Assembly (NCBI RefSeq): GCF_900108095.1
Contig: NZ_FNWL01000003.1
Location: 174,501 to 238,500, forward strand
DNA from: Natronorubrum sediminis
GTDB lineage: Archaea; Halobacteriota; Halobacteria; Halobacteriales; Natrialbaceae
Direction of reading: 5' to 3'
Length of the DNA stretch: 64,000 nt
Under the pieces are notes generated by a model. That model was given only the letters and a program-made list of their open reading frames with translations. It made no database searches and had not been told where the DNA came from. Made by a program: the position numbers and the translations under genes. This document shows, one piece after another, positions 1 through 64,000 of this stretch (position 1 is its first letter; each line of letters begins with the position of its first letter).

Positions 1-152
1 AGTTTGCCGTGATCCGGTCCTCGGTCGGCGTCGGCGAGCGTTTCGAACTGTGACGATTGGTTTTCGAGGCGTTCTTTCGTATCCTCGCCCGACGCAGCGT
101 CGGCTGCTTCTTCGAGTGTCGACGCAGCGTGCTCGAGGGTGGCTCGTGACAT
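1..152 (-). CDS. DUF7553 family protein, N-terminal part
   Basis: An ATG on the minus strand at 152 opens a frame that runs off the left edge, leaving about 50 residues. The peptide begins MSRATLEHAASTLEEAAD and ends at DRGPDHGKL. This resembles small haloarchaeal helical proteins I know as DUF7553, where an acidic helix is followed by a D-R-G-P-D-H-G segment. No function is known for the family. It is truncated only by the window edge. Confidence 0.6.
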   Translation of the reverse strand, partial: MSRATLEHAASTLEEAADAASGEDTKERLENQSSQFETLADADRGPDHGK

Positions 153-255
153 ACGATCCGATTCGCTCGTCGACGATAAAACAGTTTCACACCTGAAGGT
201 CACGCTGGTACACCCGGATGATGAACCGCCGGTATGTGCCGGCTCTCTCGGTGTC

Positions 256-1095
256 TCACTCGAGGCGTTCGATCCGACCCTCGAGCGAGCGGTCAGCGAC
301 CCCGTCGGCCGCCAATCCGGCGACCGTGTCGTGAAAATTCGTTCGATAACTCGCCGGTCCGGCGTACTCGCGTTCAGCGGCTCGCTCGCCCGCGATTCCG
401 AAGGCAAGCGTCGCGTGGATGGCGGCAGTCGTCGGATCCTCGAGTGCGCCCCGGAAGACGGCGACGGTCGCGCCGAGCATACACCCGGTGCCGACGACCG
501 CCGCGAGCATCTCGTGGCCGGCGCTGAGTCTGATCGCCCCGTCTGCGGTCGCGACGACGTCTTCGACGCCGCTGGCGACGACCGTCGTGTCGGTCGACTC
601 GGCGAGTGACTGCGCCGCCGTCTCGATCTCGTCGTACTCGCCGACCGATTCGACACCTCGCACCTCGGCGTCGACGCCCGCGAGCGCGCTGATCTCGCCG
701 TAGTTGCCCTTGATGACTGAGAAGCCGACGGTCTCGAGGAGCGACTCGGCGACCTCGCCTCGAGTCGGGGTCGAGCCGACGCCGACGGGGTCGAGGACGA
801 TCGGAATGTCGTGTTCGGCTGCGGTCTCCGCCGCATCGTGCATCGCCTCGACTTTCCCCTGGGGTACCTGGCCGGTGTTGAAGAGGATCGCGGCCGCACC
901 GGCGGCCATCTCGCCGGCGTCGCCGGGCGAGTCGGCCATCACCGGGAGCGCGTTCCAGTGAAGGGTGAGGTTCGCGACGTCGTTCATCGTCACGTCGTTC
1001 GTGAGGTGCTGGACGAGCGGTGAGGTTTCGTCGATCGCTCGCAGCGAGTCGCCGAGTTCGGCCTCGGTGACGCTCGAGGGAAGTGTGCTAGTCAT
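256..1095 (-). CDS. thiM: Hydroxyethylthiazole kinase ThiM
   Basis: This 279-residue protein phosphorylates 4-methyl-5-(2-hydroxyethyl)thiazole in thiamine salvage. It shows the family's early P-L-V-Q-H-L-T-N-D-V and N-D-V-A-N segment, the V-L-D-P-V-G-V-G strand and the GTGCMLGA anion-hole motif with the catalytic Cys. Length is normal for ThiM. The frame stays open upstream, but the ATG at 1095 begins MTSTLPSS right before family-like sequence and lies 10 bp after the thiE stop, so the two genes form a thiE-thiM operon making thiamine phosphate from the thiazole and pyrimidine branches. Confidence 0.93.
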   Translation of the reverse strand: MTSTLPSSVTEAELGDSLRAIDETSPLVQHLTNDVTMNDVANLTLHWNALPVMADSPGDAGEMAAGAAAILFNTGQVPQGKVEAMHDAAETAAEHDIPIVLDPVGVGSTPTRGEVAESLLETVGFSVIKGNYGEISALAGVDAEVRGVESVGEYDEIETAAQSLAESTDTTVVASGVEDVVATADGAIRLSAGHEMLAAVVGTGCMLGATVAVFRGALEDPTTAAIHATLAFGIAGERAAEREYAGPASYRTNFHDTVAGLAADGVADRSLEGRIERLE

Positions 1096-1105
1096 CGAAT
1101 CACAT

Positions 1106-1756
1106 TCAGTCCTCGACTGTCTTCGCCGTTTCGACCGCTTCAGCGAGTGCGGCCGTCGCTGCCGCCGGATCCGTGGCGGCCGTAATTTCGGAGATGACGG
1201 CGACCCCGGTGGCCCCCGACTCGACGACGGGGCCGGCGTTTTCGGCCGTGATTCCGCCGATTCCGACGACGGGAATCGAGACGCTGGCCACAATGTCGGC
1301 GACTCGCTCGGGGCCGACGCCGTCCTTCTCGGCGGCGACGTCCTTCGAGGTCGTGCCGTAGATCGTCCCGACCCCGAGGTAGTCCGCACCGGCTGCCTCG
1401 GCTTGCCGGGCCTCCTCGAGCGTCGAGGTCGAGCAGCCGACGACGGCGTCGGGACCGAGAAGATTGCGGACGGCGGCGACCGGGAGGTCCGATTGGCCGA
1501 CGTGGACGCCGTCGGCGTCGATCGCCCGTGCGATGTCGACCCGGTCGTTGATGATCAGGTCCACGCCCGCCTCGGCAGTCAGTTCGCGAAGTTCTCGCCC
1601 AAGTTCGTATCGGAATCGAGCGTCGGTGCCCTTTTCGCGGAGTTGAATCGCGTCGACGCCGCCGTCGATCGCCGCGCGAACGATCTCGAGGGTTGTCCGC
1701 CCCTCCGAGAGCGACGCGTCGGTCACGAGATAGGTGTGCCAGTTCGAGACAGTCAT
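1106..1756 (-). CDS. thiE: Thiamine-phosphate synthase ThiE
   Basis: This 216-residue TIM-barrel enzyme joins hydroxymethylpyrimidine diphosphate to thiazole phosphate. Diagnostic pieces are QLREKGTDAR (pyrimidine-phosphate site), GVHVGQSDLP, GCSTST, the YGTTSKDVA loop and the GIGGITAEN phosphate-binding loop near the C terminus. The ATG at 1756 gives MTVSNWHTYLVTD, the expected N terminus just before the first strand. It is the upstream gene of a two-gene operon with thiM. Confidence 0.94.
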   Translation of the reverse strand: MTVSNWHTYLVTDASLSEGRTTLEIVRAAIDGGVDAIQLREKGTDARFRYELGRELRELTAEAGVDLIINDRVDIARAIDADGVHVGQSDLPVAAVRNLLGPDAVVGCSTSTLEEARQAEAAGADYLGVGTIYGTTSKDVAAEKDGVGPERVADIVASVSIPVVGIGGITAENAGPVVESGATGVAVISEITAATDPAAATAALAEAVETAKTVED

Positions 1757-1839
1757 ATCGGTGCCTCTGTCCGCCGAGATAAAAGAGACGATGGTCCAGG
1801 TTCGAACCCGATAGACGCCCGATCGTTTCTCGAACTGCG

Positions 1840-2586
1840 TCACTCGAGCGCCGAGGTGGGGCGAGTCTCCGCGTCGAGAGCGCCGTGTTTCTCGACGATA
1901 GATCGTGGAATGTCTTCGAGTGCGTTGAGTTCGCGTTCGAAGAACTCGCGATTGGCACGCATCGTCTCCTCGTCCCACTCCCACCACTCGAGGGCGAGAA
2001 GCGCCTCTCTGACTCCGTCCGGGAATCGCCAGTTGATGCGTTCGGCTGGAACGCCAGCGACGACGGCGTACGGTTCCACGTCGCTGGTGACGACCGATCC
2101 AGCGCCAATGACCGCGCCGTCGCCGACCGTAACGCCGGAGAGTATCGTCGCTCCGGTGCCGATCCAGACGTCGTTTCCGACCGTGATCGGGCCCTCCGCG
2201 GTCGGGGGTAAGTCGCTGTCGAGAACCTCGTCGTAGAATCGAATCTGCATCGACGGCTGACTCATCCGGTGGTTCGTCTGTTGAAACGTCGACTCCCTGG
2301 CTATCGCACAGTACTTCCCGATCTCGACGTCTCCAATGAGATCGCAATTCGGCTCGAGGTTCGTCCGCTTTTTGACGGTGACGTCGCCCCCGAGTACACA
2401 CCCTCTGCTCAGGCGCGTCTGTGGCTCGAGTGTGACTTCTCCGCGGAGTAGACACCCCATCGAGATTCGTGCCGACGGGGCGATATCGAGTGTAACCGAC
2501 TCGGCGTAGCGATTGAGCAGTTCGTGTGTTGGAGGCGGGTATCCGAGTAGCGACACCGATCGTTCCACGAGCATGCCGAGGGACAT
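1840..2586 (-). CDS. Hexapeptide-repeat acyltransferase (maltose/galactoside O-acetyltransferase-like)
   Basis: This 248-residue protein has the imperfect hexapeptide repeats of a left-handed beta-helix acyltransferase, from about residue 35 (IAPSARISMGCLLRGEVTL) to about residue 175. The C-terminal block GPITVGNDVWIGTGATILSG followed by GAVIGAGSVVTSDVEPYAVVAGVPA is the classic CatB/LacA-type active-site and acetyl-CoA region. The substrate cannot be told; a sugar or polysaccharide intermediate is usual. An AT-rich box lies about 25-30 bp upstream of the ATG. The gene stands alone, divergent from nothing obvious. Confidence 0.85.
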   Translation of the reverse strand: MSLGMLVERSVSLLGYPPPTHELLNRYAESVTLDIAPSARISMGCLLRGEVTLEPQTRLSRGCVLGGDVTVKKRTNLEPNCDLIGDVEIGKYCAIARESTFQQTNHRMSQPSMQIRFYDEVLDSDLPPTAEGPITVGNDVWIGTGATILSGVTVGDGAVIGAGSVVTSDVEPYAVVAGVPAERINWRFPDGVREALLALEWWEWDEETMRANREFFERELNALEDIPRSIVEKHGALDAETRPTSALE

Positions 2587-2802
2587 ATCGCATGGACGAC
2601 GAGTAGATAAATATCACTTGTCCACCTTTGTTGAACACTTTTCAAAAAGAGGGGTTCAACCGGCACGATAATTGTTCAGAGAGACATAAACCGCCTGTCC
2701 GATGAGATGTGGAGATGTCGTTGAACTGCTCCTCACTGACACCGACGTCCCGACGTTCGCCTCGTGATTTTCCTCCCACCAACTCACGGTCTACTCTGTC
2801 AC

Positions 2803-3423
2803 TCACTCGCTCGCATGTGCGTCTTCCTCGAGGACGCGCTCACCCGCTCGGACCAGCGACCGCCCATCGTCGGATTCGCGAACGGACGAGAACGGTCGGA
2901 TCGGCGTCGGTTCGTCGGCCTTTTCAGTGAGTTGTCGACGCCACCAGGCGACGTCGTACCACTCGTCTTCGATGTAGCCCATCGCGGGGAAATCGACGAC
3001 GCGATCGAAGTCCAGTCGCTCGTGGAAGCGTTCCGTCTCGGGGTTCGGAACCGTCGTCACCGCGTACGCGTCGCAGACGCCTTGGCGCTCGAGCACCGCG
3101 AACAGAGACTCGTAGAGCGCTCGACCGACGCCCGTCCGCCGCGTCGATTCGTCGACGTACACCGAGAGTTCTACCGTCCACTGGTACGCTCGGCGCTTTC
3201 GCAGTCGACTCGCGTAGGCGTAACCGACGACGTCCTCCTCGAGTTCACAGACGAGCCAGGGGTAGGTCTCGAGGGTCGACTCGATGCGCTCGGCCATCTC
3301 AGCTTCGGTCGGTGGGGTCTCCTCAAAGGTGACTGGTGAGGATTCACAAAATGGTGCGTAGATGTCACGGACATCGTTCGCGTCCGCCGGTCGTGCGATC
3401 CGAATCCGGGGATCGGCGTTCAT
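2803..3423 (-). CDS. GNAT N-acetyltransferase, phosphinothricin acetyltransferase-like
   Basis: This 206-residue GNAT protein resembles the phosphinothricin/arsinothricin acetyltransferase branch. It starts with I-R-I-A-R-P-A-D-A-N-D-V, has YAPFCESSPVTFEE, and the acetyl-CoA loop R-R-T-G-V-G-R-A-L-Y-E-S, then VPNPETERFHERLDF. The family transfers acetyl from acetyl-CoA to a free amine, often of a toxic amino acid or methionine sulfone; the actual substrate here is unknown. I start at the ATG at 3423, since upstream sequence in frame does not look coding. Confidence 0.85.
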   Translation of the reverse strand: MNADPRIRIARPADANDVRDIYAPFCESSPVTFEETPPTEAEMAERIESTLETYPWLVCELEEDVVGYAYASRLRKRRAYQWTVELSVYVDESTRRTGVGRALYESLFAVLERQGVCDAYAVTTVPNPETERFHERLDFDRVVDFPAMGYIEDEWYDVAWWRRQLTEKADEPTPIRPFSSVRESDDGRSLVRAGERVLEEDAHASE

Positions 3424-3494
3424 ACTCGAGCGTTCTCCTGAGTCGTGATAAGCGCGCGGGAACGCTCGGATACGAGTTGACCGACGGTCCACGA

Positions 3495-4547
3495 TTACTC
3501 GGATACCCGTGCTCGAATCCACCGTCGGGCCCGACCGGCGTACTCTTGCCCGCCAGCGTACCCTCGCCGCCACGTCGTCGGTCGAAGCAGATATCGGATG
3601 CCGAGTCCGGCCATCGTTACCCAAAAGACGAGTGCCCGCCAGACTCGAGTCGCCCGTTCGGAGCGACGCAAGACGGGAATTGTCACGAATATACCACAGG
3701 CGATTCCGAGTGCAGCGCCGATAGCAGGCACCGAAAGCGGGTGGAATACCTCAAGTGCACTCGCCAATAGTGCGAACGCACAGGCTGCGAGTCCGCCGGT
3801 GAGTACGAGTGGACGAACTGCAGTGGTCGGTTGCTCTGCAACTGCGAGGGCCCGTCCGAAACTGATCAGTTGCCATCCCCCGAACGTTCCGAGTGCGGCT
3901 CCGAGTAACAAGACGGCGTCTGGATCGGCGCTGCTGGCAACGACTGCGAGTCCACTCGAGACGATTGACACGGAGAACGTGATGGTTGCGTGTCCGTTCT
4001 CGACTCGAGTGAACACCCACTCGAGAAGCGCGAGGAACGCCAATCCGACGGCGATTCCGACGACGATATCGACCAGATAGTGAACGCCGAGTGCGACGCG
4101 CGAGAGGCCGACGAGCGTGATGATCGCTGTGGCACCGATCAGTCGCTGACGCGACGTTCCGATCGACAGTCGGCGGGCGAGACTGACGTAGACGATGGTC
4201 GTCATGAGCGCGTGCCCGCTCGGGAAGCCGTAGCCACTGGCCATCGCCGTCCCCTCGTACACCGGCTGGATCAGGCCGGGAAGCGCCTCGAGCGCCACGA
4301 GCGGCTGCCCGGGCCGTGGGAGTGCAAAGACGTGTTTCAGCGCCGTAATCACCGACAGTCCGGCTATCGTAAGGCCGATGATAATCGCGCTGTCTTCGCG
4401 GTTGTCCGCGGACAGCCAGTACAATGTGCCCACGAGTATGGCGAGAAACCAGACATCGCCGAGTTGTGTAACGAGTGCAACGAGGACGGCCGCCCACTCC
4501 GGAACGAGTTCCTGTATGGGTTCGAACTCCCCGATACCTCTGGACAT
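3495..4547 (-). CDS. PAP2-family membrane phosphatase
   Basis: A 350-residue polytopic membrane protein with the three phosphatase motifs of the PAP2 superfamily: K71-x6-RP, PSGH at 109-112 and SR149-150 to H156 and D160. The catalytic histidines are intact. Hydrophobic segments continue after the catalytic core to about residue 310, and the C terminus is basic. Such enzymes remove phosphate from lipid or polyprenyl phosphates, probably at the outer membrane face. A paralogue with the same opening (PEW..., GDVW) lies at 30928-31893. Confidence 0.88.
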   Translation of the reverse strand: MSRGIGEFEPIQELVPEWAAVLVALVTQLGDVWFLAILVGTLYWLSADNREDSAIIIGLTIAGLSVITALKHVFALPRPGQPLVALEALPGLIQPVYEGTAMASGYGFPSGHALMTTIVYVSLARRLSIGTSRQRLIGATAIITLVGLSRVALGVHYLVDIVVGIAVGLAFLALLEWVFTRVENGHATITFSVSIVSSGLAVVASSADPDAVLLLGAALGTFGGWQLISFGRALAVAEQPTTAVRPLVLTGGLAACAFALLASALEVFHPLSVPAIGAALGIACGIFVTIPVLRRSERATRVWRALVFWVTMAGLGIRYLLRPTTWRRGYAGGQEYAGRARRWIRARVSE

Positions 4548-4623
4548 ACCGGTCCCTACGGTGAACGGCCACTAATCGGTATCGTATCGACATACCCCGC
4601 ACACCTCTAGCAGCCACTGTAAG

Positions 4624-4680
4624 TCAGTGCACACCTAATCGCTAGGCAGTTCGGCGATCAGTGTGTGATCCGTTTCAGTT
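4624..4680 (-). repeat. 57-bp dispersed repeat, copy A
   Basis: On the minus strand this begins AACTGAAACGGATCACAC and ends GATTAGGTGTGCACTGA with 22 bp between. A second copy of exactly 57 bp, with the same end boxes, lies on the plus strand at 13524-13580. The two end boxes hold CACAC and GTGTG, which could pair as a stem. It sits between the PAP2 gene and the next CDS, outside any gene. Confidence 0.75.
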
Positions 4681-4784
4681 GATACTATCGTGAGTGCGAA
4701 CGGCGTCGCGATGGCGAGTGCACCAGTGGGTTCGCCACCGGTACGCCATCACTTCTTTTCCCTCAGGTCGACGTTGTGGACGGC

Positions 4785-5225
4785 ATGGACGATCGCTCAC
4801 AGCAACTGATGGAACTCGACGACAACGAAGCGAACGCGCTCGCAGAGCGGGCGCTCGAGTCTGAGTACGTCGACCGACTCGAGACGTTCCTCGTCGACGA
4901 ACGCGGCGTCGACGTTCCGACCGAGGACACCCGCGCGTTCGAACGAAGTGACGGCCTGCAGGTCGTCTCCGTTTCAGCAGACTCGAGCGTCGAGGACAGG
5001 CCAGCAGTCGCGATGACGGTCCACTTCGAAGACGGCGACGTCGTGCAGGCGACAACCGAGCGTCACGACCCCGTTGCCGAGGGAACCGTCGAACTTGCGT
5101 TCCCGAGCGAACTCGCCCCCGATCCGGAAGCGGCGGTAACCGACATCCTCGAGCCGGATGGGCAATCCGTGACCGTCACGGTCGACGAGGTGGACGACGT
5201 CACAGTGTACCTGATAACGCTGTAG
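4785..5225 (+). CDS. Conserved-looking acidic protein of unknown function
   Basis: I do not recognise this 146-residue protein. Codon use is fully haloarchaeal and it is rich in Asp and Glu. The first half looks helical (QQLMELDDNEANALAERAL); the second half is a run of short strands (AVAMTVHFEDGDVV, SVTVTVDEVDDVTVYLITL) suggesting a small beta-rich domain. No membrane segment, signal peptide or cysteine is seen. A GTG at 4776 is an alternative start, three codons earlier. Confidence 0.7.
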   Translation: MDDRSQQLMELDDNEANALAERALESEYVDRLETFLVDERGVDVPTEDTRAFERSDGLQVVSVSADSSVEDRPAVAMTVHFEDGDVVQATTERHDPVAEGTVELAFPSELAPDPEAAVTDILEPDGQSVTVTVDEVDDVTVYLITL

Positions 5226-5301
5226 CGAAAGCGGGTAAACTCGAGTACGTGCGTCGAAAAGAGCGCACAACAGCGAAAATCGCTCGGCAACCCGAACCCG
5301 T

Positions 5302-7101
5302 TCAGTGACCCTGATCGTGCGGGTTCAGTGCCGTCCCGTAGCGCTCGGCGTGATCCGTGTAGTCGATGAATCGCGGTGCGTCGGGATCGAACGGTCGCTC
5401 GAGACTCTCGAAGGCCTTCTTCTTGTCCCAGCCCTGGAGCTTGCCGACCGCCGACTTGTCTTCGAGGTCGTGGTAGTCGAGTTTCGGCTCGGTGAGCTCC
5501 CACGCCTTCACGCCCTGTTCGGTTCGGAGGATGACGCTCGAGTACTCGTCGGAGCTCCCGACGGAGCCGACGGTGATGTCCGAACAGAAGCCGGTGAAGT
5601 CCGCACACTCGTCACAGCCTTTGAGTGCGGCGTCGTGGAAGTTCTCGACGTCTTCCTCGACGATCATGTTCCCGTCGTGGTCGTAGACCATCATCTTGCC
5701 GTGGAGGACGTCCATCTTGCCGATTTCGTCGGGTGAGATGTTGCGTTTTTCCTCCAACTGCTCGCCCATGAGGCTGTAGTAGTTGAAGTTCTTCGTACAC
5801 ATGAGCGAGATGGTGTAGTCGACGGCTCGGATGCCCTCGTTCTGGGCCTGATAGTCCCACTCGAAGTCCTGCAGGGCGCGGATGCCTTCGATCTCACACG
5901 GCGTGCCGACTAAGGCGAGCGAGAGGTCGTCCCAGTCCTTGTCGGGGAGCTTGTGCTCCCACTGTTTCAGGTCGAGGTTGCCGAGTGCGAGCGTCTGGTT
6001 GTAGACCGTCCCCGCGTTCTCGATGAGCTCCTGTTCCGTAGTCGCGAGGAAGCTCTCGGCCTTCCAGGCCTCTTCGTCGCTCTCGGTCGCGATCAGCGCG
6101 CCGTCGATTTCGCCTTCCTCGAGCAGGGTCGCGAGGATACCGGTGACGACGCCGCCGTCTTGTGCGCTGTCGGTCCAGTCGTCGTCGACCTTCGCCGAGA
6201 ACTCCGTAATCGGGTCGCCAGCACCCTTGACGTTGTCCTCGCCGCCGGTGATCTTCCACTGGCGTTCATAGCGCATGCCGCCGCGGGGACAGAAGTCCCA
6301 ACAGAGCGAACAGCCGGTACACATCTTGACGAGTTCCGGCAGGTCGTCCTCGCCGACGCCGATGGAGTCGGAGGGACAGGCGGCAACACAGGTCCCACAC
6401 TGGATACACCGGCCCTCGTCGATGACGGCCTCGTCCAGTTCCATGAACCAGGTCTTCTCGTCGGGCGTCTCGATATCGTTCATCTCCGAGCGAATCGAGT
6501 AGTCGGGCGTCTCGAGGTCGACGCCATCTGGCACGCCGACGCGCGTATCCGGCGAGTCGTCGTAGACGTCCTGACTGACGTTTTCAGCGGGTTCGGTGAA
6601 TTCGAGATCGCCGAGTTCGCCCATCTCGTCGACGTTCGCCACACCCGCCCCGTCCGTCGCGACGCGCTGGTCCTGTGAGTGTGACGACGCGTCCTGCTCT
6701 TGTGGCGACGAATCCGCGGTCTTCTCGCCGCACGAGCAGGTGTTCGGCGAGCAACTGCCGCCGCTGGCGTCGTCCGCGCCAGTCTGAACTGCGCCCGCTC
6801 GAGCGTGATCCGTTCCCTCGCGGGACCGCGGCGCGGCGCTGCCCGATTCAGGGAACATGACGGCTTCGTCGTCGTCCGTCTGGGACTCGGGAACACCGGG
6901 GAACGTCCGTTCGTCCTCGCGGCTCGCGGCTTCGCCGTCTTCTCGCGGGCTTCGCCCGCTCGAACGGTCCGCGGAGCTTCGCTCCGCGCTACTCACTTCA
7001 TTCGAGGACTCACTGCGTTCGTCCTCGTAGCTCGCGTGTCGCTCCGCTTCCGCTCGCGTCTCTGAGAACTCGCTTCGCTCGTTCTCATTGTCAATCCCCA
7101 T
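5302..7101 (-). CDS. F420H2 dehydrogenase / hydrogenase beta-subunit-like iron-sulfur flavoprotein
   Basis: This 599-residue protein has three parts. Residues 1-~190 are low-complexity, acidic and Ser-rich, with a Cys cluster CSPNTCSCGEK. Residues 232-271 hold two [4Fe-4S] ferredoxin motifs, C232/235/238/242 and C261/264/267/271. The rest is the FrhB/FdhB fold: GGVVTGILATLLEEGEIDGA, ALVGTPCEIEGIRAL, and GCDECADFTGFCSDITVGSV. This layout is that of FpoF and of the N-terminal half of methanogen Fsr, which take electrons from F420H2 through FAD to Fe-S clusters. Its ATG lies 11 bp inside the end of the upstream siroheme reductase gene, which argues for translational coupling and a shared enzyme. 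F420 use is inferred, not shown. Confidence 0.85.
   Translation of the reverse strand: MGIDNENERSEFSETRAEAERHASYEDERSESSNEVSSAERSSADRSSGRSPREDGEAASREDERTFPGVPESQTDDDEAVMFPESGSAAPRSREGTDHARAGAVQTGADDASGGSCSPNTCSCGEKTADSSPQEQDASSHSQDQRVATDGAGVANVDEMGELGDLEFTEPAENVSQDVYDDSPDTRVGVPDGVDLETPDYSIRSEMNDIETPDEKTWFMELDEAVIDEGRCIQCGTCVAACPSDSIGVGEDDLPELVKMCTGCSLCWDFCPRGGMRYERQWKITGGEDNVKGAGDPITEFSAKVDDDWTDSAQDGGVVTGILATLLEEGEIDGALIATESDEEAWKAESFLATTEQELIENAGTVYNQTLALGNLDLKQWEHKLPDKDWDDLSLALVGTPCEIEGIRALQDFEWDYQAQNEGIRAVDYTISLMCTKNFNYYSLMGEQLEEKRNISPDEIGKMDVLHGKMMVYDHDGNMIVEEDVENFHDAALKGCDECADFTGFCSDITVGSVGSSDEYSSVILRTEQGVKAWELTEPKLDYHDLEDKSAVGKLQGWDKKKAFESLERPFDPDAPRFIDYTDHAERYGTALNPHDQGH
6926..7086. 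repeat. Cluster of small perfect palindromes inside a coding region
   Basis: Several inverted repeats lie next to each other in the 5' part of the iron-sulfur flavoprotein gene. Examples are GCGGGC-TTC-GCCCGC at 6945-6959, GCGGAGC-TTC-GCTCCGC at 6971-6987, CGAGGAC with an 11-nt loop and GTCCTCG at 7003-7027, and GAGAAC with an 11-nt loop and GTTCTC at 7064-7086. Read on the minus strand the 11-nt loops are GAACGCAGTGA and GAGCGAAGCGA. They encode the disordered, Ser/Glu-rich N terminus. Confidence 0.75.
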
Positions 7102-8776
7102 GGGCAACACCTCCAGCAACCGGGGCCTCTGCCCCTTGCATGATTGTGCGGAGTCGTCCGTTGTCGACGCGGCGACACCACTCGTAGAACTCCTCGCCGT
7201 CGTGGCGGTCGGCGTTGTAGGCCTCGAACAACTGCTCTAAGGCCGGAATCACGGAATCGGCGGGAACGGCGCTCTCGATCCAATCGAGGAACTCGTTGTC
7301 CGCGCCGAGTGAACCACCGAGGCCGAAGTCCATGCCTTCGACGATGTCGGACTCGCCGTCTTCGTCGATTTTGACGGTCTCGCCACGGAAGCCGATGTCC
7401 GCGATCTGGGGCTGCGCACAGGAGGCGGAGCAGCCGGACATGTGCATTCGGATGGCCTCGATATCGTCGGGGACGTCGATGCGCTCGTCGAGTTCGCGAG
7501 CCCAGCGCTTGGTTCGCTTTTTGGTCTCGATGATCGCGTAGTTACAGAACTCGCTGCCGGTACAGCCGACGGCACCGCGGGAGAACGCGCCGGGATCGGG
7601 CTGGTAGTCCGCGGCGAACGGCTCCGCGAGGAGGTCCTCGACGTTCTCCTCGGGGATGTGGCTGATGAGGAAGTTCTGGTCGGTCGCGAGGCGCACGGAG
7701 GCGTCCTCTGTGCCGTACTTTTTGGCCGCGCGAGCGGCTTCGGCGAACTCGGTGCCGCCCATTCGGCCGGCGACGACGTTGAAGCCGACGTACTGCAGCC
7801 CCTCCTGTTTCTGATCGTGGACGCCGACGTGGTCGTCCTGATAGCCGACGGTCAGGTTCTGACCCGCAGTCGGGAACTCGAGGCTAGTTCGGTCGCGGAT
7901 CGCTTCCTCGAACTTCTCGGGGCCGAGTTGCTCGACGAGGTATCGCATGCGGCAGACGCCGCGGTTGTTTCGGTCGCCGATCTCTTTAAACGTCTGTGCG
8001 ACGGCGCGACAGAACTCGACGGCGTGTTCTGGCTCGATGAAGAGGTCGAGTTCAGAGCCCATTCGCGGGCCGTCAGAGAGGCCGCCACCGACGCGAGCGT
8101 GGAAGCCGTAACGATGCTCTCCCTCGAGTTCTTTCTTCGCGGGGACGAGTCCGATGTCGTTGATCTGAGACTGCGCGCAGTCGTGGGCACAGCCCGTGAT
8201 CGTGAGCTTGAACTTCCGCGGAAGGTTCGCGTACTCGCGGTTGCCCGTGAAGAACTCGGAGACGGCGTCGACGACCGGCTGGGCGTTGAAACACTCGTGG
8301 TCGTCGAGACCGGCAGCGGGACAGCCGAGAACGTTCCGGGCGGAGTCGCCACAGCCTTGGACCGTCGTCAGGCCGACTTCGTCGTATCGATCCCACATTT
8401 CGGGCACGTCCTCGACGCGAATCCAGTGTTTCTGGATGTCCTGACGGGTCGTGATGTCGAGGTAGGCGTCACCCCACAGTTCGTTTTGCTCTTCCCCGCC
8501 GTACTCCTCGGGTGCGACGGCGAGGTCGTCGGTCACTTCGCCGATAACCTCGGCCTGTTCGGGCGTGAGCTTTCCGCCCGGAACCTTCGTCCGGATCATG
8601 AAGTACCCCTCCTGTTTCTGGGCGTACATGCCGGCCCACTTCAAGCGCTCCCACTCGCCGTCACCGGCTCGCTCTTCGATTTCTTCGAAGGAGAGTCCGT
8701 CTTCTGCGTACTCGTAGACGTCGTCGATCACGTCGAGGGGATGTTTGTTCTGTTTGTACTGCTCCGTCGTATTCAT
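7091..8776 (-). CDS. nirA: Ferredoxin-type nitrite/sulfite reductase (siroheme, [4Fe-4S])
   Basis: A 561-residue assimilatory siroheme reductase. It has two ferredoxin-like half domains and two siroheme/iron-sulfur halves: TGCAHDCAQSQINDIG in the first, and the true cluster ligands C405-x5-C411 (GCTGSEFC) and C449-x3-C453 (MSGCSASCAQPQIADIG) in the second. The family reduces nitrite to ammonia or sulfite to sulfide with six electrons; sequence alone does not decide which. The next gene downstream overlaps it by 11 bp and encodes a likely electron donor. I chose the ATG at 8776 (MNTTEQYKQNKHPLDVIDD), which matches family starts; the open frame upstream looks non-coding. Confidence 0.92.
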   Translation of the reverse strand: MNTTEQYKQNKHPLDVIDDVYEYAEDGLSFEEIEERAGDGEWERLKWAGMYAQKQEGYFMIRTKVPGGKLTPEQAEVIGEVTDDLAVAPEEYGGEEQNELWGDAYLDITTRQDIQKHWIRVEDVPEMWDRYDEVGLTTVQGCGDSARNVLGCPAAGLDDHECFNAQPVVDAVSEFFTGNREYANLPRKFKLTITGCAHDCAQSQINDIGLVPAKKELEGEHRYGFHARVGGGLSDGPRMGSELDLFIEPEHAVEFCRAVAQTFKEIGDRNNRGVCRMRYLVEQLGPEKFEEAIRDRTSLEFPTAGQNLTVGYQDDHVGVHDQKQEGLQYVGFNVVAGRMGGTEFAEAARAAKKYGTEDASVRLATDQNFLISHIPEENVEDLLAEPFAADYQPDPGAFSRGAVGCTGSEFCNYAIIETKKRTKRWARELDERIDVPDDIEAIRMHMSGCSASCAQPQIADIGFRGETVKIDEDGESDIVEGMDFGLGGSLGADNEFLDWIESAVPADSVIPALEQLFEAYNADRHDGEEFYEWCRRVDNGRLRTIMQGAEAPVAGGVAHGD

Positions 8777-9157
8777 CTGAACCACCGCCGGTGTGTCTCC
8801 CAAATGGCAGACACTGTGAGTGCCGTCTCTCGTACAGTCATCTAGTAGCAAGTACTCACACCCGAACCCTATACCAGCCTGCAATTCGGCGAATCCTGAC
8901 GTCGGTCCGCTCCACCAGCAACTCTTGCCCCGTTCGGATCGACACACCACTCGCTGCCGACTGGATTTACGGTCTATCGCAACTGAGACGTGCCGATCCA
9001 GTGGCACCCGGTGAGATCCGTCACTGGTAGCGGACACGATTGCCGGTACGAATGCGGACGGTTCGAGTCGACTCCTGGCCCGACCTCAACCGTCGTACTC
9101 GCTCCTCAGCACTGTCTCCATCGCTCGAGAAACGACAGTCGAGGGCCCAATTCGGCG
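8777..9157. other. Intergenic region upstream of nirA with a candidate operator
   Basis: No gene is seen here. On the minus strand an inverted repeat GTGTCT-N10-AGACAC (8793-8814) begins 17 bp before the nirA ATG, and a TATA-like GGTATAGGG lies near 8870. The repeat may be a regulator site in the leader, which fits a nitrogen- or sulfur-regulated operon, but no regulator gene is adjacent. Confidence 0.4.
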
Positions 9158-9760
9158 TTACTCCGAACACGCGACGACGGTGCCGGTCTCCCCACGCGGA
9201 TCGGGTTCGAACTCGGGTTCGTCGGCGATACCCTGATTTCGTGCCCGAATCGTGACGTTTTCGTCGATATAATAGGTGACGCGCGTCCCTCGTTCGGTCG
9301 GGTTCGACCCCTGTGAGGTCGCCGTCGTATGGTTGTAGACGATCGACACCATCACCGCGTCCGTCTCCATCTCTGCATCCGACTCGACATCTGGGTTCCC
9401 CTCAATTTCGGTCAGCCGATTTCGCTCTAGGTCGAAGTGAACGTCGTGTGCTTCCGAGCCATACTCCTCGAGGAAGGCGTTTTGCCGATAGGCCTGCTCG
9501 AACCCGAGTGCGTACGTCTCGGCGTCGTCGCTCACCGACTCCGGAGTCGTCGGATACGAGACCCGCTCGAGCGTCTCGCTGGGTGTGGGTTCCTCGGGAT
9601 CCGGACGGTCACGGTCGCCACAGTCGTACTCGTCGGGTGAAACCAACTCCGCATCGTCGTCATCTGTGCGTGCGAGTTGTCCGTCGAAACAACCGGCGAG
9701 GGCCGCTGTAACCGGCAGTACTGACGACAGGAGGGACCGACGAGTCCGGGGAGTTCGCAT
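9158..9760 (-). CDS. Secreted lipoprotein of unknown function
   Basis: A 200-residue protein with a twin-arginine-like start (RTRRSLLSSVLP) followed by a hydrophobic run and the lipobox L-A-G-C at about residues 21-24. It is therefore likely exported by Tat and anchored to the outer membrane face by a lipid on the Cys. The mature part is acidic and ends in a beta-rich segment (TRVTYYIDENVTIRARNQG). I do not recognise the family. Confidence 0.75.
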   Translation of the reverse strand: MRTPRTRRSLLSSVLPVTAALAGCFDGQLARTDDDDAELVSPDEYDCGDRDRPDPEEPTPSETLERVSYPTTPESVSDDAETYALGFEQAYRQNAFLEEYGSEAHDVHFDLERNRLTEIEGNPDVESDAEMETDAVMVSIVYNHTTATSQGSNPTERGTRVTYYIDENVTIRARNQGIADEPEFEPDPRGETGTVVACSE

Positions 9761-9875
9761 ACTGTAAACTAAGTTACCTGTATTATGGGCTTTTCGTTTA
9801 CTCGCTCGCTCGTGACAGTCACTCGTGGACTGGTACGGTCTCTCGACGATCTAAAAAAGGGGCTGGGTTCGGCGG

Positions 9876-11324
9876 CTACACGTCGTCTTCGAGCAACCGA
9901 TCGATCATCTCGTCCGGATCGAAGCGCTCGATGTCGTCGTAGCCCTGTCCGACACCCAAGAAGAGGATCGGCTTCCCGGTGACGTGAGCGATCGAAATCG
10001 CGGCACCGCCGTTCGAGTCGGCGTCGGCTTTCGTCAAGATTGCACCGTCGATTTCGGCAGCCTCGTCGAACTCGCGAGCACGATTGACCGCATCCTGTCC
10101 GGCGACCGCTTCGTCGACGAACAGCGTCATATCGGGGTCGACGACTCGACCAATCTTCTCGAGTTGGTCCATCAGTCCTTCGTCGGTGTGGAGTCGCCCT
10201 GCCGTATCGCCCAAGACGACGTCGATGTCGTTCGCTTCGGCGTACTCGACGGCGTCGTACAACACGGCGGCGGGGTCGCCGCCTTGTTCGTGACTGATGA
10301 GTTTCGTGTCGAGCGCGTCCGCGTGCTCTTGGATCTGCTCGTTCGCTCCGGCGCGGTACGTATCGCCGTTCGCCATCACCGAGGAGTACCCTCGTTCCTC
10401 GAGATACTGACTGAGTTTGGCGATCGATGTCGTCTTTCCGACCCCGTTGACGCCGGTAAAGATGATCGTCACCGGCGCGTCCTCGGCCGCGAGACGTTCT
10501 TCGAAGTCGAACTGGCCGACGCTGATGACGTCGTAGATCGCGTCGTGCAGTGCTTCCTCGACGACTGCACCCGTCGAGGTCGTAAACGTCCGTGTCTCGC
10601 CGATCAGTTCCTCGCGAATGTTGTCGAGAATCTCCTGGGCAACGTTCATCTCCACGTCACTCGAGAGCAACGCCAACTCGAGTTCCTGAAGTGGGCCCTC
10701 GAGGTCGTCCTCCTCGATGACGAACTTACCCTTGACGAGCGAGCGCGCTTTTGCACCGAAGCCGGTTCCGTTATCCTCGTCTGCGTCCGCTGTGTCGTCG
10801 TCTTCAGTGCCGTCTGCGACCGAAGCACCCGCTGCGTCCTCGGTCTCGCCGACCTCGATGTCGTCGTCCTCGATCGCTTCGCTTTCCGGTGTCTCCTCGT
10901 CGACGTCCGACTCCTCGTGGGTCGGTTCCGAGGCCTCGTCGACGGTGTCTGCGGCGGGGGTTTCCGACGCCACCGCTGGCGTGTCGTCGACAGTCTCGGT
11001 CGAAGCGTCCTCACCCTGGGACTCGTTCTCGAGCGCTGATTCGCTCGTCGCGACAGCCGTCTCGTCGCTCGCAGTCGCCGTTTCCCGCGTCTCGGGTGCA
11101 TCCGCCGGCTCGTGATCGTCTTCTCGCGCGCTGGGTGCGTCTCCAGTCGACTCCGCAGTCGCTGCTGGGGCGTCCGACGGCTCGGGTGCTGTCGTCTCTT
11201 CGGCAACCTCGGAGTCTTCGTCCTCGAGTTCTTCCTCGTCGTCGACTTCCTCGACGTTCTCCTCAGCCGCCGCTTCGGCGTCTTTGCGGAAGCTCCCGAG
11301 TTTCTCCTTCAAATTATCGAACAT
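9876..11324 (-). CDS. ftsY: Signal recognition particle receptor FtsY
   Basis: A 482-residue SRP GTPase that docks ribosome-SRP complexes at the membrane. After a long acidic tail (about residues 15-190, mostly Glu, Asp, Ala, Ser, Thr) come the N domain and the G domain. Motifs are G1 GVNGVGKTTSIAKL (about 290), the DTYRAGANEQ element specific to SRP GTPases, G3 DTAGRLH (about 370) and G4 TKADADSNGG (about 427). It is last in a cluster behind rpl18a and pfdA, a classic archaeal order. The usual downstream ffh is not next to it here. Confidence 0.97.
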   Translation of the reverse strand: MFDNLKEKLGSFRKDAEAAAEENVEEVDDEEELEDEDSEVAEETTAPEPSDAPAATAESTGDAPSAREDDHEPADAPETRETATASDETAVATSESALENESQGEDASTETVDDTPAVASETPAADTVDEASEPTHEESDVDEETPESEAIEDDDIEVGETEDAAGASVADGTEDDDTADADEDNGTGFGAKARSLVKGKFVIEEDDLEGPLQELELALLSSDVEMNVAQEILDNIREELIGETRTFTTSTGAVVEEALHDAIYDVISVGQFDFEERLAAEDAPVTIIFTGVNGVGKTTSIAKLSQYLEERGYSSVMANGDTYRAGANEQIQEHADALDTKLISHEQGGDPAAVLYDAVEYAEANDIDVVLGDTAGRLHTDEGLMDQLEKIGRVVDPDMTLFVDEAVAGQDAVNRAREFDEAAEIDGAILTKADADSNGGAAISIAHVTGKPILFLGVGQGYDDIERFDPDEMIDRLLEDDV

Positions 11325-11345
11325 GATGCGGATAGTCGCCCGACG

Positions 11346-11792
11346 TTATTCGTCGGGGTTCTGGCCCTGCATCTGTTGCATCTGCTGTTGCATCGCCTGC
11401 TGTTGGAGCTGTTGGGCCTGCTGTTCGAGTTCGTCACTTTCAGACTGCAACTCAGAAATCTCGCCGTTGACCTCGTCGATTCGGTCGTCGAGATTCTCCT
11501 GTTTGCTCTCGAGGGCGTCGATCGCGTCGTCCTGTTCGAACTCCGCGGCGTAGTCTGCACCGAGTTCGACGATCACTTCGTCGATGTCCTCGACCGTCGC
11601 GCGAAGGTAGGCACCGCCGCCGACCGGAACCTGCACGGTCGATCCGGTCTCGAGCGTCTCGAGCGCCTCGGTCGCCTCGTCGGCTTCGTCTTTTTGCTGT
11701 CGGATCGCTTCGACGTTCTGCTCGAGCGTTTCGATCTCCTCTTCGATCTCTTGAAGCTGCTGGGACAGTTGCTGAAGTTGTTGTTGACTCAT
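11346..11792 (-). CDS. pfdA: Prefoldin subunit alpha
   Basis: A 148-residue coiled-coil chaperone subunit. Two long Gln/Glu-rich helices flank the central beta-hairpin region (GSTVQVPVGGGAYLRATV), the prefoldin alpha hallmark. The C terminus is a run of Gln and Met. Two alpha and four beta subunits form the jellyfish that hands unfolded chains to the thermosome. Its ATG overlaps the rpl18a stop by 4 bp, and ftsY follows 21 bp after its stop. Confidence 0.96.
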   Translation of the reverse strand: MSQQQLQQLSQQLQEIEEEIETLEQNVEAIRQQKDEADEATEALETLETGSTVQVPVGGGAYLRATVEDIDEVIVELGADYAAEFEQDDAIDALESKQENLDDRIDEVNGEISELQSESDELEQQAQQLQQQAMQQQMQQMQGQNPDE

Positions 11793-11965
11793 CGTTGTGC
11801 CACCTCTTCGAGGTCGATTTCCGTTCGCTTGAGTCCGTGTTCGCTCCCGAACTGGGAGAGCGCGTGTTCTCGTGCGACAGATTCGTTTACGGCGTCGATC
11901 GTCGTTTCGAACGACGCGTACCCGTCGCGGTTCTTGAACCGGCCGGTGACCGTATATTGATTCAT
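11789..11965 (-). CDS. rpl18a: 50S ribosomal protein L18Ae (LX)
   Basis: A 58-residue protein starting MNQYTVTGRFKNRDGYASF, the normal length and start for archaeal LX/L18Ae, a small protein of the large ribosomal subunit. An ATG three codons upstream (at 11974) is possible, but MNQYTVTG matches the family. It is the first gene of the rpl18a-pfdA-ftsY run and overlaps pfdA by 4 bp. Confidence 0.94.
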   Translation of the reverse strand: MNQYTVTGRFKNRDGYASFETTIDAVNESVAREHALSQFGSEHGLKRTEIDLEEVAQR

Positions 11966-12045
11966 GTCTCTCACTCCGGCAGGCAGTCGGAAGAATCTTC
12001 CCTTCCATCGGAGTCAGGAGTGTTCGACTCCCGACATTGATCGCC

Positions 12046-12999
12046 TCAGATCTGTCCGGGCTGTTGGCCGGACGGGTCACTCGACACCGACTTCGAGCCT
12101 CGCCTTCGCGTGGCGAGGCTCTGCGGGTCGATTCCGTCGAACTGTGGTGGCAGTTCGCCGCCGTCTGCGTACTGGTAGAGTGCCGTTTTCGCGATTGCCG
12201 TCGCAGCAGTGTGGACGACGACGAGCGCGCCCAACAGGAGGATCGTCACCGCGACCGAGTAGGGCAATACGCCACTGGGGTCCTCGAGGAAGAACAGCGG
12301 TGCTCCGATTCCCGTCGCGAGAACGACCAGCGCGAGCGGAACGATGACGAGGCCGATACCGAGGCTGACGCCGCCGACTTCGCCCCACGTCTCGCGGAAC
12401 GTCGTGACGCTCTCGCGCATCGACTCTCGGACGCCACCGTCCTGAAAGACGATCACCGGAACGATGAAAAACGTCATCGCAAACCAGGCGAAGCCGGCGA
12501 TTCCTCGAGCGATCTGTGCGCCCAGTCCGTCTCGGCTCTCGAGGGCCTGGAAGACGAGACCGACGACTGCACCGACGACACCCCACGCGAGAATCGTTCG
12601 GTGGGACTCCCACGCACCGGCGAGTCCGTCTCGGACGCTCGTCTCTTCGCCCTGAAACAGTTTTCCGACGGAATGGACGAGCGCCGCGCTGAAGAACGTC
12701 GCGACGGCGGTCGCGACGAACATCACGCCGAAGGAGGCGACGAGTGCGACGACCTGAAACACGCCGTCGACCGTGCCGTCGGACGCGCCGGTGAACTGCT
12801 CGAGGACGCCGATGCCGATGCCGGCACCGACCAACGCGACCAGGAGACCGGCGATGAGGAGGGCGATTCCGACAGTCCACGTGAGCCCGTATAACAGCGG
12901 AAACACGAGCAGCCACTTCTCGCTGCGAAGGACGCCGAACGACGCTTTCGCAATCGTGAACCCGGTCTTGATCCGGGCGAAGACTGATTGGAGAACCAT
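12046..12999 (-). CDS. DUF6159 family membrane protein
   Basis: A 317-residue polytopic membrane protein with about six hydrophobic helices. It starts with R-I-K-T-G-F-T-I-A-K-A-S-F-G-V-L (an amphipathic element typical of DUF6159) before SEKWLLVFPLLYGLTW. Function is unknown. I use the ATG at 12999; two in-frame ATGs upstream (13008, 13020) are possible. The last codons hold a perfect 10-bp stem (12095-12104 with 12112-12121), which may help end transcription or be an inserted palindrome. The gene sits inside what is usually an unbroken ribosomal cluster. Confidence 0.8.
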   Translation of the reverse strand: MVLQSVFARIKTGFTIAKASFGVLRSEKWLLVFPLLYGLTWTVGIALLIAGLLVALVGAGIGIGVLEQFTGASDGTVDGVFQVVALVASFGVMFVATAVATFFSAALVHSVGKLFQGEETSVRDGLAGAWESHRTILAWGVVGAVVGLVFQALESRDGLGAQIARGIAGFAWFAMTFFIVPVIVFQDGGVRESMRESVTTFRETWGEVGGVSLGIGLVIVPLALVVLATGIGAPLFFLEDPSGVLPYSVAVTILLLGALVVVHTAATAIAKTALYQYADGGELPPQFDGIDPQSLATRRRGSKSVSSDPSGQQPGQI

Positions 13000-13148
13000 A
13001 CATTTCATCTCACTATCCACTCGTATAACTCTTCAGGAGAGGTCCGTTAGTGCAGGTGTATGCCGATTTTGGACTCCCTGTTACGCAATCGCTTCACCTG
13101 AACTCGCCGGTGACAACGGATTTTGCGCTGGCCCACGCACGAGCGAGT

Positions 13149-13469
13149 ATGAGTCAACTCGAGCCAGCCGAATTACTCCCGAGCGAGCGCATGCAAACGC
13201 AGGTTCTCGAGGGCGAGGTGACCCAGATCCACCGCGGCCACCAGTATGCTGAGGTCGGCGACACGTTCACCATCGAGGGAACGACGTTCGAGGTAACCGA
13301 CGTAACCGAACGAACGCTCGGCGACCTGACCGACGCGGACGCCCAGGCCGAAGGGATGGACGACCTCGCGTCCTACGAGCGACTCCTCGAGCGCGCACAC
13401 GACTCCTTCGAGTGGGACGACGACAGCGACGTCGTTCGCCACCGGTTCGAACTCCAGGGCGACGAATAG
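13149..13469 (+). CDS. ASCH-domain protein
   Basis: A 106-residue protein whose core, GEVTQIHRGHQYAEVGDTF then TTFEVTDVTERTLGDLTD, matches small haloarchaeal ASCH-domain proteins. ASCH folds resemble PUA and usually bind RNA or modified bases; a role in translation control is the common guess. It is on the plus strand between tif6 and rpl18a, which both read the other way. The ATG at 13149 (MSQLEPAELLPSERM) suits the family better than the longer open frame. Confidence 0.75.
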   Translation: MSQLEPAELLPSERMQTQVLEGEVTQIHRGHQYAEVGDTFTIEGTTFEVTDVTERTLGDLTDADAQAEGMDDLASYERLLERAHDSFEWDDDSDVVRHRFELQGDE

Positions 13470-13523
13470 CGCCGTTGGGAAGCGGAGACTCGAAGCCTCG
13501 AGTGGTGTCGTCACCGTCGTCCC

Positions 13524-13580
13524 AACTGAAACGGATCACACGCCGCTCACCAGACGGTTCGGCGATCAGGTGTGCACTGA
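13524..13580 (+). repeat. 57-bp dispersed repeat, copy B
   Basis: It begins AACTGAAACGGATCACAC and ends GATCAGGTGTGCACTGA, with a 22-bp centre bounded by GCCG and CGGC. Copy A, of identical length, lies in the opposite orientation at 4624-4680. The first 18 bp are identical and the last 17 differ at one base, while the centres differ. It lies between the convergent ASCH and tif6 genes. Confidence 0.75.
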
Positions 13581-13647
13581 TTTGTGGTAGCTCCTATCGC
13601 TCTTCGAGAAATCGAGAACGGGCGATCCAGCCCGTGAAAATGGGGTG

Positions 13648-14313
13648 TTACTCCAGATAGCCGAGCGCGTCTTCGATCCGGCCCAGCTCGGGTCCGGTCG
13701 TATCCTCGCCGATGACGTAGCCGGCTTCGTTCGCGATCAGTCCGGAGCCGACAAGCGGCGCGCCGTAGTTGACGGTGCCGACGTCGGCGCGAACGTCGAG
13801 TGCGTCCTCGAGGAAGTCGAGTTCCTCGTCGGTCGCTTTCGGGTGACAGAGCACCCCGGAGTTGGTCGCGACGGCGGCGGTGCCGACGGTGCGAACACCC
13901 GCGAGGTCGCCGCGTTCGACGGGCACCTCGAGCGTGTCTTTGATCGTCTGGATCGTTTCTCGAGGGAGATCCGGATGGACGTACGCACCGTAGTCGTTCG
14001 CGAGGACGACGTTCCCCGCGGCGTTGATCTTTCCGGAGAGTTCCGTCACCGGAACGTCCACTTCGTCCTCGAGTCGTTCTCGTTCATACTCGAGAATACG
14101 AGAACTGACGAGGAGTCCGTTCTCGTTACCCGTCGCTAACGCGCCGACCGTCGAGGAGCCGCCGACGGTCGTCTGAATCGCGGGCACCTCGAGTTCGTCG
14201 GTCAGGTCAGCGACGGTGTCGTCGTCGACGTCCGGTCGAACGAGCACGCAGGTGTCGGTCGCACGGGCGAAGACGCCGACGTAGGCTGACCCGACGAAGG
14301 CGAGTCGTTGCAA
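13648..14313 (-). CDS. tif6: Translation initiation factor aIF6
   Basis: A 221-residue anti-association factor that binds the 50S subunit and blocks premature joining with 30S. The five-fold pseudo-symmetric repeats are visible, for example [53 protein letters not shown] and [19 protein letters not shown]. The start appears to be TTG at 14313, two bases after the rpl31e stop, giving residues [16 protein letters not shown], the expected N terminus. No in-frame ATG fits. Confidence 0.95.
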
Positions 14314-14315
14314 AT

Positions 14316-14594
14316 TTAGTCGGCGACCTCGGCCTCGACGACGGCCTCACCGTCTTCGTCGAAGCGAGCCGCACGAACGCGAAGTTTTCGTGGCGGGTTG
14401 GAACGACCCTGTGACCACACTTCCTCGTTGATCGAGGGATCCAGTCGGATCGCCTCCTCGTCGACGGAGAAGTGTTTTGCGAGGTGTTCGCGGATGAGTC
14501 GCATCGCGAGGTCTGCGGCTTCGTGGTTGGCTCCTTTCTTGACGTCGCGCAGGGGAACGGTGACGACACGTTCCTCGAAATCACTTGCACTCAT
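14316..14594 (-). CDS. rpl31e: 50S ribosomal protein L31e
   Basis: A 92-residue ribosomal protein near the peptide exit tunnel. It begins [20 protein letters not shown] and contains [38 protein letters not shown] and R-K-L-R-V-R-A-A-R, all typical for L31e. Length is normal. It lies 2 bp after rpl39e and 2 bp before tif6, so all three are surely one transcript. Confidence 0.97.
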
Positions 14595-14596
14595 CG

Positions 14597-14749
14597 TTAC
14601 TCGTCGGTGTCGTTACGCCGCCAGTTGCGTCGTTTTGGGTTTCGCTGGACTTCCATGTCCGTCTTCATCATAACCCACGCCGGAACGCGGCTGTTCTGGT
14701 TCTCGAGTTTGGCAAGACGCTTTTTCTTGCCCTTCGTTTTCTTACCCAT
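14597..14749 (-). CDS. rpl39e: 50S ribosomal protein L39e
   Basis: A 50-residue, very basic protein starting [20 protein letters not shown] and containing P-A-W-V-M-M-K-T and N-P-K-R-R-N-W-R-R, exactly the size and motif set of L39e in the exit tunnel. It is the first gene of rpl39e-rpl31e-tif6. Confidence 0.97.
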
Positions 14750-14951
14750 AGTAGGCGGACGTAGCCCGCGGTGGCTTAAAATGTTGTCCATCTCGGCGCC
14801 AGCGTGCGAAGGCGACCCCACGCGGCCGTGTAGCGATCTCCGTGCGCTCGCGTCGGTCGTTCATTCGCCGTCTCGTGCGTCGCTCGTTCGTGCCCTTTCA
14901 CTCCGCTCGCTACCTCCTGGTTTCTGGAGAGCTGGTCGCTCTCGAGGCCGC

Positions 14952-15509
14952 TTACTCGAGCGAGAACGAGTCGACACTCGAGTACGTCGGCCCGTCGTCG
15001 GTGAGCGTGCTCTCGGTCAGGTGAATCGAATCGACGTGCATCTTTCCGACCGTCGGTTCGCGCTCGCGGACGACGTTCTGGACGAGTTCTTTTCCACCGG
15101 CGTGTTCCATTCGGGCGAGCGTCACGTGTGGCGTGAACTCGTGGGATTCCGGCTCGAATCCCATCGCGACCGTCCGCGATTCGACGGCCTCGTGGAGTCG
15201 CGTGAGCGAGTCGCCTCCAGCTTCGACGCCGAGCCAGACGACGCTGATGTACTCGAGGCTCGGGAAGACGCCTAGTCCACCGAAGCGAGCGGAAAACGGC
15301 TCGACGGACGCATCGGAAACGGCAGCGGCGAGTTCGCGTCGGAGGTCGTCCAACTGACCCTCGCCGACGTCGCCGAGGAATTTGAGCGTTACGTGCGTCT
15401 GCTCGGGGTCCGTGAACCGCAATCCACTCGCATCGCGTAACTCGTCTTGAACGGTCTCAATCGACGCCGCGAGGTCGTCGGGAAGGTCGACGCTGACGAA
15501 CAGTCGCAT
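14952..15509 (-). CDS. thpR: RNA 2',3'-cyclic phosphodiesterase ThpR
   Basis: A 185-residue member of the 2H phosphoesterase family. Both catalytic H-x-T-x motifs are present as HVTL, one after FTDPEQT and the other after SHEFTP. It starts MRLFVSVDLPDDL, the standard start. The enzyme opens 2',3'-cyclic phosphates on RNA; its main cellular substrate in archaea is uncertain. It stands alone, about 200 bp from rpl39e. Confidence 0.92.
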   Translation of the reverse strand: MRLFVSVDLPDDLAASIETVQDELRDASGLRFTDPEQTHVTLKFLGDVGEGQLDDLRRELAAAVSDASVEPFSARFGGLGVFPSLEYISVVWLGVEAGGDSLTRLHEAVESRTVAMGFEPESHEFTPHVTLARMEHAGGKELVQNVVREREPTVGKMHVDSIHLTESTLTDDGPTYSSVDSFSLE

Positions 15510-15573
15510 GTGCTGTTCGTAGGCTCGAGTGCTTCTTCAACGATTTGGCGGTGGGGTGGGCTTTCCCATCACC

Positions 15574-16209
15574 TCACTCCTCGAACTCTCCCTCGAATTC
15601 GTCCTCGAGTTCGGAGAAATCTTCGATGATGTGGAAGCTGATTAGCTCTCCTGGCCCTTCCTGTGCAATGCCGACCACGAGTCGCTCCTCGTCCGGATCG
15701 TCGATTGTGACGGTGTCGGTTCGTTCTGGACCGAGTGGAGTGGCGTTGTCGTCGCCATCGTCGCCATCGTCGTTGTCCTCCCCGTCGTCCGCTGACTCGC
15801 CATCGTCACTCGCCTCGTCGGGTTCGTCCTCGAGTTCGACGCTGACCTCGTACTCGCCGGCTTCAGACCAGGTATCGTCGTAAAACGCGGCCCCATCGTT
15901 GTCCTCGTCGTCGCCGTCACGGTCTCGCTCGAGGTCGAACGACTCCTCGAGTGCGACGTCGCCGTCCGGGTCGACGATTTCGATCGTCCCGCTAATCGGC
16001 TCGTCGGCTCCGTTGAATACGTTTACCTCCTCTAAGGTCATGTCTGCGAGGAAGTCGACGGCGCTCGAACAGCCGGCTACGGAAGCCACTGCCGCAGTGG
16101 CCCCGACGGTAAGAACGCGTCGTCGAGTGAACGGTCGTGAAACGGGGCGCTGCGTACTCGATGTATCGGGCGTCGGCGTCGGTCCGGAGGTGTCATCACA
16201 CGGAGACAT
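15574..16209 (-). CDS. Tat-exported lipoprotein with acidic linker
   Basis: A 211-residue protein with a twin-arginine signal R-R-R-V-L-T-V-G-A-T and lipobox V-A-G-C. The mature part has a beta-rich domain (EEVNVFNGADEPISGTIEI, then GEYEVSVELEDE) broken by a Gly/Asp/Glu-rich insert (DDGEDNDDGDDGDDN). This looks like a cell-surface lipoprotein of the haloarchaeal ferredoxin/Ig-like type. I start at the ATG at 16209 because it is followed directly by the signal region. Confidence 0.75.
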   Translation of the reverse strand: MSPCDDTSGPTPTPDTSSTQRPVSRPFTRRRVLTVGATAAVASVAGCSSAVDFLADMTLEEVNVFNGADEPISGTIEIVDPDGDVALEESFDLERDRDGDDEDNDGAAFYDDTWSEAGEYEVSVELEDEPDEASDDGESADDGEDNDDGDDGDDNATPLGPERTDTVTIDDPDEERLVVGIAQEGPGELISFHIIEDFSELEDEFEGEFEE

Positions 16210-16311
16210 TCGGGTGGTCGTACCAGCATGTTCTATTAAATTCCTGCTATTTCTTCGTTCACATACCAACGCCGGTGACTCGAGAAAACAGACGATAGCT
16301 CAGTTTCGCTC

Positions 16312-16506
16312 CGCTCTCGTTCGGACTCTCGAGAACGAGTAGGCCCGGTTCGCCGATGAGGGCCATCCCGAGGACGAGTCGCTGTGACATTTCCTTCGAG
16401 TAACCACTCGGTGTCTGATCGGCGGCGTCGTGGATCCCGACGCGCTTGAGGACGTCTATGGGTGGACATTGGCGTCTTTGGCTTCGATGGCGGTTCCGAT
16501 GAATTC
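16312..16506 (-). pseudogene. Decayed fragment of an ABC-transporter ATPase
   Basis: On the minus strand, one frame reads EFIGTAIEAKDANVHP and, after a frameshift near 16455, another reads PIDVLKRVGIHDAADQ, then GYSKEMSQRLVLGMALIGEP and GLLVLESPNESG. These line up with EFAIETKAADDDPDRILERV and GYSKGMRQRLATGMALVGDP of the intact ATPase at 18747-19721. The Walker B region has lost its Asp-Glu. No Walker A or C-terminal part is found. It is a relic of a related ATPase gene, not a copy of the nearby one, as many silent and replacement changes separate them. Confidence 0.75.
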
Positions 16507-16660
16507 TCACCTTTACTAAATCCGTGTGATCTGTGATTTAACCACTCTCCCAACGGTTAGTCTGTGTGGCACACGTCGCGACGAATCGCGATCGGTCGAC
16601 CGAACAGGAATAACACTCGAGGTCGCAGCCCTTAACAGTCCTCGACGCCACATTCCGCCA

Positions 16661-17554
16661 ATGACTGACCGAGAGGGCGATCGCGACCACCGATTCTCCG
16701 AAGGCGAGGGGTTCGGTGACACCTACGACGAATTCGATCTGGATCCGCCGGAACTGGGCGTCGACCCCTCGAAGGTCGACCCCGTCGACTCCAGGGTTGT
16801 CACCGACACGCTCGATTCGCACAACATCGATCAGGACGACGTCGCGGCGAGTGAGTTACTCGACGTCGGCCTCAACTACATGCAGATCAACCGCTTTGAG
16901 CAGGCGACTGCCGCGTTCGAGCGGACCGCGCGTTTCGCCGACGATGAACGCATCGAACAGGAAGCGTGGGTGAACAAAGGCGTCGCCCACGCGGAACTCG
17001 AGGAGTGGGACGAAGCGATCGGTGCCCATCGCGAAGCGCTCGAGGTGGACGACTCGAGTGAGCACGCCGCGACGGCCGAGACGAATCTCGCGTACGCACT
17101 CTGGGAGTTCGGCGAGACGGCGCAAGCGCTCGAACACGCCGAACGCGCCATCGAAATCGACGAACGCTTCGCCGAGGGTTGGTTCAACCGAGCCTTCTTC
17201 CTCTCAGAACGAGGCCTCGCAGAAGACGCCCTGCACTGCATCGACAACGCGATTCGCCTCGGCTTGCGTAATGCGAAGGTCCTCGAGGAAAAGGCCGAAA
17301 TTCTCGAGGAGTTAGGCGAGTACGACGAAGCCGAAGAGATCGCAGAGGAGGCAAACGCGTTACTCGAGCAGGCCGAACAGGACGTCATGGAAGAACGTCG
17401 AGAGATGAACGGCCAGGGACAGGCTGCCGGCACCGGCGGACCGGCTGGTGGGCCCCCTCGAGAGAATCTCGACGCACAGGATCTGACCGACCCCGGCCGT
17501 AGCGCTCCCGACGCCGACTCCGAAAACGGCGACGAGGAGTGGCGACTCGAGTAA
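16661..17554 (+). CDS. Tetratricopeptide-repeat protein
   Basis: A 297-residue soluble protein with four to five TPR units between about residues 60 and 240, for example GLNYMQINRFEQATAAFERT, KGVAHAELEEWDEAIGAH and FNRAFFLSERGLAEDALHCI. TPR arrays are protein-binding scaffolds. The ends are acidic and disordered, with a Gly/Pro/Gln stretch near 265-285. The ATG at 16661 (MTDREGDRD) begins haloarchaeal-type sequence. DUF424 follows 3 bp after the stop, so the two are probably co-translated. Confidence 0.88.
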   Translation: MTDREGDRDHRFSEGEGFGDTYDEFDLDPPELGVDPSKVDPVDSRVVTDTLDSHNIDQDDVAASELLDVGLNYMQINRFEQATAAFERTARFADDERIEQEAWVNKGVAHAELEEWDEAIGAHREALEVDDSSEHAATAETNLAYALWEFGETAQALEHAERAIEIDERFAEGWFNRAFFLSERGLAEDALHCIDNAIRLGLRNAKVLEEKAEILEELGEYDEAEEIAEEANALLEQAEQDVMEERREMNGQGQAAGTGGPAGGPPRENLDAQDLTDPGRSAPDADSENGDEEWRLE

Positions 17555-17557
17555 CGG

Positions 17558-17848
17558 ATGATCGTCACAGAACAGGAGACGCCGGAGGGGTTGTTGGTCA
17601 CGGTCTGCGACGAGGACGCCCTCGGCGAGACGTTCGAAACAGACGATGTCTCCTTGACCGTCACCGAGGAGTTCTACGGCGGCGAGGTGGTCGACGAGGA
17701 GGCCGTTGCCGACAGCCTCGCACGGGCGACCGTCAGTAACATCGTCGGGACGCGCTCGGTCGAGTTCGCGATCGAAGCAGGATTCGTCGACGAAGCGAAC
17801 GTCCTCGAGATCGGATCGACGCTTCACGCGCAGACGCTTCGGCTTTGA
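17558..17848 (+). CDS. DUF424 family protein
   Basis: A 96-residue archaeal protein beginning MIVTEQETPEGLLVTVCDED and containing TVTEEFYGGEVVDEEAVADS and A-N-I/N-I-V-G type core NIVGTRSVEFAIEAGFVD, as in the DUF424 family found across archaea. Function is not established; its wide archaeal spread suggests a basic role. It lies 3 bp downstream of the TPR gene. Confidence 0.85.
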   Translation: MIVTEQETPEGLLVTVCDEDALGETFETDDVSLTVTEEFYGGEVVDEEAVADSLARATVSNIVGTRSVEFAIEAGFVDEANVLEIGSTLHAQTLRL

Positions 17849-17874
17849 TTCGAGGCTGGCGGTATCGAAGTCGC

Positions 17875-18750
17875 TCAGAGATCCGCTCTTTTGAACCGGT
17901 AGTAACCGATCGCGATGGGAACGACCAGCCAGAACATTAAGACGACGATGCCGAACCAATCGTCCAGATAGAACGGCGCACCGTCGCCGTAGCGCTCGGC
18001 TGGCGTCATCTGCCCAGCTTCCCAGTCCTCGAGTCCGTACTGGAACGCGAAGGGGACGACTTCGCCGTCGACGACGTTGCTCGCCATCGTCGTGTAACTC
18101 GTGATCGGGTTGAACTGCTCGAGGAGCAGGTACCACGTCTGGGCTTCGACGGGCGGCCCGTTGCCGTAGATGAGGTAGTAGGGGCCGGCCGTGAGGAGTT
18201 CCCAGAGGGCGACGAAGATCATGTAGAGGCCGACGACGAGCGCCATAGATTTTCCGCGTGAGTCGACGCCGGCGGAGACGCCGACGGCGAGGCCGGCGAA
18301 CGAGAGACCGAAGAGCAGCGTGAGGGCGGCGAACGCGAGGATGCTCGTAAGCGGGACCGAGCCGAAAAGGACTGCCCCGAGAACGAGCGCGACGAGGAAC
18401 GCGAGGACGATGGCCGCCCCGACGACGGCCATTCGGCCGAGGACCTTCCCGAAGACGATGTCGGTGCGATTGGGCGGGAGTCCGAGTAGGAGCTTCATGC
18501 TCCCGGAGCGTCGCTCGCCGACGACGGCCATGTAGCCCGTGATCAACGCGGCGATCGGAATGATCGTCTGTAACGGGAGGCCCAAAAACCCGAGCATCTC
18601 GTCCGCGCTGACGTCGCCTCCGGTGTACCAGACCGCCGTGTACCCGACGACGACGATTCCGACGAGCAACGTTACAAGCACCCAGAGGAGCTTCGATCGC
18701 CCGGCGTCCTCGAACTCTTTGCGGGCGACGGTGGTGATGTGGGAACTCAT
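17875..18750 (-). CDS. ABC-2 type transporter permease
   Basis: A 291-residue membrane protein with six predicted helices and the ABC-2 element GERRSGSMKLLLGLPPNRTD between helices 2 and 3. It begins MSSHITTVARKEFEDAGRS, the usual cytoplasmic start. It partners the ATPase encoded just upstream; the genes overlap by 4 bp. The exporter's substrate is unknown. Confidence 0.9.
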   Translation of the reverse strand: MSSHITTVARKEFEDAGRSKLLWVLVTLLVGIVVVGYTAVWYTGGDVSADEMLGFLGLPLQTIIPIAALITGYMAVVGERRSGSMKLLLGLPPNRTDIVFGKVLGRMAVVGAAIVLAFLVALVLGAVLFGSVPLTSILAFAALTLLFGLSFAGLAVGVSAGVDSRGKSMALVVGLYMIFVALWELLTAGPYYLIYGNGPPVEAQTWYLLLEQFNPITSYTTMASNVVDGEVVPFAFQYGLEDWEAGQMTPAERYGDGAPFYLDDWFGIVVLMFWLVVPIAIGYYRFKRADL

Positions 18751-19721
18751 CTCGCCACCTCGGATTCGGTCGCGACGGCACTTGCCGGTGATTCAGACGC
18801 GTCTCCGGCTTCGTCGCCGTTCGTCAACGCGGTGAATAGCGTCTCGAGCGAGACGTCCTCGATCTGTACGTCGCGTATCGTCGCGCCCGCGGCGTCGAGT
18901 TCCGTGATGACGGTCGCTTTCGCCGTCGGGTCGGTGATGGTACACTCGAGGCTGTGTTCGGTTGCACTGACCTCGCTAATCCCGGAAACCGAACAAGCGA
19001 CGTCGGAGAGGTCGTCGACAGGGTCGGAAAGCGTCAGTTCCATCGTCGCGCCGCCGCCGATGGATTCGCGAAGACCGTCGATCGTGTCGACGGCGACCAG
19101 TCGCCCCTCGTTCAAGACGCCGATTCGATCGCAGACCGCCTCGACGTGTTCGAGAATGTGACTCGAGAAGAAGACGGTCGTTCCGCGTTCGGCTTCCGAA
19201 CGGACGAGAGCTTGCATCTCGCGGATCCCGTGTGGGTCGAGCCCGGACGTGGGTTCGTCCATGATCAACAAATCGGGATCGCCGACGAGGGCCATGCCCG
19301 TCGCGAGCCGTTGACGCATTCCCTTGGAGTAGCCACCAGCCGGTCTACTCGCGTCGTCGCCAGACAACCCGACGCGCTCGAGGATCCTGTCGGGGTCGTC
19401 GTCGGCGGCTTTGGTTTCGATCGCGAACTCGAGGTGACGACGACCCGAGAGGCGCGGATAGATGTCGAATCCTTCCGGAAGGACCCCGACGCGGGGACTG
19501 ATCGCGTCGGCTTCCGCTTGTGTGTCGTAGCCCAGTACCGTCGCCGTCCCCGCCGTCGGTCGAGCGAAATCGAGCAACATATTGATGGTCGTGGATTTAC
19601 CGGCCCCGTTTGGCCCCAAAAACCCGAAGACCTCTCCGTACTCGACGCTCAAATCGAGGGTGTCGACGGCGGTTAACTCACCGTACGTTTTCGTGAGTCC
19701 CGACGTTTTAATCACAGGCAT
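18747..19721 (-). CDS. ABC transporter ATP-binding protein (ABC-2 exporter)
   Basis: A 324-residue ATPase with Walker A GPNGAGKST, Q-loop region, signature GYSKGMRQRLATGMALVG, Walker B DLLIMDEPTSGLDP and the H-loop SSHILEHVE. A C-terminal domain of about 100 residues follows (MELTLSDPVDDLSDVACS), as in the NatA/CcmA-like exporters. A leaderless promoter is likely, since a TATA box lies about 30 bp before the ATG. Confidence 0.93.
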   Translation of the reverse strand: MPVIKTSGLTKTYGELTAVDTLDLSVEYGEVFGFLGPNGAGKSTTINMLLDFARPTAGTATVLGYDTQAEADAISPRVGVLPEGFDIYPRLSGRRHLEFAIETKAADDDPDRILERVGLSGDDASRPAGGYSKGMRQRLATGMALVGDPDLLIMDEPTSGLDPHGIREMQALVRSEAERGTTVFFSSHILEHVEAVCDRIGVLNEGRLVAVDTIDGLRESIGGGATMELTLSDPVDDLSDVACSVSGISEVSATEHSLECTITDPTAKATVITELDAAGATIRDVQIEDVSLETLFTALTNGDEAGDASESPASAVATESEVAR

Positions 19722-19745
19722 CGTATCTGTCCGTTCACATGTATT

Positions 19746-19755
19746 GCATATAATT
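19746..19755 (-). promoter_or_regulatory. TATA box of the ABC exporter operon
   Basis: On the minus strand AATTATATGC is centred about 30 bp before the ATG at 19721. In haloarchaea transcription starts about 25 bp past the box, so the mRNA should begin within a few bases of the start codon. Confidence 0.55.
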
Positions 19756-20106
19756 AGTCGGGTGCTCCGTTCGGACATCGAGAACCGTTGCATGTCGGAA
19801 TCCAAAACTCATCCTGCGCTATTTTTCGGAACAGATTCAATGTAGCCAAACTATTTTGGAAATACTGATATGGTCCTTGCGCTGAACAGTCTAATTGGCA
19901 GGGCACGAACAGTGGTTGGTTAGCCGTCCCTGCTGAGGCACCCACCCACCAGTCCGTTCACATCTTCGGTCCCCCCTTTTGACGCGTTCTCCTCGAGCAA
20001 CCGTTCGACGTCCGCACGTCTCCTCACGCCGAGCGTTTCGATTTTCACACCCTCGCCCTGTCACGGACCGAAGGAGTGTTTTGTCTCGAGTCCCTCCTCG
20101 TACGTA
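19756..20106. other. Intergenic region between divergent ABC operon and sufS
   Basis: No gene is evident in about 350 bp. The left half is distinctly AT-richer than the surroundings; the right half returns to high GC just before the sufS ATG. I see no clear hairpin or repeat. Confidence 0.4.
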
Positions 20107-21351
20107 ATGAGCCATCAGAATTTCGAGGGTCTCGACGTCGAGTCCATCCGCGATGCGTTCCCCATTCTCGAGCGGGAATTCGACGGCCAGCAGGTCGTCT
20201 ACCTCGACAACGCGGCGACGACACAGACGCCGGATCCGGTCGTCGACGCGATGAGCGAGTACTACCGCCGGCACAACGCGAACGTCCACCGCGGTATCCA
20301 CCACCTGAGCCAGGAAGCCTCCGAACGCTACGAATCAGCCCACGACCGCGTTGCCGACTTTATCGACGCCGACGGCCGCGAGGAAATCATTTTCACGAAG
20401 AACACGACCGAAGGCGAGAACCTCATCGCTTACGCCTGGGGACTGAACGAACTCGAGGCCGGCGACCGCGTGGTCCTCACGGAGATGGAACACCACGCGT
20501 CGCTCGTCACCTGGCAACAGATCGCCAAACAGACCGGTGCCGAGGTCGAGTACATTCGCGTCGACGACACCGGGCGACTCGATATGGATCACGCCCGCGA
20601 ACTGATCGACGACGACGCGGCCATCGTCTCCGCGGTCCACGTCTCGAACACGCTCGGCACCGTCAACCCCGTCTCCGAACTCACCGACCTCGCCCACGAA
20701 CACGACGCTCTCTCCTTTATCGACGGCGCACAGGCCGTCCCCAACCGACCCGTCGACGTGAGCGAGATCGACGCCGACTTCTACGCCTTCTCGGGGCACA
20801 AGATGGCCGGCCCAACTGGCATCGGCGTCCTCTACGGTAAACAGGAACTGCTCGAGGAAATGGAGCCCTACCTCTACGGCGGCGGCATGATCCGCAAGGT
20901 CACGTTCGAGGACTCGACGTGGGGCGACCTCCCATGGAAGTTCGAACCCGGGACGCCGCCAATCGCCGAAGCCGTTGGACTCGAGGCCGCGATCGACTGG
21001 CTCGAGGAAATCGGCATGGATCGCATTCAGGCCCACGAGGAGGAACTCGCTGCCTACGCCTACGACCGACTCGAGGCCGAAGGCGACGTCGAGATCTACG
21101 GCCCCGAAGGCGGCCCCGACCGCGGCGGTCTGGTGAGCTTCAACCTCGAGGGCGTCCACGCTCACGACCTCACCTCGATCATGAACGACCACACGGTCGC
21201 CGTCCGCGCCGGCGATCACTGTACGCAGCCACTCCACGACAAACTGGGCGTTCCGGCGTCGACTCGAGCGTCGTTCTACGTGTATAATACGCGCGAAGAA
21301 ATCGACGAGTTGGTCGCGGCGTTGGACGATGCGCGGCAGTTGTTCGCCTGA
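20107..21351 (+). CDS. sufS: Cysteine desulfurase SufS
   Basis: A 414-residue PLP enzyme of group II cysteine desulfurases, which turns cysteine into alanine and gives persulfide sulfur for Fe-S clusters. Seen are YLDNAATTQTPDPVVDA, the PLP lysine K232 in SGHKMAGPTG and the active-site C372 in RAGDHCTQPLH. Length is typical. SufBCD partners are not adjacent. It may serve the Fe-S-rich reductases of the organism. Confidence 0.95.
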   Translation: MSHQNFEGLDVESIRDAFPILEREFDGQQVVYLDNAATTQTPDPVVDAMSEYYRRHNANVHRGIHHLSQEASERYESAHDRVADFIDADGREEIIFTKNTTEGENLIAYAWGLNELEAGDRVVLTEMEHHASLVTWQQIAKQTGAEVEYIRVDDTGRLDMDHARELIDDDAAIVSAVHVSNTLGTVNPVSELTDLAHEHDALSFIDGAQAVPNRPVDVSEIDADFYAFSGHKMAGPTGIGVLYGKQELLEEMEPYLYGGGMIRKVTFEDSTWGDLPWKFEPGTPPIAEAVGLEAAIDWLEEIGMDRIQAHEEELAAYAYDRLEAEGDVEIYGPEGGPDRGGLVSFNLEGVHAHDLTSIMNDHTVAVRAGDHCTQPLHDKLGVPASTRASFYVYNTREEIDELVAALDDARQLFA

Positions 21352-21510
21352 GCCTGAGTTGCTTTCTACGGCTTGAATGGCCTTCTGTGGCCTCGAGTGC
21401 GGCCCCGTTAAGTACAGATTGTTCTACTCGAGAAAGAGAGAGCGACGTCGCACCATGGTGTGTCTGTGCGACGTCGACGGCCGAGAACCCACTCGATTAC
21501 TCGAGCGGGA

Positions 21511-21783
21511 TCACTCGAGGTACTGTTGTTCCCACGATCGTCGGTCTTTGATCTGATCGAGGCCTTGATCGCCGAGCGCGTAGTAGTTCGTTCGGCGATC
21601 GAGTTGGCCCTTTTCGACGAGTTCCTTGTTGACGAGCGTATCGAGATTGGGATACAACCGGCCGTGGTTGATCTCGCTGTTGTAATACGTCTCGATTTCG
21701 TCCTTTACTTCCTGCCCAGACGGCTCGTCAGCTCCGGCGATCACGTACAGAAGATCGCGCTGAAATCCGGTCAAATCGTCCAT
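21511..21783 (-). CDS. PadR-family transcriptional regulator
   Basis: A 90-residue winged-helix protein. It has GFQRDLLYVIAGADEPSGQE, the recognition region INHGRLYPNLDTLVNKELVE and the wing GQLDRRTNYYALGDQG. This matches the short haloarchaeal PadR-like regulators, which lack the long C-terminal dimerisation helix. Its target is unknown; the large gap upstream may hold its operator. Confidence 0.9.
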   Translation of the reverse strand: MDDLTGFQRDLLYVIAGADEPSGQEVKDEIETYYNSEINHGRLYPNLDTLVNKELVEKGQLDRRTNYYALGDQGLDQIKDRRSWEQQYLE

Positions 21784-22345
21784 GTTACAACCACAGACGA
21801 CACACCAACTGTCCGACTATTTGTTATCGTTCTCGTATCAACTGTTTCTTTACTGTGGTGACGGTCTAACTGAGAGACAACTGGTGAATATCCAGTTCAC
21901 TGCCGGTAACGGGCAATTACACGTCGGTTTTCGAAACTGTTCAAAAATCGTCAATATACTCCGCATAACGGATACTATCGTCTTTTCGAACCCAGATGGG
22001 GCGGATTGCACTGCATAAAACAATCCCGGCCGCTATCCACGGCTCATTTCCAGGTTCGACCAACTGAATGCCACCACTGTAGTTGTACTCTCGACATATT
22101 TTATGCGGAAGACAACGAGTGTGAATGACACTCGAGAACGACTCTCTGACTCGAGGATAGGTGCCAGTGGTGAATGGTGAGTGTCGAGTGTTCGTGTGGG
22201 GTCGCGATGTCGAGTTACCTATGCGAGTAAGTCGAGCGCCGTCCCCGAGTATCGGGTCGGCTGCATTACTCGCCAGTATCCACGTACACTGTCCGAAGAA
22301 TGGTTGGTAAACTGTGAAACCCGTTACCGAACGTGATTAGCCGTG
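21784..22345. other. Long intergenic region, AT-richer than average
   Basis: About 560 bp between padR and cspA with no convincing gene in any frame. The first 250 bp are AT-rich for this genome and carry several TATA-like runs (for example CATATTTTATGCGG near 22095). Nothing matches the repeats found elsewhere in the window. Confidence 0.4.
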
Positions 22346-22540
22346 TTACAGGCGGGTGACGTTGGTGGCGCGGGGGCCTTTTGGGGCCTGTTCGATGTCG
22401 AATTCGATCTCTGTACCTTCTTCGAGGTCCGGACCGCCAACGTCTTCCATGTGGAAGAAAACGTCGTCGTCTGCGTCGTCCGTCTCAATGAAACCGTAGC
22501 CGCCTGTGTCGTTGAAGAAATCAACGTTTCCTTTCGCCAT
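22346..22540 (-). CDS. cspA: Cold-shock domain protein
   Basis: A 64-residue single cold-shock domain protein, starting MAKGNVDFFNDTGGYGFIET. RNP1 (GYGFIE) and RNP2 (VFFHM) are present. It binds single-stranded RNA or DNA and may act as an RNA chaperone. Length matches haloarchaeal CspA. A TATA box about 30 bp upstream implies a near-leaderless transcript. An open frame extends 23 codons further upstream, but that stretch contains the promoter. Confidence 0.95.
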   Translation of the reverse strand: MAKGNVDFFNDTGGYGFIETDDADDDVFFHMEDVGGPDLEEGTEIEFDIEQAPKGPRATNVTRL

Positions 22541-22566
22541 TGCATCCAAAACAAACCCCGGGACAC

Positions 22567-22573
22567 GTATAAC
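22567..22573 (-). promoter_or_regulatory. TATA box of cspA
   Basis: GTTATACG on the minus strand is centred about 30 bp before the cspA ATG at 22540, fitting a transcript that starts a few bases before the start codon. Confidence 0.5.
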
Positions 22574-22906
22574 AGTTGTGTTGTGCTCGTCCTCTCGAAG
22601 AACAGACAAACGAATGCTGAAAACTGCGGATAGTTGGAGAATGTCCTGTAGTTTGGAGAACTTGGAACTATATTGGGGCTGATAGAATCTCCCTTAGACA
22701 CGACGATTGCGCCGTAGCGTCGCTCGTGGTGCGGTGTGGCCGTACACGGGATGGGAGATACGGACGCTGAAACCACCAATTCTTCTCACGCCCATTTCTC
22801 GCTATCCTGTGAACGGGCTGCCAATAACTGCGAGGCGATTGCCGATTCGTGACTTCTCGAGGACGTCTCGAACCGTTTAGGTAGCTCCGATGGATACGCC
22901 GTGTGC
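22574..22906. other. Intergenic region between cspA and the VUT transporter gene
   Basis: About 330 bp of divergent upstream sequence without a supported gene or recognisable repeat. Confidence 0.4.
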
Positions 22907-23644
22907 ATGACCCAGTCGGATTCGCACTCGCAGACGCCCCCAGCGCCCTCGATTACGCAGGTCGCGCTGATCGGGCTCTTCGTGACGGCGTTGGTGACGG
23001 CGCAGGTGACGGCCTCGAAAGTACTCGCGTTTCCCATGCCCGTTTCACTCCCGATTACCGGTGCAGAGTTGGTCTTGCCCGGCGCAGCGCTCGCGTACGC
23101 GTTGACGTTCTTGGCCAGCGACTGCTACGCGGAACTCTACGGCCGTCGGGCCGCACAGGTCGTCGTCAACGTCGCCTTCGCGATGAACTTCGTCGTGCTC
23201 CTCCTCATCTGGTCGACGATTGCGGCCCCGGCCGACGTCTCGAGCATCGACCCGGAGATGTTCGAAGCCGTCCTGGGCGCGTCGACGAACATCGTCCTCG
23301 GCAGCCTCTTTGCCTACGTCGTGAGCCAGAACTGGGACGTGATTATCTTCCACCGAATTCGGGACCACACGGGTCGGGAGAAGCTCTGGCTTCGAAACAT
23401 CGCGTCGACGGCGAGCAGCCAGGCGATCGACACGGTCATCTTTGTCGCGATCGCGTTCTCGCTCTCGCCAGCCCTACTCGGCGTCGGCCCGAGCCTGGGT
23501 GCGAGTGAAGTGCTCGCCTTGATGGTCGGTCAGTACCTGTTGAAACTCGCGATTGCCGTCGTCGATACGCCGATCGTCTACGCCGTGGTGGCGTTCGTTC
23601 GCGCTCGCAATCGAGGGGCCGCCGACGACCCCTCGCCGAGTTGA
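22907..23644 (+). CDS. VUT-family queuosine/archaeosine precursor transporter
   Basis: A 245-residue membrane protein with about six helices and the YhhQ/VUT signatures ASKVLAFPMPVSLPITGAE, ASDCYAELYGRRAAQVVVNV and WDVIIFHRIRDHTGREKLWL. The family imports 7-deazaguanine precursors used for queuosine in bacteria; in archaea the likely end product is archaeosine in tRNA. I take the ATG at 22907; a GTG two codons before is possible. Confidence 0.85.
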   Translation: MTQSDSHSQTPPAPSITQVALIGLFVTALVTAQVTASKVLAFPMPVSLPITGAELVLPGAALAYALTFLASDCYAELYGRRAAQVVVNVAFAMNFVVLLLIWSTIAAPADVSSIDPEMFEAVLGASTNIVLGSLFAYVVSQNWDVIIFHRIRDHTGREKLWLRNIASTASSQAIDTVIFVAIAFSLSPALLGVGPSLGASEVLALMVGQYLLKLAIAVVDTPIVYAVVAFVRARNRGAADDPSPS

Positions 23645-23747
23645 CCCGGCGGCGTCGCTGACTCGAGTCGGTCGACCCGTCTCGCCTGGTTCTCGAAGAC
23701 GCGCCGTGAACGGTGAGCGTTTAGTGGCCCGCTCGAGAGTTGCCGGT

Positions 23748-24830
23748 ATGGACGAACGCGTACGCGAACACGCCGAGGTACTGGTCGAGTGGAGCGCACG
23801 GGTCGAAGCGGGGGACGACGTCGTTCTCTCCGTCGGCCCCGAGGCACACGAACTGGCGGTTGCGGTCGCCGAGCAACTCGGCGAGCGAGGTGCGAATCTG
23901 CTCTCGACGTTCAGTTCAGGGGAGATTACGCGCGCGTACCTGCGGGCACACGACGGCGAATTCGAGGCGGATCCGGCCCACGAACTCGCGTTGGTCGAGA
24001 ACGCGGACGTCTACCTCTCGCTCGGCGGCGGGCGAAACACCAGTTCGACGGCGGACGTCCCCGGTGAGACGCGTCAGGCCTATCGAAGTGCCAGAACCGA
24101 GATCCGCGAGACCCGACTCGGGACGCGCTGGGTGTCGACCGTTCACCCGACGCGCTCGCTCGCCCAGCAGGCCGGGATGGCCTTCGAGGAGTACCGAGAC
24201 TTCGCGTACGACGCCATCCTCCGGGACTGGGAATCGCTGGCCGAGGAGATGGGGAAAATGAAGTCGATCCTCGACGACGGCAGCGAGGTTCGGATCGTCT
24301 CGGAGGGCACGGACCTCACCATGCAGATAGCGGGACGAACGGCGGTCAACAGCGCGGCGTCGGTCGCCTACGACTCGCACAACCTCCCCAGCGGTGAGGT
24401 GTTCACCGCCCCTTACGCTACCGAGGGCGAGGTGACGTTCGACGTGCCGATGACGCTCCGCGGCGAGTCGGTTCGGAACGTCCGCCTCGAGTTCGAAGAC
24501 GGCGAGGTCGTCGACTCCGACGCCGAACAGGGCGAGTCCGTGATCGGTGAGATCCTCGAGACGGACGAGGGCGCACGCAAACTCGGCGAACTCGGCATCG
24601 GCATGAATCGGGGCATCGACCGCTACACGGACAACATCCTCTTCGACGAAAAGATGGGCGAGACGGTCCACCTCGCGCTTGGGCGGGCCTACGACGCGAA
24701 CCTCCCGGAGGGTGAGACGGGGAACGACTCCGCCGTCCACGTCGATCTAATCGCCGACGTGAGCGAGGATTCCCGGCTCGAGGTCGACGGCGAAGTCGTT
24801 CAGGAGAACGGACAGTTCCGGTGGGAGTGA
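23748..24830 (+). CDS. M29-family aminopeptidase
   Basis: A 360-residue metallo-aminopeptidase of the thermophilic M29 (AmpS/T) family. Typical parts are an N-terminal domain with DDVVLSVGPEAHELAVAVAE, then GTDLTMQIAGR, the NLPSGEVFTAPYATEGEV segment with a metal-binding Glu, and GELGIGMNRGIDRYTDNILF followed by K-M-G-E-T-V-H-L-A-L-G. It removes N-terminal residues from peptides in the cytoplasm. The frame is open further upstream, but ATG 23748 gives the family start MDERVREHAEVLVEWS. Confidence 0.93.
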   Translation: MDERVREHAEVLVEWSARVEAGDDVVLSVGPEAHELAVAVAEQLGERGANLLSTFSSGEITRAYLRAHDGEFEADPAHELALVENADVYLSLGGGRNTSSTADVPGETRQAYRSARTEIRETRLGTRWVSTVHPTRSLAQQAGMAFEEYRDFAYDAILRDWESLAEEMGKMKSILDDGSEVRIVSEGTDLTMQIAGRTAVNSAASVAYDSHNLPSGEVFTAPYATEGEVTFDVPMTLRGESVRNVRLEFEDGEVVDSDAEQGESVIGEILETDEGARKLGELGIGMNRGIDRYTDNILFDEKMGETVHLALGRAYDANLPEGETGNDSAVHVDLIADVSEDSRLEVDGEVVQENGQFRWE

Positions 24831-25172
24831 CGCCGCCGTCTCCACTCGAGCCAGTGACACGCCCGATCTCCAGGAGGCGTTTACAGCGCCAATTACGGTG
24901 TTAAGCGGTGCCTTCTCGCCTCTCGTGACCTGGCAGAGACTGCATAATAATAGGTCGGTCTCGCCACGGTTAGTATACCGCCATAACCGGTGGCGGACAG
25001 TAATCGGTTGGGGCTCGCTGCTCGTCCCACGATCGTCACACGCGACGATCGGTGTATTCCCTTCCACCCTCGCCGACTCGCCCTGCCGGAGGCGATCCGT
25101 ATCCGGCCAACACTGTCTCTCCGCAGCTGACTCATCCGATATACTCACCAGTCTCGAGCGGGTACGCTTCCT
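24831..25172. other. Intergenic region with a small hairpin
   Basis: About 340 bp without a gene. It holds an AT-rich patch near 24945-24955 and a perfect stem CCGCCA-TAACCGG-TGGCGG at 24978-24996. No other structure was seen. Confidence 0.4.
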
Positions 25173-25787
25173 ATGCGCGATCACCTCCGAGCCGGGGCCG
25201 CGATCTACAACGCGGGATTCTATCACGCCGCTCACGACGCCTGGGAGGACTACTGGCTCGACCTCGAGTCCGGAACCGACGACGAGCGCCTGCTTCACGG
25301 GCTGATCCAGTTCACCGCCGCTGTCTACCACACACGCGAGCGCAACTGGGAGGGTGCCGTGGGGCTCGCGACCAGCGCTCGAGCGTACCTCTCTGGGTTA
25401 CCACCAACCTATCGAGACGTCGATCTCGAGTCCGTGCGTGCGTTTCTCGTCGTCCTCGAGTCCGACCCCGAACTGATCGAACGTCGACCACCGATTCGAC
25501 TGGTTCACGAAGGCGACGTTCCGACACGCGATGGGCTTGGCTTCGAGCCGACGGCGATTGCGGCAACCGTCCTCGCGGACGAACTGGGATTCGACGAGGA
25601 GCCAATCGAACGGGCGAGAACGTACGCCAGACGCGATCTCGAGGCCGGCGACGACGGGAGTCGATTCGTCACGCTCCTGTTCGATTTCGTTCGCGAGGAC
25701 GAGCATCGGGGAATCATCTTCCAGCGACTGACGGAGCACGTCGACCGGCGCGAGGCTCGAGAATCTGACGTCGAAGGACTGTTCTGA
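25173..25787 (+). CDS. DUF309 domain protein
   Basis: A 204-residue helical protein. Residues 1-80 carry the DUF309 pattern: A-A-I-Y-N-A-G-F-Y-H-A-A-H-D-A-W-E-D-Y-W, then LLHGLIQFTAAVYHTRERNW. The conserved H-x3-W-E and the I-Q motif are intact. Function of the family is unknown. The C-terminal half is less conserved and acidic. Confidence 0.85.
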   Translation: MRDHLRAGAAIYNAGFYHAAHDAWEDYWLDLESGTDDERLLHGLIQFTAAVYHTRERNWEGAVGLATSARAYLSGLPPTYRDVDLESVRAFLVVLESDPELIERRPPIRLVHEGDVPTRDGLGFEPTAIAATVLADELGFDEEPIERARTYARRDLEAGDDGSRFVTLLFDFVREDEHRGIIFQRLTEHVDRREARESDVEGLF

Positions 25788-25838
25788 CCGTCCGGCTCGA
25801 ACAGGCGACCACCGCGTCTCCTGGCGGTCTACGTAGCC

Positions 25839-26810
25839 TCACTCGTGGCCGGCGATCGGTAACGGCTCGTACGGTTCCTCGAGATAGCTCATATCCGATG
25901 CCGTCAGGTCGATTTCGAGGGCTTCGACGGCCTCCTCGAGGTGGTCGATGCTGGTCGTGCCGACGATGGGGGCGTCGACCCATTCTTTGTGGAGTAACCA
26001 AGCCAGTGAGATCTGGGCCATCGTGACGCCCTTCTCGGCGGCGAGTTCCTGAATTCGCTCGTTGATCTCCTCGCCGCCGCCGTCGAGGTACGGAATCTGT
26101 TCGAGGTACTCGTCGGTTTGCCCGCGCGTCGTCGACTCGAGCTCTCCGAGCGGACGGGCCCCGACGCCGCGAGCCAGCGGCGACCACGGGATGACGCCGA
26201 CGCCTTCTTTTCGACAGAGGGGGAGCATCTCGCGTTCTTCCTCGCGGTAGAAGACGTTGTAGTGATTTTGCATCGTCGCGAATCGCTCGAGGTCGAGGCG
26301 GTCGCTCGCGTGCAACGCGTCGGCGAACTGGTGGGCCCACATCGAGGAGGTGCCGACGTACCGCACCGTCCCCCGACGAACGGCGTCGTCGAGCGCCCGA
26401 AGGGTTTCCTCGATGGGCGTCTCGTCGTCCCAGCGGTGGGTCTGGTAGAGATCGATCGTGTCCATCCCGAGTCGATCCAGACTCGCCTCGAGTTCCTGCT
26501 CGATGGCCTTTCGCGAGAGGCCACTCGAGTTGGTATTCGCGGGGTCCATCTCGGCGTACGCCTTCGTCGCGACGACCTGTGCGTCCCGGTCGTAGTCTGC
26601 GAGCACGTCACCCAGAATACGTTCGGAGTCGCCCGACGAGTAGACGTTCGCCGTGTCGAAGAAGTTGATCCCGAGGTCGATCGCCCGTTCGATGAGTTCC
26701 CTACTCTCCTCTCGGTCGAGCATCCAGTCTCGACCGGTCCCGAAACTCATGCAGCCGAGGCCGATCCGACTGACGGACATGCCGGTCGACCCGAGCGTCG
26801 TGTACTCCAT
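25839..26810 (-). CDS. Aldo/keto reductase
   Basis: A 323-residue (beta/alpha)8 NADPH oxidoreductase. It has GLGCMSFGTGRDW, NFFDTANVYSSGDSERILG with the catalytic Asp and Tyr, Q-T-H-R-W-D region and PWSPLARGVGARPL followed by VTMAQISLAWLLHK. It belongs to the group acting on unknown small aldehydes or ketones. The ATG at 26810 gives MEYTTLGSTGMSVSRIGLG, the standard start. A second, distant family member is at 37671-38531. Confidence 0.92.
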   Translation of the reverse strand: MEYTTLGSTGMSVSRIGLGCMSFGTGRDWMLDREESRELIERAIDLGINFFDTANVYSSGDSERILGDVLADYDRDAQVVATKAYAEMDPANTNSSGLSRKAIEQELEASLDRLGMDTIDLYQTHRWDDETPIEETLRALDDAVRRGTVRYVGTSSMWAHQFADALHASDRLDLERFATMQNHYNVFYREEEREMLPLCRKEGVGVIPWSPLARGVGARPLGELESTTRGQTDEYLEQIPYLDGGGEEINERIQELAAEKGVTMAQISLAWLLHKEWVDAPIVGTTSIDHLEEAVEALEIDLTASDMSYLEEPYEPLPIAGHE

Positions 26811-26909
26811 ACGTATCGTTGTCACGTCCGAGGACAAAACGCCACGCCTCGAGGTGACCGGTTGCCGGCTTCGCCTCTCATAGTCGTCCGCCGCTCGCGT
26901 CGCCCCGCC

Positions 26910-27656
26910 TCAGTCGTCGTGACGCGCCGAATTGTCCTGTGGCTCGTAGCCGAGGACGTCCTTCGCTCGCTCGAGCGAGTAGTACTTCCGGTCATTGTCG
27001 GAGATGCCGTAGACGATTTCGTAGTCGTAGTCGGCCCGAATACAGCGATCGAAGAGGTGTGCACAGTCGCGATAGGAGAGCCACATCGCCTGTCCACGCT
27101 CGTAGTCGATCGGCGGGTGACCCTCCGTGAGGTTGCCGATGCGGACGTTGACGACCGAGAGACCGTACTCGTCGTGGTAGTACCGACCGAGGGATTCTCC
27201 CGCGACCTTCGAGACGCCGTAGAGGTTCCCGGGGCGGGGGAGTTCCGTCCCGTCGAGTAAGTAATCGTCGTGCGTCCGATACATCTCGGGCGTCCGCTCG
27301 TCGGTCTCGTAGTGGCCGACGGCGTGATTCGAGGAAGCGAATGCGACCTTCTCGACGCCGGCGTCGATGGCGGCCTCGAAGACCGTCTGCGTGCCGTCGA
27401 TATTGTTCGTCAGGACGCTCTCCCAGGGCGCGGTCTTACGAGGGTCGCCCGCGAGGTGGAGCACGACGTCGATACCTTCCATCGCCTCGCGGACGGTATC
27501 GCCCTCGGTGATGTCCGCGACGACGAACTCGCCGGGATGGTCTTCCGTCGGCGGGTCACGATCTAACAACCGCCACTCGTGTTCGTCCGCGAGGCCCTCG
27601 AGGATGGCCTCTCCGACCCGCCCCGCAGCCCCAGTAAGCAGGACCGACTGTGCCAT
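26910..27656 (-). CDS. azf: NAD-dependent glucose-6-phosphate dehydrogenase Azf (extended SDR)
   Basis: A 248-residue NAD-binding protein with an N-terminal GAAGRVGEAIL dinucleotide loop and catalytic NLYGVSKVAGESLGRYYHDE (Tyr-x3-Lys). SSNHAVGHYETDERTPEMYR and AMWLSYRDCAHLFDRCI closely recall Azf, the archaeal glucose-6-phosphate dehydrogenase described in Haloferax volcanii, which feeds the oxidative pentose phosphate pathway. Other nucleoside-sugar epimerases share the fold, so the substrate is by recall of this subfamily only. I start at ATG 27656 (MAQSVLLTGAAG). Confidence 0.8.
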   Translation of the reverse strand: MAQSVLLTGAAGRVGEAILEGLADEHEWRLLDRDPPTEDHPGEFVVADITEGDTVREAMEGIDVVLHLAGDPRKTAPWESVLTNNIDGTQTVFEAAIDAGVEKVAFASSNHAVGHYETDERTPEMYRTHDDYLLDGTELPRPGNLYGVSKVAGESLGRYYHDEYGLSVVNVRIGNLTEGHPPIDYERGQAMWLSYRDCAHLFDRCIRADYDYEIVYGISDNDRKYYSLERAKDVLGYEPQDNSARHDD

Positions 27657-27754
27657 TCGTTCGGTGTGAGGGTAACGGGCGATAAGTACCATACGGTTCC
27701 GCGTCGATGGAACCGATCGGAATGCCCTTCCCTGACGCCCGCGAGGACGCACGT

Positions 27755-28120
27755 ATGTCGACCGACACGAGCCCCACCGACGCCGAAGCCGCCTGTTTCG
27801 AGGCGGGTATCAAGTTCGGAACGCTCTATCACCAGTTCGCCGGCACGCCGATTTCACTCGAGAGCGCACCCAGTCTCGCCACGGCGATGGAAGACTCGAT
27901 CGAGAACCAACCCCACTGCGACCGCGTCACCGTCTCCGTTCGAACCGACGAACTCGAGCCCGCACTCGCCGAGTCGGCGGCCGACTACACCGAGTTGACG
28001 GGTCGGTTTCTCGAGGTGGAGATCGTCGTCGACTATGAGGGCTGTGAGGTCCTGACGCGAATGGAGATGGAAGACGGCTATCCGTTGATGCGCATCGATT
28101 CGGTTCGCGGTCGACCCTAG
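27755..28120 (+). CDS. mptD: Archaeal dihydroneopterin aldolase MptD
   Basis: A 121-residue protein of the archaeal DHNA family (MptD), not related in sequence to bacterial FolB. It has ACFEAGIKFGTLYHQFAGTP, the E-x5 region VTVSVRTDEL and LTGRFLEVEIVVDYEGCEV. It splits 7,8-dihydroneopterin to 6-hydroxymethyl-dihydropterin in the pterin branch leading to folate-like cofactors. mptA, an earlier step, is at 59688. Starting at ATG 27755 avoids a non-family N-terminal extension. Confidence 0.85.
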   Translation: MSTDTSPTDAEAACFEAGIKFGTLYHQFAGTPISLESAPSLATAMEDSIENQPHCDRVTVSVRTDELEPALAESAADYTELTGRFLEVEIVVDYEGCEVLTRMEMEDGYPLMRIDSVRGRP

Positions 28121-28279
28121 CCACGCTTCCCGTTCGAAACTCACGGCAGACGCGAGCCGGACCGATCGACTACCCTTTCGAAATCCCGCTGCTGTTTCCG
28201 CAATATCGTCTCTCTCCAGCTAGTTTTCACTTTCACTTTCGGGCTACCTTTTAACCTCGGTCGTCGTGAAGACACCGAC

Positions 28280-28702
28280 ATGAGTCAAGCGACGCTCGGC
28301 GACGACGAGGAACTGTTCGGTGAAGCGGCCAACGAGATGCGCGAAGACGTGGAATCCTCACTCGAGGACGCCTGGGACGCCCTTCCAGCGGCGGACGAGA
28401 TCTGGGAAACCGACGCGGACAACGTATTGGGCGTACTCAACGGCCTCAAAACCGCACTCGACGTCGGTGACGCCGAGGACCACCTTCGTGACGCCAAAAA
28501 GTGGTTCACGATGGGCCAGCGAGCGGACGCCTTCGAGGACGCCGACGACCTCGAGGAGGAAATCGAGACGCTCGAGGAAGCCATCGGGGACATCGCCGAT
28601 GCGGGCGAGCAAGTCGGCGACCTCACCTCGACCATTCCGGCCCTCCGTGGCACGCTCGAGGATGCTGGTCCCGCTGGCGACGACGAGAAAGACGAAGAGT
28701 AA
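28280..28702 (+). CDS. DUF5790 family protein
   Basis: A 140-residue acidic, all-helical haloarchaeal protein starting MSQATLGDDEELFGEAANEM, with KKWFTMGQRADAFEDADDLE and a coiled-coil C-terminal region. This matches DUF5790 as I know it. Function unknown. A TATA-like CTTTTAACC lies about 30 bp upstream. Confidence 0.8.
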   Translation: MSQATLGDDEELFGEAANEMREDVESSLEDAWDALPAADEIWETDADNVLGVLNGLKTALDVGDAEDHLRDAKKWFTMGQRADAFEDADDLEEEIETLEEAIGDIADAGEQVGDLTSTIPALRGTLEDAGPAGDDEKDEE

Positions 28703-28815
28703 CGACCCGGTTCACGGTCGCCGAGACGAACATTCGTCCGAGTACCTTTCGAACGGTGGTCGCAGCCTCTGAGCCGTTCGCCCTTCCGTCCCAGCTCTGG
28801 TACCCGTCGCGGGTC

Positions 28816-29553
28816 TTATCGACGTTCTGGCCGCGAGATATCGCGCTCAGCGACTGCCTCGAGGAGGTCCGCGAGCGACGCTGCGGCCAGTTCGAGCAGT
28901 TCCTCGCCGCGTACCTCGTCGCCCGCCTCTGGATCGCCGACGACGCCGTTTTCCGTGAACTCCGCCGCGTCGTAGGCTAGATTCGCGTGGCTCTGCCACT
29001 CGCCCCAACCGTCGGCGCGGCCGTCCTGGGCCTCCTCGAGTCGGTCCTCGCGAACGAGGTCGGGTGCGCAGTGGCGAAGGAGTGCCGTCTCGAGTGGCCC
29101 GCCGTGGCCCATATCGCTCGAGTGGTCGCCGACGGCCTCGAACCAGGTGAACGGGACGGCGTACGCGTCGCCGCTTCGGGTGAGTCGACCGCCGAGCGCT
29201 CGCAGCGCGTCGACGTTACCGCCGTGGCCGTTGACCACCACGACTCGCTCGAGACCGTGGTGGGCGAGGCTCTCGATCGATTCGCGGACGTAGTCTCGGA
29301 ACGTGTCCTCGGACACCCACATTGTCCCGGGGAATTGGCGGTGTTCCTCGGCGATCCCGATCGGGATCGCCGGCGCACGGACGACCTCGAGATCGGTTTT
29401 CTCGAGGCCGGCGTCGGTGACGGCCTCCGCGGTGATCACGTCAGTTCCGAGGGGGGCGTGGGGGCCGTGTTGTTCCGTGCTGCCGACGGGGACGACCGCG
29501 AGATTCGTCTCGCAGTCGCGAACGTCGGTCCACGTCGCGTCACGTAAGTCCAT
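28816..29553 (-). CDS. Creatininase-family amidohydrolase
   Basis: A 245-residue metal hydrolase with PVGSTEQHGPHAPLGTD, VVVVNGHGGNVDALRAL and MGHGGPLETALLRH, which supply the usual metal-binding Glu, His and Asp. In archaea this family includes ArfB, the formamidase in riboflavin and F420 synthesis, and the haloarchaeal members are often assumed to be that; creatininase itself is the other option. The start is unsure: ATG 29553 or ATG 29580 nine codons earlier. Confidence 0.85.
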   Translation of the reverse strand: MDLRDATWTDVRDCETNLAVVPVGSTEQHGPHAPLGTDVITAEAVTDAGLEKTDLEVVRAPAIPIGIAEEHRQFPGTMWVSEDTFRDYVRESIESLAHHGLERVVVVNGHGGNVDALRALGGRLTRSGDAYAVPFTWFEAVGDHSSDMGHGGPLETALLRHCAPDLVREDRLEEAQDGRADGWGEWQSHANLAYDAAEFTENGVVGDPEAGDEVRGEELLELAAASLADLLEAVAERDISRPERR

Positions 29554-29793
29554 GTTGGTGTACTCCCACGGGAGCGGCATGAAACTCTCGGTAACCGGGT
29601 TCTCGGTCCGCTCTCCTCTCCGTCCCCACGGTGGCCTGACGAAGTTCACTCGTCGGCCAGTGCGACACTCTTCCGGTCACCGTACGTTTTCGAACACCAG
29701 AACCGAAAAATCACGGCGTAGCCCGCTGAACGGAACGAATACCGGCCATCAAGTACTTTCCGCTGTCCGTTCTAGCGTACGAGTGACTCCGCC

Positions 29794-30813
29794 GTGAACG
29801 CTGGTCTCTTTCCCGCTTGCTTCGATGCACTGCCCTTCGAAATCGCCCTAGTGGATACAGCAGGTACCATCGTGTACGCGAACGAAACGTGGGTCGAATT
29901 CGGCGATGTCAACGGGAACACCCACGATACCTGCTGGGTCGGCGAGAACTATCTTCGCGTTTGTCGCCGGGCCGAGGACTCGACGGCGACGCTGGTGGCA
30001 GACGGTATTGAGGCATTGCTGGCCGGAACGCGGACGCACTTCCAACTCGAGTACCCGTGTCACTCCCCCGACGAGTACCGTTGGTTCCACCTCGAAGCGA
30101 CGCCGCTTACGCACGACGGCGAACGGTACGCACTCCTCGCACACGTCGATATCACGACCCGAAAACAGGTCGAACTCCAGCGGGATACACAGATCGAACA
30201 ACTGAAAACGATCGTCACGGTACTCTCTCACGACATTCGAAACCCGCTCGCAGTTATTCAGGGATACGCAGCCAAACTCGAGACTGCTGAGGCTGATTCT
30301 GACGCGGTCGACGCGATCCAGGAAAGCGCAGATCGGATAGCTGATATGATCGAGTCGATCCTCGAGTTCGCCCGAACACAGAGCCTCAACGACGTCTCTC
30401 GGGTTACCGTAGCAGACGTTGCGCGGGAATCATGGGCGCAGACGGCGACCGTCGAGGCGTCGCTGACTATCGACTCGTCGCGTCCGTTCCTCGCCGACGA
30501 ATCCCTCCTCCACCAAGTGTTCGAAAACCTGTTTCGAAACGCCGTCGAACACGGCGGTCGAGGAGTTACAATTTGGGTTGGGACGACGGACGATGGTGTA
30601 TACGTCGAAGATGACGGCCCCGGAATTCCTGCGTCCCGGCGCGAGAAATTACAGGCGAACGAGGCGGGAGTAGGGACGAGCATCGGTGGGATTGGTCTCG
30701 CAATCGTCCGTGCAATCGTCACCGCACACGACTGGTCGTTCTCGCTCGAGGAGGGCCGAGAGGGTGGAACCCGCGTCGAAATCACTGGAATCGACTTTCT
30801 CGAAGCGACCTGA
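29794..30813 (+). CDS. PAS-domain sensor histidine kinase
   Basis: A 339-residue soluble kinase with no membrane segment. A PAS domain covers about residues 8-125 (IALVDTAGTIVYANETW; the closing strand YALLAHVDITTRKQ). The dimerisation domain has the H box LSHDIRNPL with H146; the ATPase domain has the N box at N249, G1 DDGPGIP (273-279) and GIGLAIVRAI. The start is GTG at 29794. No response regulator is adjacent, so its target is unknown. HDIRNP kinases are typical of haloarchaea. Confidence 0.93.
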   Translation: MNAGLFPACFDALPFEIALVDTAGTIVYANETWVEFGDVNGNTHDTCWVGENYLRVCRRAEDSTATLVADGIEALLAGTRTHFQLEYPCHSPDEYRWFHLEATPLTHDGERYALLAHVDITTRKQVELQRDTQIEQLKTIVTVLSHDIRNPLAVIQGYAAKLETAEADSDAVDAIQESADRIADMIESILEFARTQSLNDVSRVTVADVARESWAQTATVEASLTIDSSRPFLADESLLHQVFENLFRNAVEHGGRGVTIWVGTTDDGVYVEDDGPGIPASRREKLQANEAGVGTSIGGIGLAIVRAIVTAHDWSFSLEEGREGGTRVEITGIDFLEAT

Positions 30814-30927
30814 TTGACGCAGTCGTCTGCTTGCGCCGTCGACTCACCGACGCTTTCGCGCTCGTTGGTAAATCACTTGCAAGTGCGTGTGGTCACTGTC
30901 CTTTGTCCGTCGGTCGTATCGGTCGCT

Positions 30928-31893
30928 ATGTATCGCGGTGGCGATTTCCTCGAGGCGTTCCACGGCTCGCTCCCGGAGTGGCTATTGATTCTCGCCGCGT
31001 TCGTGACTCGATTCGGCGACGTCTGGGTTCTCATCTCGATGACGATTCTCGCGTCGTGGCTCCTGGCGTGGAAGAACGTCTCGGTCGGCCCTGCTCGAGC
31101 GAGAGACAGAACTACCGGCACGGAATCGCCACCCGGCGACTCGGCGTCGACGGACGGTGGCGGTGTCCCGTCTGCCGTCTGGCTCGTCGGTGTCGTCGTC
31201 GGCGGATTAGCCGCCATGACTGCGCTCAAGTACACCTTTCTGTTGCCACGGCCCGATCTACTCGCGCCGACTCCCGCTCTCTTACCCGCTGCGCTCGAGT
31301 CGACGTACGTCTCGACGGTGACTGTCGGCGGCTACGCCTTTCCGAGCGGGCACGCCTTCGGGGCCACCGTGGCGTACGGGGCACTCGCGATGGCGATTCC
31401 GTGGGGGGCTCGCCGAACCAGATTTGCCGTCGCCAGCGTCGTCATCGTCGCGATCAGCCTCTCGCGAGTCGTACTCGTCGTTCACTACCCGGGCGACATT
31501 GTCGCCGGGATGGTTATCGGCGCGAGCTATCTCGCGGCCGTCTGGTGGCTCCTCGAGCGCTCGCCGGTCGATCGGCAGACGACGGCGTTCGCCGTTGCTC
31601 TCGGCCTCGCACTCGTCGCGGTCGCCGTTAGCGGTGGTGCGGGCCGGTCGGTGACGTACGCCGCGCTCGCGGGCGGTGCGCTCGCGGGGTGGTCGATCGG
31701 TCGCCCGGACGCGGTCACCTTGCGCCAATCGACGCCTCTGCGCGCGTATCACGCCGGGTCCGGGACGCTCGTGCTCGCAATTCTCGTCGGTCTCGCCATC
31801 GTCAGTGACGTGCTCACGGTCGCGTGGGCTGGTGCACTCGGTGTGCTCGTCGTTGCACCGGCGCTCATCCTCCCGCGCCAACGGGACGCCTGA
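30928..31893 (+). CDS. PAP2-family membrane phosphatase
   Basis: A 321-residue membrane phosphatase with K101-x6-RP, PSGH at 139-142 and SR179-180 to H186 and D190. All catalytic residues are intact. Compared with the paralogue at 3495-4547 it has an inserted hydrophilic loop (about 52-80) between helices 1 and 2. It probably removes phosphate from lipid-linked substrates. I start at ATG 30928; the longer open frame overlaps the kinase's end and does not look coding. Confidence 0.88.
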   Translation: MYRGGDFLEAFHGSLPEWLLILAAFVTRFGDVWVLISMTILASWLLAWKNVSVGPARARDRTTGTESPPGDSASTDGGGVPSAVWLVGVVVGGLAAMTALKYTFLLPRPDLLAPTPALLPAALESTYVSTVTVGGYAFPSGHAFGATVAYGALAMAIPWGARRTRFAVASVVIVAISLSRVVLVVHYPGDIVAGMVIGASYLAAVWWLLERSPVDRQTTAFAVALGLALVAVAVSGGAGRSVTYAALAGGALAGWSIGRPDAVTLRQSTPLRAYHAGSGTLVLAILVGLAIVSDVLTVAWAGALGVLVVAPALILPRQRDA

Positions 31894-31952
31894 GCCCCGC
31901 TGTGGCTAGCGCAGGGCCAACTGGTTTCCGCCACGATCCGTTCACTTCGACT

Positions 31953-32297
31953 ATGACCGACGACAACCGTCAACTCGGCGTCGAACTCGGGGAACTCGGC
32001 GACGAACTCGAGTCCGCGGACTACCCCTTGAGCGAGGACGAACTGCTCGAGCGATACGGCGACGAGGAAATCGACATGGAAGGCGAGACGGCGACGCTCG
32101 AGGAACTGATCGGGCCACTCAACGAAGACGAGTACCGAGACTACGGCGAAGTCGAGCAGGCGATCATGAACATGGTCGGCGACGAGGCGATCGGGCGGAA
32201 GAACTACAGCGACCGAACGCCCCCTGCCGCGGGCGAGCAGCGCCAGGACGAGGGTGCACCGGATCAGGACGATCAGGAAGGCCAAGAGTCGTTCTAA
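31953..32297 (+). CDS. DUF5789 family protein
   Basis: A 114-residue acidic protein containing YPLSEDELLERYGDEEIDME and LEELIGPLNEDEYRDYGEVE, then a charged tail. This matches the haloarchaeal DUF5789 family of unknown role. A TATA-like box is not obvious. ATG 31953 (MTDDNRQLGVELG) is the sensible start. Confidence 0.8.
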   Translation: MTDDNRQLGVELGELGDELESADYPLSEDELLERYGDEEIDMEGETATLEELIGPLNEDEYRDYGEVEQAIMNMVGDEAIGRKNYSDRTPPAAGEQRQDEGAPDQDDQEGQESF

Positions 32298-32361
32298 GGT
32301 GTCGACGGCTCACGGCCATGGCCCGCGACGTCTGCACGACGTCCCCAACCCGAGTCAGCGC

Positions 32362-34305
32362 TCAGTCGTCGTCATCGGTACTGGCTTCCGTTCGCGCCTG
32401 TCGGCGCTGTGCGCGTTCGATGAACTCCTGGGGTAGCTCCTCGATTTCACCGGCCTGAACGCCCCAGAGGTGTGAGTAGAGCCCCCCGTTTTCCAGCAAC
32501 TCGCCGTGCGTACCGCGCTCGACGATTGCGCCGTCCTCGAGGACGAGGATCTGATCCGCATCCTTGATCGTCGAGAGTCGGTGGGCGATGGCGAACGTCG
32601 TTCTGTCTACGGTTAGATCGTCGATCGATCGCTGGATGAGCATCTCGGTCTCGGTGTCGACGTCGCTCGTAGCTTCGTCTAACACCAGGACGTCGGGATC
32701 TTTGAGCACCGCGCGGGCGATGGCGACGCGCTGACGTTGACCGCCTGAAAGTTTGACTCCACGTTCGCCGACCATCGTGTCGTAGCCGTCGGGGAGGTTC
32801 TGGATGAAGTCGTGGGCCTCAGCGGCCTTCGCCGCCTCGACGATCTCCTCTCGACTCGCATCGAACGTACCGTACGTGATGTTCTCCTCGACGGTGCCGT
32901 AGAAGAGGAACGACTCCTGGCCGACGTAGCCCATCGACTGGCGCAGACTCGCCAGCGAAACGTCGCGAATGTCCTGCTCGTCGACGCTGATCGCCCCGTC
33001 GTCGACGTCGTACAGCCGCAAGAGGAGTTTGAGGACGGTCGACTTCCCCGCGCCGGTCGGCCCGACGAGTGCGACCGTCTCGCCACCGTCGACCTCGAAG
33101 GAGATATCGTCGATGATTCGGTCGTTTTGTTCGTAGCTGAACGTAACGTCCTCGTACTCGACGCGACCGTCACTTACCTCGAGATCGGGGGCGCCCAGAT
33201 CGCGCTCGATTCGTCCCTGTTCGTCCATCAACCCGAAGATACGCTCGCTCGAGGCCTCCGCGCGCTGGTACATGTTGATGACCTGCCCGAACTGGGCCAT
33301 CGGCCAGACGAGTTGCTGGGTGTAGAGGATGAACGCGACGAACGTCCCAGTCTGGAGCGTGCCCGTAAACGGTCCCGGAGCCGTGCCCATGAGGACCCAG
33401 TAACCGCCGACGACGAACGTAAGCACGAAGCCGATTCCCGAGATGAGTTGGAGGCCGGGGAAAAAGCGGATCCGAAGCCAAATCGCTTCCCAGTTCGTAT
33501 CGTAGTACTTCTTCGAAACACCCTCGACGCGATCGGATTCGTAGCCCTCGGTGTTCGAGGACTTGATGACGCCGATGCCGCCCAAGTTATTCTCGAGTCT
33601 CGAGTTCACCTTTCCGACTGACGAGCGAACGGCGGCGTACTTGGGCTGAATCTTCTTGACGAAGATGTAGGTGAATATCGCGATCAGCGGAACCGGTGCG
33701 AGCGAAACCAGCGCGAGTTGCGGGTTGAGCCAGAACAGCAAGAAACCGATCCCGAAAACCATCACGATCAGCCGCGTTGCCGAATTCATCCCCTCGTTGA
33801 GAAAGCGCTCGAGTTGGTTGACGTCGTTGCTCAGGACGGACATCATCTCGCCGGTTTGCTTCGAGGCGAAGAACTCCATGTCCAGTCGCTGCATCTTGTC
33901 GTAGGTCGCGGTTCGGACATCGTGTTGAATGTCCTGCGAGAAGGCGTTGAACCCCCAGTTTCGCAGCCAGTGAAAGATCGCGCCGAGGGCGAACGAGCCG
34001 GCGATCGCGATGGTGACGAACGCGAACTGACTCTCCGGCGTCGTCGGCAGCCACGCGTCGGGCAGGACGACGAGTGGGACTTGCTCCGCGAAGACGGCAT
34101 CACCGAATATCGCGTCGATGGCAACTGCGAGCAAGAGCGCCGGCAACAGGTCCAACGCGCGGGCGAAGACGCTCGAGACGAGGCCGACGCTCACGGAGAA
34201 CCAGTAGGGGCGACCGTACTCGAAGAGCAACCGGCGCATCGGGCTCTCGACGTGTTCTCGTTGTTCCTCGAAGGGGTCGTCTTCCTCCCAGTCGACATCC
34301 GCCAT
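32362..34305 (-). CDS. ABC transporter with fused membrane and ATPase domains
   Basis: A 647-residue type IV exporter half-transporter. The membrane domain (about residues 25-340) has six helices and the coupling segment; the ATPase has Walker A VGPTGAGKST, signature LSGGQRQRVAIARAVLKDPD, Walker B VLVLDEATSDVD and the H loop AHRLSTIKDAD. It must act as a homodimer or with another half. The substrate, lipid or drug, is unknown. The upstream open frame is a shadow; ATG 34305 (MADVDWEEDDPF) is the start. Confidence 0.94.
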   Translation of the reverse strand: MADVDWEEDDPFEEQREHVESPMRRLLFEYGRPYWFSVSVGLVSSVFARALDLLPALLLAVAIDAIFGDAVFAEQVPLVVLPDAWLPTTPESQFAFVTIAIAGSFALGAIFHWLRNWGFNAFSQDIQHDVRTATYDKMQRLDMEFFASKQTGEMMSVLSNDVNQLERFLNEGMNSATRLIVMVFGIGFLLFWLNPQLALVSLAPVPLIAIFTYIFVKKIQPKYAAVRSSVGKVNSRLENNLGGIGVIKSSNTEGYESDRVEGVSKKYYDTNWEAIWLRIRFFPGLQLISGIGFVLTFVVGGYWVLMGTAPGPFTGTLQTGTFVAFILYTQQLVWPMAQFGQVINMYQRAEASSERIFGLMDEQGRIERDLGAPDLEVSDGRVEYEDVTFSYEQNDRIIDDISFEVDGGETVALVGPTGAGKSTVLKLLLRLYDVDDGAISVDEQDIRDVSLASLRQSMGYVGQESFLFYGTVEENITYGTFDASREEIVEAAKAAEAHDFIQNLPDGYDTMVGERGVKLSGGQRQRVAIARAVLKDPDVLVLDEATSDVDTETEMLIQRSIDDLTVDRTTFAIAHRLSTIKDADQILVLEDGAIVERGTHGELLENGGLYSHLWGVQAGEIEELPQEFIERAQRRQARTEASTDDDD

Positions 34306-34381
34306 TGCATTCGACTCCGGGACCGCCGCCAATAAGGGTTTTCGACGGCCCACTGTCCGAATTTCGAGGCGGACGAACACC

Positions 34382-34876
34382 TTACTCGTACTCGATTCCG
34401 ATCTCGTCACCGGCCTCGATGCCGTGTTCGTCGGCGTACCCCTCCGGTACCTCGAGCACCCACTGGGCTTGGCCGGTGTACTCGTGATCCTCGCCGTCTT
34501 CGTCGGCTGCGGGTTCGGGTGCCGTTTCGATCGACGTGATCTCGCCGTCGGCATCGACGAAGATGATGTCGATGCCAAAGTCCATATTCCGCATGACGTA
34601 CGTCCGCTCGTCCTCGTCGGAGTGGACGAAGAGCATGCCCGAATCGTCCTCGAGCGAGTCGTGATCGCTCAGCCCCGTGTAGCGCTCCGAGGCGGTGTCC
34701 GCGACTTCGGCGTCGACGGTCGCCAGTTCGTCGCCGTCGTCGCCGTCGATGAGTTGCACGTCGGCTCGATCCTCGTGCCACGGGGCGTCGAGAAACCCGA
34801 GCTGGAGGGTGACGAATCCGAGCACCGAGACGGCCGCGACGACCAGTAGCGCCTTCCAGACGGACTCGAGGACCAT
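34382..34876 (-). CDS. Membrane-anchored DUF192 protein
   Basis: A 164-residue protein with one N-terminal membrane helix (about residues 7-27) and an outward DUF192 domain: V-A-D-T-A-S-E-R-Y-T-G-L-S, SGMLFVHSDEDERTYVMRNM, IDIIFVDADGEITSIE, and WVLEVPEGYADEHGIEAGDE. Function is unknown. It is divergent from tRNA-Val with only 60 bp between. Confidence 0.9.
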   Translation of the reverse strand: MVLESVWKALLVVAAVSVLGFVTLQLGFLDAPWHEDRADVQLIDGDDGDELATVDAEVADTASERYTGLSDHDSLEDDSGMLFVHSDEDERTYVMRNMDFGIDIIFVDADGEITSIETAPEPAADEDGEDHEYTGQAQWVLEVPEGYADEHGIEAGDEIGIEYE

Positions 34877-34936
34877 ACCGGTAGCTTCACGCGAGAAAGT
34901 AAAGGTTATTCGCCCGGGGGAATTTCCTTCGAGTAC

Positions 34937-35010
34937 GGGCTCGTGGTCTAGCTGGTCATGACGCGGCCTTTACAAGGCCGAGGTCGGTGGTTCGAACCCG
35001 CCCGAGCCCA
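34937..35010 (+). tRNA. tRNA-Val (anticodon TAC)
   Basis: 74 nt with acceptor GGGCTCG paired to CGAGCCC, anticodon loop TTTACAA between CGGCC and GGCCG, and T loop GGTTCGAACCC. The discriminator is A and no CCA is encoded. Its 3' end is duplicated just downstream. Confidence 0.95.
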
Positions 35011-35136
35011 CTTCTGTCGCGAACAATGGTGAGCAGAGAAATCTATGCGAGCGGCGGTTCGAACCCTCTCAGTCCGCGCAGCGTCGCGAGCACGTCTGAT
35101 TTCGGTTCGAACCCGCCCGAGCCCAGTTCTGTCGCG
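34989..35136 (+). repeat. Duplicated tRNA-Val 3' tail
   Basis: The tRNA's last 22 bp plus 11 bp of flank (34989-35021, ending TTCTGTCGCG) recur at 35104-35136 with a single mismatch. Between them, at 35056-35076, is a looser copy GGTTCGAACCCTCTCAGTCCG. The spacing of the good copies is 115 bp. This looks like leftover attachment sites. Confidence 0.8.
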
Positions 35137-35846
35137 GGCAATCCCGTCCAACCCTCGCTCTCGAGGACACGGTCCGAGAATCTGCACCGAACTCGAGAGG
35201 CTTCAGGAACCGTTCGACCTGCCCGTAACGTGAGGTGAGCACACCAACGATCACGGCGAATAGTCACTCGAGGATCACAATCGCCGTACACGCAACGTAG
35301 ACCACGTCCGCTATCGTTTTGCGACGGCGTCGAGCCACCGCGAAGACCAGAGCCACTCTGTGGACGACGATTCGCCGTCCGGATCTGCCTCGATTCGCAC
35401 GCCGACGACTCCGTCCATCGACTGTGGGTTCCACTCCTCCTGGACGGGCGTCGGACGAAACCGGTCGTCGTCTCGAGACTCCAGCATCGTTCTCGTCGAT
35501 TCTGTGATGGCGGGCGTGGTTAGTTACGCACACCCGAACGATTCGCTTTCCCGAGTAACCTGTGATAGTGTCCGAAAGTGCAACTGGCCATTCCGAGTAT
35601 TGATTGATGAGCGACGAGTTCAATCACGTCCACGTCAGTGTGGATCAGTTCGTCCAGTCGTGAGACTATTCACTCGAAGTAACTCGAGACTACGAACGGC
35701 GGTTCTTCGACTCGCAGACACGTCCTTTAGCGTTCGATACGCAGCCGATGTGTGAGGGACTCAACCCCGAACGCTTCCGAAAACCAGCTCCACAACCCCT
35801 CGAGTCATCCGGTGTCGATTCCGTCTCTAATCTGCTCATTCGGTCG
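35137..35846. other. Gene-poor region downstream of tRNA-Val
   Basis: About 700 bp with no long convincing gene. One short minus-strand frame (35311-35487, listed separately) has good haloarchaeal codon use. The remainder has mixed composition and no repeat I could match. Confidence 0.45.
35311..35487 (-). CDS. Possible small acidic protein
   Basis: A 58-residue frame from ATG 35487 to TAG. It reads MLESRDDDRFRPTPVQEEWN, then MDGVVGVRIEADPDGESSST and ends WLDAVAKR. Third-position GC is high and the acid/base balance is haloarchaeal, which favours true coding, but there is no family match, and overlapping frames exist. It could also be the broken end of a longer gene in this disturbed region. 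Confidence 0.35.
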   Translation of the reverse strand: MLESRDDDRFRPTPVQEEWNPQSMDGVVGVRIEADPDGESSSTEWLWSSRWLDAVAKR

Positions 35847-36293
35847 TTAATGCTTCAACCGAGCCACGTTCTCTCGAATCTGGCCCAGCAATCCCTCTCC
35901 GGATTCTTGCTCGAGTGCGGCGTGTAACATCGAATTTTCCGGTTCGTCCTTGATGACGACGCGGAGGTAGGGCTCGAGTTGGGTGAAATTGCTTGCGAGC
36001 ACGACGGTGTGATTCTCTTCGTCGTGGTCGACGACGCCTGCGTCGGCCAGTTTCGGGACGTGGCACTGTACCGACGAGACGTAGACGCTCTTGTACTCGT
36101 TTTTTGCGACCTCCTCCGGCGGCACGTCGTGTTCCCACCCAGCGACCTGCTCGGCTAACGTCGACAACTCGATTGGATGTTCTTGGCCCCGCAGCGCGTA
36201 GAGGAGGTACCGTCGCCGGCGGTTAGCCAGCAACTCGAGGATGGTGTCTGCAGAGAGTTCTTGCTCCCCCTGACTCGAGGTAAGTGTATCCAT
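35847..36293 (-). CDS. Winged-helix protein (DUF7344-type)
   Basis: A 148-residue predicted transcription regulator. It has ILELLANRRRRYLLYAL, then ELSTLAEQVAGWEHDVPPEE and V-S-S-V-Q-C-H-V-P-K-L-A-D-A-G-V-V-D, the helix-turn-helix and start of the wing seen in the haloarchaeal DUF7344 family. These proteins are numerous in haloarchaea and their targets are mostly unknown. Confidence 0.88.
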   Translation of the reverse strand: MDTLTSSQGEQELSADTILELLANRRRRYLLYALRGQEHPIELSTLAEQVAGWEHDVPPEEVAKNEYKSVYVSSVQCHVPKLADAGVVDHDEENHTVVLASNFTQLEPYLRVVIKDEPENSMLHAALEQESGEGLLGQIRENVARLKH

Positions 36294-36482
36294 AACATGG
36301 TATTACCCGCCAGACCGGAAAAGGGTGTCTTGAATATCCCGAAATCCAACAGACTGCGGGAAATAGATGGTGAACGTGATAGTATGGTCTCCGTTTCTAT
36401 CCGATACGAACTCTTCCTGTCGAATTCCTCCACACATTTTGAATGGTACTAATCCACACGATTCGGATCTCCGATTCGAAAT

Positions 36483-36494
36483 CCTTTTTTATAC
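36483..36494 (+). promoter_or_regulatory. TATA box of tRNA-Phe
   Basis: CCTTTTTTATACG is centred about 27 bp before the 5' end of the tRNA-Phe gene, the normal spacing for transcription to begin at or near the mature end. Confidence 0.6.
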
Positions 36495-36515
36495 GATCGA
36501 CGGATGTGAGAGTGA

Positions 36516-36589
36516 GCCGCCTTAGCTCAGACTGGGAGAGCACTCGACTGAAGATCGAGCTGTCCCCGGTTCAAATCCGGGAGGCGGCA
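36516..36589 (+). tRNA. tRNA-Phe (anticodon GAA)
   Basis: 74 nt with acceptor GCCGCCT paired to AGGCGGC, anticodon loop CTGAAGA flanked by CTCGA and TCGAG, T loop GGTTCAAATCC, discriminator A, no encoded CCA. A broken second copy lies just downstream. Confidence 0.95.
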
Positions 36590-36627
36590 TGGCTTTTTCA
36601 CGCGGTATACACTTGAGAAGCTGTTGG

Positions 36628-36730
36628 ACTCGACTGAAGATCGAGCTGTCCCCGTTCCCGCGAGCGTAGCGAGCGGGAAGTCGAAAGACGAGCGCCAGCG
36701 AGTCTTTCGGAAGTTCAAATCCGGGAGGCG
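36628..36730 (+). pseudogene. Broken tRNA-Phe copy interrupted by two hairpins
   Basis: 36628-36654 repeats the tRNA-Phe anticodon arm and variable loop without change; 36713-36730 repeats the T arm and acceptor start (GTTCAAATCCGGGAGGCG). Between them lie two adjacent perfect hairpins. The first has stem TTCCCGC/GCGGGAA and loop GAGCGTAGCGA (36655-36679). The second has stem CGAAAGAC/GTCTTTCG and loop GAGCGCCAGCGA (36682-36709). The copy lacks the 5' acceptor and D arm, so it cannot be a working tRNA. Confidence 0.85.
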
Positions 36731-36865
36731 ACACTTTTGTGACGAACAAGACGGTGAGTGAAGCGAAATCCATCTGATCGGATCTGACCCCTGGAAGTCA
36801 CAGCCCGCACAGCGAAGCGAGCAGGAAGGTAACGGTAGTGTGCGAAATACAGGGTCTGAGACGTC

Positions 36866-36886
36866 GGTTTCAACTCCGGGGGCGGC
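36866..36886 (+). repeat. Degenerate third copy of the tRNA-Phe 3' end
   Basis: GGTTTCAACTCCGGGGGCGG resembles the functional GGTTCAAATCCGGGAGGCGG with one inserted base and a few changes. Between this and the broken copy, the flank CACTTTTGTGACGAACAA resembles the CACTTCTGTCGCGAACAA that follows tRNA-Val. Confidence 0.6.
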
Positions 36887-37217
36887 TGTCCGATCTCCCT
36901 CTCACTTGAGTGGCACAATTCGAAACCGAACGGACCGAATGGAACTAGGCTTCAAACTCGATTTCCGAACAGCCATCAGTAGATGGCTGCTAAATCACGA
37001 CGAGACGTATACTGAACGTTCCGTTACTCGTCGAACCGACGGCGGTAGGGTCGCCCCCTGTGGCCGTTGATTTCCACTCGAGTTTCTCACTTGCTGTTGG
37101 TGCCGAGAGTCGTCCCACGGATCACAATTACTGCGGTACAGACTCCGGCGGCTGCGAACTACGAAACCTGTCAACATTTCCGTACCGTATTCGTAAACAG
37201 ACTAATTCGTATCATCT
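36887..37217. other. Intergenic region with a perfect hairpin
   Basis: No gene is supported. It holds the perfect stem-loop CAGCCATC-AGTA-GATGGCTG at 36970-36989. Composition is AT-richer than coding neighbours. Confidence 0.45.
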
Positions 37218-37541
37218 ATGGACAAACTCGGTACAACTGACGCGGACGAGACTCCGTCGATTGGAAAGTCGGTGTTATTCGCGGGAATCTTCGGAGTCGT
37301 GTTCCTTGGTCCGATTCTCTCGGCTCTGGTGTATCCGCTCTCGTCTCTCGAGTCGTTCTTCACTCCTATCGAGTGGATGTAGCCTGCAGTCGACCAGGCT
37401 TGTTCTGGACCCACCTGTGGGATTACCGGACTGTTCGGTCTTTACACGGGCTACACGCTCTTCCTTGCAGGGACTTTGACGGCTGCAGTTTGGGTTGGAG
37501 TGCAACAAACCAGTGTCTTCAGCACGTCACTCACTCCGTAG
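37218..37541 (+). pseudogene. Small membrane-protein gene with an in-frame TAG
   Basis: From ATG 37218 the frame reads MDKLGTTDADETPSIGKSVL and a hydrophobic helix FAGIFGVVFLGPILSALVYP, then stops at TAG (37380-37382) after 54 residues. The same frame continues without other stops through CSGPTCGITGLFGLYTGYTL and FLAGTLTAAVWVGVQQ to TAG at 37539-37541, for 107 codons in all. The downstream part is clearly hydrophobic and helix-like, so one nonsense change has probably split a two- to three-helix protein. Codons such as TTA, ATT and GGT are more common than in neighbours, a sign of transferred DNA. The family is unknown. Confidence 0.6.
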
Positions 37542-37670
37542 AGAACGTATCCTGACCGACGAATTCGAATTCGTATCGACTACTGTTTCTGATCGCGCCG
37601 GTCCACTATCGTGCTCGTGGCTGCAACTGAACGCCCAACGGTTATGCGACTTCCCCCAGTCGTCGCGTCC

Positions 37671-38531
37671 ATGAGTAGCGAGTCGATCACGAACGAGAGC
37701 GACACCTTCGACATCGGCGACACCACGATCCACCGGCTGGGATTCGGCGCGATGCGTCTCTGTGGCGAGGAGATCATCGGCCCGCCCGAGGACGGAGCCA
37801 CTGCTCGCACGGTCCTCGAGCGAGCGCTCGAGTGTGGAATCGACTTCATCGATACCGCGGATTCCTACGGGCCGGGGGTCAGCGAACGCCTCATCGGCGA
37901 GTCGATCGGTGATCCAGACGACGTACTGGTGGCGACGAAAGCCGGCCTCCTCCGAAATCGAGAGAGCGACTGGATTCCCCACGGCGAGCCAGACTACATC
38001 CGCAATCAGGTGCTCACGTCCCTCGATCGGCTTCGAACGGACACCATCGATCTCTATCAGTTCCACCGACCCGACCCCGACACGTCGTTCGAGGACTCGA
38101 TCCAGACGTTCGCCGAACTCCAGGACGAGGGCCTCGTCGATCAGGTCGGCGTCAGTAACGTCTCTGTCGACCAACTCGAGACGGCTCGCGAGCACGTCGA
38201 CGTCGCCACCGTTCAGAATCGGTTCAACGTAGACGACCGATCGAACGCGGACGTTCTTGAGGTCTGTGAAGACAACGACATCGGCTTCATTCCGTGGGCG
38301 CCGATCGACGCCGAGGATTTGGACGGACACGGCGACCTCATCGACGAGATCGCCGACGACTACGACGCGACCCGACGCCAGATTGGGTTAGCGTGGCTCC
38401 TCGAGCGCTCCGACGTTATCCTCCCGATTCCGGGAACGTCGGATCCGGAACACCTCGAGTCGAACGTCGAAGCCTCCAAGCTCTCGCTCGCGGACGAAGA
38501 CGTACAGCGACTGACCGATGCTGGCGAGTAA
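37671..38531 (+). CDS. Aldo/keto reductase
   Basis: A 286-residue NADPH-dependent oxidoreductase with RLGFGAMRLCGEE, DFIDTADSYGPGVSERLIGE (catalytic Asp and Tyr), ATKAGLLRN (Lys), DLYQFHRPDPDTSFEDSI and IPIPGTSDPEHLESNV-like cofactor region. The substrate is unknown. It ends at the base just before the stop of the convergent small zinc protein. Start ATG 37671 (MSSESITNESD) follows GC-poor upstream sequence. Confidence 0.92.
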   Translation: MSSESITNESDTFDIGDTTIHRLGFGAMRLCGEEIIGPPEDGATARTVLERALECGIDFIDTADSYGPGVSERLIGESIGDPDDVLVATKAGLLRNRESDWIPHGEPDYIRNQVLTSLDRLRTDTIDLYQFHRPDPDTSFEDSIQTFAELQDEGLVDQVGVSNVSVDQLETAREHVDVATVQNRFNVDDRSNADVLEVCEDNDIGFIPWAPIDAEDLDGHGDLIDEIADDYDATRRQIGLAWLLERSDVILPIPGTSDPEHLESNVEASKLSLADEDVQRLTDAGE

Positions 38532-38699
38532 TTACTCGCCGACGTAGACCGTTCGCAGCCTCGAGCCGCAGTGAGGACAACACAGCGTCTGCCACGTCAT
38601 CGGATCGAGGTCGCCCATCGGTTTGCTCCGACGAGCGTCCCGAATCGTCACCGTCGCGTCGCACGTCTCGCAGGTGAACGGTCCCTCCGTTTGTGCCAT
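38532..38699 (-). CDS. Small zinc-ribbon protein
   Basis: A 55-residue protein with two C-x2-C knuckles, FTCETCDA and LCCPHCGSR, spaced as a single zinc ribbon. Such very small zinc-finger proteins are common in haloarchaea and several affect fitness or biofilm in Haloferax, but the role of this one is unknown. It is convergent with the aldo/keto reductase with no bases between the two stops. Confidence 0.75.
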   Translation of the reverse strand: MAQTEGPFTCETCDATVTIRDARRSKPMGDLDPMTWQTLCCPHCGSRLRTVYVGE

Positions 38700-38798
38700 T
38701 GCTCGCGCTGACGACGGTGGTGATATTGGCTTCTCGGTTTCCGCTGGTGGGTCGCTGGCGCTGATCGGCTCCTTGGCTGAGTACATGTCGCAATTACT

Positions 38799-38907
38799 GT
38801 CCGGGTGCGAGAATCGAACCACGGTCGTTCCGCTCACTTCGTTCGCTTCACTCCCTGGTTCGATTTCGGTCGGACTTTCCGCTCTTCACTTCGCTCGTCG
38901 CGAAAAA
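38799..38907 (-). repeat. tRNA-His tail duplication with inverted copy
   Basis: GTCCGGGTGCGAGAATCGAA (plus strand, 38799 on) repeats the 3' end of tRNA-His for 22 bp without mismatch. Between it and the tRNA, GGTTCGATTTCGGTCGGAC (about 38858-38876) is a looser copy in the opposite direction. The spacer also holds CACTTCGTTCGCTT and CACTTCGCTCGTC, like the hairpin loops at tRNA-Phe. Confidence 0.75.
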
Positions 38908-38980
38908 GTCCGGGTGCGAGAATCGAACCCGCGTCTCAGCCTCCACAAGGCTGAAGGATAACCACTACCCCAACCCGGAC
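38908..38980 (-). tRNA. tRNA-His (anticodon GTG)
   Basis: 73 nt on the minus strand. The encoded extra G at position -1 pairs with discriminator C73, the identity mark of tRNA-His. The anticodon loop TTGTGGA lies between CAGCC and GGCTG, and the T arm is GGTTCGATTC. A TTTTT run follows directly (38903-38907 on the plus strand as A's), a likely terminator. A TATA-like CGTATTTTAG lies about 35 bp upstream. Confidence 0.95.
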
Positions 38981-39139
38981 ACGTGTGCAGACTGATTTAG
39001 GAGCGGTTAGACTAAAATACGTTACGACTCGAGGGGACATTCGTGCGAGTCAGTACCGCGATTTCCACCCGTCGTTCCCCGATTCAACCGCTTCTGATCG
39101 GGACGTTTTTCGGCACACAGGTCATAGCAACGCCAACGC

Positions 39140-39595
39140 GTGGCCATCACCGACAAAATCTACGTCAAGAACCACCGACAGCTGAGCTCCCAACTCGAGA
39201 CGAACATCCCCAAGGGAGCGTTCAAAGGGGCGACGCTGGACATGCTCTTTCAGGGCCAGGGTCTCGAGAAACTCGACGACGCGACACGTGATCGCGTGCT
39301 CGACTTCACCGAGGACTTCCTCGACTGTGGCTGTGACAACAACCCCTACTGTGGGTGCCCGGAGCGCAAGTTCATTCAGTACCTCCTCGAGTTACGCGCA
39401 CAGGGACTGGGCCCCGACGCGATCGTCGACGTGATGACCGACGACTACATGGTCTACGCCTATCCCGGCGACGTCCTCTCGTTTCTCGACAATGGCGTCC
39501 GGACGCTCGAGGCCGCGGAGGGACTCGCCCGGGTCGAAGGTGCCGACGAGGCACACGACGACATTCGACGAGAGAAACGCAACCTCACCCGCTAA
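39140..39595 (+). CDS. DUF5814-type haloarchaeal protein
   Basis: A 151-residue protein starting at GTG 39140 (AITDKIYVKNHRQLSSQLE). A Cys cluster DCGCDNNPYCGCPERKF could bind a metal. It continues FIQYLLELRAQGLGPDAIVD and Y-M-V-Y-A-Y-P-G-D. I recall this as DUF5814, also found at the start of some haloarchaeal DEAD-box helicases, but that link is from memory. Function unknown. Confidence 0.75.
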   Translation: MAITDKIYVKNHRQLSSQLETNIPKGAFKGATLDMLFQGQGLEKLDDATRDRVLDFTEDFLDCGCDNNPYCGCPERKFIQYLLELRAQGLGPDAIVDVMTDDYMVYAYPGDVLSFLDNGVRTLEAAEGLARVEGADEAHDDIRREKRNLTR

Positions 39596-39645
39596 CTTCG
39601 GCTCCACTCGGTCTTTTCGCGGAAAATACGTACAGTAATGAGACG

Positions 39646-40065
39646 CTAGCGCAACTGGTACGATTCGTCTTCGTCGTCTAACTCGTCGAGTAAGAGCACT
39701 TCGTCCTCTTCTTCTTCGAGTCGGTCCTGAAGCTCCGTGACGTAGGATTTGTACTCATCAAGTTGTTCGCGGAGGTGGTCGGCCTCGAGTTCGAGGCGCT
39801 CGTGTTCGCGGATGAAACTCTTCGGAACCTCGACGCTCGGCGGGAACGTTCGGTCACCGTCCTCGCCGTCGGTTTCGGTCGCGGCTCTCGCCTCGAGTTC
39901 GTCTTCGGGGGCAACGACGACCTGACCGTCGTGTTCGACGAGCAAGTCGACGTAATCCCGGAAGACCGCGGACAACGAGATATCGCGCTCCTCGGCGATG
40001 TCCTGGAGCGCTGCGAACGCGTCCTCGTTCACCCGAAACGAGATGGTTTTGTTCTTGTTGCCCAT
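39646..40065 (-). CDS. Ribbon-helix-helix regulator with coiled coil
   Basis: A 139-residue protein. The first 45 residues, MGNKNKTISFRVNEDAFAAL then ISLSAVFRDYVDLLVEH, form a ribbon-helix-helix DNA-binding unit. After an acidic linker comes a strongly predicted coiled coil (RLELEADHLREQLDEYKSYV). It probably dimerises on DNA. Targets unknown. ATG 40065 places the ribbon at the N terminus as expected. Confidence 0.85.
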   Translation of the reverse strand: MGNKNKTISFRVNEDAFAALQDIAEERDISLSAVFRDYVDLLVEHDGQVVVAPEDELEARAATETDGEDGDRTFPPSVEVPKSFIREHERLELEADHLREQLDEYKSYVTELQDRLEEEEDEVLLLDELDDEDESYQLR

Positions 40066-40159
40066 TGTCACCTATTCGTCGGTCATGACACTTAACGCTT
40101 CGTCAGACAGTGTCGTTCGACGTCCTCGAGTATCGTCTCGCTCGAGAAACCCGAACCCG

Positions 40160-40651
40160 TCACTCTCTGTCGTCGGGATTGAGCCCCTTCTCCGCGAGTT
40201 CGGCGATCGCATCGTCGGTCTTCTCGAGGTCGTCGAGATCCATTCCCTCGAGGACGTGGTCTGCTTTCGTGAACTGAATCTCCTCGTAGTCGACGATTTG
40301 GATTCGGTTACCCCACGGATCGTGGAACTCGAGGCCCCGTACGTCGAGTCGGTCGATGTCGAGCTCGTCCAGTCGCTCAGCGACTCGGTCCGCGTCGTCG
40401 ACGACGAGGCCGAAGTGACGGGCGTCGTCGCTCGTCTCGCTCGCACCATCGGTCTCGGCGAGCGCGATGAACTGATCTCCCATGTCGATGAACGCCTTCG
40501 TCTCGCCGTGGCTTCTGAGGTCGAACACGAACAGCGATTCGTAGAATTCGAGGGCCGCGTCGATGTCGCCGACCTCGAGTGCGACGTGGTTCGTTCCGAC
40601 GAGTCGTGCGCGGTCGTCGCCGTCGCCGATGGCGTCGTCTGTCTCCGTCAT
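40160..40651 (-). CDS. VOC-family (glyoxalase-like) protein
   Basis: A 163-residue protein with the beta-alpha-beta-beta-beta units of the vicinal oxygen chelate fold: TNHVALEVGDIDAALEFYES and RHFGLVVDDADRVAERL, with FHDPWGNRIQIVDY carrying the metal-binding Glu-like end replaced by Gln. It may be a dioxygenase, glyoxalase or binding protein; the reaction cannot be told. Confidence 0.88.
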   Translation of the reverse strand: MTETDDAIGDGDDRARLVGTNHVALEVGDIDAALEFYESLFVFDLRSHGETKAFIDMGDQFIALAETDGASETSDDARHFGLVVDDADRVAERLDELDIDRLDVRGLEFHDPWGNRIQIVDYEEIQFTKADHVLEGMDLDDLEKTDDAIAELAEKGLNPDDRE

Positions 40652-40740
40652 ACTACCAGATAGTCGCTCGAGAACGGTAATGGCTGTGCTGGCGGCTTAT
40701 AACCGGCGAAATACGCTGCGAAAAACCGCTGACTGGCCGA

Positions 40741-41382
40741 TTAGGCCGGTGCTTCCGCGTCTTCGGTGTCGGTGTCCTCGAGTTGCTCGAGTGCCTGAAT
40801 CACGTCGTTGCGGTAGTTGACGACCGGTGAGTCGTAGCGTTCGCGTGCCATCTGGGCGTACTCGTTGGTGGGTGCCGTCGACCCGCTTTCGGGGGCCTCT
40901 TGTTCGGCTTCCCACGATTCGAACGCTTCGATTCGATCGATCGTCCGTTCGGCGCACTCGACGACCCAGCGGTCGCGCGTGTCGTCGTCGACGACGGCGA
41001 TCGATTCGGGTCGGACGGAGACGTTGACGCTGCCGTCGTCGGTCTCATACGTGCGTGGTTTTCCGACGATGGCGACGTACGCCGGCGGCTCCGTGTCGCG
41101 GAGCACGGCGGCGGCTTCGGGCTGGTACTGGCCGGCGTAGACGAAGAACGTGCCAGTCGGGTCGACGACGCGGCCGCGCCAGTACTCGCTTTCGTCACCG
41201 ACGTCTTCGGTCTCGGTGAGCGTGCCGACGATGAACACGCGGTTCGCGCGGTCACCGGTCGGCAAGAGTGCGTAGTTTGGCGCGCGCTCGTCGTCGCTCT
41301 CTTTGAAGGTGTACGTCGAATCGTTGAATTCGGAGGCGAAGACGCGACGTGCGACTTCGCGGGTGAGTTCTGACTGGCTCAT
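40741..41382 (-). CDS. rpap3: RPA-associated protein Rpap3
   Basis: A 213-residue OB-fold protein with TREVARRVFASEFNDSTYTF, NRVFIVGTLTETEDVGDESE and GTFFVYAGQYQPEAA. These match the haloarchaeal RPA-associated proteins (COG3390) encoded next to RPA genes, which form a single-stranded DNA-binding complex with their RPA. Its ATG is one base after the rpa3 stop, so the two are translated together. Confidence 0.9.
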   Translation of the reverse strand: MSQSELTREVARRVFASEFNDSTYTFKESDDERAPNYALLPTGDRANRVFIVGTLTETEDVGDESEYWRGRVVDPTGTFFVYAGQYQPEAAAVLRDTEPPAYVAIVGKPRTYETDDGSVNVSVRPESIAVVDDDTRDRWVVECAERTIDRIEAFESWEAEQEAPESGSTAPTNEYAQMARERYDSPVVNYRNDVIQALEQLEDTDTEDAEAPA

Positions 41383-41383
41383 G

Positions 41384-42313
41384 TTACATCGACCTCGCTT
41401 TGATCAGCAGTTCCTCAGCATCCGTCGGCCCGGCGAGTTCGGAGACGTCGTCCGCGAGGACGTATCGCCCGAACGTCAGCCCCTCGATTCGGTAGTAGGT
41501 GCCGACGATGTCGTCCATAATCTCGTCGGCGACGATGGTCGTATCGAGGGCGTCCATCGCCATCTCCTTGGCCTCCTCGAGTGAGAGTCCCGTTAGATCC
41601 TCGGTGGCTTCCTTGTCGAAGATGACCTCGTGGGCGTCCAGTCCGTCGTCGACGACGGCCTTGATGCGGAGGTCGAACTCGCCTTCGACCTCGCCGTGTT
41701 CGTTACAACGGCCGTTCTGGAGGACGCGCGTGCAGTCGTCCTTTGGGCAGCGCTTGATGAGGCCGCTGCCACTTTGCATATCGACGAGTGCGCCTTCGAT
41801 TTCGCTCGTGTCGTCGCCGACTTCGATCTCTTCGTCGCGTTCTTCGATCACCGTCGTCGAGTTCAGTTTGACCGAGTACCGGCCCTGGTACTCGTCGGTG
41901 ACGACGTTTCGAAGGTCGTAGACGCCACCTTCCTCGAGTGCGGGGAGGTCGGATTTCGCCCACTTGGTGAACTTGATCGTACCCGTCGGATCGCCGAGCA
42001 AGCCGACCTGCGCGACGGAGTCGCTTCGTGGGTCCCAGAGTTCGATGACTTTCGCGGTGAGGTCGATCCACTCCTCTGGTTCGTCGACGTCTTCGACGTT
42101 GACGGCCTCACTGCCGCCCCGGGAGATATCCTCGCGCTCGAGTCCGGCTTCCTCGAGGTAGTGGTTGGTCACGCTCCGGCGTGCTTCGTCGATCGGTACT
42201 TTGTATTCATCGACGAGCGTTGCGAGTCGCTCTTCGACGTCGTCGACGCTTACGTCGATGTGGTCCGAAAACTGCTCGTGTATGTCGTCCGCGTGCTGTC
42301 GTACGTCGCTCAT
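41384..42313 (-). CDS. rpa3: Single-stranded DNA-binding protein RPA3
   Basis: A 309-residue replication protein A. It has an OB fold (WIDLTAKVIELWDPRSDSVA, GLLGDPTGTIKFTKWAKSD) and a zinc finger C-x4-C-x7-C-x2-H in CPKDDCTRVLQNGRCNEHG. Length and partner agree with Haloferax RPA3 rather than the larger RPA1. It protects ssDNA in replication and repair. A strong TATA box and a palindrome lie 55-80 bp upstream of the ATG. Confidence 0.93.
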   Translation of the reverse strand: MSDVRQHADDIHEQFSDHIDVSVDDVEERLATLVDEYKVPIDEARRSVTNHYLEEAGLEREDISRGGSEAVNVEDVDEPEEWIDLTAKVIELWDPRSDSVAQVGLLGDPTGTIKFTKWAKSDLPALEEGGVYDLRNVVTDEYQGRYSVKLNSTTVIEERDEEIEVGDDTSEIEGALVDMQSGSGLIKRCPKDDCTRVLQNGRCNEHGEVEGEFDLRIKAVVDDGLDAHEVIFDKEATEDLTGLSLEEAKEMAMDALDTTIVADEIMDDIVGTYYRIEGLTFGRYVLADDVSELAGPTDAEELLIKARSM

Positions 42314-42370
42314 TGTGTCACGCCTCCTCTTTCGTTTCACTGGGAGGCATACGACACTTCGTGCCCGATA

Positions 42371-42392
42371 GTATTTAAAGTGCCGGCGCCGG
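42371..42392 (-). promoter_or_regulatory. rpa3-rpap3 promoter with adjacent palindrome
   Basis: On the minus strand CTTTAAATAC (42371-42380) is a good haloarchaeal TATA box, and directly upstream is the perfect 10-bp palindrome CCGGCGCCGG (42383-42392), overlapping where the BRE would lie. It may be a regulator site. Confidence 0.5.
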
Positions 42393-42557
42393 AGTGAAAG
42401 TGAACGAGACGGACGCAAAGCGCACGCCTGCGGTACGATCCGCATCGTGGAATGGCGATCTCGAGTGGTGAAAATGACCGTTGATCGCCCGGGTGAATCG
42501 CGTCTGTGGTCGCGACTGGCGACGAACCTATGTGTTCCGGGGGCGAACGATGGGGCA

Positions 42558-42869
42558 ATGGCGGATCGTAACCGACTCGAGCAGTTCTTGCGCTCGACGG
42601 TTCGAGGCGCGGGTGAACGCTACGAGCAGGCTCGCGGCTCGACGAACGAACAACTCGCAGATGCCCGCGAGGCCTATCAGGCGGCGAAAAACGCCCGCAG
42701 TTTGCCCTCGGACGAGGCGGGTCGGGTGAAGATCGTTTGCCGACGCTACGCCGAACAGCGAGCGACGAAACTCGACGACGAGTACCGACCAGCGTGTTAC
42801 GAAGCCACGCACCCCGACTGTGAGGGCTGTGTCGAAGACGTCTACGACGGGCGGATCGAGACCTGGTGA
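42558..42869 (+). CDS. DUF7091 family protein
   Basis: A 103-residue basic-to-neutral helical protein: MADRNRLEQFLRSTVRGAGE, EAYQAAKNARSLPSDEAGRV, KIVCRRYAEQRATKLDDEYR and CYEATHPDCEGCVEDVYDGR. The last segment has three cysteines that may hold a metal. It matches the haloarchaeal DUF7091 family. Function unknown. ATG 42558 begins the conserved part. Confidence 0.8.
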   Translation: MADRNRLEQFLRSTVRGAGERYEQARGSTNEQLADAREAYQAAKNARSLPSDEAGRVKIVCRRYAEQRATKLDDEYRPACYEATHPDCEGCVEDVYDGRIETW

Positions 42870-43001
42870 TCGGCTCTAACGCCACTCGGAACCCCGTTCG
42901 GCCGTTGGCCGTTCGTCCGCTGGACGTTCCGCCGGTGGCTGAAATCGACGTGAACGCAAGCTACTTGGTTCCGGTTTGTAATTTTCCACGTACGGATCGA
43001 T

Positions 43002-43295
43002 ATGAGTTTCCACGATGCAGGACTGTCGATCGCGATCGCGCTCACTATCGTCAAGACGCTCATCCTGCTCGTGGGCGGTGTCATCACCTTCTTCGCGTAC
43101 AAGGCCTACAAGCGGACCCACCAGCGCGCGCTCGGATTACTCGCCGCTGGCTTCGGTCTCGTCACGCTGGGTCTCGTCCTCGCCGGATTACTCTATGAAA
43201 TCCTCGGCGTCTCGTTGACCATGGGGATTCTCCTCGAGAGCACACTCATGCTCGTGGGCTTTCTCGTCATCGCGTACTCGCTGTACGCGTCGTAG
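43002..43295 (+). CDS. DUF7521 family small membrane protein
   Basis: A 97-residue protein with three membrane helices: LSIAIALTIVKTLILLVGGV, LGLLAAGFGLVTLGLVLAGL and MGILLESTLMLVGFLVIAYS. The middle loop FFAYKAYKRTHQRAL is basic. This fits the DUF7521 family, which in other haloarchaea often sits next to a winged-helix regulator; none is adjacent here. Confidence 0.8.
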   Translation: MSFHDAGLSIAIALTIVKTLILLVGGVITFFAYKAYKRTHQRALGLLAAGFGLVTLGLVLAGLLYEILGVSLTMGILLESTLMLVGFLVIAYSLYAS

Positions 43296-43345
43296 CTGGC
43301 TCGAACTGAGAGAACTAAGGGGTTTGCGCACGCGAGTTGTCGGTT

Positions 43346-43957
43346 GTGAGCGACGACGAACAGCCGCGGACGAGGAGCACTGCCGAACCCGACCACCTTC
43401 GATCCGGTGACGGTCGGTTTTCGATTCGACGATCGATCCTCGAGGACGAGTCGCCGGGACGCGCACTCGACGTTGCGACCGGAACCGGACGAAACGCGCT
43501 GGCACTCGCAGCCGCCGGCTGGACCGTCGACGCACTCGATATCTCGCGAGCGCAACTGGATCGAGCGCGCACTAACGTGGCTGAGCGGTCGATGTCGGGT
43601 ACCGTCCACTGGATTCTAGCCGACGTGGACAGCTACTGTTTCCGACCGCGTACGTACGATCTGATCACGATACGGTTTTTCGACGCTCGAGATCGACTTC
43701 CAGCGGTGCTCGAGGCGCTCGCCCCCGGCGGCGTCCTCTGGTACGAACACTATCTCACGGCACCCGACGTCGAGTCCGGACCGGGAGCGCAGTATCGGTT
43801 CGACTCGAACGAACTGCTGGCGGCATGTTCGTCGCTGTCGGTCGTGTACTACGCCGAGTATCGAGCGGACGGGCAACCCCGGGTGACGTTGATCGCGCGC
43901 AACGAGACGGACGCGCCCCGGCGTCGACCCTCGGCGAGGGCGGGCCAGATCCGGTGA
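43346..43957 (+). CDS. SAM-dependent methyltransferase
   Basis: A 203-residue class I methyltransferase. Motif I is ALDVATGTGRNALALAAAG with the acidic residue in VDALDIS; motif II-like ILADVDSYCFRPRTYDLITI follows. It resembles the short haloarchaeal tellurite-resistance TehB-like methyltransferases. The target is unknown. GTG at 43346 is the likely start; TTG three codons earlier is possible. Confidence 0.85.
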   Translation: MSDDEQPRTRSTAEPDHLRSGDGRFSIRRSILEDESPGRALDVATGTGRNALALAAAGWTVDALDISRAQLDRARTNVAERSMSGTVHWILADVDSYCFRPRTYDLITIRFFDARDRLPAVLEALAPGGVLWYEHYLTAPDVESGPGAQYRFDSNELLAACSSLSVVYYAEYRADGQPRVTLIARNETDAPRRRPSARAGQIR

Positions 43958-44096
43958 GCCGGGTGGTCGAACGAGTTCGCTTCGGACGCCACCTGATCCC
44001 GGTTCACTCGGTGAGTGATCGGAGATTTGCCAGAAGCGCGCTCGTTGAGGGTGTTACGGCAGGTCGAGAGAGTAATGTATTTCCACACCTTGCCGA

Positions 44097-45092
44097 ATGG
44101 TAGGAATACGCGTGGATAGACGAGTTCTGCTGGTAACTGCGCTTGCACTTTGTGGGATTATTGCCCTTTCTCTTGTGGCCCCGACACTTCCGACTGCGGA
44201 ATCGGTCATCGAAGACGAAGAAATCGAACCGCCCGATTTGGACGAGGACGACGAAGAGCTGCTCGAGGAACACGGTGGCGACGAGCCCCCACAGGGTGAA
44301 AGCGTGTTCCCGGTCGAGTGGTTCCTCGTCGGTGCCGCCCTCGTGAGCCTGCTCGCGCTCGCGCGCTTGGGCATGCAGTATCCCGGGCAGACCGGTGCGA
44401 TAGTGGTCGGCGGTATCGCGATCGTCGCAGTCCTCGGCGGGCTCCTCTGGCTGACGTCCCAGAGCGGTGCCCTCGAGTCGGACCCAATCGATGTCCCAGC
44501 ATCGTTCCCGGTTCTCGTTGCGGCGGTTTCGATCGTTGCCGGGCTCCTCGGCGCGTTTTTCCTCACCGATCGATCCGGCGACGGCGGGGATCCAGCCGAC
44601 CCCGTCACGCCGTCAGCCGAACCGGACGAACTCCCGTCAGTTGACGCGTCACCCTCCGATTCGAGGATGACCCACCCCAATACGGTCACGGCGTCCGAGA
44701 ACGAAATCTACCGGGCGTGGCTGTCGGTGGTCGATTCGCTCGAGGCGAACGAAGACGCGAATACGGGTACGGATACGGATACGGATACGGATACGAACAC
44801 GGACACGGACACGATGACGCCTGGCGAGATACGAGACGCTGCCCTCGAGTGCGGCTACGACCCCGAAACCGTCGACGAACTCACTCGCCTGTTCGAGGAT
44901 ACCCGCTACGGTGCTCGAGGGCCGACGGCGGAGCGAGAACAGACGGCGAGAACCCTTGCACGGCGACTCTCACTCGAAGACGACGGTGAGGGCGACATCG
45001 AGGTCGATGGCGAGGACAGTGGTAAGATCGACGAGGATAGCACGACCCAATCGACGAGCGACGACACGACGGCGGTGAATGCCGATGAGTAG
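44097..45092 (+). CDS. DUF4129 domain membrane protein
   Basis: A 331-residue protein with a first helix (about 8-28) and three more helices (about 72-165) and a cytoplasmic C-terminal DUF4129 domain: ENEIYRAWLSVVDSL, MTPGEIRDAALECGYDPETV and LTRLFEDTRYGARGPTA. A Thr-Asp hexanucleotide repeat splits this domain at residues 223-240. DUF4129 proteins go with DUF58 and MoxR in a conserved set thought to act on cell-surface protein assembly. The next gene overlaps its stop. Confidence 0.85.
   Translation: MVGIRVDRRVLLVTALALCGIIALSLVAPTLPTAESVIEDEEIEPPDLDEDDEELLEEHGGDEPPQGESVFPVEWFLVGAALVSLLALARLGMQYPGQTGAIVVGGIAIVAVLGGLLWLTSQSGALESDPIDVPASFPVLVAAVSIVAGLLGAFFLTDRSGDGGDPADPVTPSAEPDELPSVDASPSDSRMTHPNTVTASENEIYRAWLSVVDSLEANEDANTGTDTDTDTDTNTDTDTMTPGEIRDAALECGYDPETVDELTRLFEDTRYGARGPTAEREQTARTLARRLSLEDDGEGDIEVDGEDSGKIDEDSTTQSTSDDTTAVNADE
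44763..44816 (+). repeat. Hexanucleotide tandem repeat
   Basis: Nine units of ACGGAT-like hexamers (four exact, five with one or two changes) encode Thr-Asp repeats inside the DUF4129 domain. Slippage would alter the linker by two residues per unit without changing frame. Confidence 0.85.
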
Positions 45093-47046
45093 GGACGTTC
45101 GCCTCGTCGTGTTGGCAGCCGCGTTCGTCACGCTCACGGTCGGCGGCGTCGTGTTCGTCGCGTCAGGCACCGTCGTCGCGTTGCTTCCGTTCGAGGCGAT
45201 CGTCCTATTGGAAGCGTTTCAACTCGTACTCGGGCTCGCGCTCTTCGCGTTCGTGATCCAACTCTGCCGGATCGCGTACGCTCGTCTCGACACTCCGGTC
45301 ACTGACACGCCCACACTCGATCGAGAACGCTCGTTCGAGCATACCGTCCCGGGCGACGACCTCTCCCGGTCGATCGACTCGATCGAGAGCCGCTCGGATC
45401 CGGCCTACGACGCACTGCGAACGCGCGTTCGCCGCCGTGCTGTCTCCCTCCTCAGTACCGGAGAGTACGACACCGAGGCGCAGGCCACTCGAGCGCTCGA
45501 CGACGGATCGTGGACCGACGATACGGTCGCGGCGGACGTCCTCCGGCCTGGAACCGACCGGCCCGACCACCCGATCCGAACGCGACTCCTCGAGTTATTC
45601 GGGATGTCCGGCAGAGTCGTGCGATCCGAACTCCGCCGGACGATGGGTGCGATCGCACGCATCGACTCGGCGGGCGACTCCCGGCCCGTCGACCGAAGCG
45701 GACGACGCGTCGGCTCACCCGGTGACGAATCCGGCGATGGTCGCGATCCACTCGACTCCGAGGACGCCAGTTTCGTCCCGTCTCCCGACTCGAGCGTGAT
45801 TCGACGCGAAACACGTCACTGGCACGGCGTGAGCGCCGTTGCCTTGCTCGGGATCGTCGTCGGTTTCGCCTACGAGCAGCCGTCGGTGTTGTTGCTGGCG
45901 GCTGTTGGGCTCGGCTTCGCGGCGTACGCCCACCTCGAGACGGAACCGAATCTCGAGGTGAGCGTCGAGCGATTCGTGAGCGAGCGTCGACCGGATCCCG
46001 GCGACACCGTCGAGGTGACGATCCGCGTCGAGAACGACGGAACGGACTCCCTTCGAGACGTGCGAATCGTCGACGGTGTCCCGCCCACGCTCGCGGTCGA
46101 CTCCGGCACGCCTCGCCGGGCGACGTCGCTCTCACCGGGCGAGTCGGTGTCGTGGACCTACGACGTCACTGCCCGCCGGGGCTCTCACGAGTTCGAACCG
46201 ACGCAGGTACTCGTCAGAAACGTCAACGGTTCCGTCGAATCCGAGGTGGCCGTCTCCGCGGAGACGACGCTTTCGTGTCTGCCGTCGATGACACCGATGA
46301 CCGGCTCGTCGTTCGGTCACGTGCACACCGCACACCGCGCGGGCTCCGTGGCCACTGCCGACCCGGGCCCCGGCCTCGAGTTCCACTCCGTCAGGGAGTA
46401 TCGAAGCGGTGATCCACCCTCGCGCGTCGACTGGAACCGATACGCCCGGACGCAGTCGCTCTCGACGGTCTCCTATCGGGCTGAGCGCTCGCAGACCGAC
46501 GTGATCGCCATCGACGCCAGGCGGGACGCGTACGTTTCGCCAGACGCTTCGACGACAGACTCGGCCGTCGATCGCTCCGTCGAGGCGGCGGCGACGCTCT
46601 TCGCCACGCTCGAGGACGCGGGCCACGACGTCGGCCTCACGGCGATCGCACCCGACCCGTGCTGGCTCGCACCCGGAACCGGTGGCGACCACCTCGAGCG
46701 TGCGCGACTCGTGCTCGGAACGCACGATTCCCTCTCGCCGACGCCGCCGACGTCCGACGATCACTCACTCGAGCAGTTCGAACGACTCTCGCCTGGACGG
46801 ACGCACGTGACGCTGTTCACGCCGCTCTGTGACGATGAGATCGTCTCGGCGCTCCGAACGCTTCGCTCGGGGGGCTTTTCGATTACGGTCCTCGCGATCG
46901 ATCCCGCCGTCGCTGACGACCCGGAAGGCTCGTTCGCTCGTCTGGAGCGACTCGAGCGAATCCGCTCTCTCAGGGCGATCGGCGTTCGGGTCGTCGACTG
47001 GGTCTGGGACGACTCGTTCGAGCGCACGGTGGTGGGAGAGCGATGA
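45085..47046 (+). CDS. DUF58 domain protein
   Basis: A 653-residue membrane protein with two helices near the N terminus, a long soluble linker, two more helices (about 252-290), a CARDB-like beta domain (TVEVTIRVENDGTDSLRDVR) and the DUF58 signature EFHSVREYRSGDPPSRVDWN followed by a von-Willebrand-like fold. The family works with MoxR ATPases. ATG 45079, two codons upstream, is the alternative start. Its last 4 bp overlap the DUF7519 gene. Confidence 0.9.
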   Translation: MSRDVRLVVLAAAFVTLTVGGVVFVASGTVVALLPFEAIVLLEAFQLVLGLALFAFVIQLCRIAYARLDTPVTDTPTLDRERSFEHTVPGDDLSRSIDSIESRSDPAYDALRTRVRRRAVSLLSTGEYDTEAQATRALDDGSWTDDTVAADVLRPGTDRPDHPIRTRLLELFGMSGRVVRSELRRTMGAIARIDSAGDSRPVDRSGRRVGSPGDESGDGRDPLDSEDASFVPSPDSSVIRRETRHWHGVSAVALLGIVVGFAYEQPSVLLLAAVGLGFAAYAHLETEPNLEVSVERFVSERRPDPGDTVEVTIRVENDGTDSLRDVRIVDGVPPTLAVDSGTPRRATSLSPGESVSWTYDVTARRGSHEFEPTQVLVRNVNGSVESEVAVSAETTLSCLPSMTPMTGSSFGHVHTAHRAGSVATADPGPGLEFHSVREYRSGDPPSRVDWNRYARTQSLSTVSYRAERSQTDVIAIDARRDAYVSPDASTTDSAVDRSVEAAATLFATLEDAGHDVGLTAIAPDPCWLAPGTGGDHLERARLVLGTHDSLSPTPPTSDDHSLEQFERLSPGRTHVTLFTPLCDDEIVSALRTLRSGGFSITVLAIDPAVADDPEGSFARLERLERIRSLRAIGVRVVDWVWDDSFERTVVGER

Positions 47047-47579
47047 CTGGTGCAACCGAACTGGATCGGTCACCGGCGACGCTGAGTGCCTGGATCGCTG
47101 TCTGGTGTGGCGTCTTCGCCTGGAGCGTGACCGTCCCCTACACGATTCACGGTGGCGCTATCGGTGTACTCGGCCTCATCTTCGTGACGATCTCGCTCTG
47201 GCAGGGCGAGCGACTGCTCCTCTCGACTGGCTCGAGCGGTCTCCTCCTCGCAATCGTGCTCGCTGCCGGCGACGGGGCCCCGCCGCTCCTCGTGCTCGTC
47301 GGAACCACGGCGACGATACTCGCGTGGGACATCGGCCAGCACGCCATTAGTCTCGGAAACCAACTCGGTTCCGAGGCGGAAACGACGCGCGCAGAGGTAG
47401 CGCACATCGCCTCGAGCGTCCTCGTCGGTTCGGGTATCGTCACCGTCGCGTCCGTCGCCTCGACCCTGCCGACGCGGACGCAGCCGCTCATTTCGATCGT
47501 GTTCCTCCTGCTCGCCGCGGGACTGCTGGCGATCGCATTCGGGCCGCGGGACCTCCTGTCGATCGAGATTCCCGAGTGA
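47043..47579 (+). CDS. DUF7519 family membrane protein
   Basis: A 178-residue protein with five to six hydrophobic helices (for example TLSAWIAVWCGVFAWSVTVP, SGLLLAIVLAAGDG and SIVFLLLAAGLLAIAF). It is known mainly as a fixed neighbour of DUF58 and MoxR genes in haloarchaea (DUF7519). The ATG lies inside the end of the DUF58 gene, and moxR follows 62 bp later. Confidence 0.8.
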   Translation: MTGATELDRSPATLSAWIAVWCGVFAWSVTVPYTIHGGAIGVLGLIFVTISLWQGERLLLSTGSSGLLLAIVLAAGDGAPPLLVLVGTTATILAWDIGQHAISLGNQLGSEAETTRAEVAHIASSVLVGSGIVTVASVASTLPTRTQPLISIVFLLLAAGLLAIAFGPRDLLSIEIPE

Positions 47580-47641
47580 GGACGTCGGCTATCGGTAGAA
47601 ACGAACACAACTGATTTTTACACGGACTGTCCTCTCTACGT

Positions 47642-48592
47642 ATGGACGTTACGCGAGCGAACGAGGAGTGTGCGGCCGCTTTCGAGACGATCGAGGATGC
47701 GATTATCTGTGATCGGTCCGTCCTCGAGACCATCCTCGTCGGCGTCCTCGGACGCGGACACGTCCTTCTGGAGGACGTGCCGGGGACCGGGAAAACGCTC
47801 ACCGCACAGAGTCTCGCGACCGCACTCGGCCTCTCGTTTTCGCGAATTCAGTTCACCCCCGATTTGCTGCCGTCGGACGTCACCGGCACGCACGTCTACG
47901 ACGAGCGCGAGCAGACGTTCGAGTTCCGCGAGGGCCCCATCTTCGCGAACATCGTCCTCGCGGACGAGATCAACCGCGCCCCGCCGAAGACCCAGTCGGC
48001 GCTGCTCGAGGCCATGGAGGAAGGACAGGTCACCGTCGACGGCGAGACGCGCCAGCTCCCGTCGCCGTTTTTCGTCATCGCGACGCAAAATCCGGTCGAG
48101 CAAGACGGGACGTTCCCGCTTCCGGAGGCTCAACTCGACCGATTCCTCGTCAAAACGTCGATCGGCTATCCGGACGAGGATGGCGAGGTCGAACTGCTTC
48201 GCCGACGCGGTGATCGTCTGGCGTCGACCCCCGACGTCGAATCCATCGTCGACGCCGAGGACGTCGACGCGCTCCGGCAGGTCGCCGAATCGGTTCGCGT
48301 CGACGACGACCTCCTCGAGTACATCGTGGCCGTCACTCGGGAGACGCGAACCCGACGCGACGTCGAGGTGGGGGTCTCCCCGCGTGGCACCCAGCGCCTC
48401 TACGAGGCGACTCGAGCCTACGCGGCCCTCTCCGGTCGGGAATATGTGACGCCCGACGACGTCAAGCGGATGGCTCGGCCGGTGTTGGCTCACCGCCTCG
48501 TGTTGACCCCCGAGGCGTCCATCGACGCCGTCGACAAGGCGGCCGTGATCGAGACGATTCTCGAGAACGTTCCCGTGCCGACCGTAGAGTAG
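47642..48592 (+). CDS. moxR: MoxR-family AAA+ ATPase
   Basis: A 316-residue ATPase with Walker A EDVPGTGKTLTAQSLA, then RIQFTPDLLPSDVTG, Walker B NIVLADEINRAPPKTQSALL and sensor ATQNPVEQDGTFPLPEAQLD. The arginine-finger and lid regions are present. MoxR proteins act as chaperones that help assemble complexes, with DUF58 and DUF4129 membrane partners as encoded just upstream. Length is normal. Confidence 0.95.
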   Translation: MDVTRANEECAAAFETIEDAIICDRSVLETILVGVLGRGHVLLEDVPGTGKTLTAQSLATALGLSFSRIQFTPDLLPSDVTGTHVYDEREQTFEFREGPIFANIVLADEINRAPPKTQSALLEAMEEGQVTVDGETRQLPSPFFVIATQNPVEQDGTFPLPEAQLDRFLVKTSIGYPDEDGEVELLRRRGDRLASTPDVESIVDAEDVDALRQVAESVRVDDDLLEYIVAVTRETRTRRDVEVGVSPRGTQRLYEATRAYAALSGREYVTPDDVKRMARPVLAHRLVLTPEASIDAVDKAAVIETILENVPVPTVE

Positions 48593-48691
48593 TCACATCG
48601 GTTCTTACTGCTTTAGCGGCCAGTTTCGGTCACGTTCGTGAACTCACTCGAGAGTGCAAACACTACTTGAGGCAAGTGAAGACGCGAGAAG

Positions 48692-48763
48692 AGCCTAGGC
48701 CGGAATTTGAATCCGGGCTCTCGTCCTTACCAAGGACGCGCTTTACCGCTAAGCTACCCAGGC
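48692..48763 (-). tRNA. tRNA-Thr (anticodon GGT)
   Basis: 72 nt on the minus strand: acceptor GCCTGGG paired to CCTAGGC with one G-T pair, anticodon loop TTGGTAA between CGTCC and GGACG, discriminator T as usual for archaeal tRNA-Thr. A TATA-like CATAAAGAC lies about 30 bp upstream. Unlike the other three tRNAs here, no copy of its tail follows it. Confidence 0.95.
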
Positions 48764-48856
48764 ACGCATACGGTTGTTGTCTCGAGTCGTCTTTATGGGT
48801 TTCGATTCGCCACCGGGCGTGGGTCGGTCTGACTCGCCGACGGAGCCACAGACGCT

Positions 48857-49630
48857 TCAGGGATCGGTCGCCGAAGTCGCGCGGTGGTCCTCGGGTGAGC
48901 GCTCTGAGGGAGGCGTCTCGAGGTCGGCGAGGCAGACCGCGGCTGGTGGGAAGGGAATCTCGATACCGTCTGCGAGTGACTCGACGCTCGAGCGCAGTCG
49001 GGCGGTTGGCGTTTCCCCGACAGCACCGGCACCGGTGCGGACGGCGAGTTCGAGAATGTCGCGTTCGAGATTGGCGTCGACCGTGCTCGAGTCGACGGTT
49101 TTCGGTGCCTGCTCGCGACGCTGAGATTGGTCGCGACCGAACGCCTGTACCGTTTTGACGGCCGTTTCGGCGGCGTTCGTCCGTGCGAGCAGGTAGAATC
49201 CGCGGGCGACAAGGATGTCTGCGGCGAGAATCTCGAGATCGCCGCGGTGGGCGTCGTCGGTCCGAGCGTCGTCGTCGTCCTCGTGGTCGTTCCATGGCTC
49301 TTCGTGGGCGAGCGAGCGCGTGAGACGCAGCCCTTCGTAGATGAGTTGCACCCCCGCGGCGCGATTTCTGATACCGTCGGTGTCTACGATATCCTCGGCG
49401 AACTCGAGGGAGGAGTCGACGTCGCGATCGGTGGGTGGCATCGGCTGGCTGGTGGCGTCGAGGTGGCTGTGTCCGTCGGGTGCTGTCGCAGCGGCGCTCT
49501 CGATCGTGAGGACGCCGGGGACCATCGACGCCTCCTCGAGCGTGGTCTCGATGTACTCGCGTAACGCGGGTGGCTCCACGTCCGAGACGGCCTCGAAGGC
49601 ACCACGCCGACAATTGTCGGCCGTTTCCAT
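48857..49630 (-). CDS. DUF7114 family protein
   Basis: A 257-residue helical protein starting METADNCRRGAFEAVSDVEP. It contains AAGVQLIYEGLRLTRSLAHE and LEILAADILVARGFYLLART. The second segment recalls polyprenyl-diphosphate synthase accessory subunits, but no Asp-rich catalytic motif is seen. It matches the haloarchaeal DUF7114 family; the prenyl link is only a guess. Confidence 0.75.
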   Translation of the reverse strand: METADNCRRGAFEAVSDVEPPALREYIETTLEEASMVPGVLTIESAAATAPDGHSHLDATSQPMPPTDRDVDSSLEFAEDIVDTDGIRNRAAGVQLIYEGLRLTRSLAHEEPWNDHEDDDDARTDDAHRGDLEILAADILVARGFYLLARTNAAETAVKTVQAFGRDQSQRREQAPKTVDSSTVDANLERDILELAVRTGAGAVGETPTARLRSSVESLADGIEIPFPPAAVCLADLETPPSERSPEDHRATSATDP

Positions 49631-49690
49631 CAGCAGAAGGTAACGACGGCGGAGCCAAAGACCTTTGGAAACGTCCGGTAGACTTGGGAC

Positions 49691-50401
49691 ATGATCGAAG
49701 TCGAGGACGGCGCCACCCCGTCTATCCGAACGGTGACGATCGACCGTCCTGCCGCCCGAAACGCCCTGACCGTCGAGGCCCTCGAGGGGCTGGAGACGGC
49801 CATCGGGAACGCCGTCGAACCGGTCGTCTACCTCCGTGGTGCCGGTCCGGCGTTCTGTGCCGGCGCAGACCTCGCCACCGTCGGCGATCTCGAGGGGGAT
49901 TCCGAACGCGCGGCCGAGTTCGCACGCCTGGGACAGCGCGTGGCGAGAGCGATCGAAGACTCGCCGGCCGTCGTCGTGGCTGGGATCGACGGCCCTGCAC
50001 GCGGTGGCGGCCTCGAACTCGCGCTCGCGTGTGACGTCCGTGTCGGAACGCCCGAGTCGACCTACGGCGAACCCGGCGTCACGTTCGGGCTCTTCGGCGC
50101 GTGGGGCGGGACGGTCCGCCTTCCGCGCGTAATCGGGGAGGGCCACGCCCTCGAGTTCGCGCTTTCCGGACGCACGGTGGACGCCGAGGAAGCCCTGCGG
50201 ATGGGTCTGATCTCGCGACTCGAGGACGACCCCCGTGCGGTCGCTGAGGAAATCGCCGTCAATGCGGACGACGCACTCACCGCGTTGAAGCGTCGCATTC
50301 GTGACGACCGCGAGCGCGCGACGCAGGAACGACTCGAGGCCGAGGCGTTTGGAACGCTCGTCGAGAACCACGCCGACGATATCGATTCGGTTCTCGAGTA
50401 A
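49691..50401 (+). CDS. Enoyl-CoA hydratase/isomerase family protein
   Basis: A 236-residue crotonase-fold protein with TVTIDRPAARNALTVEAL, oxyanion-hole segments AFCAGADLATV and GPARGGGLELALACDVRVG, and F-G-L-F-G-A-W-G-G-T. The second catalytic Glu position appears as Ala-Trp-Gly, so the reaction may not be classic hydration. Short for the family (usually about 255). It is divergent from DUF7114 with 60 bp between. Confidence 0.88.
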   Translation: MIEVEDGATPSIRTVTIDRPAARNALTVEALEGLETAIGNAVEPVVYLRGAGPAFCAGADLATVGDLEGDSERAAEFARLGQRVARAIEDSPAVVVAGIDGPARGGGLELALACDVRVGTPESTYGEPGVTFGLFGAWGGTVRLPRVIGEGHALEFALSGRTVDAEEALRMGLISRLEDDPRAVAEEIAVNADDALTALKRRIRDDRERATQERLEAEAFGTLVENHADDIDSVLE

Positions 50402-50467
50402 CGTCCGCTGGGAGCGCATTTCCATCGCGTCCACACCTTTTTCGTCACCCCAACGAAACGACAGGGC

Positions 50468-51004
50468 ATGCCAGACGCAGCGTTTCTGCCCGGCGACCGG
50501 GTCGACCTCCGACCGATTGAGGAGGACGACCTCGAGTTCCTCCACCAGATCAACGATCCCCGAATCTGGCGAGCGATCGGTGCCTCGAGACCGGTTAACC
50601 GCACACAGGAACAGGACTTCTTCGAGAACGTCGTCTGTGGTGACGACACGGTCAATCTCCTGGTCGTCGCCGAGTCGACGCCGGTGGGAACGATTAGCTT
50701 CAACTCGATCGAGTGGGAGGCCCAACGCGCTGAAATCGGCTACTGGATCGCACCCGACCACCACGAGCAGGGCTACGGTAGCGCCGCGACGGAGCGTCTC
50801 GTTGCCTACGGGTTCGACCAGCTCGGCTTACACAAAGTCGACGCCCGCGTCTTCGCCTTCAACGAGGCCTCGAAGCGACTCCTCGAGTCGGTCGGCTTCA
50901 CAAAAGAGGGCGTCCACCGCGACGAAGTATTCGTCGACGGCGAGTACCACGACACCTACTGGTACGGCCTGCTCGAAGACGAGTGGCGTTCGCGAGACGA
51001 GTGA
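50468..51004 (+). CDS. GNAT acetyltransferase (RimJ/RimL-like)
   Basis: A 178-residue protein with DRVDLRPIEEDDLEFL, AEIGYWIAPDHHEQGYGSAA (acetyl-CoA loop) and GLHKVDARVFAFNEASKRLL followed by E-S-V-G-F. This is the RimJ/RimL or ribosomal-protein N-acetyltransferase type, though many relatives act on other amines. Confidence 0.9.
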   Translation: MPDAAFLPGDRVDLRPIEEDDLEFLHQINDPRIWRAIGASRPVNRTQEQDFFENVVCGDDTVNLLVVAESTPVGTISFNSIEWEAQRAEIGYWIAPDHHEQGYGSAATERLVAYGFDQLGLHKVDARVFAFNEASKRLLESVGFTKEGVHRDEVFVDGEYHDTYWYGLLEDEWRSRDE

Positions 51005-51031
51005 GCGAGGCCGATTCGGACTTCGGCAGAA

Positions 51032-51826
51032 TTAGTTCAGCGGTTCCGGCCCGGGTGGAACTTGTCGTTTGTGCGCGCTTCGCTCGTACATCTCACGGAC
51101 CTCCTCGACGGTCTCTTCCTCGACCTCGAGTTCGCGGCTGGTCGCGGCGACCGAGAGGGGGCCATCGATGTGCGTCGCGAGGATCGAATCGAGCGTGTCG
51201 TAGCTGATGCCCAGTTCGTCCTCGTCGGTCTGATCGGCCCACAACTCGGCCGTCGGTGTCTTCTCGGCGAGGTCATCGGGAACGCCGACGTAGCGTGCGA
51301 GCTGGCGAACCTGTGCCTTGTAGAGGTTCGCGATCGGGTGGCAGTCGACGGCACCGTCGCCGTATTTCGTGAAGTAGCCCACGGCGGCCTCGCTTCGGTT
51401 TCCGGTGCCCAACACCAGCCGTCCCTCGTGATTCGCGACGAGGTAGTTCAACACGGCGCGAACGCGCGCTCGAGCGTTGCCGACGGCCTCGTGGTCGCCC
51501 TCGGCTTCGGGGTAGGCCGCGAGCAGCGAGTCGACGATCGGCTCGATTTCGATCACGTCGTAACTCATCTCGAGGTCTTGTGCGACTCGTTCGGCGTCGC
51601 TCATGTTCTCGCCGCTGCTGACGGTCGCCGGGAGGACGAGTCCGTGGACGTTCTCTGCGCCGAGCGCATCGACGGCGAGGTACGCCGTGATGGTGCTATC
51701 AATTCCCCCCGACAACCCGAGAACCACTTCCTCGACACCGGCAGCGTCGACTTGCTCGCGAATGAACGCCGTAATGTGGTCGCGTCGTTGCGCCAGTTCC
51801 GCCTCCGAAAAGCGAAGGTCGATCAT
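51032..51826 (-). CDS. nadE: NAD+ synthase, ammonia-dependent
   Basis: A 264-residue synthetase with the ATP pyrophosphatase loop LGLSGGIDSTITAYLA (Ser39-Thr45), LVLGTGNRSEAAVGYFTKYG and YKAQVRQLARYVGVP. It amidates deamido-NAD to NAD. No glutaminase domain is present, so ammonia is the nitrogen source. nadK is about 3 kb away, but they are not in one operon. Confidence 0.95.
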   Translation of the reverse strand: MIDLRFSEAELAQRRDHITAFIREQVDAAGVEEVVLGLSGGIDSTITAYLAVDALGAENVHGLVLPATVSSGENMSDAERVAQDLEMSYDVIEIEPIVDSLLAAYPEAEGDHEAVGNARARVRAVLNYLVANHEGRLVLGTGNRSEAAVGYFTKYGDGAVDCHPIANLYKAQVRQLARYVGVPDDLAEKTPTAELWADQTDEDELGISYDTLDSILATHIDGPLSVAATSRELEVEEETVEEVREMYERSAHKRQVPPGPEPLN

Positions 51827-51942
51827 GGGCTTGGATACGAGTGGCTCGTCCTAATAGCCTCGCTTCACCGGCAAAAAGTGGACACGTGTCACATCGGAAC
51901 ACGTTCGAGTAGGCCAAAACGAGAGAAACGTGACTCTGCTAG

Positions 51943-52908
51943 CTACTCGTGGATTCCCATCGCTTCGATCTGCTCTTGATACCGGTTGCGAATCGTCACT
52001 TCGGTCACCTGCGAGACGGCCGCGACCTCGCGCTGGGTCTTCTTCTCGTTACAGAGCAACGACGACGCGTAGATGGCCGCGGCGGCGTAGCCCGTCGGCG
52101 ACTTCCCCGAGAGCAGTCCCTTCTCGGTCGTCGTATCGATAATCTCGTTCGCTTTCGCCTGTACCTCCTCGGACAACTCGAGTTCGGAGCAAAAGCGCGG
52201 GACGTACTTTTTGGGGTTCACCGGTTCCATCTCGAGGCCGAGTTCCTGGGCGACGTAGCGATAGGTCCGGCCGATTTCCTTTCGGTCGACTCGGGAGACG
52301 GCGGACACTTCCTCGAGCGAGCGCGGGATGCCTTCCATGCGACAGGCGGCGTAGAGGGTGCTGGTCGCGACGCCTTCGATCGAGCGCCCGCGGATGAGGT
52401 CTTCGTCGAGCGCGCGTCGGTACATGACGCAGGCGACCTCGCGAACGGATCGTGGGATCGCCAGCGAGGACGCCATTCGGTCGGTTTCGGAGAGGGCGAA
52501 CTGCAGATTTCGCTCGCCAGCGTCTTTGGTTCGGATGCGCTCTTGCCACTTGCGCAGCCGGCGCATCTGGCTGCGCTTGTCCGAACTGAGCGAGCGCCCG
52601 TAGGCGTCCTGGTTCTTCCAGTCGATCGAGGTCGTCAGGCCCTTGTCGTGCATCGTCTGCGTCGTCGGTGCGCCGACGCGGGACTTGTTCTGGCGCTCGG
52701 AGTGATTGAACGCACGCCACTCTGGCCCGCGGTCGATGTTCGCGCTCTCGACGATGAGGCCACACTGATCACACACCAGTTCGCCCTGATCCTCACTTTT
52801 GACGAGCGTCCCCTCAGAACACTCATCACATACCCGCCGCTGCTCTCCTTCCTGGGTCTGTTCGTTAGTCTCAGAATTACGTTGGCGCTGGCGGGTAGAA
52901 CGTGCCAT
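51943..52908 (-). CDS. tfb: Transcription initiation factor TFB
   Basis: A 321-residue archaeal TFIIB. An N-terminal zinc ribbon ([20 protein letters not shown], then DQC) is followed by the B-finger area ([19 protein letters not shown]) and two cyclin repeats, for example [20 protein letters not shown] and [18 protein letters not shown]. It bridges TBP-bound promoters and RNA polymerase. Haloarchaea carry several TFBs; which one this is cannot be told. Confidence 0.96.
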
Positions 52909-53067
52909 TTACTGTAGGTATCGTGGTGCAGGACCTTAAGGCCTCGCCGAAATCGCGTTTATACACAAATACTGATACTGTGTCAGGGACCACCGGCCGA
53001 TCCCCCTCGTTCCACCGAAAATTGCAATTTCGACGCGTCTCGATGCACAATTCGCGATTCGACTCAC

Positions 53068-54432
53068 TCAGATGTAGCCAAACAGCGTTCCGCCGAGTAC
53101 GAGGACCCACATCACGCTGCCGGCGATTACCAGATCGTTGAACCTGGTTTCTCGAGTCGCGCGTTTGGCCGCACCGGCGGCGATCAAGCCGAGTGCGATC
53201 ACGACGAGCACCCGCTGGAAGACGACGTCGATCGGAATAGAGTCGATACCGAGCAGGCCGTAATCGAGCCAGATCGCGACGACGAGCGATCCCGACGCGG
53301 CGATGGCGGCGTCTAACCGACGCGTCAGCGTCCCCGCGATCAGGTAGGTCGCGACGGGAATCCCGATGGCGATGAACGGGTACAACATCGCCGCGATCAT
53401 GTGTGGCGTCAGGAACTCGAGGTTGCGCTCGAGTGCGATCCCACCCAGTCGAACCCCGAGGAACAGGGCGAGGATGGTGAACACCAAGATGAGGTGTCCG
53501 CCCTCGAGACGATCGTAGGCGGCGGCGATGCGACGCCGGTCGACGTCGGTCAACCGCTCGTCGATAGACTCCGGCGTGTGCTCGGAGACGCGTTCTGGGG
53601 ACGTCTCGTTCTCGCGTTCGAGCCCGGTCGATCGGGTGCGCTTGGCTGCTGCGACGCCGAGTCCCGCGGGGGCGACGACCATTCCGGCGAGGTCGACGAC
53701 GGTCGCCCAGCCATTCGAGTCCGAGGACTGGTTATTCCCGAGGTAAATTCGCTGGACGTCCTCTTCGGTGTTGATCTGGGGCAGATCCATGAAGTCCCGT
53801 TCGACCTTCGATTGGGCGGCTTCGACGCCGTCGACGCGGTGTCTGAGCGTGAACCAGTCGAAGTGCTCCGTGTGCGCCTGCATGGTGACCCACTCGTCGT
53901 CCTGGTTCGGACTCTCGTAGAGTCGGATGTGATAGCGCTGGCCGTAGTAATCGCCTTCCTCGAGTTGGCCGGACTCTTCGGTCCAGTAGCCCGACTCGTC
54001 GGGACCTGGGTCGACCCAGGCGTACCGAGTCGTTCCGTCGGCGTCGCCCCACTGAACGCCCGTCGCGTGGCGGTCGTGGTCCTCGATATAGGATTGCTCC
54101 TGTAGGCCCGTCTCGTTGTCCTCGTCTTGTTCCTCTAGTTCTTCGATCTCTTCCCACTCACCATCGCCCTGTTCTGTCATCGCGGTGATGATCTCTTCCG
54201 TCTCACCGCGGACGATTACGTTGAGCGGACTCCGCTCTTGAAACTCCTCTTCCGGACTGAGGTACTTCCAGAACTCGCTCTGGGAGTCTTCCATCGTCAC
54301 CAGTTCGGGGGTCTCCTCCGTCTCGTCGGAATCGATGTCGTCGGTGGAGGGCGAAAACAAGAGTGAGGGGCCACCGACGAAGAGCACGGCGAAGACGAGT
54401 AACACGGCGGCGATGACCAGCGATCGACGCAT
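53068..54432 (-). CDS. Membrane protein with LssY-C-like domain
   Basis: A 454-residue protein. A first helix (about 5-27) is followed by an acidic outer domain containing RSPLNVIVRGETEEIITAMT, RYHIRLYESPNQDDEWVTMQ and HFDWFTLRHRVDGVEAAQSK. This pattern resembles the C-terminal domain of LssY, found in bacterial type I secretion-linked membrane proteins. Five or so further helices follow, from about residue 235 to the end. The LssY match is by memory and moderate. Function unknown. Confidence 0.65.
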   Translation of the reverse strand: MRRSLVIAAVLLVFAVLFVGGPSLLFSPSTDDIDSDETEETPELVTMEDSQSEFWKYLSPEEEFQERSPLNVIVRGETEEIITAMTEQGDGEWEEIEELEEQDEDNETGLQEQSYIEDHDRHATGVQWGDADGTTRYAWVDPGPDESGYWTEESGQLEEGDYYGQRYHIRLYESPNQDDEWVTMQAHTEHFDWFTLRHRVDGVEAAQSKVERDFMDLPQINTEEDVQRIYLGNNQSSDSNGWATVVDLAGMVVAPAGLGVAAAKRTRSTGLERENETSPERVSEHTPESIDERLTDVDRRRIAAAYDRLEGGHLILVFTILALFLGVRLGGIALERNLEFLTPHMIAAMLYPFIAIGIPVATYLIAGTLTRRLDAAIAASGSLVVAIWLDYGLLGIDSIPIDVVFQRVLVVIALGLIAAGAAKRATRETRFNDLVIAGSVMWVLVLGGTLFGYI

Positions 54433-54553
54433 TCTATAGAGTATATCGAGTGACTGTATATCAATCTACGGTGATGGTGAGAGAGTGGTTCTTGGCCCAA
54501 CAGGTCGTTCCCATCGCGTGGGTTTTTGCCGACGGAGCGGGTACTCGCGGGCA

Positions 54554-55399
54554 ATGGAGGTCGCCGTCGGTCTCGTCGCTCAACGCGACAACGAACGCGC
54601 ACAAGCCCTCGCGAGGGAGATCAAAACGACGCTCGAGGAGGTCCAATCCGCGTCCGTCGACATCGTTGTCGACGAACTCACTGGTGAGGCAATCGACGCC
54701 GCCGGCGTCTCCGTCGACCGGATGCACGACCGAGACTTCGTCGTCAGTATCGGCGGCGACGGCACGTTGTTGTTCGTCGCCCGCGAAGTCGGCCCGACAC
54801 CGATTCTGGGCGTCAATCTTGGCGAAGTCGGCTTCCTCAACGCCGTCTCACCGGCGGACGCCGTCGACGCCGTTACCGACCTCGTGACAGCGACCACAGA
54901 AGCCGACTCACTCGAGGGGCGGACGCTGTCTCGCCTCACTGCAACCGAGGCCAATGGCGACTGGGAACTCGAGCCGGCGCTCAACGAAATCGTCATCCAC
55001 GGCCCCCGTCGAGGACACGGCGGCGGGGCGACGATCGACGTTCGCGTCGACGGCCGTCGCTACGTCGAGAGCCACGCCGACGGCGTGCTCGTAGCGACGC
55101 CGACGGGTTCGACCGCGTACAATTTGAGCGAGGGCGGCCCCATCGTCCAGCCCTCGACGGACGCGCTCGTCGTCACACAGATGGCCGCGGCGGACGCGAT
55201 GCCGCCGCTGGTCGTCGATCCCGGAACACCCCTCGAGTTCACCGTCTCGGGGGCGGATACGGCCTCCGTGATCAGCGACGGACGGAATCGTCAGCGACTC
55301 GAGCCACCGGTGACCGTCACCGTCTCGCTCGCGGACGACCCGATCACGCTCGTCGGCCCGCAGGGATCGTTCGTCGACGGTCTCGAGAAACTCGAGTGA
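54554..55399 (+). CDS. nadK: NAD kinase
   Basis: A 281-residue kinase that makes NADP from NAD. Hallmarks are VVSIGGDGTLLFVAREVG (GGDG at 67-70), LGVNLGEVGFLNAV, the NEIVIHGP strand and LVATPTGSTAYNLSEGGPIV. Length is typical. ATG 54554 (MEVAVGLVAQRDNERA) is the family start. Confidence 0.95.
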   Translation: MEVAVGLVAQRDNERAQALAREIKTTLEEVQSASVDIVVDELTGEAIDAAGVSVDRMHDRDFVVSIGGDGTLLFVAREVGPTPILGVNLGEVGFLNAVSPADAVDAVTDLVTATTEADSLEGRTLSRLTATEANGDWELEPALNEIVIHGPRRGHGGGATIDVRVDGRRYVESHADGVLVATPTGSTAYNLSEGGPIVQPSTDALVVTQMAAADAMPPLVVDPGTPLEFTVSGADTASVISDGRNRQRLEPPVTVTVSLADDPITLVGPQGSFVDGLEKLE

Positions 55400-55403
55400 T
55401 CGC

Positions 55404-56051
55404 TCACCGACTCGCGTCACCCGCTCCCGCGCCCGCGAACAGTTTCTCGAGGCGTGCCGGCGGAACCGCGCCGCGTGCGAGTCGGCCGTCGGCGACGAAC
55501 GCCGGGACGCCGGAGATTCCCCGACGCCGCGACGCGTCGAACTCCTCCTCGAGTTCCGTTCGGAGTTCGTCGTCCGCGAGCGCGTCTCGAATATCGTCGG
55601 ACGGCACGTCGACGCCCTCGGCGATATCGACCAGTACGTCCGGGTCGCCGATGTCGCGTTCGTCGATCCAGAGCGCCTCGTAGACGGCGTCGTCGAAGGC
55701 GGCCCACTGCGCGGGGTATTCTCGTTTTACGTACCACGACGCCTGTTGGGCTGGGAGCGAATCGACTTCGATTGCGAGTTCCTGTGTCATCTCGACGCCG
55801 TACTCCTCCTGAAGGCGACGCACGTTCCGTTTCGCCTGCTCGAAGTACTCCTCGTCTTTGCCGTCGTCGACGCCGTGGTCGATCGACCCGTCGGGAGTTC
55901 GTTTCCCGCGGCGAAGGTCGAACGGTCGCCAGTCGACCTCGAGTGGCTCCTCGCGGCTCTCTCGGTATCGCTCGAGTGAGCGCGTTCCCAGATAGCAAAA
56001 CGGGCAGACGTAATCGGCGTAGAGGACGAGCCGATCGGCTGAGTCGGACAT
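55404..56051 (-). CDS. DsbA-family oxidoreductase (FrnE-like)
   Basis: A 215-residue thioredoxin-fold protein with CPFC (C16, C19) in LVLYADYVCPFCYLGTRSLE and the cis-Pro loop GISGVPAFVADGRLARGAVP. The FrnE type is cytoplasmic, with no signal peptide, which fits here. It may act as a disulfide isomerase or in stress response; the substrate is unknown. It is convergent with nadK with 4 bp between stops. Confidence 0.9.
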   Translation of the reverse strand: MSDSADRLVLYADYVCPFCYLGTRSLERYRESREEPLEVDWRPFDLRRGKRTPDGSIDHGVDDGKDEEYFEQAKRNVRRLQEEYGVEMTQELAIEVDSLPAQQASWYVKREYPAQWAAFDDAVYEALWIDERDIGDPDVLVDIAEGVDVPSDDIRDALADDELRTELEEEFDASRRRGISGVPAFVADGRLARGAVPPARLEKLFAGAGAGDASR

Positions 56052-56190
56052 ACCACACCGTAGGAACGTGCGCCTGAAAAGTCGATGGCAACCGGAGAGC
56101 GACTCACCAGGGGCGATTTCCAAGCCCGATTCGGACGCCGCCAGCGTCCGAATCACAACGTGCTAATGTCACCGCGTCCCACGACGACGC

Positions 56191-57255
56191 ATGAAGTTCA
56201 CGCCAGGGCCGACGACGATTCCGCCCGCAGTCAGAGACGCGATGGCCGAGCCACAACCGAACCCGAATATCGATCCGGCGTTCGCCGAGCGATACGACGC
56301 AGTCTGCCGAAAACTCGAGACCGTCTACGACACGTCCCACGACGTGGTCGTTCCCGGCGGCGAGGGGATCCTCGGCCTCGAGTCAGCAATCGCCTCGCTG
56401 ATCGAACCCGGCGACCGCGTCCTCTGCATTTCGAACGGCCTCTACGGTGACGGTTTCGCGGACTTCGTCGACTCCTACGATGGCCAGGCTGAACTGGTCT
56501 CCGCACCGTACGACGAGGGCTACGATCTCGGGGCGATCGAGACGACGCTCGAGGACGCCGACGCTGCCGGCGAGCCGTTCACCGTCGCGACGATGGTCCA
56601 CTGCGAGACGCCGACGGGAACGCTCAACGACATGGGACCCGTGCTGGATTTGCTCGAGGAACACGACGTGCTCAGCGTCGTCGACGCCGTCTCGTCGCTC
56701 GGCGGCACGCCGGTCCCGACCGATCGAATCGACGTCTGTCTCGGGGCCTCCCAGAAGTGTTTCAGCGCACCCTCGGGACTGACGACTGCAGCGGTCAGCG
56801 ACCGGGCGTGGGAGCAGATGGCGGCCCGCGATCCCTCCTCGCGCTACACTAACCTCCTGCTCTGGCGGGACGTCTCCGACGGATTCCCCTACACGCACCT
56901 CACCGCGAACGTGAGCGCGCTCGACGCGGCCCTCGATCTGGTCCTCGAGGAGGGCCTCGAGGCCGTTTACGACCGTCACGAGGAGGCCGCCGCCCGGTGT
57001 CGAGCGCGCGGCGACGCGCTCGGCCTCGAGTTGTATCCCGACCCCGAGCGCGCATCGCCCACCGTGACGGCGTTTCACCTGCCGGGCGAAGCGACGCGCG
57101 TACAACAGCAGGTCGCCGACGAGGCCGGAATCGTGCTCGCGACGGGGCTCGGCGAGTTAGCCGACGACATCCTTCGACTTGGCCACATGGGATACAACGC
57201 CGACACGGAGAAAGTCGACCGCGCGATGGACGCCGTCGAAGCCGCGCTCGAGTAA
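56191..57255 (+). CDS. Class V aminotransferase (serine-glyoxylate type)
   Basis: A 354-residue PLP enzyme. It begins MKFTPGPTTIPPAVRDAMAE, has VVPGGEGILGLESAIASLIE, the cofactor Asp in SVVDAVSSLGG and the Schiff-base Lys in LGASQKCFSAPSGLTTAAVS. Relatives move amino groups among serine, alanine, glyoxylate and pyruvate. The exact pair is not deducible. Confidence 0.92.
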   Translation: MKFTPGPTTIPPAVRDAMAEPQPNPNIDPAFAERYDAVCRKLETVYDTSHDVVVPGGEGILGLESAIASLIEPGDRVLCISNGLYGDGFADFVDSYDGQAELVSAPYDEGYDLGAIETTLEDADAAGEPFTVATMVHCETPTGTLNDMGPVLDLLEEHDVLSVVDAVSSLGGTPVPTDRIDVCLGASQKCFSAPSGLTTAAVSDRAWEQMAARDPSSRYTNLLLWRDVSDGFPYTHLTANVSALDAALDLVLEEGLEAVYDRHEEAAARCRARGDALGLELYPDPERASPTVTAFHLPGEATRVQQQVADEAGIVLATGLGELADDILRLGHMGYNADTEKVDRAMDAVEAALE

Positions 57256-57340
57256 GCTGCGAGAAGCGAGGGCACCAATCCGTCGTTTGCACACCGCTCG
57301 GGGGCCGCGTGAGCGACAGAACAGCCCGACTCCGCCTCGC

Positions 57341-58126
57341 CTATTCTGTCTCCGCGTCTCCGCCCGCAGTTGCGCTCGCGCCGTCGCTTCCTCCGTCGTT
57401 CGTCCCCGTGACGGCCGGTAGATTCGGATCTCGGTACGGGTTCCGACCGTAGGCTGGCAGCTCATCCTCGAGTTGGGACTTGAGGACGCGTCGGAGCCGA
57501 TTCAGATTCGTCGTCTCGAGGCCGTACTCCGCGGCAAGCCGTTTGAACGTCTCTTCGTCAGTGATATCGTGTGCCCGGTACTGGCCGAACAGTTCGTCCA
57601 TCCGATCGGCCGACAGCGACTGCGCGTCGATGTCGTCGAGGCCGAAGTACCGTTTTCGATCCTCGTCGACGACGTGACGGATCACGACGAGTGCGACCTT
57701 CGGAATCGCTCGTTGGCTCCCGAACTCGGTCAGATCGATCTCGTCCATGACGCCGAGTGCGAGGTCGCGTTGCCACGGCGTCACCTCGAGTGCGTTGCAC
57801 AACGCCTGCGTCGTTCGCAGTCGATCGAGTCTGTGGGCGCGCTCGCTGTAGCCCGGGGTCGCCCCGTGTTGTTCGTCGTGGAGGCGACGGATGCGTTCGG
57901 AGAGGTCCGAGTCGGGGGTTTCCGCACGGCCGATGACCGTCGCACTCGGCGTGACGACGCCCCACTGGCGGACCGTCGAATCACGTTGGACGTCCGCGCG
58001 AGACAACGCGCCGGACCCGGGACGGGTCTCGAGGCGGCGCTTTTCGGCGAACTCACGCTGTGGGTCGTCACCGACGGCTCGTGGCTGATCGACGCCCGAA
58101 CCGAGGTCGGCCCCGTCGTCTCTCAT
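57341..58126 (-). CDS. rpoeps: RNA polymerase subunit epsilon (haloarchaeal)
   Basis: A 261-residue protein annotated in haloarchaea as the epsilon subunit of RNA polymerase. Its mark is WGVVTPSATVIGRAE, then RTTQALCNALEVTPWQRDLA and FGSQRAIPKVALVVIRHVVD, which resemble a TFB/cyclin-like helical core. The C-terminal RNPYRDPNLPAV is typical. Its true role in transcription is little studied. A 37-bp promoter-like element lies 130 bp upstream. Confidence 0.85.
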   Translation of the reverse strand: MRDDGADLGSGVDQPRAVGDDPQREFAEKRRLETRPGSGALSRADVQRDSTVRQWGVVTPSATVIGRAETPDSDLSERIRRLHDEQHGATPGYSERAHRLDRLRTTQALCNALEVTPWQRDLALGVMDEIDLTEFGSQRAIPKVALVVIRHVVDEDRKRYFGLDDIDAQSLSADRMDELFGQYRAHDITDEETFKRLAAEYGLETTNLNRLRRVLKSQLEDELPAYGRNPYRDPNLPAVTGTNDGGSDGASATAGGDAETE

Positions 58127-58252
58127 TACCTCTCGCTCGGACAGGCAGACAGAAAAAGGCTCGCTCGATGGTGCGAATCTCTCTCACAGAGCGACCCTCA
58201 CTCGAGCGATACCGGTAGCTGCTCGAGTTCGATACCGTCGGCGAAAAGCTCC

Positions 58253-58289
58253 TCGTAGCTTCACCTTGTGACCAGAAGCACTTAAAGAA
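58253..58289 (-). promoter_or_regulatory. 37-bp promoter-like element, copy 1
   Basis: On the minus strand it reads TTCTTTAAGTGCTTCTGG then TCACAAGGTG and ends TACGA. TTTAAG is a good TATA box with the TACGA about 25 bp later as a start region. The element overlaps the stop codon (TAA, 58282-58284) of the upstream nucleotidyltransferase and points at rpoeps, 130 bp away. Confidence 0.7.
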
Positions 58290-59280
58290 CAGACGACTCG
58301 CCAGTCGTCTCGATGTAATCGTCGACGAATTCGTCCAGTCGCTCGCGTTCGGGGCCGTCTCGAGCGTGCACGGCCGGATCGATCTCTCCGGAGGGGTGTG
58401 CGAAGTTCCGTCCAACGGTGTCACCGATCGTCACGTCCCCGTCACCCGCTCGCTTTCGCTCGAGTAGCCCTCGGGCGCGTTCGATTCGCTCGTCGGTGAA
58501 GACGGTGGGTGCCTGCTCGGTGAGGAACGTCTCGAACTCGAGGGCGGGCAACTCGTGATCGCCTCGTTCGCCGGTTGCCTCGAGATACCGGGCGGCCATC
58601 GCGGCCCGGCAGATCAGTAGGTTTCGTTTGACCGTCGGTCTGGTCTGCGTTTCGCTGAATCGCTCGTCGTCGGCCGAAACGGTCGTCGTTCCGTCGTCGG
58701 TCTCGACGACGTACGCGTCGCCGTCCGCGTTCACTTCGACGATCGGAAAGAGGGTATCGTCGGACCGCACCAGGTGGTGTGAAATGTACTTGCGGTAGTT
58801 GTTGGTCGCAATTCCCCGCCACGCGTGATAGAGGGCCATCGGGTTGTACGTCCGTTCGACGTACGCGGCGAGGTCCGCCGGATCGTACTCCTCGCGGTAG
58901 CGAATCGGACTTCTGAGGAAGTCGATCGCGCCGTCGTTCGACTCGGCGAGCAACCGCGCGAACGTTCGGACGTCCCAGCCCTGGAGGTCGATCTCCGCAT
59001 CCCGTTGTCCCTGCGGTTCGCTCTCTGCGTCCCGTCGACCGTTTCCGATTTCGTCCCCTCGCGCGTGGATCGTCGACGGGGGCTCCTCGAGGTGGGCGTA
59101 CCGACGCAAATCTCTCGCCGCGTAGACGAAGCCCACGTCGTAGTCGCTCGCCGAACTCGCTCCGCCCCACGCGTGACTGCCGCGTGCGACCGCCAGCGAA
59201 ATTTCGATGTCGTGCTTTCGCTCGAGCGTGCTCAACAGACTGTCGACGCCCTCAGAGACGTGGTCCGGAACGGTGGCCAT
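58282..59280 (-). CDS. Nucleotidyltransferase-fold protein (RlaP-like)
   Basis: A 332-residue protein. ARGSHAWGGASSASDYDVGF is the nucleotidyltransferase signature (G-S then D-x-D). DGAIDFLRSPIRYREEYDPA and YRKYISHHLVRSD-containing blocks match the RlaP family, linked by some to RNA repair. An Asp-Gly-rich insert sits at about 78-100. Its last four codons and stop lie in the 37-bp element that also serves as a promoter for rpoeps. ATG 59280 (MATVPDHVSEGVDS) is the start. Confidence 0.85.
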   Translation of the reverse strand: MATVPDHVSEGVDSLLSTLERKHDIEISLAVARGSHAWGGASSASDYDVGFVYAARDLRRYAHLEEPPSTIHARGDEIGNGRRDAESEPQGQRDAEIDLQGWDVRTFARLLAESNDGAIDFLRSPIRYREEYDPADLAAYVERTYNPMALYHAWRGIATNNYRKYISHHLVRSDDTLFPIVEVNADGDAYVVETDDGTTTVSADDERFSETQTRPTVKRNLLICRAAMAARYLEATGERGDHELPALEFETFLTEQAPTVFTDERIERARGLLERKRAGDGDVTIGDTVGRNFAHPSGEIDPAVHARDGPERERLDEFVDDYIETTGESSVL

Positions 59281-59336
59281 AGCTGTCACTCGAGGACGTG
59301 AGTTCGCGGGACGGTCCGACCGGCCCAAAATGCCCT

Positions 59337-59373
59337 TCGTAGTTTCACCTTGTGACCAGAAGCACTTAAAGAA
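59337..59373 (-). promoter_or_regulatory. 37-bp promoter-like element, copy 2
   Basis: The 28-bp core (minus strand TTCTTTAAGTGCTTCTGG plus TCACAAGGTG) is identical to copies 1 and 3, and the downstream TACGA box keeps the same distance. It points at the nucleotidyltransferase ATG, 57 bp from its end. Confidence 0.7.
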
Positions 59374-59421
59374 TAGTCGGCTCCGACGCGAGTTTTCGGG
59401 GTCCGTTCTCGGGAACCCCGA

Positions 59422-59482
59422 CTGGTCAGTTCGAAACCCTGGGGCTGATCAGCTCGAGACCCAGGACTGATCAACTCGAGTC
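59422..59482. repeat. Degenerate 22-bp tandem repeat
   Basis: Two and a half units of the type CTGRTCARYTCGARACCCWG follow one another (59422-59444, 59445-59466, 59467-59482). They lie between copies 2 and 3 of the promoter-like element and contain the partial palindromes TGATCA and TCGA. They may be stacked operators. Confidence 0.6.
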
Positions 59483-59528
59483 ACTACGTTTCGGACCGAC
59501 CGACACCGCGAGGAGAACCGTTCGTCCG

Positions 59529-59565
59529 TCGTATCTACACCTTGTGACCAGAAGCACTTAAAGAA
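59529..59565 (-). promoter_or_regulatory. 37-bp promoter-like element, copy 3
   Basis: Same 28-bp core as copies 1 and 2, with TACGA at the same spacing. No gene lies between it and copy 2, so it may be a second promoter for the nucleotidyltransferase or drive a short RNA across the tandem repeat. The plus-strand mptA starts 122 bp to the right. Confidence 0.7.
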
Positions 59566-59687
59566 AATCGGGCCGTCGGACGACGCGGCGCTTGTCAACT
59601 CGCCCTTCCTCGAGCGATTCGGGGAACCCGCTTTCCATACCCACCCGTTCCGAAAGCTTGAATCGCATCCTCCCCCGAATGCGGACA

Positions 59688-60620
59688 ATGAGTCACCAGC
59701 TTCCGGACGTACAGGCGACGTCGCCCGACGTGACCGTCGGCCTGAGTCAGGTGGGCGTCACCGGCGTTGACAAACTCGTCAAGATCGCCCGCGAGGGCAA
59801 ACGACCGATCGTGCTGACTGCTGAATTCGAAGTCTTCGTCGACCTCCCGGCGTGGCGAAAGGGTGCGGACATGAGCCGCAACATGGAGGTCATCGACGAA
59901 ATCCTCGAGGAAGCCACCCGCGAGGAGGCCTACCGCGTCGAAGAGGTCTGTGGCGACGCCGCAGAACGACTCCTCGAGAAACACGATTACACCTCCACGG
60001 CGAAGGTCTCGATGGAAGCGGAGTTCATGCGCCGTGAACAGACGCCCGCGAGCGACCGCGAGACCCAACACACGGTCGATATCATCGCCTCGGCGACGGC
60101 GACCGACGACGGCACCCGCGAAGAAATCGGTGCGGAAGTAACGGGGATGACCGTTTGTCCGTGCTCGCAGGGCATGTCTGCCGCGCGAGCGAAACAGACG
60201 CTCGAGAACCTCGGCGTCGAGGAGGAGACGATCACGGAATTCTTGGACGAGGTCCCACAGCCGGGTCACTCCCAGCGCGGACACGCGACGCTGACCGTCG
60301 AAGCGAACGGTGATCCGGAGGTCGACCTCAACGACGTTATCGACATCGCCCGCGACGCTATGAGTGCTCGCATCTACAATCTCGCGAAGCGACCCGACGA
60401 AGATCACATGACCTACGCGGCACACTCCGACGCGAAGTTCGTCGAAGACTGCGTTCGCGCACTCGCCGAGGGCGTCGTCGACGAGTTCGACCACCTCGCG
60501 GACGATGCCGTGATTACGATGAAGCAATCCAACGACGAGTCGATCCACCAGCACAACGCCCACGCCGAGCGAAAGGTCGAGATGGAGACGCTGCGCGAGG
60601 AAGTCGACGGCTCCTACTAA
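59688..60620 (+). CDS. mptA: GTP cyclohydrolase MptA (FolE2 type)
   Basis: A 310-residue type IB GTP cyclohydrolase that makes 7,8-dihydroneopterin cyclic phosphate, the first step of archaeal pterin synthesis. It has [40 protein letters not shown] and [10 protein letters not shown], the Cys of which binds the metal. ATG 59688 (MSHQLPDV) is the family start. With mptD at 27755 it covers two steps of the same route. Confidence 0.95.
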
Positions 60621-60718
60621 CCCAACACCGAATTCACTGCGCTCGCTATTTCTCGCGTTCGAACCGATCCGGTTGCGAACTCGACGGACACAATCGGCAA
60701 CGGCAGGAACGACAGTCG

Positions 60719-61522
60719 TCAGAACTCGAGTGGTTCGGCCTCGCTCCATCGAGGAACGAACTCTTCGTGAACGTTCGCGGCGAACTCGGGGTCCTTCAGG
60801 TCGATCATTCCGAACGCGTCGCTCGAGGAGAGGGGGTTCGGGACCTGTATACAGACTTCTACGCCGTCGATAATGTTGAACGAACCGGTGACGTCGTCGT
60901 TCGTCCGAACGTCGAAGTCGTCTCGGTGCTGGAGCGCCTCCCGATAGCGTCGACCGACCGCTTCGGAGAGTGACCCCACCATCTCGCGGGTCATCAGTAC
61001 GTCTATCGACACGCCTCGGTCGAGGGCGTCCTCGAGTTGGGCGCTGACTTCCTCACTTACCGTCTCTAAATCCCACTGGGGGGCCGAATCCGCCGACACC
61101 ATCACGATGTGGTCGTCCGCGGCTGCCAGTCGCTCGAGAAAGAGGTCGACCGTTTCGTCGGGACCGACGGCCGCCGTCCAGAACTGATCTTCGACCGGTT
61201 CGGCGGCATCGAGTTCGTCCTCGAGGTCGTCGACGATCGACTCGTACTGGTCTGCCTTCTCCTCGAGTTCGCGTTTCTTGTCGTCGAGAAGCCGATCTAA
61301 CGCCGTCGACGGCTCGACGGCGACGTACTTCTTCGGGCGGCTCGCGGTCTGGCTGCGGACGAGATTGTACTGCTCGATGCTGTTGAGAACGTCGTAGATC
61401 CGCCCCATTGGGACGTCACTCGCCCGTGACAACTCCTTTGCTGTTGTGGGGCCGGTACTGAGAAGTGACCGATACGCCCGAGCCTCGTATTCCGAAAGTC
61501 CAAGATCCCTGAGACTGGCCAT
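60719..61522 (-). CDS. TrmB-family transcriptional regulator
   Basis: A 267-residue protein with an N-terminal winged helix (LGLSEYEARAYRSLLSTGPT, then ELSRASDVPMGRIYDVLNSI), a coiled coil (KKRELEEKADQYESIVDDLE) and a C-terminal effector domain (DDHIVMVSADSAPQW) as in TrmB sugar regulators. The effector is unknown. The neighbours do not include a sugar operon. Confidence 0.92.
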   Translation of the reverse strand: MASLRDLGLSEYEARAYRSLLSTGPTTAKELSRASDVPMGRIYDVLNSIEQYNLVRSQTASRPKKYVAVEPSTALDRLLDDKKRELEEKADQYESIVDDLEDELDAAEPVEDQFWTAAVGPDETVDLFLERLAAADDHIVMVSADSAPQWDLETVSEEVSAQLEDALDRGVSIDVLMTREMVGSLSEAVGRRYREALQHRDDFDVRTNDDVTGSFNIIDGVEVCIQVPNPLSSSDAFGMIDLKDPEFAANVHEEFVPRWSEAEPLEF

Positions 61523-61603
61523 ATGCTGACTGACCGACCGAAGGAGTATAAACGCTGTGGTGGTTTGCTCTCGGCCCCTGATCGCCCTCTTCTACCCGCT
61601 CAC

Positions 61604-63250
61604 TCACTCGAGAAGGGACTGCACCCGTTCGCTCAACGCCTGGGGCGTTTGTGCGGCGTCCGAAACGTCGTCACCCAGTTCGACTCGGGCGCTCCCCGCC
61701 TCGAGGTCGTCGGCGTTCGGAACGACGATTTTCTCGTGGTCGGCGAGTCGAAGCGCGGCTCGATGGAGGTCGGTCCCGGGGTCGGTTCCGACGCGAATCA
61801 CCAGCGGCCCATCGAGTAGACGCGCCGTGGTCGTCGCGTAGCGGGCGATCTGGACGCCGAATCGGTCGCTCGCACCGCCGAAGGCCTCGAGCGTCTCGCG
61901 AGCGTACTCGCGATACCGATCTTCGCCGGTCAGCACCGACAGTTCGAGGAGTGCGTCCGCGAACGTGACGTTCGCGTCGAGGGGCCGCAGCGGCCGATCG
62001 AGCAATCCGACGTCCGTCGTCGGGCCGTCGAGGAACGACTCCCCGTCGTGGAGTTCCTCGATCGTCACGTCCGCGACGCCCGTCGCCTCCTCGAGAACGG
62101 TGGTCTCGAGCGTGCTCGTGGCGGTCGTCAGCGCCGACAGCGTGCGGGCCTGATCGACGAGCAACGGTGCTGCGTCGGTTCCGTTGTCGCTGTCGGGGCG
62201 CTCGAGCGCGTGGGACACGACGCCGTCGTCGACGAGATCGGACCGCAGGGTCTCGAGGGCGCGCTCAGCGTACCGTCGCGCTCGTTCGTCGTCGGTGTAG
62301 GCGTAGTACGTCAGTAGTCCTTCGATAGCGAGCGCGTTCGACCCGGCGAAGACCCCGTCGTCGACCGGCGGTTCGTCCGCGTCGGCCCGGTCGGTCGCGT
62401 CGAGTCCGTGCGCATCGTCGTCACCGGGAGCCTGACTGTTCGCGAAGGCGTCGACGTCGTCGTTCCACAGCGTCGTCGTGAGGTACTCGATCGTCCGTTC
62501 AGCAGGCTGGTGATACTCGTCTTTCCCCGTGTGGAGGTAGGCGTTCGCGAACGCACGAACGAGCGCACCGTTCGAATCGAGCAGCTTCTCGTGTTGCAAG
62601 CCGGTCCAGTCTCGGTCGGTCGCGAACCGATAGAAGCCGCCGTCGTACTCGTCTAACAGATTCGCACTCACCGCGTCGAACGAACGCAGCGCCATCTGCT
62701 GGTCGCGTTTGAGGGCGAACTCGAGGGCGTCCGGAAGCGGGAACTTCGGCTGTTGGCCCCAGCCACCGGCAGTTTCGTCGTACGCCTCCGTGAGCTGGCC
62801 CAGCATCGCGGCCTCGACGTCGCCAGAAAGCTCACCCGCGGGCGGGTTGTCCTCGCGAAGCGGACGCGGGATCCGTCCAGCGCCGCTTCCCTTGGTGTCC
62901 CACATCGTCCGAACGCTGTCGAGCACCTGTCGCATGCCGTCGGGCCCGAGGTACCCCGCACCGGTTAGCACCGAGCCGTCGGGTGCGAGAAAAACCGTCG
63001 AGGGAAAACCGCCCATGTTGTACCGGTCGCGAACGCGTGGATACCGATCGACATCGACCCGAATCGGCACGAAACTGTCGTTGACGTGTGCCGCGATTCG
63101 CGGCTCCGCGTAGGTTTCTGCATCCATCTCGTGACAGTGGTCACACCACGTCGCCGTGAGCGAGAGCAAGAGCGGAACGTCGGCATCAGCCGCTTCGTCG
63201 AAGGCCTCCCGTCCCCACTCGCGCCACTCGACGCGTGTCGGATCGTCCAT
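61604..63250 (-). CDS. DUF255 thioredoxin-domain protein (YyaL/SSP411-like)
   Basis: A 548-residue protein. The N-terminal thioredoxin-like domain has TWCDHCHEMD (C36, C39) and GGFPSTVFLAPDGSVL. It continues into an alpha-toroid glycosidase-like region with GGWGQQPKFPLPDALEFALK and YDGGFYRFATDRDWTGLQHE. Bacterial and eukaryotic relatives are longer (about 700), so the C-terminal part is trimmed. Its reaction is unknown. ATG 63250 (MDDPTRVEWREWG) fits the family. Confidence 0.9.
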   Translation of the reverse strand: MDDPTRVEWREWGREAFDEAADADVPLLLSLTATWCDHCHEMDAETYAEPRIAAHVNDSFVPIRVDVDRYPRVRDRYNMGGFPSTVFLAPDGSVLTGAGYLGPDGMRQVLDSVRTMWDTKGSGAGRIPRPLREDNPPAGELSGDVEAAMLGQLTEAYDETAGGWGQQPKFPLPDALEFALKRDQQMALRSFDAVSANLLDEYDGGFYRFATDRDWTGLQHEKLLDSNGALVRAFANAYLHTGKDEYHQPAERTIEYLTTTLWNDDVDAFANSQAPGDDDAHGLDATDRADADEPPVDDGVFAGSNALAIEGLLTYYAYTDDERARRYAERALETLRSDLVDDGVVSHALERPDSDNGTDAAPLLVDQARTLSALTTATSTLETTVLEEATGVADVTIEELHDGESFLDGPTTDVGLLDRPLRPLDANVTFADALLELSVLTGEDRYREYARETLEAFGGASDRFGVQIARYATTTARLLDGPLVIRVGTDPGTDLHRAALRLADHEKIVVPNADDLEAGSARVELGDDVSDAAQTPQALSERVQSLLE

Positions 63251-63442
63251 ACGGGAGCCTCGAGTGTCGCACGCGTAAGCCCTTCGTTCGAACCGGCTGC
63301 GTCGCCCGGTTTTGAGAATGGATCGATGAGTTGCTGAACTACCAAGTCGCCGATAGCTGGGGTGGCGACGAGCCGAGTGGCCGCCTCGCCGAGTGAGACA
63401 CGAGAGTAAAGCGTTTTCACCCTCCACCGGCTATATCGTGGC

Positions 63443-64000
63443 ATGCTCCGGTGGCTCTTCGCGTTGATGCTCATCCCGTTTTTGGATGCGGTGATCCTGG
63501 CAGTCGTCGTTAGCCAGACGACGTACCTCGGCTGGGTTGGGATGGTGCTACTCGTCGTTTTGACCGGGCTCGTCGGCATGGTGTTCGTCCGTGCCGAGGG
63601 TCGTCGAACCATCCGGAAGATGCAGCGCTCGATGATTCAGGGAGAGCCGCCGACGAACCAACTCTTAGACGGCGGCCTCCTGATCGCAGCCGGTGCCTTC
63701 CTGCTCACCCCCGGATTAGTCACGGACCTCCTTGGCTTCTTGCTCGTCTTACCGCTAACCCGGATCCCGATTCGGGCCGGCCTCAAGCGCTTCGTGATCG
63801 TCCCCTACGCGGACAAGAAAACCGGCGGCTTCGCGAGTGGGAACGTCTGGACGTTTGGCTTCCCCGACGAAGAGATGGCTCAGGAGACCCAAACTGGCTC
63901 GAGTGGTGATGGAACGGTCGACCTCGGTGCCGACGACTACTCCGTCGACGCTGGTGGTCAGCAATCCTACACGGTCGATCTGGGTAACGAACGCACGTCG
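63443..64000 (+). CDS. fxsA: FxsA-family membrane protein (3' end beyond window)
   Basis: At least 186 residues, cut by the window edge. It has FxsA features: FALMLIPFLDAVILAVVV, a second helix to VGMVFVRAEG, then LLDGGLLIAAGAFLLTPGLV and TDLLGFLLVLPLTR. The tail is acidic and probably cytoplasmic. FxsA in E. coli lessens phage exclusion by plasmid F; the role in archaea is unknown. Confidence 0.88.
   Translation, partial: MLRWLFALMLIPFLDAVILAVVVSQTTYLGWVGMVLLVVLTGLVGMVFVRAEGRRTIRKMQRSMIQGEPPTNQLLDGGLLIAAGAFLLTPGLVTDLLGFLLVLPLTRIPIRAGLKRFVIVPYADKKTGGFASGNVWTFGFPDEEMAQETQTGSSGDGTVDLGADDYSVDAGGQQSYTVDLGNERTS

Follow-up and report, generated by a model that had tools for sequence, protein, structure and literature searches.

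A haloarchaeal siroheme reductase and FrhB-family gene pair as a further member of the predicted F420H2-dependent assimilatory sulfite reductases (aFsr)

Introduction

The closest described counterpart of the gene pair treated here was predicted in 2012, when Susanti and Mukhopadhyay assigned a haloarchaeal pair to a putative F420H2-dependent assimilatory sulfite reductase, termed aFsr, and gave the two subunits the same roles that we propose below (PMC3448663). The aFsr trees of that study include Haloterrigena, Halogeometricum, Halorhabdus and Halalkalicoccus. In 2022 aFsr-beta was listed by Heryakusuma et al. as part of an enzyme which was still putative (PMC9295563), and no biochemical test of aFsr was found in the open-access collection searched, which leaves out most subscription journals. 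According to a 2021 review of haloarchaeal annotation, only one F420-dependent reaction is known in halophilic archaea and the role of the coenzyme in them is enigmatic (PMC8305020).

For the FrhB family, structures of FrhB itself are available. The FAD is held by 24QDGG, by the loop 71-77 and by a loop around Cys134, and the cluster ligands are Cys104, Cys134, Cys192 and Cys195. F420 was proposed to lie near S209-V210 and 163IGKGK; direct F420 density was withdrawn in the 2014 paper.

Results

Gene layout and pairing across haloarchaea

The window, i.e., the whole stretch of DNA that was analyzed, comprises 64,000 nucleotides of Natronorubrum sediminis (contig NZ_FNWL01000003.1, positions 174,501 to 238,500). 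An earlier note on this DNA, made from its letters alone, had described a siroheme reductase which overlaps by 11 bp a protein with two [4Fe-4S] motifs and an FrhB domain. Both ORFs, designated alpha and beta, were confirmed at this place on the minus strand with alpha upstream of beta, as was the overlap with the ATG of beta at 7101:

7091..8776, minus strand: alpha (aFsr-alpha), 561 aa, predicted NirA/SirA-type siroheme [4Fe-4S] assimilatory sulfite reductase (Pfam NIR_SIR 5.5e-52, and NIR_SIR_ferr)
5302..7101, minus strand: beta (aFsr-beta), 599-aa FrhB/FpoF-family iron-sulfur flavoprotein (Pfam FrhB_FdhB_C 4.4e-33, FrhB_FdhB_N 4.9e-19, and Fer4)
7091..7101, minus strand: 11-bp overlap of the beta start on the alpha end

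The mechanical ORF of beta begins with a TTG at 7119, six codons before the ATG, and would encode 605 aa. Within the genome of 3.78 Mb, beta carries the only FrhB C-terminal domain that was found. Its nearest named relatives are Natronorubrum species with 95% identity over the beta core, and no close homolog was detected in the sampled non-haloarchaeal genomes, where the listed matches showed about 30-39% identity. Five neighbors of the pair in the window were tested for recurrence; the commonest was FtsY, present at 39 of 80 loci, and none of the five was a sulfur gene.

The siroheme reductase domain (PF01077) occurs in 342 of 391 haloarchaeal genomes and the FrhB domain (PF04432) in 126 of them. 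Strains of Haloterrigena and Natrinema are among the natural carriers, whereas no FrhB gene was detected in Haloferax volcanii. Conservation of the gene pair among haloarchaea, which the earlier note had named as a check, was borne out, as 148 of the 150 listed haloarchaeal FrhB-domain genes are located directly downstream of a siroheme reductase. For 100 of the 150, the lists already showed a siroheme reductase gene on the same strand not more than 4 kb ahead of the FrhB gene; the remaining 50 regions were inspected one by one, and the reductase was present in 48. The two unpaired genes (L147 and L150) encode 428-aa proteins which have no N-terminal extension. Of the 80 FrhB loci in named genomes, 79 were paired. 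Chance adjacency of alpha and beta was rejected on the basis of this pairing, which supports a conserved and nearly obligate-looking gene pair with a patchy but wide spread among haloarchaea. The overlap of beta with alpha measured either 11 bp (41 loci) or 8 bp (35 loci) in all of the 76 scorable named loci, and these were the only two values across many genera; the script takes the beta start nearest to the alpha stop, by which the closeness is partly imposed, but not the restriction to two values.

Alpha and its likely substrate

The catalytic elements of alpha are the following:

7418..7564, minus strand: siroheme/[4Fe-4S] ligand cysteines C405, C411, C449 and C453, invariant in 27 homologs and 110 type-I rows
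8207..8221, minus strand: PRKFK (186-190), with the KxK pair for substrate binding that is typical of sulfite reductases

Two NIR_SIR and two NIR_SIR_ferr stretches give alpha the four-domain layout of NirA and the assimilatory sulfite reductases, and neither a Fer4 nor an inserted ferredoxin domain was detected in it with Pfam. ORF, NIR_SIR match and invariant cysteines confirm the siroheme reductase of the earlier note, which had left its substrate as nitrite or sulfite; the residues of the active site narrow this choice to sulfite. The best PDB relatives of alpha are ferredoxin-nitrite reductases and the NirA/SirA of Mycobacterium tuberculosis (1zj8), the latter being a sulfite reductase according to a 2005 study as cited in PMC11237513 (reference 94). 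The motifs GMY, QGCGD and PRKFK of alpha compare with GLY, EACGD and PRKYK in SirA, which were read from the database row of 1zj8. The SirA type is marked by a Tyr, a Cys and KxK at positions defined by 1zj8, and alpha carries all of them. Among the type-I rows, which are not independent samples since some genomes were counted twice as named and unnamed copies, Tyr51 and Cys142 are found in 110 of 110, and Lys188 and Lys190 in 109, the one other row being gapped at both positions.

The signature KxN of the ferredoxin-nitrite reductases (NasD/NirA) is absent from alpha, which has KxK instead. A Lys that replaces Asn at the substrate site shifts siroheme enzymes towards sulfite. The genome encodes a second siroheme reductase (NasD; L066:7429-9213), which is 38% identical to alpha and carries Phe, Gly and PRKFN at the positions of Tyr, Cys and KxK. 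Its gene adjoins NasA (1208 bits, cut-off 1000) and a NarK-family transporter. Judged by these residues, nitrite is likely to be handled by the NasD-type enzyme and sulfite by alpha.

An F420H2-dependent nitrite reductase has to be considered at this point, as siroheme sulfite reductases commonly reduce nitrite also and automatic models name alpha a ferredoxin-nitrite reductase (NF007125, 392 bits, which is below the cut-off of 594). Enzymes of this kind are known, like FsrII of ANME or the nitrite-using Fsr of Methanocaldococcus infernus (PMC9295563; PMC13381448). However, the SirA-like KxK, Cys and Tyr are kept throughout type I, the nitrate assimilation cluster possesses its own KxN enzyme and no nitrate genes were seen directly beside the alpha-beta pair. 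Because of the residues and the separate enzyme, nitrite reduction as the function of alpha is disfavored and we regard it as very unlikely.

Beta: cofactor motifs and electron donor

Beta is composed of an N-terminal extension, a conserved segment, two ferredoxin-type motifs and the FrhB core:

6652..7101, minus strand: variable N-terminal extension, residues 1-150, predicted disordered, with CSPNTCSC (pLDDT about 30-40)
6412..6651, minus strand: conserved segment, residues 151-230 (NVDEMGELGDLEFTEPA...TPDYSIRSEMND...), which may serve to dock alpha
6376..6408, minus strand: [4Fe-4S] motif A, CX2CX2CX3CP 232-243 (C232, C235, C238, C242), invariant in 47 rows
6289..6321, minus strand: [4Fe-4S] motif B, CX2CX2CX3CP 261-272 (C261, C264, C267, C271), invariant in 47 rows
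6151..6162, minus strand: QDGG (314-317), FAD pyrophosphate loop, equal to FrhB 24QDGG, invariant
5488..6198, minus strand: FrhB_FdhB_N and FrhB_FdhB_C, with the cluster C402, C435, C496 and C499 and VGSVGS (511-516)

Both FrhB domains score far above the cut-off. The residues Q314 to G317, the four cluster cysteines and VGSVGS are invariant in type-I beta, and K462 is kept. The equivalent of FrhB K75 in the K75-Y76 loop is F, V or I, and at K469, a proposed F420-phosphate contact, 27 of 44 rows have K and 12 have E. With regard to a loss of FAD- or F420-binding residues, which the earlier note had named as a refutation of its reading, every FAD and cluster residue that was checked is kept, in contrast to these two lysines in the neighborhood of the F420 site. 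A lysine at K75 is likewise missing from 8riu_B (sequence alignment), the zeta subunit of Ca. Ethanoperedens, whose complex was shown to reduce F420 (PMC11493965).

A structural model of beta was compared by Foldseek. The model has a mean pLDDT of 56.5 with a good FrhB core and a poor ferredoxin part, and only the ranking of the matches was used, the global TM-scores of about 0.3 having little meaning. The ranking was led by 8riu_B, followed by Fsr (7np8/7npa), 8rja_E and FrhB, and then by other FrhB-like proteins and HCAR (5dqr). HCAR is a ferredoxin-dependent enzyme of the FrhB fold. The F420-dependent proteins reached E-values of about 1e-19 to 1e-22 versus 1e-13 for HCAR, and by sequence comparison, too, they rank clearly above HCAR as relatives of beta.

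The fold shared with HCAR allows the explanation that ferredoxin instead of F420H2 feeds beta, or alpha directly, and that the FAD in beta has a different or only a supporting function. The two variable lysines on the F420/FAD side would fit this explanation, as would the 12 sampled loci at which reductases of alpha's active-site class occur without beta, in genomes in which no FrhB was detected; enzymes like alpha are therefore presumably able to use a different donor. Nevertheless, the F420-dependent proteins are the closer relatives by fold and sequence, a module of FAD and three clusters would be superfluous if ferredoxin reduced alpha directly, and the pairing of alpha and beta is nearly obligate. 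Supply of electrons by ferredoxin is thus unlikely in our opinion, and F420 is the best reading of beta's donor, as suggested by the motifs and the model. The drive by F420H2 which the earlier note had suggested retains the FAD pocket and the clusters in its favor and is weakened at the two lysines. That haloarchaea make F420, as the note had also stated, agrees with the presence of CofD and of an F420H2:NADP oxidoreductase (Fno; 267 bits, cut-off 149.8) in the genome.

The N terminus of beta

The disordered and Cys-bearing N terminus described from the letters is reproduced by the model, in which the pLDDT stays below 50 over the residues 1-154, with the cysteines in CSPNTCSC. The motif CxnCxC is present in 66 of 76 relatives and consequently not essential to the beta family. 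The segment 151-230 behaves differently. Its core motif TPxYxIRxxMND occurs in 103 of the 113 type-I rows, but in none of the 21 type-II and neither of the two type-III (unpaired) beta proteins. The segment tracks the type-I alpha partner, and a docking role would fit this distribution. One may speculate that the entire extension is a partner-specific arm, in which 151-230 anchors beta to alpha and the CxnCxC part coordinates a metal or controls electron delivery as a redox switch; we consider this idea possible but doubtful. A comparable arm in Fsr, FpoF or FrhB is not known from the literature examined.

Type II relatives

Type II consists of a frame of 800-980 aa that unites two rhodanese stretches with the siroheme reductase, and of a beta of about 415 aa behind it. 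Rhodanese-fused NirA in Halobacteria was reported in a 2024 survey of gene fusions and fissions (PMC11237513). In an unrooted tree the alphas of type II form the sister clade of type I. A branch with 100/100 support sets both types apart from NasD and from the SirA-like enzymes without a partner; it calls for caution, as long branches meet there. This topology fits a single origin of the partnership between reductase and FrhB protein, which may have preceded the rhodanese fusion.

Discussion

Taken together, alpha and beta probably form a heteromeric assimilatory sulfite reductase of the aFsr kind, in which beta oxidizes F420H2 and alpha reduces sulfite. We infer complex formation, the electron path, the donor and the substrate from the gene pair and its conserved residues. 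A hydride would be transferred from F420H2 to the FAD bound in beta, and single electrons would then pass from the FAD through the FrhB-type [4Fe-4S] cluster to the two ferredoxin-type clusters of beta. Since alpha has no extra ferredoxin domain, the ferredoxin domain of beta may deliver them directly to the siroheme-[4Fe-4S] center of alpha and replace the soluble ferredoxin of related reductases, the segment 151-230 probably fixing beta to alpha. With six electrons alpha would convert sulfite to sulfide, and F420H2 could be regenerated from NADPH by Fno. With potentials of -350 mV for F420 and -116 mV for sulfite (PMC10229431), the proposed reaction would be strongly downhill.

The same F420H2-driven chemistry could serve to detoxify sulfite, or an oxyanion related to it, and not to assimilate sulfur. 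Methanogen Fsr detoxifies sulfite (PMC10229431), and in the genome no ATP sulfurylase of the Sat type was found and a CysD-like protein only below the threshold. Alpha, however, is of the assimilatory type, and we consider a role in detoxification rather unlikely. The patchy but wide distribution of the pair is compatible with either role.

An assimilatory aFsr, as preferred here, has to be placed among the known systems. Fsr of the groups I and II from methanogens and ANME (7np8/7npa) likewise combines an F420H2-oxidase module, two ferredoxin-type clusters plus FAD and a siroheme reductase, and the electron path is probably of the same kind. The earlier note had therefore regarded the pair as composed of the same parts as Fsr, with their order reversed and split. 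Fsr is indeed one chain with the FrhB-like half ahead of the reductase, and two ORFs with the reductase first are present here, but this is more than a plain reversal of Fsr, because the parts are not the same. The C-terminal half of Fsr resembles Dsr and contains an inserted ferredoxin domain with two clusters (PMC10229431), while alpha is a four-domain aSir of the NirA/SirA type in which no such insert was detected. An Fsr split in two was rejected, because alpha derives from another reductase family, and the pair is analogous to Fsr.

M. tuberculosis NirA/SirA (1zj8) shares the Tyr, Cys and KxK positions with alpha but was deposited as ferredoxin-dependent and, unlike alpha, has no FrhB-family subunit. 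The zeta subunit of the Ca. Ethanoperedens CODH and FwdI (8riu/8rja, PMC11493965) are stand-alone modules of ferredoxin and FrhB domains like beta, provide its best fold match and attach to another redox enzyme via the ferredoxin domain. They differ from beta in running towards F420 reduction, in their partners and in the lack of its long N-terminal extension.

The closest of the known systems is aFsr. The same two subunits, an aSir-type alpha and an Fsr-N-like beta with an FrhB domain and two N-terminal ferredoxin-type [4Fe-4S] motifs, are tied by genome context and no difference was found. The pair is another member of aFsr; the interpretation given in the earlier note is largely correct, but had already been published as a prediction. 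Added here are the pairing counts, the overlap, the active-site residues, the N-terminal segment and the rhodanese-fused sister type. Widespread as it is, the alpha-beta pair is a candidate to carry out a second reaction with F420 in halophilic archaea, next to the one known to the 2021 review. What Fsr achieves in one chain, aFsr would achieve independently with two chains and a reductase of another family.

Variants of the reductase-FrhB gene pair

A second subtype, which accounts for about 30 of the 150 listed places with FrhB-domain (PF04432) genes in the haloarchaeal genomes, is composed of a KxK siroheme reductase fused to two rhodanese stretches, followed by a short FrhB protein (~415 aa) without the N-terminal extension. 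This arrangement could couple F420 to the handling of thiosulfate or persulfide.

Second subtype, example loci:
L197-L202, L154, L161, L187 and similar

Two FrhB proteins are encoded without a siroheme reductase beside them:
L147, 3801-6886
L150, 4059-5342

Both comprise 427-428 aa and share ~70% identity with beta, the FrhB-family flavoprotein of the window, across the core. Since the gene adjoining the L147 protein encodes a fumarate-reductase-like FAD flavoprotein, the FrhB module may have been re-used.

DNA encoding the N terminus of beta

The stretch coding for the variable N terminus of beta (window 6890-7101) is made up of short palindromes with GCGAAGC-type loops. Inverted repeats are present, the folding z-score is -2.9 and the number of peptides encoded by the palindromes differs between relatives. 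The pattern is reminiscent of in-frame insertions of small hairpin elements.

Sulfite source and unpaired reductases

No PF01747 ATP sulfurylase was found in the whole genome containing the window, and its CysD-like protein (L206) scored under the curated CysD cut-offs.

SirA-like siroheme reductases also occur without an FrhB partner:
L037-L040, L043-L047, L049, L052, L059, L061

PRKWK, Cys and Tyr are present in these enzymes. As FrhB was not found in the haloarchaeal genomes carrying them, they represent a natural comparison for the question of the electron donor.
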